A DNA stretch of 35,416 nucleotides from Chryseobacterium gleum (GTDB taxonomy: Bacteria > Bacteroidota > Bacteroidia > Flavobacteriales_D > Crocinitomicaceae), in NCBI GenBank assembly GCA_945888595.1, contig CAMDAO010000015.1, positions 1-35,416 of the forward strand, read 5' to 3'. Numbering within the stretch: position 1 is the stretch's first letter; every line of letters starts with the position of its first letter. The position numbers and the translations under genes were made by a program. Of the stretch, positions 1 to 35,416 are shown one piece after another. The notes under the pieces are model-generated. The model was not told where the DNA came from. It saw only the letters and a list, made by a program, of their open reading frames with translations, and made no database searches.

Positions 1-2002
1 AAGTTGTAATAGAAGCAGCATTAAGTCCCGTATTCCAGACTACCGAATCAACAGCTGAATAAGAGTCAGTAGTCAATGTAACGGGGTCAAGGCAAATTGT
101 CGGATCTCCCAGAATTGGAATATTATTCGGACCTAATAATAAATTTAAAGCATGAGGCTTTCCAAAACCATACGTATAATTTGGAACCGTTCCTGTATAC
201 ATATCGGTAGTACTTGTAGCAATTAAATCATGCTTAAAATCCAAATAGGAAGCGTTTGGACATTTTTGTAAATACAACGCTGCAATTCCTGCTACTACTG
301 GAGAAGCGATTGAAGTACCCGTCATTTTTGAATGCCAACCACCTGTTAATATATTATTATTATTTGCCGGATTCCCAAGATATGCTAATGTAGAAGCAGA
401 AAAAGTTATATCTCCGTTACAAGTAACATCTGGTTTTTGGAGTCTCAATCTATTTGGACCCCGACTAGATGAGTTCGTAATATTTCCGACTGGATTAGGC
501 GTAGGTGTTGAAATAGTACCATTTTTGTTGGTATATGTGAGTCTATTTCTGCAATTAGCCACCGATATTACTTTTTCAGAACACTGAAATGAAGAAACCA
601 TAGTTTGTAAAGTATCTGGCATTTGATAATTTACAATTTCGGGAACAATAGCTGCACTTGGTAAAGTTAGTTCCATGTCATTTGCTCCCAACCAAGCACC
701 ACTCCATAAATCGTATTTACCAGTACCTTTCGTCATAAATCTATACTTATAGGTTGTTGAATCGACATCTTCCATAAAAAATTCTAAATGAAAAGCACTA
801 TCTATTATTTCTGTCCAAATTTGCATTGAAGCTATTTTATTTGATCCATTGTAAATTGTATCATATACAACAACACCTAAATTATCACGTGCATTCCTGA
901 AACTAGTCCTACCTCTAAAACCATAGGATGGAGCAGGTTTATCAGCTCCAAAAGCAAAATCAAAATGAGCATCAGCAGTATCTGCCCATAAATCAAAATA
1001 AACTGTATTAGTCGAAGGAGGCCCAGCAACATAATTATTATTAAACCATACAAAAGTGGTATCCGCGTTAACGTTTCCCCCTAAATGAAATTTACCACTA
1101 GATGCTGCTCCTCCATTTCCTGCTGCTGTAACAAGGATTCTCCCCCCTTTTGCATCAAGCATCTGTTCTACTGCTAAAGTAGCAGGATCATTCCCGTCAT
1201 GACTACCAAAATAGCCTCCTGCACTGAGGTTAATGACAGCAGGTAAACCTAAAGAATCTGCAAATTTATAGATATAATCGCAAGCATCCGCTACTGTTAA
1301 TGTCCAATTGGTAGCATTTAAATCCGTCACAACCATCACTATTTTTGAATCAGGAGCCATTCCTTTATTTTTACCATTTGCTAATCCATTACCTGCGGCA
1401 ACGCCTGTAACCTGCGTTCCGTGTTTATTAGTTGGGAGATATGTACAAGTTCCATTATTGATATATGTACTATCCCATAATCGTCCCATGCCATATTCAG
1501 TATACGTATTTAGCCCAGAGTTGTCAGTATGATCCCAAATTCTCATTACTCTTGTTTTCCCATTAGCAAATTTAAAATCAGGATGATTAAAATCTACTCC
1601 AGTATCAATAACTCCTATTACTACCCCTTCACCTGTGTATGGTTGAGCAAGCCCTCCCAATCCCTGATGCACTGGCTCCACGTATCTTGATAAACGAATT
1701 GTATCACTTAATAATTGAGGCGGTCCCGTTTCAAAATAAAATTGTTTGATATTTCCATTGGATTGATTGTCATTTATCCAACTTGGGGTTGCCGTAATAA
1801 ACAACCAAGAAGAAGTTCTGTATTTAATCTTAATATTTTCTTTCAATAAAAAATCGACCAATCCATTCTCGTTTTTTAAACAAAAAGCAGTCATTTTATC
1901 AGGAGATTTTTTAAGGCATTCTTTAAATTTAGGATGTGAACTTTGAGAAAAAGATAACACTGAATATGTTAGTGCAATTATTGTTAATACGAGTAATTTC
2001 AT
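1..2002 (-). CDS. Secreted S8 (subtilisin-like) serine protease, C-terminus outside window
   Basis: The reading frame is open from an ATG at 2002 to the window edge, giving 667 residues with no stop. The N-terminus (MKLLVLTIIALTYSVLSFSQ) is a signal peptide. The subtilase triad is visible: Asp133 in VIDTGVD, His194 in NKHGTQVTG and Ser564 in GTSIASPVVAG, with an AAGNG oxyanion segment between them. About 200 residues rich in Trp, Asp and Phe lie between the oxyanion loop and the Ser and look like an inserted beta-sandwich domain. After the protease domain the chain continues into an Ig-like or T9SS-type region (PTICLDPVTLTTDS), so a C-terminal sorting domain off the edge is likely but not seen. 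A -7-like box (TATATTTA, 2038-2045) lies upstream. It is divergent from another subtilase at 2141. The catalytic class is certain; the substrate is unknown. Confidence 0.93.
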   Translation of the reverse strand, partial: MKLLVLTIIALTYSVLSFSQSSHPKFKECLKKSPDKMTAFCLKNENGLVDFLLKENIKIKYRTSSWLFITATPSWINDNQSNGNIKQFYFETGPPQLLSDTIRLSRYVEPVHQGLGGLAQPYTGEGVVIGVIDTGVDFNHPDFKFANGKTRVMRIWDHTDNSGLNTYTEYGMGRLWDSTYINNGTCTYLPTNKHGTQVTGVAAGNGLANGKNKGMAPDSKIVMVVTDLNATNWTLTVADACDYIYKFADSLGLPAVINLSAGGYFGSHDGNDPATLAVEQMLDAKGGRILVTAAGNGGAASSGKFHLGGNVNADTTFVWFNNNYVAGPPSTNTVYFDLWADTADAHFDFAFGADKPAPSYGFRGRTSFRNARDNLGVVVYDTIYNGSNKIASMQIWTEIIDSAFHLEFFMEDVDSTTYKYRFMTKGTGKYDLWSGAWLGANDMELTLPSAAIVPEIVNYQMPDTLQTMVSSFQCSEKVISVANCRNRLTYTNKNGTISTPTPNPVGNITNSSSRGPNRLRLQKPDVTCNGDITFSASTLAYLGNPANNNNILTGGWHSKMTGTSIASPVVAGIAALYLQKCPNASYLDFKHDLIATSTTDMYTGTVPNYTYGFGKPHALNLLLGPNNIPILGDPTICLDPVTLTTDSYSAVDSVVWNTGLNAASITT

Positions 2003-2140
2003 GACAACCTTTTATAATTAAAATAAACCTTGTGGAGTAAATATACGACCTTTAGGTAAAATTACTATTGTATATCTATCATTTTTTTACATTTTTGCAT
2101 AACAGATAATTTAAATTTCTTTATTTCAATTAAGTATAGG

Positions 2141-3736
2141 ATGAAAAAACACACAATAAAGTTAACCTTATCAATTTTAACCATCGGATTTAGTACAATT
2201 ATTTATGGACAAGTTGATCCCAAAATTTTAAATTGGTACAACGGTGGCGGCGCTGGAATGCAAACAGAAAAAGCATACAAAAAATTAGAAGGTAAAAAGT
2301 CCTCCACAGTAATTGTTGCTGTGATCGATTCAGGAGTGGATATTGAGCATGAAGATTTACAAGGTAAAATTTGGGTAAATCCAAATGAAATTGCAGGCAA
2401 TGGAATTGACGACGACAAAAATGGATACGTTGATGACATTCATGGTTGGAACTTTCTAGGAAATTCAGCAGGGGAAAATGTTGATCAAGCAAACCTTGAA
2501 AAAACAAGAATTTTACGCGACCTAAGTGCAAAATTCAAAGGAGTTGACCCAGCAACAATTTCAGCAAACGATCGCAGAGAATATGATTTATTTCTTGAAG
2601 TACAAGCAGATGTAGAAAGTGAATTAGCAAATTACTCGCAATATCTTCCTCAATTAGATATGCTTCCAATTATGATTAAACAGGTTCCTCTAATGGTCGC
2701 TGACAAGCTGAAAAAAGAAAATTACACGTCTGACGACCTAAATAAGTGGAATCCTTCAACAGATGAGGATAAGCAAGTAAAACAAATTGCAGGTGCTATT
2801 TTATCCGGGGAATTAACAATGGAAGTAATTGAAGCACAAACAAAACAAATCACCGAAATGTTGAATTACTCACTAAATGTTGATTTTAACGAACGCACTA
2901 TTATTGGTGATAACCCGCATGATTTTAGGGATACAAAATACGGAAACAACAATGTAGAAGGGCCAGATGCCTTACATGGTACTCACGTTAGTGGAATTAT
3001 TGGCGCAATCAGAGGAAATGGACTTGGCGGCGATGGAGTTGCTCACGACATTAAAATAATGGCATTAAGAGCAGTTCCAAATGGCGATGAAAGTGATAAA
3101 GATATTTCTTTAGCTATTCGTTATGCAGTTGACAATGGAGCGAAAGTTATTAATATGTCTTTTGGAAAAGCTTATTCGCCTCATCAAATAGAAGTTTTTG
3201 AAGCGTTTAGATATGCTGACTCTAAAGGAGTTCTGCTTGTTCATGCGGCAGGAAATGATGGGACTGACATTGATGAAAGTCCGAATTATCCAACTTCTGT
3301 CTATAGTTTTCAGAAAGAAAAATTGGACTTGTTTTTAACAATTGGCGCATCAACGCGCACAATAAAGAAAGAATTGGCAGCGAATTTCAGTAATTACGGT
3401 CAAACGAAAGTAGATGTTTTTGCTCCTGGATTTGAGATTTACAATTCTGTACCACAAAGTAAATACACAAAACTTCAAGGAACATCGATGGCTGCGCCAA
3501 TGGTAGCTGGAGTTGGTGCTTTATTAGCTTCCTACTTTCCCACTCTTACTATGCATGAAATTAAGGATGTTATGTTAAAATCTGGAAAATCTTATAAAGG
3601 GAAGAAAGAGTTTTTACCGGGTTCCGAAACCCTAGTGGACTTTGCTGCATTATCGGTAAGCGGGAAGGTTATAAATGTAAAAAATGCAGTGGCGATGTGC
3701 ACTGCATTAGAAAAATCGAAAACAACAAAAAAATAG
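2141..3736 (+). CDS. Secreted S8 serine protease with a large Asp-His insertion
   Basis: 531 residues starting at ATG 2141, with signal peptide MKKHTIKLTLSILTIGFSTIIYGQ. Catalytic residues are Asp63 (VIDSGVD), His279 (LHGTHVSG) and Ser449 (GTSMAAPMVAG), with Asn372 (HAAGNDG) as oxyanion residue. In ordinary subtilisins the Asp and His are about 30-40 residues apart. Here 216 residues separate them, and roughly residues 115-260 form a charged, helical-looking insert. Flavobacterial subtilases with this type of insert are known as a family; its role is not established. There is no obvious C-terminal T9SS domain: the chain ends in a Lys-rich tail. It probably acts in the periplasm or outside the cell. 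A bidirectional terminator follows directly. Confidence 0.93.
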   Translation: MKKHTIKLTLSILTIGFSTIIYGQVDPKILNWYNGGGAGMQTEKAYKKLEGKKSSTVIVAVIDSGVDIEHEDLQGKIWVNPNEIAGNGIDDDKNGYVDDIHGWNFLGNSAGENVDQANLEKTRILRDLSAKFKGVDPATISANDRREYDLFLEVQADVESELANYSQYLPQLDMLPIMIKQVPLMVADKLKKENYTSDDLNKWNPSTDEDKQVKQIAGAILSGELTMEVIEAQTKQITEMLNYSLNVDFNERTIIGDNPHDFRDTKYGNNNVEGPDALHGTHVSGIIGAIRGNGLGGDGVAHDIKIMALRAVPNGDESDKDISLAIRYAVDNGAKVINMSFGKAYSPHQIEVFEAFRYADSKGVLLVHAAGNDGTDIDESPNYPTSVYSFQKEKLDLFLTIGASTRTIKKELAANFSNYGQTKVDVFAPGFEIYNSVPQSKYTKLQGTSMAAPMVAGVGALLASYFPTLTMHEIKDVMLKSGKSYKGKKEFLPGSETLVDFAALSVSGKVINVKNAVAMCTALEKSKTTKK

Positions 3737-3743
3737 ATAATAA

Positions 3744-3779
3744 AAAAGCAGATGACTTTGCAACAAGCCATCTGCTTTT
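3744..3779. terminator. Bidirectional rho-independent terminator
   Basis: Two perfect 11-base arms, AAAAGCAGATG (3744-3754) and CATCTGCTTTT (3769-3779), enclose a 14-base loop. The A-run on one side and T-run on the other let the same hairpin end transcription from both convergent genes, the subtilase stopping at 3736 and the transaldolase stopping at 3788. Confidence 0.85.
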
Positions 3780-3787
3780 AATTAAAT

Positions 3788-4444
3788 TCAAGAATTTCCT
3801 TTTGCGTAGTCCGCTAAAAATTGCTGAAGACCTAAATCCGTTAAAGGATGTTTTGCTAAAGCTTTAATCGCACTTAGCGGCCCCGTCATAACGTCCGCAC
3901 CTATCTCAGCACAATTAATTATGTGCATCGGATGTCGAACTGAAGCCGCGAGAATTTCTGTATTAAATCCATAATTATCAAAGATTAAACGAATTTGCGC
4001 AATTAAGTCTAAACCATTTGTTGAAACATCATCTAATCTTCCTATAAATGGAGAAATATAGGTCGCCCCTGCTTTTGCTGCTAATAAAGCCTGCCCACTA
4101 GAAAAAATCAATGTACAATTTGTTCTAATACCTTTACTTGAAAAATATTTGATTGCTTTTATTCCTTCTAATATCATTGGAATTTTTACTACAATATTTT
4201 TATGCAAGGCTGCCAGCGCTTCTCCTTCACTAATCATTCCCTCAAAATCAGTGGCAATAACTTCAGCAGACACATCTCCATCTAGAATATTACAAATATC
4301 AATATAATGCTGAAGAATTCTTTCTTGTCCTGTAATACCTTCCTTTGCCATCAAAGATGGATTGGTAGTTACCCCATCCAAGATTCCAAGATCGTTGGCT
4401 TCTCTGATATCATTTAAATTTGCTGTATCGATGAAAAATTTCAT
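3788..4444 (-). CDS. tal: Transaldolase (small TalC/MipB-type)
   Basis: 218 residues, the usual length of the small single-domain transaldolase / fructose-6-phosphate aldolase family. The barrel opens with MKFFIDTAN and continues with DGVTTNPSL, both family hallmarks. The Schiff-base lysine is Lys87 in NIVVKIPM. Residue 61 in VSAEV is Glu; characterised transaldolases have Glu here while E. coli fructose-6-phosphate aldolase has Gln, so transaldolase activity (transfer of dihydroxyacetone between sugar phosphates in the pentose phosphate pathway) is favoured. It is a cytosolic enzyme. A -7-like box TATTTTTA (4472-4479, minus strand) suggests its own promoter. Confidence 0.93.
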
Positions 4445-4693
4445 AAGTATGTTTTAGTAAATATTATTTCGTAAAAATACAGTCTTAAAAGCAGAATGGT
4501 TTGAAAGGTCATTTTTATTTTTCAACACATTAAAAATAAACAGTAGAAATTGAACAATGGTAGTCAATGGTTACTGGTAACTTACTATTTTTCCACTATA
4601 ATTCAACTTACCTCAGATTAGCAGCTCTGTACAATTTCATTAAACCTACACAATTTAATAAGCATTGACTGAAATAGCAGTTACTTCGATAAT

Positions 4694-5614
4694 TTATTCT
4701 CCCCAATTATCTAATTCTTCTTTACTCCATAATTCAGGGAAGAATATTCTTCTTTGGTATTTTGGTAACATATACTTCCTCCAATCACTACCTCCAGTCG
4801 CCTCCACGACAACACCTTTTGGTTGTAAATATTTTTCAGCTGCGTAGTAATGAGCCATTACCCATGTGATATTTACTGTGTGATCATAATGACGCATAGC
4901 TTGAACTAATTCGGGATTTGTTCGATCGTTCTCTGTAAGAGTCTTAAATTTAGCGTATAAATTGGTGGTATTGTACTCTTCCATTTTTCGAATAAACATA
5001 CTTTTATACTTTTCTTCAAACAAAGTGATCAACGTATTCTTTTTTCCTGTTTTATGATCTTTTCCAGCAGCTTGCCAATACAAATGGTCATACGCATGCT
5101 CAAAAGGAGTGTTTCTATCTATACCAGCCCTAAATCGGAAATCAATCAAATTAATTAAATCTGTTGATCCGAATTCAATTAGCCTATATTGAGCACTTTG
5201 AAACCCACTTGCTGGAGTTAAAGTATTTCTAAATTTTAAATATTGCTCAGTATCCATACCATCTTGCATTATTTTAAATGAAGATGAAAGCATGTCAAAA
5301 TAGCGACTAATTCTTGAAAGTTTCTCTGTAAAAAATTGCACCGTTACTTCGTCCGAACTTGTTACCTGTTCCATTTCCCAAAGAATCATTTTAAAAAGTA
5401 ATTCATTGATTTGATGGTACATAATAAAAACCATCTCATCGGGTAAAGTGGTCCTTTGTGTCTGAAGTCCTAACAGTGATTCTGTTTGTATATAATCCCA
5501 ATATGTTATTGGTTTTGCCCATACTAATCCCTCTAAATGAGTATCTGTATTTTGATTAATCGCTACAAACTTTTCTTCCAGTCTCCTTAATAAATCCACT
5601 TTAATATCTTCCAT
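4694..5614 (-). CDS. kynA: Tryptophan 2,3-dioxygenase
   Basis: 306 residues. Family signatures are clear: YWDYIQTESLLGLQ (38-51), FIMYHQINELLFK (63-75) with distal His67, the substrate-binding stretch FRNTLTPASGFQS (128-140), the proximal haem ligand His255 in WVMAHYYAAEKY, and the TGGSDW loop near residue 273 before FFPELW. The enzyme opens the indole ring of L-tryptophan with O2 to give N-formylkynurenine, the first step of the kynurenine route, which in Flavobacteria can feed de novo NAD synthesis or Trp catabolism. No other kynurenine gene is in this window. A perfect -7 box TATCTTTG (minus strand, 5634-5641) lies 19 bases before the ATG. Confidence 0.94.
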   Translation of the reverse strand: MEDIKVDLLRRLEEKFVAINQNTDTHLEGLVWAKPITYWDYIQTESLLGLQTQRTTLPDEMVFIMYHQINELLFKMILWEMEQVTSSDEVTVQFFTEKLSRISRYFDMLSSSFKIMQDGMDTEQYLKFRNTLTPASGFQSAQYRLIEFGSTDLINLIDFRFRAGIDRNTPFEHAYDHLYWQAAGKDHKTGKKNTLITLFEEKYKSMFIRKMEEYNTTNLYAKFKTLTENDRTNPELVQAMRHYDHTVNITWVMAHYYAAEKYLQPKGVVVEATGGSDWRKYMLPKYQRRIFFPELWSKEELDNWGE

Positions 5615-5633
5615 AGTTCTTATTTTCTAAGTT

Positions 5634-5641
5634 CAAAGATA
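5634..5641 (-). promoter_or_regulatory. Bacteroidota -7 box of kynA
   Basis: On the minus strand this reads TATCTTTG, a full match to TAnnTTTG. It is 19 bases upstream of the kynA ATG. No clear -33 TTG is visible. Confidence 0.6.
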
Positions 5642-5772
5642 TTAATATTCCTTATGTAAAAAAATGATACCCATCAATTTATTAGTATCAGCAGATAAAA
5701 TAAATCTAGAAACTAGTCAATCTATAATATATTGATGGAAATCGGTTACCTTGTCCCTAAATAAAACTCACA

Positions 5773-6942
5773 TCACTCCTCTATATTTTCAAATGGATAA
5801 TTCCCAAAAACGGTAGAGAGACGATTAATCGAATAAACGCTTTGTGAATTTGTATTTGTTAATGCGATAATACATACGGTATCTGTGCGCAGCGATGCGT
5901 AACACCCTTTATTTCCATGCCACCAACCACTGTGAAAAAAATAGGGGTCCTTTCCTTGCAATTCAACAATTCTCATTCCCAAACCATAATTTTTCTTTCC
6001 TGCATTTTCGTAGCTATACCCTTTATACATTTCTTTTTTTGCACGTGCACTCAAAAAATCATCTGAATAGCTACCTAAATCCATTTTTAGAAGATCTCTA
6101 ACAGTACTGTACATGTTTTTGTCGCCATAAACATCATCTAAATAATCAAATGATTGTTTAGACATCCTCGAATTATATGACTGAGAGACACTTTCTTTCT
6201 CCCTAGAATTATCCATTATAAAACTCTGTGTCATTTTTAAAGGCTGAAAAATCAATTCTTGCATTGCTTTAGGAAACTGCTTTTTTGTTATTTTTTCTAT
6301 AATCAATGCCAGGAGAGCGTAATTCGTATTACAATAAGCAAAATGATGGTCTGGTTGAAAATTTAAGGGGAATTTATTTTTTTTCAATAGCAATAAGACA
6401 TCTCGATTCCTCAACATTTTACCCATGGGCCAAGATTTATATGTGAAATATCCATAATACGGAATCCCGCTTCTATGATTCAAGAGCATTCTTACTGAAA
6501 TCCCTTCGTATGGTAGCTCAGGTAAATAATTTCGAACATCCTCGTCTAACAGTATTAATTTCTGATCAACTAAACGTAAAATCGCCAAAGACGTAGCCAC
6601 TTTACTGATAGAAGCTAAATGCAATGAAGAGTTTCTACCTATTTTAATTTCTTCATCATAATTTGAAAAACCATTGTATCTCTCAAAAATAATCGTTCCA
6701 TTTTTGGCAACGAGAAACATCCCATTAAATTGATTGCCACCCAAATAATTGTCATAAAAAAATTGTATTTTCTCTGTTTTTTCTTTCAAATATTTTTTTG
6801 ATGGTCGAGAAAAAAAAGGAGCGTAATTTACTTCCATATTTTTTTTATCCGCTTTATTTTTTTCACGTGAATAACCGCATGAACTCAAAAAAAAGTGTAA
6901 AAGCACTACTAAAAAAAGATTTTTTATTGACAGGAGAAACAT
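5773..6942 (-). CDS. Beta-lactamase-fold serine hydrolase lipoprotein
   Basis: 389 residues. The N-terminus is hydrophobic and ends in the lipobox LSSC (Cys22), so this is a predicted lipoprotein. The SxxK catalytic motif is Ser111-Ile-Ser-Lys114 (HLASISKV). YCN in FAYCNTNYALL is the second motif (Tyr-x-Asn), and HSG in FFHSGWWHG is the third. This is the PF00144 family, which includes class C beta-lactamases, D-aminopeptidases and esterases; the motifs do not fix the substrate, and resistance should not be assumed. The -7 box TACCTTTG (6947-6954, minus strand) ends only four bases before the ATG, so the mRNA is probably leaderless. No alternative start keeps the lipoprotein signal. Confidence 0.9.
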   Translation of the reverse strand: MFLLSIKNLFLVVLLHFFLSSCGYSREKNKADKKNMEVNYAPFFSRPSKKYLKEKTEKIQFFYDNYLGGNQFNGMFLVAKNGTIIFERYNGFSNYDEEIKIGRNSSLHLASISKVATSLAILRLVDQKLILLDEDVRNYLPELPYEGISVRMLLNHRSGIPYYGYFTYKSWPMGKMLRNRDVLLLLKKNKFPLNFQPDHHFAYCNTNYALLALIIEKITKKQFPKAMQELIFQPLKMTQSFIMDNSREKESVSQSYNSRMSKQSFDYLDDVYGDKNMYSTVRDLLKMDLGSYSDDFLSARAKKEMYKGYSYENAGKKNYGLGMRIVELQGKDPYFFHSGWWHGNKGCYASLRTDTVCIIALTNTNSQSVYSINRLSTVFGNYPFENIEE

Positions 6943-6946
6943 GATT

Positions 6947-6954
6947 CAAAGGTA
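6947..6954 (-). promoter_or_regulatory. -7 box abutting the start of the serine hydrolase gene
   Basis: Minus-strand TACCTTTG matches TAnnTTTG exactly and ends four bases from the ATG at 6942. The predicted transcription start then falls on or next to the start codon. Confidence 0.6.
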
Positions 6955-7235
6955 TAACTTATCCCTTATTAAAAAAGACATCAATTCGACTTATTAAGTA
7001 AATAATACTAACAATACAAAAAATATTTCTTTTAAAAAACTAACTATCAATTAATTAAAGTGTTAAAAACTAAAACAATACAGATGGTAGGTGATAATTT
7101 TAAAATCTACTTATTGCGGATTATTATTAGTAACCGAAGTATTTCTTTTCTATCATCTGACAATCATTAATTTGATATAAAAAATTGTTATCTCAATAGA
7201 TAATAAATAATTAGATCAAAGGTGATTTTATTCCT
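6955..7235. other. AT-rich intergenic region between divergent promoters
   Basis: Non-coding, very AT-rich DNA between the promoters of the serine hydrolase (leftward) and FKBP (rightward) genes. I see no RNA gene, tandem repeat or strong hairpin in it. Confidence 0.6.
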
Positions 7236-7243
7236 TATATTTG
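7236..7243 (+). promoter_or_regulatory. -7 box of the FKBP gene
   Basis: TATATTTG is a full match to TAnnTTTG and lies 12 bases before the ATG at 7256. It overlaps the TTG at 7241, which rules that TTG out as a start codon. Confidence 0.6.
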
Positions 7244-7255
7244 TTGCAAAAATAT

Positions 7256-7708
7256 ATGAAATATCTATTTCCTTGTCTCCTATTTTTATTTTCCTTCAGT
7301 TCTTGCGGTAAAAAGAAAGCTGCAAAACAAGCAAAAGCTGACGAAGCAATAATTGTAAAATACATTGCTGATCATAAACTCACAGCAACAAGAACAGATT
7401 CTGGCTTGTATTATGTGGTTGATGTCATCGGAGGGGGGATCCATCCAAATACAAATTCTCAAGTCAGAGTTTCATATAAAGGTTATTTTACAGACGGTCA
7501 GGTCTTTGATCAAAGTGACGCGGCAGGAATTATTTTCGGTCTCAATAGCGTAATAAAAGGATGGACTGAAGGTATTCCGTATTTTAAAGCTGGAGGATCA
7601 GGTAAATTATTAATTCCTTCCGTTTTGGGATATGGCACTTCTGGAAATTCAGGAATTCCTGCCAACTCGGTTCTCCTATTTGACATTGGATTAATAGAGG
7701 TCTATTAA
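7256..7708 (+). CDS. FKBP-type peptidyl-prolyl cis-trans isomerase, lipoprotein
   Basis: 150 residues from ATG 7256. An in-frame TTG at 7241 is rejected because it sits inside the -7 box. The signal MKYLFPCLLFLFSFSSC ends in a lipobox cysteine (Cys17), followed by a Lys-rich linker. The FKBP core follows: VRVSYKGYFTDGQVFDQS, then VIKGWTEGIPYFKAGG, LLIPSVLGYG and a terminal VLLFDIGLIEV. This is a one-domain enzyme that catalyses isomerisation of X-Pro bonds in envelope proteins, placed in the periplasm by its lipid anchor. Related small FKBP lipoproteins are common in Bacteroidota. The HTH gene 40 bases downstream has no evident promoter and is probably cotranscribed. Confidence 0.92.
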   Translation: MKYLFPCLLFLFSFSSCGKKKAAKQAKADEAIIVKYIADHKLTATRTDSGLYYVVDVIGGGIHPNTNSQVRVSYKGYFTDGQVFDQSDAAGIIFGLNSVIKGWTEGIPYFKAGGSGKLLIPSVLGYGTSGNSGIPANSVLLFDIGLIEVY

Positions 7709-7748
7709 TTGATTTTTTTTCCTGCTAACTTAATTCAACAAAAATAAA

Positions 7749-8759
7749 ATGACCATAGATCTACAAGCAACCTTAATTAATATTATTAAAGAAAAAATTG
7801 GAAAAGAAGACACTATTGGTCGTTCTTTAGCCGATGTTTTAAGCCTTAGTCAAGATGCTGTGTACAGGAGATCTAGAGGAGAAACTCTTTTTACGATTTA
7901 TGAACTTCAAAAAATTTGTTCATACTATGGAATCTCATTTGATTCTTTGATGGACATGAAGCAAAATACGGTCATTTTTGAATACAATTCGTTAAACGAG
8001 TATGATTATAGTTTAGATTCTTATTTAGAAGGAATTTTGGATGGTATGAAAAAATTACAACAATGTACAAATCCAAACATTGTACTAACAGTAAAAGACA
8101 CGCCTCTTTTTCAACTGCTCAACTTCCCGCACCTTGTTCGGTTCAAGTTGTACTTTTGGGCAAAAACATACTTAAACATTACTGAATATAAGGATCAACA
8201 ATTTATTCATGAAAAAATATCTGATAAAACATTCCAAACAGGAAAAAATGTATTACAGATTTACAATACAATACCCTCCAAAGAGATTTACGATGTTGAT
8301 TTATTAAGAGGCTTTGTCAGACAAATTCAATATTATTTTAATGCTTATTTATTCAAGGATCCTACTCATGCTGTCGTTCTCTTAGATCAAACACTTCAAT
8401 TAATTAGCCATATAAAGGCTCAGGCCTTAATAGGTAAGAAATTTATGTATGGAACTCAATCCCCATTTTCAGGGAATGATTTTGAAATGTATTATAATGA
8501 AACGATTAATCCCGATAGTACCTATTGTTTTAAATCGAAAGAAAAAAGCGGACTTTATTTAACGCACAACATGATGAATTACTTGCAGACCACCAATGAA
8601 GAATATGTGCAAGAAACTGATCAAATAGTAGATAAATTGATGGCTAACTCTAGTTTAATTAGTGTAACCAATGAAAGAGAACGAAATTCATTTTTCCATC
8701 AAGTTGAAAGAACAATAATTGCTTTTAAGCAAAAAATCGAATATGACTTGACAATTTAG
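7749..8759 (+). CDS. Helix-turn-helix regulator with large C-terminal domain
   Basis: 336 residues. Residues about 10-70 read as an XRE/BetR-like helix-turn-helix: GRSLADVLSLSQDAVYRRSR carries the turn and recognition helix, and TIYELQKICSYYGISFDSLM is the typical end of such a domain. The remaining 260 residues (rich in Tyr, Phe and Leu, with predicted helices such as LLRGFVRQIQYYFNAYLF) match no domain I can name and may be a ligand or oligomerisation module. No signal peptide, so cytosolic. It lies 40 bases after the FKBP gene and is probably in its operon. DNA binding is inferred from the N-terminus; targets are unknown. Confidence 0.75.
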   Translation: MTIDLQATLINIIKEKIGKEDTIGRSLADVLSLSQDAVYRRSRGETLFTIYELQKICSYYGISFDSLMDMKQNTVIFEYNSLNEYDYSLDSYLEGILDGMKKLQQCTNPNIVLTVKDTPLFQLLNFPHLVRFKLYFWAKTYLNITEYKDQQFIHEKISDKTFQTGKNVLQIYNTIPSKEIYDVDLLRGFVRQIQYYFNAYLFKDPTHAVVLLDQTLQLISHIKAQALIGKKFMYGTQSPFSGNDFEMYYNETINPDSTYCFKSKEKSGLYLTHNMMNYLQTTNEEYVQETDQIVDKLMANSSLISVTNERERNSFFHQVERTIIAFKQKIEYDLTI

Positions 8760-8915
8760 CAATTAACACACGCAAAATAATTTATTTTCTACGGAAATCG
8801 AAACTCGAATCTAGTGAAAAAATAGAATAAACCAAATAAACAAAACTCCCATTAATGAAACGCTTCTAAATAAGCGAATATCACAAAAAAAATATAACTA
8901 GATGCGAAATTCAGT

Positions 8916-8947
8916 TTTGAAATACGCAAGGAATTGACATACATTTG
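8916..8947 (+). promoter_or_regulatory. Promoter of the 8967-10732 operon
   Basis: TTTG (8916-8919) and TACATTTG (8940-8947) are separated by 20 bases, a full -33/-7 pair of the Bacteroidota sigma factor. The ATG follows 19 bases after the -7 box. Confidence 0.7.
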
Positions 8948-8966
8948 TCTTATCAATACATAAAAC

Positions 8967-9500
8967 ATGAAAACAATCCATTTAATTTTCTTTCTTTTTC
9001 TTGGCTTAATATCCTTTGGTCAAGAAAACCCATGGATTAATACTACTGAAAAAAATCCTTGGAACATTACTCCTAACTCAGTAGAAAGTGACAGTTCTAA
9101 AAACACCAATTCAACTGAAATTGCAGACACTGTTCTTAAGAAAATTGAAATCTCTTCTGGTGATAGCGTGAGTTCGAATACAAAGACAGAAATGAACTTC
9201 ATTGACTTTAAAGAAGAGGGCTACAATAGCAAAAAAGCAAATGGTAGTTTTGCCGCCGGACTTATTTGTTGCGGATTACTAAATATTGTGGGGGTCATTC
9301 CTTCCATGATCGTACTAGCCATTCCTACTAGTGATCAGCTCCATTGTTCTAGGGACTTAAAAGAAGAATACCCAGGCATCCAATCTAACCAAATTAAAAA
9401 TTACAAAAAGGGAATATCTAAAAAACGATTCTTAAAAACTCTCACAGGAAACATAGTCGGAATAGGAATTAACTTTTTACTAATATTACAATTAATCTAA
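8967..9500 (+). CDS. Small envelope protein with two C-terminal membrane segments
   Basis: 177 residues, not recognised. It starts with a signal peptide (MKTIHLIFFLFLGLISFGQ). A polar Ser/Thr/Asn-rich stretch follows, with a doubled NPW motif (ENPWINTTEKNPWNITPN). There are two hydrophobic segments: about 93-118 (AAGLICCGLLNIVGVIPSMI) and 158-177 (TGNIVGIGINFLLILQLI) at the very C-terminus. The gene ends 8 bases before the CsgG-like gene, so the two are cotranscribed. The topology (exported N-terminus, C-terminal hairpin in the inner membrane) suggests a membrane partner for the downstream protein; that is inference only. Confidence 0.75.
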   Translation: MKTIHLIFFLFLGLISFGQENPWINTTEKNPWNITPNSVESDSSKNTNSTEIADTVLKKIEISSGDSVSSNTKTEMNFIDFKEEGYNSKKANGSFAAGLICCGLLNIVGVIPSMIVLAIPTSDQLHCSRDLKEEYPGIQSNQIKNYKKGISKKRFLKTLTGNIVGIGINFLLILQLI

Positions 9501-9508
9501 AAAAAACC

Positions 9509-10732
9509 ATGAAAAAAACAATCTCAATTTTAGCAATGACGTTTGTAACTACTTGTTCAGTATTTAGTCAAACAAAGTCAAGTATTGCCGTAGCAACACC
9601 AGCTGTTCAAGGCTTATTTATCACACCAAAAATGACTGCAAAGTTACTTAACATTGAAATGACCAAATTAAACATCTATAATGTGTATGATGAATTTGAC
9701 ATGGCAGAAACGTTAAAATCTTACCCCGAGTATGAAAAAGAATGCTATGGCCTCAAATGTTTGACAGGCTTAGGGACAGCTCTTAAAACGGACTATGTAA
9801 TTACTGGATCTTTCGATAAATTAGGAAATAAAATAGCCATCACCATAAAAATGGTGGATGTGAAAAATTCCACGATGTACAAAACTTCCTTTAAAGAGTT
9901 TGACAATCAAGAGGCAGAATTACAGAGAATGATTGAAATTGTTCTTAGAGAAATGAACGGCCTAACCAATGCAAAAGAAACAGTAGATCAATTGAGTTTT
10001 AAAAACGAAGTGATTACTTCTAACAATGTAGGCAGAATCAATAATTCAGGACCAAGAATTGGATACGCATATCTTGCAGGCTCTTTAAATGAATTTGCTA
10101 CAAGAAGCACAGATCAAGGAGGTTTAGACATTGCTCCTTCTTTAAGTATGATTGGTTATCAATTTGAAAAACAATACGTAGGAACAGAATCTTTTTCAGC
10201 CTTATTTGAAACAATCATATCTATTACAGGATTAGAACAAAGTAAATTCATACCTTCAATTGCGTTTATGAATGGCTTTAGATTTGGGAAAGCAGGTTGG
10301 GAATTTGCATTTGGACCTAGCTTTGGTGTCAAAAGGGTTTCAACAGGTTTCTTTGATGCAGATAACAGTTATGGACAAGGTTCAGGTGCTTATTGGACGG
10401 AAAGTGAATACATTCAATATGACAGAAAAAATTACAATGATTTAAATCCATACGACGCAATAACACAGTCGTCTGAACACTCTGCATACGAATTTCAATA
10501 TGATAGTAATAAAAACCCATCAAAATACTCTTCTAATTCAAATTTAGATAACAGAGGGGATATGGCAATCAGTACTAAATTTGTTGTGGGTATCGGAAGA
10601 ACTTTCAGAACTGGAGGATTAAACATACCCGTAAATATATTTTACTCTTCTGTTAAAAAAGGAAGTATGATTGGATTAAGCGTTGGATTTAATATCATTA
10701 AGAAAAAAGAAAACATTAATAATAAGAAATAG
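9509..10732 (+). CDS. CsgG/TolB-like domain fused to an outer-membrane beta-barrel-like domain
   Basis: 407 residues with signal peptide (cleavage near SVFSQ). The N-terminal part (about 22-160) resembles CsgG-like or TolB-N-like periplasmic domains: IAVATPAVQGL, a Cys-containing loop KECYGLKCLTGLGTALKTDYVITGSF, and the strand pattern IAITIKMVDVKNSTMYKT. The rest (about 180-400) has alternating hydrophobic strands and Gly/aromatic turns (RIGYAYLAGSL, FRFGKAGWEFAFGPSFGVK, FVVGIGRTFRTGGLNIPVNIFYSS, MIGLSVGFNII) typical of a Bacteroidota outer-membrane barrel. It is second in a two-gene operon and is closed by the terminator at 10757. True CsgG forms a secretion pore but has no such separate barrel, so function cannot be transferred. 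Domain calls are by pattern only. Confidence 0.75.
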   Translation: MKKTISILAMTFVTTCSVFSQTKSSIAVATPAVQGLFITPKMTAKLLNIEMTKLNIYNVYDEFDMAETLKSYPEYEKECYGLKCLTGLGTALKTDYVITGSFDKLGNKIAITIKMVDVKNSTMYKTSFKEFDNQEAELQRMIEIVLREMNGLTNAKETVDQLSFKNEVITSNNVGRINNSGPRIGYAYLAGSLNEFATRSTDQGGLDIAPSLSMIGYQFEKQYVGTESFSALFETIISITGLEQSKFIPSIAFMNGFRFGKAGWEFAFGPSFGVKRVSTGFFDADNSYGQGSGAYWTESEYIQYDRKNYNDLNPYDAITQSSEHSAYEFQYDSNKNPSKYSSNSNLDNRGDMAISTKFVVGIGRTFRTGGLNIPVNIFYSSVKKGSMIGLSVGFNIIKKKENINNKK

Positions 10733-10756
10733 TTACCCAAACCACTCAAAATTATG

Positions 10757-10788
10757 AAAGACCGTCATCAAATGGCGGTCTTTTTTTT
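10757..10788 (+). terminator. Rho-independent terminator
   Basis: AAAGACCGTCA (10757-10767) pairs with TGGCGGTCTTT (10773-10783) with one G-T wobble across a 5-base loop, then a run of eight T in total. It lies 25 bases after the CsgG-like gene. Confidence 0.9.
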
Positions 10789-10943
10789 GTACATGTTTTT
10801 TTTTAAAAAAAAACTTACTAACCTGAAGTGAATCGTTTTACACAGAAAAAAGAGCTTGAATGATAACTGTGGCTAGTTAAGAATAGTTAAACTCACTTGC
10901 AAAACAAAAAAAAGCAATTACATTAGCGGAAGAATAATTACGA

Positions 10944-12200
10944 ATGAAAAGTGCTTCAATAATAAGTTTCGTCACAATTTGCTGGATAATCATTGATCTT
11001 TATTTTTTTCAAGCATTAAAAATGGTGACTAAAAGCTATTCTCCTATTCTAAAAAAGAGAATTCATCGAAGTTATTGGCTCTTTGATATTTTATTAATTT
11101 CAATTATATTGTTTTGTTTTTCAACTGGAATTTTTTCGCATGGACCAACAAAAAACCTGACGTGGATTATGGGACTAATGATTTTATCGCTCGTTCCGAA
11201 AATAGTTGTAATTCCATTTCTCATTGTTGAAGATTTTCTTCGAGGAATAAAAAGCAGTATTAATTGGATTTCAAAAAAAACAATTTCAAAAGAAAAAACA
11301 CTTTCACTCTCTACTGGACGGCGAAAATTTGTCAGTCAACTTGGATTAGGTTTAGCGTCTATTCCATTTTTCAGTATCATATATGGAACAATTACAGGTA
11401 AATATGATTATCGATTGCATAAAGTAAAACTTACATTTAAAGATTTACCAGCAGCTTTTCATGGATTTACCATCACTCAAATTTCTGATATTCACTCTGG
11501 CAGTTTTACGGACAAAGAAGCGGTTATGAAAGGCATTCAATTGGCTAACTCGCAAAAAAGTGACCTACTTGTTTTTACGGGTGATTTAGTTAATAATCGA
11601 GCAGAAGAAATGAACGATTGGATTGAATCTTTCTCACTATTAGAAGCAAAAATGGGGAAATTTTCAATACTTGGAAATCACGACTACGGAGATTATGTAA
11701 GTTGGGATTCGGAGGGAGAAAAAGAAAAAAACTTACTTCGTTTAAAGGAGATTCATAAAGAAATCGGATTCAAACTACTCTTAAATGAAAATCTTAAAAT
11801 CGAAAAAGATGCACAATTCATCTCATTAGTAGGTGTCGAAAACTGGGGGATGCGGCGATTTCATAAATATGGCGATTTGAATAAAGCACTTCAAGGAATT
11901 GATCATTCCGATTTTAAAATTTTATTATCCCACGACCCTTCGCATTGGGAAGCGAAAACATTACCGCATGAAAAACACATTCATTTAACCCTTTCGGGCC
12001 ACACACATGGTATGCAATTTGGAATAGAAATCCCAGGATTTAAATGGAGTCCAATAAAATATCTTTATCCGCAATGGGCTGGAGCATACGAAAAGAACAA
12101 TAAATATATTTATGTCAACCGAGGATTCGGCTTTTTAGGATTCCCAGGAAGAGTGGGGATTTTACCTGAAATTACCGTTATTGAACTTTTAAAAGGATAA
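10944..12200 (+). CDS. Membrane-anchored metallophosphoesterase
   Basis: 418 residues. Three hydrophobic segments occupy about 6-25, 46-64 and 72-97. A fourth (132-149) follows the sequence TGRRKFVSQLGLG, which looks like an internal twin-arginine motif. The calcineurin-like phosphoesterase domain starts near residue 170 with all five metal motifs: SDIHSG (Asp182, His184), FTGDLVNN (Asp214), GNHDYGD (Asn245, His246), LLSHDPSHW and LSGHTHGMQFG. YkuE-type and LpxG/LpxH-like lipid phosphatases share this core, so a phospholipid or lipid A precursor phosphoester is a plausible substrate, but nothing here decides it. The 10789-10943 upstream gap holds no obvious promoter box. Confidence 0.88.
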   Translation: MKSASIISFVTICWIIIDLYFFQALKMVTKSYSPILKKRIHRSYWLFDILLISIILFCFSTGIFSHGPTKNLTWIMGLMILSLVPKIVVIPFLIVEDFLRGIKSSINWISKKTISKEKTLSLSTGRRKFVSQLGLGLASIPFFSIIYGTITGKYDYRLHKVKLTFKDLPAAFHGFTITQISDIHSGSFTDKEAVMKGIQLANSQKSDLLVFTGDLVNNRAEEMNDWIESFSLLEAKMGKFSILGNHDYGDYVSWDSEGEKEKNLLRLKEIHKEIGFKLLLNENLKIEKDAQFISLVGVENWGMRRFHKYGDLNKALQGIDHSDFKILLSHDPSHWEAKTLPHEKHIHLTLSGHTHGMQFGIEIPGFKWSPIKYLYPQWAGAYEKNNKYIYVNRGFGFLGFPGRVGILPEITVIELLKG

Positions 12201-12239
12201 AATAATTCTCAGTGGGTTCCTAGAACGAATGTAAAGGAC

Positions 12240-13484
12240 TTATAAATCATTAATATTTAATTTTCTGAGCTTTGGAGCAAATCTAGCGATCAAACCAACC
12301 ACAAGCACAGTCATTATTCCTCCAAAAATTATTGAAGGCTTTAAACCCAGAGATTTTGCTGTAATTCCGGATTCAAAAGCCCCTATTTCATTCGAAGAAC
12401 CAATAAAAATGCCGTTCACGGACGAGACTCTGCCCCTCATTTCATCAGGTGTTGATAATTGTAAAATTGTATGACGAATAACAACACTAACATTATCAAA
12501 TGCGCCCGTTAAGAATAGAAAAAAAAATGCCCAATAGAAATTAGTCGAGATACCGAATAATATCGTTGACACTCCAAATGCCCCGATCGACAAAAATAAA
12601 TTCCTACCAGCATTTTGCCCAAGCGGTTTATAAGCTAATAGTAAAGCCATTATGACAGCACCTACTGCAGGAGCCGCGCGCAAATAGCCTAGCTCTTCCG
12701 GTCCAGCATGTAGAATGTTTTTTGCAAAAGCAGGTAACATTGCCACCGCACCGCCGAACAAAACAGCGAACAAATCCAAAGAAAGAGCGCCTAGCACAAG
12801 TTGGTTTTTAAAAACAAATTTAATTCCCACAGAAAGACTTTCGAAAAGTGATTCTCCTTTTTCTTTCTTAGGGATAGGCTTAGAACGAATAAATAAAAAA
12901 GCGATAAAAGAAATAGAAATTAGGCAAACATCTACGATATAAGCAGTTGAATAGCTTCTATTAATTAAAAAACCAACACTAGCAGGTCCAATCACTGACG
13001 CAATATGCCAAATGCTACTATTCCAAGTAGCAGCATTACCATATAAAATTCGCGGTACAATTTGAGACATAAAAGAAGGGAATGCAGCAGATAAAAAACC
13101 TCTAATCACTCCAATACAACCAATTACAATAAAAATAGGCGTCGCTCCATATTTCTTGAGAATATTTACATGGTCTAATGAAAAATAGAATAACAGAATA
13201 GTTGCAAGAATTAACAAAAATGTAAATAATAAAATAATTCGTTTGCGGTTAAACCGATCGGCCACATGACCAGAAAACAATGAAACAGCAATAAAGGGAA
13301 TCGCTTCAGCTAATCCAATCATTCCTAATGCTAGCACATTATCCGTCAATTCATATACCTGCCAACCAACAATGACACTTTGCATTTGTATTCCAATCGT
13401 CAAAAAAAACTTATTGACTAAAAAGAAATTAAATTCCCTGATTTTTAAAACGGCAAAAGGGTCGTGTTTTGTATTTTCTTTCAT
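12240..13484 (-). CDS. MFS transporter (EntS-like MFS_3 family)
   Basis: 414 residues from the ATG at 13484. A TTG nine bases upstream is rejected because it lies inside the -7 box. About 12 hydrophobic segments are visible. The loop between segments 2 and 3 has the MFS signature GHVADRFNRKRII. The opening (FAVLKIREFNFFLVNKFFLTIGIQMQ) and the mid-protein DEMRGRVSSVNGIFIGSSNEIG match the enterobactin-exporter-like MFS_3 group, so it is a likely inner-membrane proton-driven exporter of a small molecule. Substrate unknown. It is convergent with the metallophosphoesterase, stop to stop in 39 bases without a strong terminator. Confidence 0.9.
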   Translation of the reverse strand: MKENTKHDPFAVLKIREFNFFLVNKFFLTIGIQMQSVIVGWQVYELTDNVLALGMIGLAEAIPFIAVSLFSGHVADRFNRKRIILLFTFLLILATILLFYFSLDHVNILKKYGATPIFIVIGCIGVIRGFLSAAFPSFMSQIVPRILYGNAATWNSSIWHIASVIGPASVGFLINRSYSTAYIVDVCLISISFIAFLFIRSKPIPKKEKGESLFESLSVGIKFVFKNQLVLGALSLDLFAVLFGGAVAMLPAFAKNILHAGPEELGYLRAAPAVGAVIMALLLAYKPLGQNAGRNLFLSIGAFGVSTILFGISTNFYWAFFFLFLTGAFDNVSVVIRHTILQLSTPDEMRGRVSSVNGIFIGSSNEIGAFESGITAKSLGLKPSIIFGGIMTVLVVGLIARFAPKLRKLNINDL

Positions 13485-13490
13485 GCGTTT

Positions 13491-13498
13491 CAAATGTA
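13491..13498 (-). promoter_or_regulatory. -7 box directly before the MFS gene
   Basis: Minus-strand TACATTTG matches TAnnTTTG exactly and ends six bases before the ATG at 13484, pointing to a very short or absent 5' leader. Confidence 0.6.
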
Positions 13499-13603
13499 AT
13501 TATTAATGGACGAAAAAATATACGTTTTGACAAATAATTACTGCGCATGTATAATAAATGAAGACATTTTTACTTTTTAATACCGCTTTAAAATTCTAGA
13601 TTG

Positions 13604-13611
13604 TATCTTTA
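13604..13611 (+). promoter_or_regulatory. -7-like box of the DUF2461 gene
   Basis: TATCTTTA differs from TAnnTTTG only in the last base and lies 19 bases before the ATG at 13631. It argues against the in-frame TTG at 13601 as start. Confidence 0.5.
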
Positions 13612-13630
13612 CATAGTAATAGATCATTAT

Positions 13631-14320
13631 ATGAAGAATGAAGCAATTCCAAAATCTACCTTTGATTTGCTCTCTGTTTTGGCAAAGAATAATAATCGAG
13701 AGTGGTTTTTAGAAAACAAAGATGTCTATTTAAGAGAACTTCAACATATGATTGCATTTGCTGATACTTTACTTAAAATGATGCGGGTTCACGATACCAT
13801 TGAAACAAATTCTGGGAAGGAAAGCTTATATAGAATATTTAAAGATGTACGATTTTCAAAAGATAAAACACCCTATAGAACGAATTGGTCCGGCGGTTTT
13901 AGAAGAGCGACGAAAGAAAAAAGAGGAGGATATATCTTTCATTTAGAAATGGGGAATTCATATCTAGCAGGAGGTTTTTTCAATCCAAACGCCCAAGATT
14001 TAAAGAGGATAAGACAAGATATAGATACTAATCATGCAGTATGGAAAACGCTCTTAAATAGTAGTTCAATACGTGACACTTTTGGACAACTGTCTGGTTC
14101 ACAACTAAAAACAAGTCCTAAAGGTTTTTCAAAAGATCACCCGGCAATCGACCTACTTTGTTACAAGCAATTTATTCTAAAACATACTTTTACCGATCAA
14201 GAAGTTCTGAGTGTACATTTTGCTACTTTAGTAAATGAAACTTTTAAGAAATTACGGCCTTTTTTTGACCAGATGAGTGAAATCCTGACAACCGATGCAA
14301 ATGGTGTGTCAACTTTATAA
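13631..14320 (+). CDS. DUF2461 family protein
   Basis: 229 residues from ATG 13631, close to the usual length of the family. Diagnostic features are the N-terminal LAKNNNREWFLENKDVYL, the motif YRIFKDVRFSKDKTPYRTN, then GGYIFHLE and SYLAGGFFNPNAQDLKRIRQDI. A start at 13601 (TTG) would add ten non-conserved residues and overlap the probable promoter. DUF2461 proteins are cytosolic and widespread in Bacteroidota. No biochemical function is firmly established for them. Confidence 0.9.
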   Translation: MKNEAIPKSTFDLLSVLAKNNNREWFLENKDVYLRELQHMIAFADTLLKMMRVHDTIETNSGKESLYRIFKDVRFSKDKTPYRTNWSGGFRRATKEKRGGYIFHLEMGNSYLAGGFFNPNAQDLKRIRQDIDTNHAVWKTLLNSSSIRDTFGQLSGSQLKTSPKGFSKDHPAIDLLCYKQFILKHTFTDQEVLSVHFATLVNETFKKLRPFFDQMSEILTTDANGVSTL

Positions 14321-14450
14321 CAAGAAATATGGACTCTCCTTTTTTTATAAAACTTCTAACATTACAAGCAAAACATTTCAAAGATGAATGTTTTGGACTT
14401 ATAATGAACAGAATTTAAATAGATAATTAACTTTCGGGCTGCGTGTGCGG

Positions 14451-14458
14451 TACTTTTG
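14451..14458 (+). promoter_or_regulatory. -7 box of the 14478 gene
   Basis: TACTTTTG, an exact TAnnTTTG match, 19 bases before the ATG. No clear -33 partner. Confidence 0.5.
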
Positions 14459-14477
14459 ATATAAAAAATATAAATAA

Positions 14478-15038
14478 ATGAAAATAAAAAATACCTTACT
14501 AATCATTTTCACCTTCTGCATCGGTCATTCGTGGGCTCAATTTTCAGAAAAAGAAAATGAAATGATGGAAATAGTAAAAGAAAATGGAGTGTCTATTCCC
14601 TCTTCAGCTTTTCTAGATACAACTATTTTAGTTGATTTACAGATTGCTAATTCAACCTCTTGGAGACATATTTGGATGGACATTGAAGATTCAACAAAAC
14701 AAATCATGCAGCTGTATGATATTCGTTTAAAATTTGATTCCAAAAAGAAGGCGCTAAAGTTTCATAAAAAATTCTTGGGTTTAAATTCTGAATACGGGCC
14801 AGAAATTAATAATCATGAAATAAATTTTGATGGAGCTAGTATATTCTCAGTTTTTTCAGGTAGTCTAGAGTTCGCAAAAATGATGGATCCTTATGGTTAT
14901 GAAATATTTTGTATTTTATTTGTTGTTGACAATTATTTTGCGAAAATATACCTAACATGTGAGAAGGAAAAAAATCCAGCAGATTTTCAAAAAATTGTAA
15001 GCTCTGCAATCCTAAAAATAAAACAACAATCAAATTAA
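14478..15038 (+). CDS. Secreted protein of unknown function
   Basis: 186 residues. Signal peptide MKIKNTLLIIFTFCIGHSWAQ with cleavage after Ala-Gln. The mature part of about 165 residues is mixed alpha/beta by eye (KKALKFHKKFLGLNSEYGPEI, then YGYEIFCILFVVDNYFAKIYLTCE) and ends in a short amphipathic helix. I do not recognise a family. It is preceded by its own -7 box and ends 18 bases from the convergent gene at 15057. Confidence 0.75.
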   Translation: MKIKNTLLIIFTFCIGHSWAQFSEKENEMMEIVKENGVSIPSSAFLDTTILVDLQIANSTSWRHIWMDIEDSTKQIMQLYDIRLKFDSKKKALKFHKKFLGLNSEYGPEINNHEINFDGASIFSVFSGSLEFAKMMDPYGYEIFCILFVVDNYFAKIYLTCEKEKNPADFQKIVSSAILKIKQQSN

Positions 15039-15056
15039 ATTCCCAAGTTGTAGAAT

Positions 15057-15857
15057 TTATTTCTTCATTATTTTTTCGTTTTTATTATCAAAATTTACGT
15101 AATAAATTCCTTTGGTTAAATTTGACAAATCGACTTCGCTGTTGAGACCTTTCTTTAAAATATTACCATAAGCATCATAAATTTCGTATTTCGTTTCTAC
15201 TTTTTTATCATGCACCACGAAAGAAATACTTTTATAATTGTTCTGCGTTTTTAAAACAGGCGTTTTAATCTTGTTATTGCTGAAAACAACTTCTTTTGAA
15301 CATCTTTTTTTACCTGTGTTATCAGTTTGAGAAACCCGAATTTTATTTTGAGCTGAGTGCGGAGTTACGGTAAATGAATAGTTGGAAATGGACTTCACTC
15401 CTTCTCCGCCAACTTCCCCCACAACAATCCACTTATTCCATTTATATTGTTCGATTTGATATGCTAATTTACCGGATTCAGCAGTCGTTTCCCAAGAAAT
15501 CAACCCCTCAGGAGTGCAATTGATCTCTTCAATTATAAAAGTACTATTTGGCAACAATACTTCTGGATTAATAATTTTCGGCTTACATTCATCATGATGT
15601 TCGATCACGATAAAAATTGCTTGACCCATTTTAATATTAAAATTAGAGAAATCAATTTCAAAAGCGCCATTTTGAAGATGAGCAGGCATTATGTTGCCAT
15701 TTACAGTAACCTTTGTTGCACAATATCCAAAGCCATCTCCACAAAGTGAACTTTGAACGTATAAATTTTTACCTTGATAATACCCTTCGATGGATAAGCT
15801 TGCTTTTGCATTAATAAAACTTAAAATAAACAATAATGCTAACGTTAATTTCTTCAT
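15057..15857 (-). CDS. Secreted protein with a type IX secretion C-terminal sorting domain
   Basis: 266 residues. The signal peptide (MKKLTLALLFILSFINAKA) is followed by two beta-rich stretches, roughly 20-110 with Cys pairs (SSLCGDGFGYCATK) and 110-190 resembling a fibronectin-III-like fold (GLISWETTAESGKLAYQIEQ). The last 70 residues form a T9SS type A sorting domain: YEIYDAYGNILKKG, VDLSNLTKGIYYVNF and the basic tail ENEKIMKK pattern. The protein should be carried to the cell surface by the T9SS. No catalytic motif is visible, so a structural, adhesive or binding role is possible. Confidence 0.88.
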   Translation of the reverse strand: MKKLTLALLFILSFINAKASLSIEGYYQGKNLYVQSSLCGDGFGYCATKVTVNGNIMPAHLQNGAFEIDFSNFNIKMGQAIFIVIEHHDECKPKIINPEVLLPNSTFIIEEINCTPEGLISWETTAESGKLAYQIEQYKWNKWIVVGEVGGEGVKSISNYSFTVTPHSAQNKIRVSQTDNTGKKRCSKEVVFSNNKIKTPVLKTQNNYKSISFVVHDKKVETKYEIYDAYGNILKKGLNSEVDLSNLTKGIYYVNFDNKNEKIMKK

Positions 15858-15901
15858 TTTTTTGCGTTAAAATAAACTCACTATAACTCTTTAATTCGAC
15901 G

Positions 15902-15917
15902 TACGTAAAATTACGTA
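15902..15917. promoter_or_regulatory. Perfect palindrome over the promoter of the T9SS-sorted protein
   Basis: TACGTAA (15902-15908) and TTACGTA (15911-15917) form a perfect dyad with a 2-base centre. On the minus strand it contains TAATTTTA (15906-15913), the only -7-like box before the ATG at 15857. A repressor site is possible but untested. Confidence 0.35.
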
Positions 15918-16017
15918 TAAAAATTTAATAGCGCAAAAAAAAAAATCGATTAGGAAAGTAATAAGTCATTTTTTAATTTCATTCGTCTCTTCATAAGTAA
16001 TAGAGGCTAAAATAAAA

Positions 16018-16146
16018 ATGAAAGGATTAAATTATCAACTGTTAAATTTTAAGACTTTTGGATTTATTACCGCTTCTATGCTTATAGAAAGTGTAAGTTT
16101 TGCAGACACAAAACAAGTAGTTCAATCAAATAGAATTAACACGTAA
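16018..16146 (+). CDS. Possible 42-residue small protein
   Basis: ATG at 16018 to TAA at 16144-16146. The product has a hydrophobic centre (FKTFGFITASMLIESVSFA) and polar ends, like a small membrane protein or a signal peptide with almost no mature part. It sits in a 391-base interval (15858-16248) that otherwise holds only promoters. There is no clear -7 box. Chance is a real alternative at this length. Confidence 0.3.
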   Translation: MKGLNYQLLNFKTFGFITASMLIESVSFADTKQVVQSNRINT

Positions 16147-16221
16147 AGAAATTTTCAATTTATTGTTAATAAGTCGTATGTTTTATCAGATAAAAGCAGA
16201 AAATTCACCTTTAAAAAAGAG

Positions 16222-16229
16222 TAATTTTG
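16222..16229 (+). promoter_or_regulatory. -7 box of the 16249 gene
   Basis: TAATTTTG, an exact TAnnTTTG match 19 bases before the ATG at 16249. It supports the plus-strand frame over the overlapping minus-strand one. Confidence 0.55.
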
Positions 16230-16248
16230 TCTTTCCATAAACAATAAG

Positions 16249-16548
16249 ATGAGTGAAGAACAAGAGTGTAAAATCAAAGAATTAATTCTAAAATACAATG
16301 ATATTCTACTAGTTTCTATGCGTTTAGCTATTACAGAAGATTTTGTGAATTTGATGGTGTTGAACAGAGATGATTCTGATTTTATTCTAAAAGATCTATT
16401 TAATAATAAAGATGAATTTAATAAATTAATCATGAAAGAATTTCTGAAAAAAAACAGAATTTCTGTGGTAGATGAATTAAAATTTATGGAAAATTCCATA
16501 CCTAACTTTCAGCATTTTTTGAAAAAGAAACCAAAAAATAGAATTTAA
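16249..16548 (+). CDS. Small cytosolic protein of unknown function
   Basis: 99 residues, highly charged and predicted helical (EEQECKIKELILKYNDIL, then DSDFILKDLFNNKDEFNKLI), with a basic tail. There is no signal peptide or membrane segment. A good -7 box precedes it. A minus-strand frame covers most of it, but that frame lacks a promoter and a sensible composition. Function unknown. Confidence 0.6.
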   Translation: MSEEQECKIKELILKYNDILLVSMRLAITEDFVNLMVLNRDDSDFILKDLFNNKDEFNKLIMKEFLKKNRISVVDELKFMENSIPNFQHFLKKKPKNRI

Positions 16549-16621
16549 ATCAACAACCAGATTTAGATTTTTTTCCACCTTCAAGATGGAAATGTATTAA
16601 GTACTTGTTTGGTTTGTCTTA

Positions 16622-17917
16622 TTAAAGTTCAGTTTTGATCATTAATGCTTCCTTTTCTTTACGCATTTTTTCTTCAGCTTCTAACCTCTTCTGGATTACT
16701 TGATCAAGATGCTTATTCCTACTTTCGAGATCTTTAACCGAGATAAAGCCATCACCGGTAAGAGGAAAGAGTTCTTGAAGTTCCCCACTATAGTAAAATT
16801 CATAACATAAGCCCCCAAAGGTATAATCTTTGTTTCCTACAATAAAATTGGATCCTCCCACACTAGGATTATTTTTAGGGACACTTTTTTCATAGCCAAG
16901 GTTGTATAAAGTACCTAATATTTCTGGTCGATGGGACAGTGAAAAACCTTCTTTTTCCCAATGTGCCTGAAATTGCCGTAAAAAGAAAGCAGTATACAAA
17001 TAGGAGTAAAAATGGTCACTTCTTTTGATCAGCCTTTGAATGGTTATGAATTTATGTGCCTCTATTGTGTCATTCACGAGTTCTGGAAATGAATCTTTTA
17101 CATTCAAACATTTTTGAAAGTAGTCACCAGCATAAAACTTACTGGATTTATCAAATAAATTCCTTTCAATTCTTAATGCAGTATGCTGTAGAATTCCTGT
17201 AACACCATACCCCCTATTTGTCGGCAAAATTAATCGATTAAAAGGCACTACATATTTTTTGAATTTTTCTCTTCCAGAATTGAACATTCGAACCTGTTCA
17301 CCAACCAAGCACATGACAATCATGCGCGCCTCAACACCTGTAAGAAGTGAAACTGAATCTATTGCTTTTTTATCTGCTTTAATTACTTTGCAAAATTCTT
17401 TCCACTCTTTATAATTTGACCAGGAAAAAATAGAAAGTGCTTTTACATTTTTATGCCATTTAATTTGCTCGATTTCCTGCTGGTAAGGTTTATTCTTAAT
17501 CATGCACATTTTGACAGCATCTAACATTTTAAGAGCTACTACAACGTCTCCATTTTTGTTGTAAGACTCTATGATTGTCTTTGCGTTATTAGGATAATAT
17601 TTAGCTAATACGCCTAATTGTCTAAACATAATAGACTCATTTTTAACAACTGAGGCGCTATCAGTTTTAAAACCTTGATTATATTTAGTAGCCATTTTTG
17701 AAAAATAACGGCTATTTAAGTCCACTGAACCTTCTGTATTTGTCCATTTAAAATGTACTGCCAGGGCTGTAGCAATAGCAAACAAGGCACCTGCAGCTAA
17801 AATATGAAGTGAGGTAAAATACAGAACACGAAATACCTTCCTGAAAGTAATCCGTCTTTTCTTAGGAGGATGAAATAGGATCTGATTTGAATCAGTATTT
17901 TCAGTTTTTTCGTTCAA
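16622..17917 (-). CDS. Membrane-anchored protein, possibly lysozyme-like; TTG start
   Basis: 431 residues. The start is a TTG at 17917. The first in-frame ATG is about 74 codons later and would delete the only membrane helix (about 32-53, FTSLHILAAGALFAIATALAV). A stop lies 13 bases upstream of the TTG, and an exact -7 box lies 21 bases upstream, so TTG is well supported. The protein has a basic cytosolic N-terminus and a large periplasmic part. Its second half (GVEARMIVMCLVGEQVRMF, GYGVTGILQHTALRIE, RPEILGTLYNLGYEKS) reminds me of lysozyme-like DUF1402-type proteins, with Glu in GEQ as a possible catalytic residue. That assignment is from memory and weak. The C-terminus is a short coiled coil. 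Confidence 0.7.
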   Translation of the reverse strand: MNEKTENTDSNQILFHPPKKRRITFRKVFRVLYFTSLHILAAGALFAIATALAVHFKWTNTEGSVDLNSRYFSKMATKYNQGFKTDSASVVKNESIMFRQLGVLAKYYPNNAKTIIESYNKNGDVVVALKMLDAVKMCMIKNKPYQQEIEQIKWHKNVKALSIFSWSNYKEWKEFCKVIKADKKAIDSVSLLTGVEARMIVMCLVGEQVRMFNSGREKFKKYVVPFNRLILPTNRGYGVTGILQHTALRIERNLFDKSSKFYAGDYFQKCLNVKDSFPELVNDTIEAHKFITIQRLIKRSDHFYSYLYTAFFLRQFQAHWEKEGFSLSHRPEILGTLYNLGYEKSVPKNNPSVGGSNFIVGNKDYTFGGLCYEFYYSGELQELFPLTGDGFISVKDLESRNKHLDQVIQKRLEAEEKMRKEKEALMIKTEL

Positions 17918-17938
17918 TTTGCACTTTATTTAGATGGT

Positions 17939-17946
17939 CAAATTTA
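17939..17946 (-). promoter_or_regulatory. -7 box of the TTG-start gene
   Basis: Minus-strand TAAATTTG, an exact TAnnTTTG match, 21 bases before the TTG at 17917. It leaves room for a short leader only, which fixes the start there. Confidence 0.6.
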
Positions 17947-18050
17947 GGATTTATTTTCTTTTTTTTTTGACTTCATTCTGAAATTATTTTTTTTCCCTAG
18001 AATCAGGATAAAAAAGTCTTGGTAGAAGTAATAATTTTAAATAAAATTCA

Positions 18051-18078
18051 TTGGCTATCGTTATTATTTATAAATTTG
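18051..18078 (+). promoter_or_regulatory. Promoter of the thioredoxin-like gene
   Basis: TTG (18051-18053), a 17-base spacer, then TAAATTTG (18071-18078), an exact -7 box. The ATG follows at 18098. Confidence 0.65.
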
Positions 18079-18097
18079 ATAAACAAAAATAAATTAA

Positions 18098-18556
18098 ATG
18101 AAAAAGCTCTTATTAATACTAGTAGCATTTTGTTCTTTAACATTGAATGCGCAAGAATTATCTTGGGAAACTGATATGAATAAAGCCGTTGAAAGAGCTG
18201 AAAAAGAAAATAAAGTAATCATGCTATTTTTTACAGGAAGTGATTGGTGCGGCTGGTGTGTTCGTTTGCAAAATGAAGTCTTTAGGCAAGCGGATTTTAA
18301 ATCATGGGCGCAAGAGAAAGTTGTCTTAGTAGAATTAGATTTTCCCAGAAAAACTCCTCAATCAGAAGCGATAAAAAATCAAAATGTAACATTAAGTCAA
18401 ATGTTTGAGGTCAAAGGATATCCTACGGTTTGGTTCGTTAAACCTTCAAAGGCAGGAGAAAAAATCAACTTAGAAAAAATAGGAAGCACTGGTTACGTTG
18501 CAGGTGGTCCAGGAGCATGGCTACTTGGAGCCAATCAAATTTTAGGAGTAAAATAA
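18098..18556 (+). CDS. Periplasmic thioredoxin-family protein
   Basis: 152 residues. The signal peptide MKKLLLILVAFCSLTLNAQ is followed by a thioredoxin_7-type domain. The active site is Cys51-Gly-Trp-Cys54 in FTGSDWCGWCVRL, and the cis-proline region is VKGYPTVWFVKP. A redox role in the periplasm, such as disulfide reduction or isomerisation, follows from the CxxC motif and the signal peptide; the partner is unknown. WCGWC is common in this Bacteroidota subgroup. It is a single gene with its own promoter. Confidence 0.9.
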   Translation: MKKLLLILVAFCSLTLNAQELSWETDMNKAVERAEKENKVIMLFFTGSDWCGWCVRLQNEVFRQADFKSWAQEKVVLVELDFPRKTPQSEAIKNQNVTLSQMFEVKGYPTVWFVKPSKAGEKINLEKIGSTGYVAGGPGAWLLGANQILGVK

Positions 18557-18615
18557 GAAAGTAAATAAACAGAATATTTAAAACGTTTACCTCCAACAAT
18601 TGAATCAAAAAGAAC

Positions 18616-18623
18616 TATCTTTG
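18616..18623 (+). promoter_or_regulatory. -7 box upstream of the GIY-YIG gene
   Basis: TATCTTTG, an exact TAnnTTTG match, 74 bases before the ATG at 18698. If used, the leader is about 70 bases, longer than elsewhere in the window. Confidence 0.4.
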
Positions 18624-18697
18624 TTCGCTGATTGAAACGTATACATAGGGTAAAAAAATACCTTCAATTTATTATTTTACCAAGAAATTCATACTAA

Positions 18698-19126
18698 ATG
18701 TTCAAAGAATTAACGAAATATAAAAATCATAATCATTTCATCTTCAACAATGAAAGCGATCTAAGTGAAGTGTGCAACGCTCCTCAGGACGGAAGCGGAA
18801 TTTACTTGGTTTACGCCGTTTCTGGAGAAGAAAAAGAATTAGTATTTGTTGGTTCAACTGGAACGGTGCATACGAATGGTGAAATCAAGCATAGAGTTGG
18901 AGGGATTTATGATCGACTTGTAAACGGGCAGCAATTTGGAAAACTTTCTCGACGAACAGCGTGGCCTATTCAAATGAAAAAAGAAAATATTAAATCATTA
19001 GAAGTTCACTGGTATGAAACATTCAATGCAAAGACAAAACATATCCCAACGTATATTGAAGGATTAATTTTGCAAAAGTTTATGGATGAAAACAAGTCAT
19101 TACCTCGCTGGAATGTAGCGTTTTAA
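18698..19126 (+). CDS. Stand-alone GIY-YIG domain protein
   Basis: 142 residues, essentially one GIY-YIG nuclease-like domain. GIY is at 34-36, the second motif is FVG (50-52) in LVFVGSTG in place of YIG, the catalytic-type Arg is Arg66 in KHRVGG, the metal-binding Glu is Glu121 in YIEGLIL, and the C-terminal Asn is Asn139 in RWNV. All key positions are filled, so nuclease activity is plausible. No additional DNA-binding domain is present and nothing in the context gives a target. The YcxB-like gene follows after 22 bases and may be cotranscribed. Confidence 0.75.
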   Translation: MFKELTKYKNHNHFIFNNESDLSEVCNAPQDGSGIYLVYAVSGEEKELVFVGSTGTVHTNGEIKHRVGGIYDRLVNGQQFGKLSRRTAWPIQMKKENIKSLEVHWYETFNAKTKHIPTYIEGLILQKFMDENKSLPRWNVAF

Positions 19127-19148
19127 GTGACTGATAAAAAATTCTAGA

Positions 19149-19694
19149 ATGGTTTACACATATAAAATAGAAGAAGAAGATTACCATACACATGTACTCT
19201 ACACTATTTCACAGTCTTCTTCTGCTACTAAAACAAGAGCGAAAATTCGAGTAATGATGACACTTTTCTTAGTCATTTTTGCTTGCATATCATTCGGAAA
19301 TAATTCTCCAGGTCAAACGATTTATTTTTCAATTTTAGCTGTTGTGGCTTTTTTGTTCATGCCCCTGTATACTCGGTGGAATTATAAAAAGACCTATTTA
19401 AAACACGTTAAAAAGTTTTATAAAGATAGGATTTCAGAATCGACATCTCTTGAAATTAAAAGCGATGCTTTACTCATCTCAGACACGAAAGGCGAATCCG
19501 TTTTAAATTTTTCTGAAATTGCAGAAATCAATGAATTAACGGACTACTGCTTTTTAAAAGTGACGGGAGGTCAATCGATAATTATCCCAACGTATTCAAT
19601 ACCATCGTCAGATAATTTACTACTAGAACTGACTGCCATCGCTGATAAGCACGACATACCGTGGAACGATGAAATGAATTGGATTTGGAAGTAA
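19149..19694 (+). CDS. YcxB-like membrane protein
   Basis: 181 residues. Two adjacent membrane segments (about 36-51 and 59-75) precede a basic loop (RWNYKKTYLKHVKKFYKD) and a C-terminal cytosolic domain with the YcxB-like pattern (SLEIKSDALLISDTKGESVLNFSEIAEI...YCFLKVTGGQSIIIPTYSI, cut here). The family is found widely in Firmicutes and Bacteroidota and has no established function. It is probably in an operon with the GIY-YIG gene. Confidence 0.75.
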   Translation: MVYTYKIEEEDYHTHVLYTISQSSSATKTRAKIRVMMTLFLVIFACISFGNNSPGQTIYFSILAVVAFLFMPLYTRWNYKKTYLKHVKKFYKDRISESTSLEIKSDALLISDTKGESVLNFSEIAEINELTDYCFLKVTGGQSIIIPTYSIPSSDNLLLELTAIADKHDIPWNDEMNWIWK

Positions 19695-19744
19695 TATCTC
19701 AGTCAAACAAGCAACGCTAGGCCTAAAGTAATACGTAAAATTTA

Positions 19745-19773
19745 TTGTCTTTTACCTAATTTGATTATCTTTG
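19745..19773 (+). promoter_or_regulatory. Promoter ending four bases before the BatA gene start
   Basis: TTG (19745-19747), an 18-base spacer, then TATCTTTG (19766-19773). The ATG of the next gene is at 19778. With transcription starting a few bases after the box, the mRNA should begin at or beside the AUG. Confidence 0.7.
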
Positions 19774-19777
19774 AATC

Positions 19778-21832
19778 ATGAAGTTTGTTTATCCTGAATT
19801 TCTTTGGGTTTTTGGTGTTCTTTTAATACCAGTGATAATCCATTTATTCAATTTTAGAAAATATAAAGTACTTTATTTCTCTAGTTTAAAATTTCTTCAA
19901 TTCGTTGATCAAAAAACGCGTTCTACGCAAAAACTGAAGCATCTTTTAGTTTTATTATCTCGTATACTTGCATTTTCATTTCTAATTTTTGGATTTGCAC
20001 AACCCTATATTCCTGCTGCTAAAGATAAATCAGCAGGTGGAAAACCAGTGATTGCTATTTATATCGACAATTCTTTTTCTATGTCAATGAAAGGGACAGA
20101 AGGTGAACTTATTTCTGAAGCGCGTGAAATGGCAAGAAAAATCATTACTGAAGCGAGTCTAGAAACGCGTTTTATGTTGGTTACAAATGCGTTAAGCGGA
20201 ATTGAGCAGAGATTGGTTACAAAACTTGAAGCATTAGAACGCTTGGATAAAATTGAAGTAAATTCAATGGTGAGAAATATTGGTGATGTTTTAGAGTGGG
20301 AAAAGAAAGCGATTCAACACGACCATGAAACGAAGCAAAAGATTGGTGTTAAACAATTTATAGTGTTTTCTGACTTTCAAAAAAACTCATCTGATCTTCG
20401 TAAATTACAAGCAGATACAGAAGCATTTTATTATCCCATAAAATTAACACCATTAGAAACTTCTACGATTTTTGTAGATTCCGTTTGGTTTACTTCGCCT
20501 GTTCAAAAAGTGGGAGAAAGCAATGAATTAAACGTTAGAGTGGGGAATCATGGAAAAGACGATTTAACCAATGTGCAATTGCACCTTGAAGTTGGTGCTA
20601 TAAAAAGAGATGTTTTTATAGATATCCTTGCGAATAATAAAACAGTCACTGTCATTAATTATACGGAGCAAAATGAGGGTTTCAAACAAGGTAAAGTCAG
20701 TGTGAATGACAAGCAATTTTTTTATGATGATGAATATTTTTTCAGTTACAACATTACTAAAAAATCAAACATCCTACTCATCAACGGAGAAAATAGCACG
20801 AACGGTATTTCGCTCGTTTACAGTTTAGATAATTTTTATTCTGTTGAAGAAATACCTCAAAATAGTTTTACAAATGATTTACTTTCAGAAAAAGACTTGG
20901 TTATTATTAATGGTGCTAAAGAAATTCCATCAGGACTGGCCGATGATTTAGAAGAATACAGTAAAGAAGGTGGCTCGCTTGCTTTATTTCCAGGAGAAGA
21001 TGTTTTACCTTCAAGTGGTTGGAATTCTTTCTTAATTTCATTAAAAATGCCAACGCTTGGCAAGGTCTTTATAGAAGGCGTAAAAATTAAAGAAATCAAT
21101 TTTGAAGACGCTTTTTTTAAATCTGTATTTGAGAAGAATCCGGAGCACTTAAATTTACCGACCATTGCAAAATCATACCGCACAAATGCATTGAGAACAT
21201 CGCAATCAATTGGACTTATCTACCTTCAAAATGGAAGTCCTCTTTATATTCGTTCATTAGGTTCATTTAATATCTTTTTATACACTAGTTCACTATCTCC
21301 CAATTACGGAAGTTTTACATCCAATGCTTTGTTTAGCACAATTCTCTTAAGAACTGCTGAATTAAGTAAACGTAAAACGCCCCTTTCTTTGATTATAGGC
21401 ACTGATTCAAGGTTCCCTATTTATTCAAAAGCAAAAAGTGAATCACCCATCCACTTAAAGAATAAAGACGTTGATTTTATACCTCAAACAGAAGAAAAAG
21501 GTTCAATTACCTACTTGTCATTAAATGGATTAGAAGCCTTGGAGATTTTAAAGTCTGGCACCTACTCTATTATGGATGAATCCAGTAGAGGCATCGTTTC
21601 CTTAAATTATAATCGCAAGGAATCTGAAATTGAAGCATTTGAAAATAATGAAATCATTTCTTTATTTGAAGCGCAAGGCGTAAAAAATATTACACTTTCT
21701 GAAATTTCAGAAGGTCAAAGTTTAACAAAAATTGATTTAGAAAAACCCTATGAATATTGGAAAACATGCATCATACTGGCTCTCCTATTCATATTAATTG
21801 AAATGGCATTATTGAAATTCTGGAAAAAATAA
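19778..21832 (+). CDS. BatA-type membrane protein with von Willebrand A domain
   Basis: 684 residues. The N-terminal BatA module (MKFVYPEFLWVFGVLLIPVI, then LKHLLVLLSRILAFSFLIFG) contains two membrane helices and begins with the conserved family start, which validates this ATG. A von Willebrand A domain follows, with the metal site Asp97-x-Ser99-x-Ser101 (DNSFS) and FSDFQKN later. Beyond about residue 330 there is a DUF4350/amidotransferase-like segment (ILLINGENSTNGISLVYSLD). A third helix (about 660-680) anchors the C-terminus. Family members are inner-membrane proteins of uncertain role, often linked to stress tolerance by gene-name analogy only. First gene of a three-gene operon. Confidence 0.9.
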   Translation: MKFVYPEFLWVFGVLLIPVIIHLFNFRKYKVLYFSSLKFLQFVDQKTRSTQKLKHLLVLLSRILAFSFLIFGFAQPYIPAAKDKSAGGKPVIAIYIDNSFSMSMKGTEGELISEAREMARKIITEASLETRFMLVTNALSGIEQRLVTKLEALERLDKIEVNSMVRNIGDVLEWEKKAIQHDHETKQKIGVKQFIVFSDFQKNSSDLRKLQADTEAFYYPIKLTPLETSTIFVDSVWFTSPVQKVGESNELNVRVGNHGKDDLTNVQLHLEVGAIKRDVFIDILANNKTVTVINYTEQNEGFKQGKVSVNDKQFFYDDEYFFSYNITKKSNILLINGENSTNGISLVYSLDNFYSVEEIPQNSFTNDLLSEKDLVIINGAKEIPSGLADDLEEYSKEGGSLALFPGEDVLPSSGWNSFLISLKMPTLGKVFIEGVKIKEINFEDAFFKSVFEKNPEHLNLPTIAKSYRTNALRTSQSIGLIYLQNGSPLYIRSLGSFNIFLYTSSLSPNYGSFTSNALFSTILLRTAELSKRKTPLSLIIGTDSRFPIYSKAKSESPIHLKNKDVDFIPQTEEKGSITYLSLNGLEALEILKSGTYSIMDESSRGIVSLNYNRKESEIEAFENNEIISLFEAQGVKNITLSEISEGQSLTKIDLEKPYEYWKTCIILALLFILIEMALLKFWKK

Positions 21833-21854
21833 TTAGACAAAAAAATACTGTACA

Positions 21855-23114
21855 ATGAAAATTCTTATCAAACAAGCTCGAATTCTTGATAATCAATCTA
21901 CTTTTGATGGAAAGCAAATGGATTTATTGATAGAAAATGGAATTATTACAGCCATCGAGCCATCTTTGTCAGATGAGACTGCAAAAGTAATATCAGGTGA
22001 AAATTTACATGTATCTCAGGGCTGGGTTGATTTAAAAGCAAGTTTTTGTGACCCCGGAGAAGAGCATAAAGAAACTATTGAAACAGGACTTCAAGCTGCT
22101 GCATATGGAGGATACACACACGTGGCAATGCTACCAAGCACAAATCCCGTAGTTGACGGAAAATCACAAGTTTATTATGCTTTACGTAAAGCTGAAAATG
22201 AAGTAACAAGTTTGTACCCACTTGGATCGATTACGGAAAAAATGAAAGGAGAAAATCTTTCTGAAATGTTTGACATGTATCAAACTGGTGTAAGATTATT
22301 TACAGATGATTTAGAACCTGTTAATTCGGGAATCATGTATCGAGCCTTATTATACAGTAAAAATTTCGGAGGAAAAATCATTGCTTTTTCGAGAGATTAT
22401 TCTATGGCAGGAAAAGGAATGGTAAACGAAGGAGAAGCTTCCACAAGAACAGGATTAAAAGCAGATCCAACCATTGCTGAAATTATTCAGGTGGAAAGAA
22501 ATATTCGTTTAGTAGAATATACTGAAGGGACATTGCATATGACGGGAATTTCTTGTGCTGAAAGTGTTTCTTTGATTCGAAAAGCAAAATTAAAAGGATT
22601 GCCTATCACCGCTGATGTGCACGCGTCTCATTTAATATTCAATGAAACAGCTGTATTAGGATTTGATTCAAATTTCAAATTGATGCCCCCACTTCGCAGA
22701 GAAGGAGACAGAAAAGCACTTTGGGAAGGTTTAACAGATGGTACTATTGATACGATTGTCTCAGATCATAGGCCGTATGATAAGGAAGAAAAGGACGTCG
22801 AATTTGACAATGCCTCTTTTGGGAATATTACCTTACAAACGAATTTTAGCTCTCTAAACCTAGCAAAAGAATTTGATTTAAAAGTCGTTATCAAAGCGCT
22901 TACTTCCAATGCTAGAAATATTTTAGCTATTGAAAGTCGAGCGATTGAAATAAATACAAGAGCCGACCTCACTATTTTTAGTCCAACAATGAAATGGATT
23001 TTTAAGCAGGAAGATATAATTTCTGCTACTAACAACACACCCTTTATAGACCAAGAATTTACAGGTAATGTGGTTGCAATCATAAATAACGGTAACTTAG
23101 CCATAAAAGAATAA
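21855..23114 (+). CDS. Dihydroorotase homologue lacking zinc-binding histidines
   Basis: 419 residues, the length of class I dihydroorotases, with the amidohydrolase frame intact: [52 protein letters not shown] and [19 protein letters not shown]. The metal site is degraded. The usual DxHxHxR is Asp59-Leu-Lys61-Ala-Ser63-Phe-Cys65, losing both His ligands and the substrate Arg. The HxxHVST motif is HMTGIS (Gly231), and TPHH is HASH (256-259). Asp304 is kept. This is probably a non-catalytic pseudo-dihydroorotase. I recall flavobacterial homologues annotated pyrC next to BatA genes with the same loss, so it is likely ancient. It starts 22 bases after the BatA gene and ends 6 bases before the methyltransferase. 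Confidence 0.88.
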
Positions 23115-23120
23115 GTATCA

Positions 23121-23681
23121 ATGCCAAAAAAACGCTCTTTTATAACACAATTTTTCAAGGAAAGTAAAATGGTTGGATCCGTTCGTCCAAGCTCGCGCTT
23201 CTTGATGGAAAAAATGCTGAAAAATATTGATTTCGAAAACTCAAAAATCATCGTGGAACTAGGTCCAGGTACAGGAGTTTTTACCTATGAAATTTTAAAA
23301 AAAATGGCCCCTGACGCCGTATTGTTAGTTTTCGAATTGAATCAGCGATTTATCAGAACACTAAAGGGAAATATTAAAGACAAACGTGCTATTTTCATTT
23401 ATGATAGTGCTGAAAAGATGGAAGAATATTTACAGAAAAACAATTTAGAAAATGCTGACGTCATAGTTTCATCATTACCTTTATTTAATTTCCCTCAAGA
23501 GTTAAGAGAAACAATTATACAGAATTCATACAAGACATTAAAGAATTCAGGGAAATATATTCAATTTCAATATTCTACACAAGCAAAAAAGATGCTTGAA
23601 TCAACATTTGATAGCGTAGAGATTACTTTTACGCCATTAAACTTCCCTCCTGCTTTTGTCTATACATGCGAAAAGAAATAA
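23121..23681 (+). CDS. SAM-dependent methyltransferase (phospholipid or rRNA dimethylase-like)
   Basis: 186 residues. The opening FFKESKMVGSVRPSSRFL and SAM-binding motif I ELGPGTGVFT (46-55), followed by acidic VFELNQRF, match the PmtA-like phospholipid N-methyltransferase / KsgA-related group. Motif IV is SSLPLFNFP, where KsgA enzymes have NLPY-like sequence. A terminal FPPAFVYTCEKK is similar to PmtA-type proteins. Activity on a lipid amine is possible but unproven. The 6-base gap to the preceding stop implies translational coupling with the pseudo-dihydroorotase. Confidence 0.82.
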   Translation: MPKKRSFITQFFKESKMVGSVRPSSRFLMEKMLKNIDFENSKIIVELGPGTGVFTYEILKKMAPDAVLLVFELNQRFIRTLKGNIKDKRAIFIYDSAEKMEEYLQKNNLENADVIVSSLPLFNFPQELRETIIQNSYKTLKNSGKYIQFQYSTQAKKMLESTFDSVEITFTPLNFPPAFVYTCEKK

Positions 23682-23818
23682 ATTAATTTTGATTATACTT
23701 TATTCGTGCTAAAATAGATTGTTTTATAAACAGCTATCTACATATAATTCTAAGTACTTCAGCCGTCTTTTTTTTCATAATGATCGTATTTAGAATCTTC
23801 GGGGAAACAGAATTGGCC

Positions 23819-24604
23819 TTATTTTTCTATTTTCTGATATGACGTCACAATGCCCTTAATTAGAGCGGAGCTGAAACCACTGTGTTCCATTTCATTCAAC
23901 CCAACGATGGTGCAACCTTTTGGAGTGGTCACCTTGTCAATTTCCTCTTCTGGATGACTCCCATTTCGTATTATTAATTCAGCAGCACCTTTCACAGTTT
24001 GACTGACAATTTTAGTGGCTGTTTTAGCATCAAAACCAATTTCAATTCCACCTTGAATCATTGCCCGCATAAACCTAAGAACATACGCTATTCCACAAGC
24101 CCCCAGAACGGTAGCAGATTCCATCAAGCTTTCTTCAATAATTATGGTGTCTCCCACTGAATCAAAAATCGAAACAATTTTGTCTTTCCTATTTAAAGTA
24201 TCTGAACTTACTGAAATCATTGTAATGGATTCATTTACAGATGATGCGGTGTTCGGCATGGCTCTAAAAACATCCATTGGTTCAGAAAAACAAGCTTCAA
24301 TTTCACTGATTGTAACACCTGTCGCAACAGAAACAATACTGTGTTTTTTGGAATTGAATAACGTGGTATTTTCAGTTAAAAAAGGAATTGTATTGTATGG
24401 TTTTAAAGCCAAAATAATAACATCACATTCTTCGATAACGACTTTATTATTCGATGTAATAAAGGTCACGCTATCTTCTAAACCTTTCAAAGATTCAATT
24501 TTTCTTTTCGAACCGTATAAAATAGTTTTTGGCTCCTTCTTACGAATACCTTTCAACAAAGAAAGTCCCAAATTACCACAACCAATTATTCCTATTTTTT
24601 GCAT
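23819..24604 (-). CDS. proC: Pyrroline-5-carboxylate reductase
   Basis: 261 residues, normal for ProC. The Rossmann motif GIIGCGNLG (5-13) opens the protein. The central DVFRAMPNTASSVNES is the conserved substrate loop (family RxMPNTP). The C-terminal signature is VTTPKGCTIVGLNEMEHSGF, the family S/T-P-x-G-T-T-I pattern with Cys in place of one Thr. It reduces 1-pyrroline-5-carboxylate to L-proline with NAD(P)H in the cytosol. A -7-like box TAATTTTA (24623-24630, minus strand) lies 18 bases before the ATG. Confidence 0.93.
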   Translation of the reverse strand: MQKIGIIGCGNLGLSLLKGIRKKEPKTILYGSKRKIESLKGLEDSVTFITSNNKVVIEECDVIILALKPYNTIPFLTENTTLFNSKKHSIVSVATGVTISEIEACFSEPMDVFRAMPNTASSVNESITMISVSSDTLNRKDKIVSIFDSVGDTIIIEESLMESATVLGACGIAYVLRFMRAMIQGGIEIGFDAKTATKIVSQTVKGAAELIIRNGSHPEEEIDKVTTPKGCTIVGLNEMEHSGFSSALIKGIVTSYQKIEK

Positions 24605-24699
24605 TTTTAAATCATTATTAGGTAAAATTAGAATTTTAGAATGGAATAAATGAATTATTCAATATAATAAATACTATTTTAGCAGATCTTATTGTAAAT

Positions 24700-25197
24700 A
24701 TGAAATCTCTTCTTTATCTAGTAATTTTTACATTCATTACTTTCAGTTCATTTTCACATGATTATTACTTTGCTTTTAGCGAGATGGAGTATAATGTAAA
24801 AAGTAGAAAATTTGAATTAACTCTTATTGTTTCGACACATGACATTGAACATTGGTTGCAACACAAAGGTTTAGATGTCAAAGAATTAGAAGACATTCAA
24901 ACGGACACAGTAATGCAAAATAAAATTGGTAGTAATCTACTTGATGGCTTTTCTGTGGTGATGAACACTTTAAATATTGATTTCAGAAGTAGTGGCTATG
25001 AGGTAAAAACAAATGGTTTAACAGAATTTTATTTTTCTTCTTCTGAAATTGACATAAAATCTCCTATCAGCGTGACTTTCGATCTATTAATGGACGAATA
25101 TGAGCAACAACAAAATAAACTAACATTTATCTATAATTCGAAAAAACAAACATTTCCTTTTCTTTACACAAATAGAGAACAAATTATTGAATTTTAA
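24700..25197 (+). CDS. DUF6702 family secreted protein
   Basis: 165 residues. Signal peptide MKSLLYLVIFTFITFSSFSH, then HDYYFAFSEMEYN, VSTHDIEHWLQHKGLDVKELED and a beta-rich C-terminus, the typical arrangement of DUF6702 proteins. In Flavobacteria these usually sit directly before an M1 peptidase gene, as here (12-base gap), so the pair is probably cotranscribed and may act together in the periplasm. Function unknown. Confidence 0.8.
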   Translation: MKSLLYLVIFTFITFSSFSHDYYFAFSEMEYNVKSRKFELTLIVSTHDIEHWLQHKGLDVKELEDIQTDTVMQNKIGSNLLDGFSVVMNTLNIDFRSSGYEVKTNGLTEFYFSSSEIDIKSPISVTFDLLMDEYEQQQNKLTFIYNSKKQTFPFLYTNREQIIEF

Positions 25198-25209
25198 CTC
25201 AAAAAAAAA

Positions 25210-27507
25210 ATGAAAAAAATAGTCTTTTTACTTTTTATAATTCCTCACATCGTTTTTAGTCAAAGCAAGTTTGCTCAATTAGATCAAATGTTGCCGACAC
25301 CCAATGAATACAGAAATGCTGCTGGAGCGCCTGGACATAACTACTATCAGCAAAAAGCAGACTATAAAATAAATGTTACCATAAATGATGCTAAACAAAT
25401 TCTCTCAGGAGAGGAAGAAATCACCTACACAAATAATTCGCCCGATCGATTAGATTATTTATGGCTGCAACTCGATCAAAATATTTTTGAAATGAATGCA
25501 GATTCAAAAGCCATGGATATTGAAAAAATGGAGGACTTTAGAAGTGTAGATGCAATTAAATCAAAGCAATTCTATTATGATGGAGGTTTTAAAATTGATG
25601 AAATAAAAACAGTTTCAGGACAAAAAATCCAGTTTTCTATCAATAAAACCATGTTGCGCATTGATTTAGATAAACCTTTGAAAACAGGTGAAAGTTTTAA
25701 ATTTAAAGTGAAATGGTGGTACAATATTAATGATAGAATGGCTGTTGGAGGTCGTTCTGGCTACGAATATTTTGACACAGACAAAAACTATCTGTATACG
25801 ATTGCGCAATGGTTTCCTAGGATGTGCGTATACAATGACGTCACCGGTTGGCAAAATAAGCAATTTTTAGGCAAAGGAGAATTCACACTTCCTTTCGGCG
25901 ATTATGAAGTCAATATTACAGTACCTGCTGATCATATTGTAGGAGCAACGGGCGAATTGCAAAATGCAAATCAAGTTCTAACAGTTGAACAACAAGAACG
26001 ATTAAAAAAAGCATTGAATTCAGATACGCCAGTAATTATTGCTACGCAAGACGAAGCGATTGCAAGAGAATCCGGATCAACAGCAGAAACTAAAACTTGG
26101 ACTTTTAAAGCTATTAATGTAAGAGATTTTGCTTTTGCCAATTCTAGAAAATTTATTTGGGATGCTCAAGGTGTAAAATTACCGTCCAAAACAGTATTAG
26201 CGATGTCTTATTATCCAAAAGAAGGTAATCCGTTATGGGAAAGATATTCTACAAAATTGGTAGCACATACAATTAAAACATATTCTAAATATACAGTGGA
26301 ATATCCCTATCCAGTGGCAATTTCTGTTCATTCAAAATGGATTGGCATGGAATATCCAATGATTTGCTTTAACGGCGGTAGACCTGAATTGGACGGGACT
26401 TATTCTTTAGATACTAAATATGGAATGTGGGGAGTAATTATCCATGAAGTAGGACATAACTTTTTTCCTATGATTATCAATTCAGACGAAAGACAATGGA
26501 CATGGATGGATGAGGGATTGAATACATTTGTCCAATATTTAACTGAACAGGAATGGGAAAGAGGATATCCTTCTCGAAGAGGTCCGGCCTATCTAATTGC
26601 TGATTACATGAGAGGTGATGAGAAATTTATGTCACCTGCAATGACTAATTCTGAATCGGTTCTTCAATTCGGTAATAACGCATATGGGAAACCTGCAACG
26701 GCGCTTAATATTCTGCGCGAAACGGTGATGGGTAGAGAATTATTTGATTATGCTTTTAAAACCTATTGTGAACGTTGGAAATTTAAACATCCAACTCCTG
26801 CAGACTTTTTTAGAACGATGGAAGATGCTTCAGCGGTTGATTTAGATTGGTTTTGGAGAGGTTGGTTTTACACTACTGAAAATGTAGATATTGCAATTTC
26901 GAATGTAAAAGCATACGAATTCAAAGACAATAAAATGAATGAGTTACATTTTAACACGACTCCAATTAATTTTCATTCTGAATTTATTGGGGATATTCTC
27001 AACAGAGAAAAAATCACTACCACTATCAACGAAATTGATAAAAATATAGATGATAAATATGCTCTGTTGATGCAAAAAAATGACACACTTCCAAAGCAAA
27101 CCTCTTTTGATCTTTTTGCGAAAATTAGTGATGCAGAGAAGAAAAGCTTGAAAGATACTCAGTTGTTTTATGAAGTTTCCTTCAAGAATATTGGCGGACT
27201 ACTTGCTCCGTTAACAATCTGTGTGACGTTCAAAGATTTGACCAAAGAAATTATTCGGATACCGGTCGAGATATGGGTACTTGGACAAGAAACGGTTTCT
27301 AAAGTTTTTATTTTCAATAAGGAGGTAATTTCTTTCCATCTGGATCCATTTTTAGAAAGCGCTGATACTGATTTAGATAATAATGCATGGCCAGCTAAAG
27401 TTGCCCTCACTCGTTATCAATTGCATGAATTAAAAATATCAAACGCAACCACGAGAGAAAAAATGTCGGAATTTGAAGGAAATCACGTTCCAAGAACTAG
27501 AAAATAA
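25210..27507 (+). CDS. M1 family zinc metallopeptidase (aminopeptidase-like)
   Basis: 765 residues with signal peptide (MKKIVFLLFIIPHIVFSQ). The zinc site is His412-Glu413-x-x-His416 (IIHEVGHNFFP) with the third ligand Glu435 (WMDEGLNTF). The exopeptidase motif GAMEN is replaced by GMEYP (379-383), as in a Bacteroidota subgroup of M1 enzymes. The N-terminal beta saddle (about 45-310) carries an extra stretch near 255-295. Expected to cleave N-terminal residues from peptides in the periplasm. It is second in an operon with the DUF6702 gene. Confidence 0.93.
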   Translation: MKKIVFLLFIIPHIVFSQSKFAQLDQMLPTPNEYRNAAGAPGHNYYQQKADYKINVTINDAKQILSGEEEITYTNNSPDRLDYLWLQLDQNIFEMNADSKAMDIEKMEDFRSVDAIKSKQFYYDGGFKIDEIKTVSGQKIQFSINKTMLRIDLDKPLKTGESFKFKVKWWYNINDRMAVGGRSGYEYFDTDKNYLYTIAQWFPRMCVYNDVTGWQNKQFLGKGEFTLPFGDYEVNITVPADHIVGATGELQNANQVLTVEQQERLKKALNSDTPVIIATQDEAIARESGSTAETKTWTFKAINVRDFAFANSRKFIWDAQGVKLPSKTVLAMSYYPKEGNPLWERYSTKLVAHTIKTYSKYTVEYPYPVAISVHSKWIGMEYPMICFNGGRPELDGTYSLDTKYGMWGVIIHEVGHNFFPMIINSDERQWTWMDEGLNTFVQYLTEQEWERGYPSRRGPAYLIADYMRGDEKFMSPAMTNSESVLQFGNNAYGKPATALNILRETVMGRELFDYAFKTYCERWKFKHPTPADFFRTMEDASAVDLDWFWRGWFYTTENVDIAISNVKAYEFKDNKMNELHFNTTPINFHSEFIGDILNREKITTTINEIDKNIDDKYALLMQKNDTLPKQTSFDLFAKISDAEKKSLKDTQLFYEVSFKNIGGLLAPLTICVTFKDLTKEIIRIPVEIWVLGQETVSKVFIFNKEVISFHLDPFLESADTDLDNNAWPAKVALTRYQLHELKISNATTREKMSEFEGNHVPRTRK

Positions 27508-27559
27508 TTCTGACAAGAAATTAAGTTTATAACAAAGGACAATATAGAATAATCGATAA

Positions 27560-28312
27560 ATGAAATATTTTTACTTTATTTTTTTATTTATGATTAGCCA
27601 TTACTTTTTTGGACAAAATGAAAAATATCCTTACTATTTCGGAGTGCAGCTGCGACCTTTATTTCCGACAGAGCTTGTAGGTAGTAAAACACTAAAAATG
27701 AATGGACCGAATTATAATCTGGAGGTCACTCAAACGCTGGGGTATAATTTTGGGGTAACGGTTAGAGCCGGCTTTACAAAACTCTTATCTTTTGAAACAG
27801 GTATAAGTTATACACAGCGAAATTACAACCTTAACATGTCTTTAATTGATACGGCTGTAAGCGCTAGTGATCAGTGGTCTTTTATAAACTACGAAATACC
27901 AACGAACCTATTAATATACATACAATTAAGCAAGAAAACCTATATGAATTCCTCCTTAGGAACAACCATTCGCTACTCTCCTACTAATATCGTAAAACTA
28001 ACAGAAACTGGCGGAATTCATTATTTTGATAATTACGGTTACCTCAAAAATAAAATAGGATTTAATTTTAATGCAAATGTAGGTTTTGAATACAGAACAC
28101 GCGATAAGGGATTTTTCTATTTTGGAGGATCTGTATGCGTTCCGATGACCACTTTCCTCAATATTCAGTCCACGCATTATATTTTAAAACAAACTTCAAA
28201 AACAACAATAAATGGTTTAATTGACGGAGGTTATTTAGCGCTTGACCTTAAATACTTTTTTCCAATTATACCAAAAAAAGGGGATCAACCTCAAAAAGGC
28301 CCTAACGATTGA
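27560..28312 (+). CDS. Outer-membrane beta-barrel protein (PorT-like)
   Basis: 250 residues. Signal peptide MKYFYFIFLFMISHYFFGQ. Strands of alternating hydrophobic residues run through the chain: YYFGVQLRPLF, YNFGVTVRAGF, LLSFETGISYTQRNYNL, IGFNFNANVGFEYRT, GFFYFGGSVCV and YLALDLKYFFP, as in PorT-type 8-strand barrels. There is a short Pro/Lys tail. It follows the M1 peptidase gene by 52 bases without a visible terminator or clear promoter. Specific role unknown. Confidence 0.8.
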   Translation: MKYFYFIFLFMISHYFFGQNEKYPYYFGVQLRPLFPTELVGSKTLKMNGPNYNLEVTQTLGYNFGVTVRAGFTKLLSFETGISYTQRNYNLNMSLIDTAVSASDQWSFINYEIPTNLLIYIQLSKKTYMNSSLGTTIRYSPTNIVKLTETGGIHYFDNYGYLKNKIGFNFNANVGFEYRTRDKGFFYFGGSVCVPMTTFLNIQSTHYILKQTSKTTINGLIDGGYLALDLKYFFPIIPKKGDQPQKGPND

Positions 28313-28339
28313 TGACTCGTTTAACTAAATAAATATGCC

Positions 28340-28819
28340 ATGATAATAGAAGACATAATAAAAACACTTCATCTCATTCCGCATCCTGAAGGAGGATTTT
28401 ATTCCGAAACATATCGTTCTGAAATTACGATTCCAGGTATGGATCGACAACTGATGACGATTATTTATTTTCTACTTACCTCTGAAAATGTTTCTCATTT
28501 TCACCGTATAAAAAGTGATGAATTTTGGTTTTTTCATTCGGGAAGTCCATTAATTGTTCATATCCTTGATGAAAATGGTCACTCTGAGGTCAAAGTAGGA
28601 AATGATCTATTAAATGGTGAACTACCCCAATTTATGGTTCCGAAGGATACCATTTTTGGATCTAGCGTGTCAGAAGATAATAGTTATTCATTAGTTTCAT
28701 GTGCGGTTGCTCCTGGTTTTGATTTTAGCGATTTTGAATTATTTAATTCCGTTGAATTAGTTAAACTTTATCCAGATGAATATGACATAATCTCAAGATT
28801 AACTTCTTCCGAAATCTAA
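28340..28819 (+). CDS. DUF985 cupin-family protein
   Basis: 159 residues, normal length for the family. The diagnostic start LHLIPHPEGGFYSETYRS is followed by IYFLLTSENVSHFHRIKSDEFWFFHSGSPL, with the His/Glu set of a cupin metal site, and VSCAVAPGFDFSDFEL near the end. DUF985 proteins are small single-domain cupins, presumably metal-binding; no reaction is firmly assigned. It ends 120 bases from the convergent M61 gene, with repeats between. Confidence 0.9.
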   Translation: MIIEDIIKTLHLIPHPEGGFYSETYRSEITIPGMDRQLMTIIYFLLTSENVSHFHRIKSDEFWFFHSGSPLIVHILDENGHSEVKVGNDLLNGELPQFMVPKDTIFGSSVSEDNSYSLVSCAVAPGFDFSDFELFNSVELVKLYPDEYDIISRLTSSEI

Positions 28820-28824
28820 GAAAA

Positions 28825-28859
28825 CTTCGCTTCAATTACTCATCAGTCTTTAAGCGAAG
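28825..28859. other. Imperfect hairpin at a convergent gene end
   Basis: CTTCGCTT (28825-28832) and AAGCGAAG (28852-28859) are perfect 8-base inverted arms with a 19-base loop. No good T-run follows, so it is a weak terminator candidate. The right arm belongs to the GCGAAGC motif found again at 31662-31967. Confidence 0.4.
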
Positions 28860-28862
28860 CGA

Positions 28863-28940
28863 TCTATTGTCTTTTAATCTATTGTCTTTTAATCTATTGT
28901 ATTCTAATCTAATCTAGTGTCTTCTAATCTTTTATCTCTT
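28863..28940. repeat. Degenerate 15-bp tandem repeat
   Basis: The unit TCTATTGTCTTTTAA occurs twice exactly (28863-28877, 28878-28892). It is followed by TCTATTGTATTCTAA (28893-28907), a 5-base partial unit, TCTAGTGTCTTCTAA (28913-28927) and a weaker TCTTTTATCTCTT. The array lies between convergent genes and touches the M61 stop codon. Confidence 0.85.
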
Positions 28941-30726
28941 ACAACGTTCTTAACCAATATTTTTTTAACTGATTTGTTGTGCTAGAATCAATTGGAACAA
29001 ACTTATATTGCGGGCGTTCATAGTTTGTCATTCTGACTTTTAGCTCAACTAGCAATTGATCTCTCGAAATTAAAATATCCAAAACATCATTTACATTCGC
29101 CGAACCTACCATGCCTTCAAAAGCTCCTTGATCCACTCTGAATCCATTGCAACCAATAATTTCATCATTTACACTAATACCAGCTTCTTCTGCCGCTGAA
29201 GATGCCCTTACTGCTCTCACGACCGTTTTATTTCCTTCTTGCGCGACAGTCGCCCCCAAAGAAGCTTTGGCAACACCGATGTATTGCACATTCAATCCTA
29301 CCTTCGAGAAAATCGAATTATAATCAGGTACTTTCGTTCCGTAGACGTAATCATTAAAAAATAGATCCAAATCTCTTCCTAAAAATAGCTCTAGTTCTTC
29401 TTGAAATTCTACTTCAGAAAAACCTCTGTTCATTTTTTTATAAAACTTAGCATATAATTGTTGTAAAAAATGATCTAAGCATTTCTTGCCTTCAAACTTC
29501 TCAATAATCATCGCATCAAAACACGCTGCTAACAAAGAACCTCTTGAATAATAGGTCATCGTTGTGTTTGCGCTATTTTCATTTGGTCGATATGCTTTAA
29601 TCCAGGCATCAAAACTAGCATGTGCAACGGGTTGAATTCTTGTCCCAACACTCCCTTCCACGTAATTAATTGAGCTCAAAACTTTCGGTAAGTAGGATTC
29701 AGGAGTATGATAACCAGCTCTCAACAATAGTAATTCATCGTAATAAGTAGTGAAACCTTCCATTACCCAAAGTAAAGAAGTGTAATTTTCTTTATCGTAA
29801 TCAAAAGGTCCTAATTCAATCGGTCGAATTCTTTTCACATTCCATAAATGAAAATATTCATGGGCAACCAATGATAGAAAATCGATGTACGCCCCTCCTT
29901 GATAGGTCCAACGATTGACACTTAATGTTGCAGAATTAATATGTTCCAAACCACCTTGACCATCAATCACATTGTGAATAATGAACGTATAATTTTTATT
30001 AGGATTCTCTACAAAAACATTTGTTGCTGTTTCACAAATTTTTGCCATATCTTTTTTCAAAGAAAGCACATCATAATTCCCAATACCATAGATTGCGACC
30101 GTATGTATCGTTCCAGCAGCTTTAAATTCAAATACTTCTTGATTACCAATTTCTATCGGACAATCGACCAGTTGATCATAATTTTCAAATTCAAATGATT
30201 GCATATTCTCAGCAGCTACGGCCTCTCCCGATTTGGGCATTGCCGTCGAAATAACTCTGAAATCTTTGTAGGGATAAATTTCCAATCTTCCTTTCAAGTT
30301 TCGCAACTCTTCTACATACATAAAAACACCTGTACCACTAATATATCCATGAGTAAGGTCTAAAAAACTTGTTCTAACAGATAATTCAAAGGCATAAACT
30401 TCATATTTAACACTTACTTTCTTTGCAGCACCTTTTTCGATAGTCCATTTATTTTTCTCATTTTTCTTAACTTTTAATTCACTTCCTTTTTCGTCAAATG
30501 CCTTCACCAAATTTATATTTTTTGAAAACTCCCTAATCAAATAAGATCCAGGGGCCCACACAGGCATTTTCACCTCTAAATATTGAGAAGTGCTTCCTTC
30601 TACAATCATTTCCACTTCATAATAATGAGATTGTGGCCTAGACATTTTTAGTTTATAGAAAATTTTTTGACCAAAAATCGTCGAAAAACAAAGTGAAAAA
30701 GTAATTAACAAAGTGACTTTAAACAT
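28939..30726 (-). CDS. M61 family glycyl aminopeptidase-like metalloprotease with PDZ domain
   Basis: 595 residues with signal peptide (MFKVTLLITFSLCFSTIFGQ). The zinc motif is His289-Glu290-x-x-His293 (VAHEYFHLWNVKRIRP), with Glu323 in MEGFTTYYDELLL as third ligand; both stretches are M61 hallmarks. A PDZ domain lies at about 480-560 (GATVAQEGNKTVVRAVRASS, AAEEAGISVNDEIIG). Family members release N-terminal Gly or Ala in the periplasm. Its promoter (TATCTTTG, minus strand, 30743-30750) is adjacent to that of the divergent lipoprotein gene. Confidence 0.93.
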   Translation of the reverse strand: MFKVTLLITFSLCFSTIFGQKIFYKLKMSRPQSHYYEVEMIVEGSTSQYLEVKMPVWAPGSYLIREFSKNINLVKAFDEKGSELKVKKNEKNKWTIEKGAAKKVSVKYEVYAFELSVRTSFLDLTHGYISGTGVFMYVEELRNLKGRLEIYPYKDFRVISTAMPKSGEAVAAENMQSFEFENYDQLVDCPIEIGNQEVFEFKAAGTIHTVAIYGIGNYDVLSLKKDMAKICETATNVFVENPNKNYTFIIHNVIDGQGGLEHINSATLSVNRWTYQGGAYIDFLSLVAHEYFHLWNVKRIRPIELGPFDYDKENYTSLLWVMEGFTTYYDELLLLRAGYHTPESYLPKVLSSINYVEGSVGTRIQPVAHASFDAWIKAYRPNENSANTTMTYYSRGSLLAACFDAMIIEKFEGKKCLDHFLQQLYAKFYKKMNRGFSEVEFQEELELFLGRDLDLFFNDYVYGTKVPDYNSIFSKVGLNVQYIGVAKASLGATVAQEGNKTVVRAVRASSAAEEAGISVNDEIIGCNGFRVDQGAFEGMVGSANVNDVLDILISRDQLLVELKVRMTNYERPQYKFVPIDSSTTNQLKKYWLRTL

Positions 30727-30742
30727 AATTCAATATTTTTAT

Positions 30743-30770
30743 CAAAGATAGAATTTGCATTGTAATTTTG
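30743..30770. promoter_or_regulatory. Paired divergent -7 boxes
   Basis: Minus-strand TATCTTTG (30743-30750) serves the M61 gene (ATG at 30726) and plus-strand TAATTTTG (30763-30770) serves the lipoprotein gene (ATG at 30801). The boxes are 12 bases apart, so each promoter's polymerase footprint covers the other and the two should compete. Confidence 0.6.
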
Positions 30771-30800
30771 TGTATTATAATTCATAAATACAAATATATT

Positions 30801-31661
30801 ATGCGCATTATCCTTGGTATTTCTTTTATTGTTTCACTTTTACTTTCTTCTTGTCAAGCAGAGCCGAAAAAATCTAAATCAGCTGACCTAGAAAAAATAG
30901 CTGAATTAAAAGGACAATTGAGTCAATTGAAAATGGATAATGAATTGAAAGACGAATTAATTCAAGAATCATTAACTTTTTTCGATCAAATTCAAGCTAA
31001 TTTAGAGGTGATACACTTGAAAAATAATGAAATAAAAATTAAATCTGAAAATCCTGCGGCATCGGAACAAGATAAACAATGGATTATACAAGAAATAAAG
31101 CACATTAATTTCCTGCGTGAAGAAAATGGAAAAAAAGTTAACTCATTGAATAACGAATTTAAAAAAAGTGGTTTAAAAATAAAGGAATTAGAAAATATGA
31201 TTGAGAGATTGATAAAAGACATGGAATCAAAGGACAATGAAATTAACATTCTGCAATCTGAAATAGAAAGTAAGACCACTGAATATTCTACGATTTTCGA
31301 CGCTTATTTAACACAAGCAGTAATTGTTGGGGAATTAACCGATCGAATAAACACCGGCTATTATACGTATGGAAAAGAAAGAGAACTCCGAGATAATCAG
31401 GTAATTGAAAAGCAAAAAGGATTTATTGGAATCGGAAAGAAAACAAAATTACTTAATAACTTCAATGAAGCATATTTCGAGAAAATTGACATCTCCATGA
31501 CCAAAGAAATCTTAGTTGAAGGAACTAAAATTCGTTTCATTACAGATCATCCCTCTGGATCTTACACATTACAAATCGTTGGCAACAATACTAAACTTCT
31601 TATTTCTAACCCAAAAGAATTCTGGAGAGTAACAAAGTATCTCGTTGTTTTGGTGGATTAA
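30801..31661 (+). CDS. Coiled-coil lipoprotein
   Basis: 286 residues from ATG 30801. An in-frame TTG at 30768 is the last codon of the -7 box and is rejected. The signal MRIILGISFIVSLLLSSC has a lipobox (LLSSC, Cys18). Residues about 30-165 are charged heptad-like coiled coil (EKIAELKGQLSQLKMDNELK is a clear example). The C-terminal part (about 190-286) is a compact domain with KGFIGIGKKTKLLN and FEKIDISMTKEILVEG, which I do not recognise. Likely lipid-anchored on the periplasmic side. Divergent from the M61 gene. Confidence 0.8.
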   Translation: MRIILGISFIVSLLLSSCQAEPKKSKSADLEKIAELKGQLSQLKMDNELKDELIQESLTFFDQIQANLEVIHLKNNEIKIKSENPAASEQDKQWIIQEIKHINFLREENGKKVNSLNNEFKKSGLKIKELENMIERLIKDMESKDNEINILQSEIESKTTEYSTIFDAYLTQAVIVGELTDRINTGYYTYGKERELRDNQVIEKQKGFIGIGKKTKLLNNFNEAYFEKIDISMTKEILVEGTKIRFITDHPSGSYTLQIVGNNTKLLISNPKEFWRVTKYLVVLVD

Positions 31662-31967
31662 CTCTATAGACATTAGATCGCGGTGCTCTAAGACAATAGA
31701 ACGCTGCGCTGAAAGACTTAGGAAAATTGTTGATGGGATCGCTAATATTTGAACCATATAAGGAATATAAGGGCATATAAGATAATAAAAAGTGAATGTA
31801 TAAGTGTTGACTCATTAGTCCATGAGCTAAGTGGTCTACTGTATAAAAATCTAATTTCTAATATTTGAACCATATAAGGAATATAAGGGCACATAAGATA
31901 TTGGTGTATTTAATTCTATGAGCGGAGCGGTCTAACTTCTAAAAGCGAAGCAATCTATCCTCTCAAC
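31662..31967. repeat. Repeat-rich convergent intergenic region
   Basis: A 43-base direct repeat occurs at 31742-31784 and 31858-31900 with one mismatch (T/C in GGGCAYATAAG). Each copy contains three 9-10-base subunits of the form (C)ATATAAGG. Around the copies are GC-rich words of the form GCGnnGC next to TCTA (for example GCGGTGCTCTA near 31680, GCGGAGCGGTCTA near 31922, GCGAAGCAATCTA near 31943), also seen as GCGAAGCGATCTA at 28854. No coding frame or strong terminator is visible. Confidence 0.8.
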
Positions 31968-32609
31968 TTAGAGATGGTAAAAAGAAAACTCCTTCGTTTC
32001 AAATTTTTCAGTGAATAAATGAGGATAATGTTTTTTCATTTCAGCATTCATTAATTCGATTGGAACATCTTCAAATTCACCATAAAAATGGACGTATTCC
32101 ATGTATTTTTCCCCTTTCTTAAATTCTTGAAACATACTATCCGCTTCACCATCCCAATTTAATGGTTCGACATCCATCAGTCTACATATATTTTTATCGA
32201 AAGAAGGGGTACATTTCACCCATTTATTGTCCAGAAACATTTCCACATAGCCATGAAAAACAATCTCATTTTTGAATAAGTAACGTGATAACTTCTCAAT
32301 TCCAACATGATTAGTTACAATAGAATAACCTAAGCGAGAAGGAATATTAAATTTCCTTGCGCAAGCAGCCAACACATTAGCTTTTTCAACACACCAAGCC
32401 CTTTTTTTCAGAAGAACATTGCTCGCCTTCAGAGCGTCTTGCCTTAAATCTAAATGGTATGGGTCATACAAGAAACGATCCCTGACATGGAAATACAATT
32501 GAACAGCAATTTCTCTTGGACTTTTAGAAGAATCTATAACAGATGTAAATTCATCAAAAGACGGATCTTTAAAATTCAAAAAACTCGTTTCTTTTAAAAA
32601 TTCCTTCAT
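31968..32609 (-). CDS. Transglutaminase-like (papain-fold) protein
   Basis: 213 residues, no signal peptide. The catalytic triad of the transglutaminase-like superfamily is visible: Cys73 in KKRAWCVEKANVLAA, His119 in FHGYVEMFL and Asp138 in CTPSFD. Such bacterial proteins are mostly thought to be cysteine proteases or amidases rather than cross-linkers; substrate unknown. Its ATG overlaps the aroK stop by four bases (ATGA), so it is translationally coupled to shikimate kinase. No metabolic link between the two is known to me. Confidence 0.87.
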   Translation of the reverse strand: MKEFLKETSFLNFKDPSFDEFTSVIDSSKSPREIAVQLYFHVRDRFLYDPYHLDLRQDALKASNVLLKKRAWCVEKANVLAACARKFNIPSRLGYSIVTNHVGIEKLSRYLFKNEIVFHGYVEMFLDNKWVKCTPSFDKNICRLMDVEPLNWDGEADSMFQEFKKGEKYMEYVHFYGEFEDVPIELMNAEMKKHYPHLFTEKFETKEFSFYHL

Positions 32610-33124
32610 TTATTCTTTACTTCTTGAATCAACTTTAAAATCGGCACTATCTCTTGGGTGTTATTTTCTACTGTCACTTTAGCAAGTGAATAAAACTTTT
32701 CTCGTGTGAAGAGATTCTTATCTATGAATTTAATTAATTCCTGTTTGGATTTCCCTTCTATCAAAGGCCGTGTATTCTTACCCTTTAATAATCTATCCGC
32801 TAGAACTTCACTTGTATTTTTTAAATAAACGGTTACCCCTAATTCATTCAGAAGTAACATGTTATTATTAAAACATGGCATTCCTCCACCGGTAGAAAGG
32901 ACAAAGGCTGGAATATTTGCTAAACTTTGAATAAACATGGACTCCATTTTCCTAAAAGTTTCCTCTCCTTTTTCTTTAAAAATAGCAGCGATAGTCATGT
33001 TAGCGATTTCCTCAATAACTTTATCTGAATCAATAAAAGGAATCTTCAACTCAGAAGCCAACTTCTCTCCTAAAGTCGATTTTCCTGAGCCCATATAGCC
33101 AATAACAATAATTTTGTAATCCAT
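32606..33124 (-). CDS. aroK: Shikimate kinase
   Basis: 172 residues from ATG 33124; a TTG 12 bases upstream adds nothing conserved. The P-loop is GYMGSGKST (9-17). Shikimate-binding residues are Asp34 in FIDSD, Arg58 in EETFRKMES and the GGG of STGGGMP (79-81). The lid Arg119 is in NTRPLI. It phosphorylates shikimate at the 3-OH with ATP, fifth step of the shikimate pathway to aromatic amino acids, in the cytosol. First gene of a two-gene operon with the transglutaminase-like protein. Confidence 0.93.
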   Translation of the reverse strand: MDYKIIVIGYMGSGKSTLGEKLASELKIPFIDSDKVIEEIANMTIAAIFKEKGEETFRKMESMFIQSLANIPAFVLSTGGGMPCFNNNMLLLNELGVTVYLKNTSEVLADRLLKGKNTRPLIEGKSKQELIKFIDKNLFTREKFYSLAKVTVENNTQEIVPILKLIQEVKNK

Positions 33125-33255
33125 AATTAATGGCAAAATAACAAAAATTCTTTGAAAGATATTTATTCAAGAATAAATAGTTTTTTTTTAAAAACTAGGA
33201 TTCAATAACTTAAGGTGGAAAGACAACTTTTATTTGAAAAAAGTTAGTTCGTTAC

Positions 33256-33285
33256 TTGTCAGTTAAAATAAACTGACTATCTTTG
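33256..33285 (+). promoter_or_regulatory. Promoter of tRNA-Lys with a dyad in the spacer
   Basis: TTG (33256-33258), a 19-base spacer and TATCTTTG (33278-33285) form a complete promoter 40 bases before the tRNA. The spacer contains GTCAGTT (33258-33264) and AACTGAC (33271-33277), a perfect 7-base dyad that exactly fills the interval between the two boxes. Confidence 0.7.
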
Positions 33286-33325
33286 TACTCGCAATTACAG
33301 CAAAACAGTTACAATTTCAAAACAA

Positions 33326-33398
33326 GATTCTGTAGCTCAGCCGGTAGAGCAATACACTTTTAATGTATGGGTCCTGGGTTCGAATCCCAGCGGGATCA
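33326..33398 (+). tRNA. tRNA-Lys (anticodon TTT)
   Basis: 73 bases folding as a cloverleaf. Acceptor 33326-33332 (GATTCTG) pairs with 33391-33397 (CGGGATC) using two G-T wobbles. D-arm GCTC/GAGC. Anticodon stem ATACA/TGTAT with loop CTTTTAA, so the anticodon is TTT. T-arm CTGGG/CCCAG with loop TTCGAAT. Discriminator A at 33398. The CCA end is not encoded. It is preceded by a complete promoter and followed by a terminator at 33453. Confidence 0.96.
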
Positions 33399-33433
33399 CT
33401 TAACTAATTAAAAATCAGCAAGTTAGAGATACT

Positions 33434-33455
33434 TACTGACAAATGTACTGACAAA
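33434..33455. repeat. Short direct repeats after the tRNA
   Basis: TACTGACAAA occurs at 33434-33443 and 33446-33455, a 12-base period. In reverse complement these contain TTGTCAG, also found at 33256 and, as TTGTCGG, at 34505-34524. Confidence 0.7.
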
Positions 33456-33483
33456 AGCTCTTGAGAAATCGAGAGCTTTTTTT
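33453..33483. terminator. Terminator after tRNA-Lys, possibly bidirectional
   Basis: AAAAGCTCT (33453-33461) and AGAGCTTTT (33472-33480) form a perfect 9-base stem followed by a run of seven T. It also stands at the end of the leftward secreted-protein gene as that gene would read without the inserted element. Confidence 0.85.
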
Positions 33484-33510
33484 CGTTTAGATTATTTTCC
33501 AGTTGGGATT

Positions 33511-33533
33511 GGATCAAACCCGAATGTTGTGGG
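33511..33533 (+). repeat. Left terminal inverted repeat
   Basis: 23 bases; matches the reverse complement of 33870-33892 except at position 12 (G against T). Confidence 0.8.
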
Positions 33534-33816
33534 GAGCTAAAAAAATTACTTTCAAATCTACTACTTTCATATAACCTTCAAATCTACTTCTGTTTTCATT
33601 TCTCACTTTTCCTTGATGAAGAGAAAATGTAATTTTCGAAGACAAGCGGTAGTGCTGGAAGTAAGCAAAAATCAAGGTCCTTTCCAAGGAATTTTTTACT
33701 CCATTCCATTTCGTAAAACCGTACGTAAATACTTTCCTTCACGCTATATTTCGCGAAAAAGCGAAACGCGATTACGGAAAATTTACAACTAATTCTGTGA
33801 AAAGACCATTTCATCT

Positions 33817-34242
33817 TCACTTCGAAATTAAATTAATATGTGACTCATTTTTGTGATATTCTATATTAGCCCACAACATTAGGGTTTGATCCATTGATAC
33901 CCAATCTAAGGATATTAGGCTCTTGCTTGCCAGCTTCACGCCTACCCAAACTTGGTATTCCTCAGAAAGTTCTGCTCTGTCGCTAAGAACATTCCAAACA
34001 ATTCGCTTACTTCCACAGCTCACTGTTGTAATATCACCTGTAAGTGATTTGGGAGTTCCTTTTGTTTGGTTTTGCTCTACAAATAACACCGAGACATCAT
34101 ACAAATCATTTCCAGTACACCCCACTAGATCGTTGGTTATTGCAATATTTTTACCCTCCAAAAAGAAATCTGGATTCTCTATTTGCTGAGCACTATATAT
34201 TGTAATTGAGAAAAGAAAAAGCAGGAAAATTAGTTGTTTCAT
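33817..34242 (-). CDS. Secreted protein whose 3' end was replaced by an inserted element
   Basis: 141 residues as now read. Signal peptide MKQLIFLLFLFSITIYSAQ. The next 90 residues (FFLEGKNIAITNDL, YDVSVLFVE, TPKSLTGDITTVSCGSKRIVW, NVLSDRAEL) resemble a beta-sandwich domain found at the N-terminus of larger Bacteroidota envelope proteins, some followed by barrels or SUMF1-like domains. The last 25 or so residues, from MDQTLMLW on, are encoded by the inverted-repeat element. Without it the frame would read DWVSIPTGKII and stop, and IPTGK recalls the start of a SUMF1 domain, so the gene may already have been truncated. A -7 box TACTTTTG (34264-34271, minus strand) lies 21 bases upstream. Probably non-functional. 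Confidence 0.6.
   Translation of the reverse strand: MKQLIFLLFLFSITIYSAQQIENPDFFLEGKNIAITNDLVGCTGNDLYDVSVLFVEQNQTKGTPKSLTGDITTVSCGSKRIVWNVLSDRAELSEEYQVWVGVKLASKSLISLDWVSMDQTLMLWANIEYHKNESHINLISK
33870..33892 (-). repeat. Right terminal inverted repeat
   Basis: Inverted copy of 33511-33533 with one mismatch. Read leftward it supplies the MDQTLMLW codons at the end of the interrupted gene. Confidence 0.8.
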
Positions 34243-34263
34243 TTATCTAAAAATAAGTAGTTT

Positions 34264-34271
34264 CAAAAGTA
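34264..34271 (-). promoter_or_regulatory. -7 box of the interrupted gene
   Basis: Minus-strand TACTTTTG, an exact TAnnTTTG match, 21 bases before the ATG at 34242. Confidence 0.5.
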
Positions 34272-34435
34272 AGTAGAAAAGCATTACCCTGAAAAATTTA
34301 GCAACTTTTAATAATAATAATGAGTAACTAGATTAAATCGGGGTTATTTATAACAAATAATTTAGAAAAATAATACATTTATATATACATATATCCCCTC
34401 TGAGAAACCATGATTTATTTCAGTTTTTGTTGGCT

Positions 34436-34524
34436 GTTTCGGCAATTTGCTGCAACTGTCGAAGATATCTGGCACAGGTCACCAATGGTAGCATATTTCG
34501 GTACTTGTCGGCAATTGTCGGCAA
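34436..34524. repeat. TTGTCGGCAA repeats
   Basis: Two perfect 10-base tandem copies of TTGTCGGCAA at 34505-34514 and 34515-34524, plus a related GTTTCGGCAA at 34436-34445. The stretch between (34446-34504) is less AT-rich than its surroundings and non-coding. Confidence 0.7.
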
Positions 34525-34720
34525 TATTTAGAATCTAAAAAACTGACATTCAGATTTTTAACGTCTTTCTATTTTGATTAAAACAGATCATTTTTATTAG
34601 CGCTAAATAATTTAATAAAATAATTTTGAAAAAAAGGGCTTATTTAGTTTGATAATTTTTGAACTAAATAATTAGTAAGTGTATTTATTTCAGCATTCTA
34701 TTCTTAGACCAAAAAAATAA

Positions 34721-34835
34721 CTAATAGAATAGTTCTTTCATATTCTTCTCGCATTCAATGTGAACTTTAATTTTACATCCAATTTCACGTTTTCTGTATG
34801 CTACTATTTCTGTAATCTCGTTGATTACTTTTTCT
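34721..34835 (-). pseudogene. Short coding-like remnant
   Basis: Minus-strand reading gives about 36 residues without a start codon: EKVINEITEIVAYRKREIG, then CKIKVHIECEKNMKELFY and a stop at 34721-34723. The composition is protein-like, but there is no initiation codon or promoter, and an in-frame stop lies just upstream. It could be part of the same decayed gene as 34907-35047 or of another one. Confidence 0.3.
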
Positions 34836-34906
34836 TTATATCTTCAATAGATTTCAGTTCAAAAAAGGCTAATACTTTTACAAGTTTATTTGCTAACATG
34901 ATTCCC

Positions 34907-35047
34907 TTACCAGCCCATTTGAGATAGAGGAAAATCGTATTTCTTACAAATCTTTCTTAAGCCATTATCTGATGAACAAAATTCATTTACTCATTGAATT
35001 ATTAGTTTAAGCTTAGTAAGTTAATATAACTCTTTTATTGTGAGTTG
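34907..35047 (-). pseudogene. Decayed helix-turn-helix-like gene fragment with in-frame stops
   Basis: One minus-strand frame reads QLTIKELY, stop, LTKLKLIIQ, stop, VNEFCSSDNGLRKICKKYDF, PLSQMGW, stop. From memory this matches, without gaps from ELY to DNGLRKIC, a Bacteroidota family of the form ELYxLVWSxPxxxxxxEYxxSDNGLRKICxxxxIPxPxxGxW, whose N-terminal domain looks like a helix-turn-helix. The conserved Trp of that family is Lys here and two conserved positions are stop codons, so the copy is dead. It lies in the decayed zone after tRNA-Lys. Family identity needs a search. Confidence 0.55.
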
Positions 35048-35416
35048 TGTTGATGCTATTCTGCTTATTTAAAGGTGCACGTTTTAAGGAAAAGACAAAC
35101 GTTTGATAAGAAGTCTTAATTCAGTTAATTTGAAAAATCAGAAGAAATCAAATAAAAATCAGAAGTTAGCAGCATGGCTTAACTTTGACTCTAGAATTTG
35201 ATTGAAAGTTCATATTGGTATTTTTTAAAGAATTAAGCAAATTCATCTTCAGAGATTACAAAATTATAATTATAGGTTTTAAATCTTATTAACAACAATC
35301 TTAATTATTTTTTTCGTTTTATTTTGAAATTCAAAATAAAACACTATATTAGCTAAATATATGATTTTTAGACTTTTAATTATCTTTAAAGATAATTTTT
35401 TGATAAAAAATCAACT

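Follow-up and report, generated by a model that had tools for sequence, protein, structure and literature searches.

Features at the tRNA-Lys locus

Near its right-hand end the window, that is, the whole 35,416-nucleotide stretch of DNA analysed here, holds a tRNA-Lys gene, a terminator-like hairpin, a short element bounded by inverted repeats and an opposing ORF that runs into that element:

33326..33399, + strand: tRNA-Lys (TTT); synteny with the sister species G003 stops at its 3' end (window 33403)
33453..33480, + strand: hairpin with a T run, terminator-like, between tRNA-Lys and the element (AAAAGCTCTTGAGAAATCGAGAGCTTTTTTT)
33503..33510, + strand: left flank octamer, TTGGGATT, with no match to the right flank octamer
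33511..33892, no strand assigned: copy of the element, very probably a MITE (miniature inverted-repeat transposable element), 382 bp (the earlier span of 33508-33895 took in the flanking ATTs)
33511..33533, + strand: left terminal inverted repeat, L type, GGATCAAACCCGAATGTTGTGGG, then GGAGCTA
33602..33807, no strand assigned: conserved folded core, a closing stem with internal hairpins
33817..34242, - strand: 141-aa ORF with a signal-like N-terminus; residues 1-116 from host DNA, 117-141 encoded by the element
33870..33892, - strand: right terminal inverted repeat, its outer 22 nt of L type, GGATCAAACCCTAATGTTGTGG
33893..33900, + strand: right flank octamer, ATTGATAC; across the element only ATT is in common

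The two arms of the element (33510-33533 and 33870-33893) are 96% complementary at a spacing of 336 nt. As the initial annotation had stated, two 23-base ends (33511-33533 and 33870-33892) match in inverted orientation at 22 of 23 positions, and the roughly 336 bases that they enclose contain no transposase-sized frame, the longest ORF inside the element being 74 aa; the MDQT-MLW peptide that it had read at both ends is the inverted repeat translated from either end. ATT borders the element on each side (GTTGGGATT on the left, ATTGATACCC on the right).

The last 25 aa of the ORF at 33817-34242 (MDQTLMLWANIEYHKNESHINLISK) come from the element and the stop codon lies within it, in keeping with the earlier claim that the element encodes the tail of this gene. 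Joining the flanks with one ATT is in frame, as had been proposed, but the tail then reads ...SLDWVSIPTGK-stop and not DWVSIPTGKII. The joined WVSIPTGK resembles WVNIPAGTFTMGS, found where a domain of sulfatase-modifying type (FGE) begins elsewhere in the same genome, which makes it plausible, if unproven, that the flanks were once contiguous; in one piece they would read ...CCAGTTGGGATTGATACCCAATC..., and the uninterrupted gene ...GGGATTGATACCC... We found no relatives of the secreted gene in 11 congeneric genomes. The best relatives of the 141-aa protein within the bacterial family are ~290-440 aa long and have a different C-terminal part, so the ORF is probably a truncated gene or remnant, and the element accordingly did not interrupt a demonstrably intact gene. 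The initial picture of an interrupted gene that could be restored by removing the element thus gives way to that of an orphan gene fragment within a stretch of DNA that the sister species lacks. The secreted protein has no Pfam or NCBIfam match, and comparison with PDB gave a non-significant match only. A fragment on contig C153 that carries a sulfatase-modifying domain was considered as the missing half of the gene and rejected, its N-terminus being different.

Synteny between the window and G003 runs at 88-94% identity up to 33403 and then stops. Downstream of its tRNA-Lys, in ~1.1 Mb of sequence from that species, G003 lacks both the element and the secreted gene and carries a thiolase-like gene instead, so the comparison that had been proposed for this copy, with an empty site in related strains, yields no such site here. 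Since the syntenic stretch goes no further than the 3' end of tRNA-Lys, the segment 33404-35416 (the contig end) is, as judged by this alignment, lineage-specific. Integrated islands often begin at the 3' end of a tRNA, and the arrangement suggests that an island may have integrated at tRNA-Lys; a second copy of the tRNA-Lys end was not found within the window. Another genome of the genus, G001, also has this tRNA-Lys, and there the contig breaks off ~260 bp further on at an element end of R type.

Copies, target duplications and history of the window copy

When the 382-bp unit was searched against the host genome and its relatives, many copies were recovered, which disposes of the possibility, raised at the outset, that there is no other copy. 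The window's own genome (a 2.62-Mb draft in 190 contigs, 86% complete) has 70 matching pieces in more than 30 places, the best full copies being 88-90% identical; G003 has 69, G001 and G007 are also rich in the family, and other genera hold short pieces of the element only. Most complete copies carry two unlike ends, L (GGATCAAACCCGAATGTTGTGGGGAGCTA) and R (GGATCAATACCAAAAGTTGGGGAGACTA), for which reversed-pattern controls returned 0 matches. The two ends are imperfectly matched in other copies, and copy size ranges from 196 to 463 bp. The multicopy family with its precise borders bears out the original view of a non-autonomous inserted inverted-repeat element, and refutes the reading of the window unit as a chance inverted repeat at a natural gene end, which its small size alone would favour and to which we attach virtually no weight.

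Nine other copies in the genus are flanked by duplications matching at 7/8 or 8/8 positions, seven of them perfectly (GGAAATTC, AAAATCAC, GTTTTAAA, TAAGTGAC, GAGAAGGG, CTAGTTTT and GTTGTTAG), while none of 3017 shifted control comparisons reached 7/8. The initial annotation had anticipated further copies with ATT-type duplications; instead all nine detectable duplications are 8 bp long. The C2 copy, a member of a second subfamily, is flanked by a perfect 8-bp duplication. The copy on contig C86 adjoins a gene that we take from its translation to be RNase HI; the flanks of this copy plus a single GGAAATTC form one 1200-bp alignment to G003 at 96%, and at the equivalent site G003 has exactly one GGAAATTC and no element, that is, an exact empty site. 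The family therefore moved after the two species split, or was cleanly absent in one lineage.

The window copy is atypical: it has an L-type outer end on either side and is without an 8-bp duplication, with only 2 of 8 matches at the duplication positions. The flanking ATTs to which the initial annotation drew attention are indeed present on both sides, but they are not the target duplication of the family, which is 8 bp. Target duplications are often lost in old or recombined copies, and the window copy still counts as a MITE because its membership rests on homology to the other copies. Its right arm is of the R type found at the right end of the other copies (GGATCAATACCAAAAGTTGGGG) only in the inner part; the outer 22 nt are identical to the end of the C2 copy (contig C2 26499-26521). 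A second copy with two L ends was not found among the family copies.

Homologous recombination with another copy could have supplied the right end together with its flank, in which case the two flanks of the window copy were never contiguous. Such an origin is quite possible, if short of probable, and it fits the missing 8-bp duplication, the C2-subfamily outer end on an R-type inner arm, and the absence of the downstream segment from the sister species. The same signature has been so interpreted in Pseudomonas, where the unmatched repeats of an ISL3 element were taken as a hybrid from recombination of two copies (PMC7643977). The plausible conserved peptide motif that spans the joined flanks would, however, then be a coincidence. 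It is accounted for if a variant with two L ends simply inserted with a true 3-bp duplication, a view that would suit the ATT on each side and the single-ATT join, which stays in frame to give WVSIPTGK. Yet the uniform 8 bp of the nine other duplications, shared by the parent-type IS copies, the chance of about 1 in 64 of a 3-base match, and the lack of other two-L-ended copies in the family leave a 3-bp insertion quite unlikely. An ordinary insertion with ~5 bases since lost at one junction is an alternative. After or during insertion, then, the window copy would either have been remade by recombination between copies or have lost those ~5 bp at one junction, and we lean slightly towards the hybrid.

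The probable parent insertion sequence and related systems

Of 240 genomes from the bacterial family, 45 contain the motif GGATCANNNCAAAAGTTGGGG (reversed control, 0), and the motif GGATCANNNNCAAAAGTTGGGG bounds a two-ORF element of 1413-1417 bp in several genera, with perfect 8-bp duplications around the copies at L194, L196 and L158. The two ORFs, which are the upstream and downstream parts of an ISAon1-family transposase, match ISAon1 family transposase (NF049917, 1e-134; NF049916, 1.7e-43) and DDE_Tnp_ISL3 (PF01610, 7.4e-56). A full-length IS with ends of this kind, which the initial annotation had suggested looking for, thus exists, intact in related genera and as fragments in two sister species. 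Contigs of G003 and G007 break inside the C-terminal end of an ISAon1 transposase whose 3' terminus (GGATCAAGTCGAATTGTTGTGGGGAGCTA, in inverted orientation) is similar to the MITE L end, and a decayed remnant in G003 (GGGTCAACCCCGAATGTTGTTGGGAGCCA) matches L at 23/26 positions. Within the genus we found no complete ISAon1 but only decayed pieces and such 3' ends where contigs break, and the upstream ORF as a query gave no intact copy and two weak matches. ISAon1 transposase was likewise not found in the window's own genome, where absence from an 86% complete draft in 190 contigs carries little weight.

The MITE L end matches the IS 3' ends of the sister species at 23/26 and 21/26 positions, the R end matches the IS 5' end of G084 at 22/26, and none of 1000 shuffles was as good. 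This similarity is evident in ~30 bp at the ends only, and the body has no evident shared sequence. We assign L to the 3' end and R to the 5' end of the IS only tentatively, because in G050 the IS 3' end is R-like, contrary to that assignment. At L221 (G003 contig C3, 1-260) an ISAon1 end lies within a second-subfamily MITE copy, which is a parent-type IS inserted into a MITE.

We are confident that the window unit is a non-autonomous MITE derived from an ISAon1-type IS (ISL3 family, with a two-ORF transposase), an identification that draws on sequence comparison and is made because its ends match the two-gene IS of that type. The family is multicopy with shared ends, short and without a transposase gene, and has terminal inverted repeats, 8-bp duplications and one exact empty site (at the C86 copy); an IS with matching ends exists, and the two have the same duplication length, 8 bp being the classical length of direct repeats in ISL3 (PMC7643977). 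From the ends and the duplication length we infer that the ISAon1 transposase moves the MITE: acting in trans, it would recognise the GGATCAA...GTTG(T)GGGGAG ends, excise or copy the unit, and insert it with an 8-bp target duplication. The window copy lies in the lineage-specific segment downstream of tRNA-Lys, where it supplies the stop codon of a probably truncated gene.

The MITE resembles the ISAon1-type IS in its ends (GGATCAA...GTTGGGGAG), in its 8-bp duplication and in its occurrence in the same bacterial family, but at 196-463 bp against ~1413 bp it lacks the transposase ORFs and has a folded and unrelated interior. Among Bacteroidota, MITECca01 of the endosymbiont Cardinium is likewise short and has kept its parent's ends while losing the transposase, although it is of IS982-family origin and about 240 bp long (PMC9769881). 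BrickBuilt and MITE239/464/700 of Porphyromonas gingivalis are also non-autonomous, intergenic inverted-repeat elements; they differ in their IS5-like ends, and BrickBuilt contains a 23-nt minisatellite, not a folded core (PMC4596501). REPs, too, are short palindromic repeats interspersed between genes, but they measure 20-40 bp (PMC3733652) and have neither terminal repeats nor target duplications; movement as a REP by a RAYT was therefore rejected for an element of 196-463 bp with terminal repeats and 8-bp duplications. At L042 (5500-5990, 6120-6187) a fragment of a RAYT-like (IS200-type) transposase gene adjoins a different palindrome, CCTCCAGCTTTAGCTGGAGG.

According to a recent review, no mobile elements of bacteria and archaea have been studied less than MITEs (PMC10969869). 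Our literature searches did not find a description of this MITE family, and the term 'ISAon1' was absent from the literature searched. The family offers a clear case in freshwater Flavobacteriales, where an IS of parent type stands beside dozens of derivatives and both duplications and an empty site are on record. Such elements can redefine gene ends and cause false annotations, and this one is located at many contig ends of draft assemblies.

Short units of 324-609 bp with ISAon1-type ends occur in other genera (L170 1501-1957, L208 2109-2493, L168 1501-1824 and L202 2122-2730), the one at L170 with a perfect 8-bp duplication; they probably represent additional MITEs that arose independently within this IS group.

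The folded core

From four species we gathered 65 distinct core copies, and an alignment of 39 sequences folds into inner hairpins enclosed by a closing stem. When the leading hairpin is counted in, pairing holds in 97.1% of cells, as against at most 49.5% in slid controls. Two-sided changes were seen at 8 pairs and in 31 cells, compared with 3.3 and 7.1 in shuffles; among them are C-G to U-A in 8 sequences (columns 123/332) and U-A to C-G in 9 (columns 151/209). These changes support the core fold, mostly between subfamilies, in a comparison where the structure was derived from the same sequences, which favours it, and where related copies inherit the same change. As RNA the window copy folds with z = -7.5, a value partly owed to its terminal repeats. 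In a search of window 33250-34000 against Rfam the tRNA alone reached threshold, and the element had no family match. The core is commoner and better conserved than the element ends, it occurs armless as well as with three or more kinds of arms, and in some copies the hairpin tips are swapped for unrelated inserts.

A conserved folded interior raises the question of why a supposedly passive element retains structure. The fold, as transcript or as single-stranded DNA, may be kept because it helps the element or because it is tolerated near gene ends. A more ambitious proposal, unlikely in our judgement, is that the core is a separately selected module that was captured more than once between ISL3-type ends, and that it may be a structured RNA or a single-stranded DNA that helps the replication or mobility of its carrier. 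One could go further and regard the unit as foremost a structured RNA or regulatory repeat (terminator-like or REP-like) whose terminal repeats are incidental. The greater conservation of the core than of the ends, its two-sided changes, the cores without recognisable ends (as on contig C126) and the intergenic location of the copies (10 convergent, 9 tandem and 2 divergent by rough ORF calls) would all suit such a view; the precise ends, exact 8-bp duplications and empty site of complete copies, together with the lack of any Rfam family match, argue against it and make it very unlikely beside a MITE that carries a folded core.

At L042 (contig C126 of the window's own genome, 1-2340) at least three cores without terminal repeats, with a recurring GATTCGGTTTCTACT motif between them, lie on both sides of a Fic-like gene. 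At L006 (1501-1960) a hairpin-tip insert, CTTGCTCTATCGTTTAGTCTTCAAAAGCGATGCTTTTTC (element positions ~270-315), matches alone in further genera of the bacterial family (G017 and G023).
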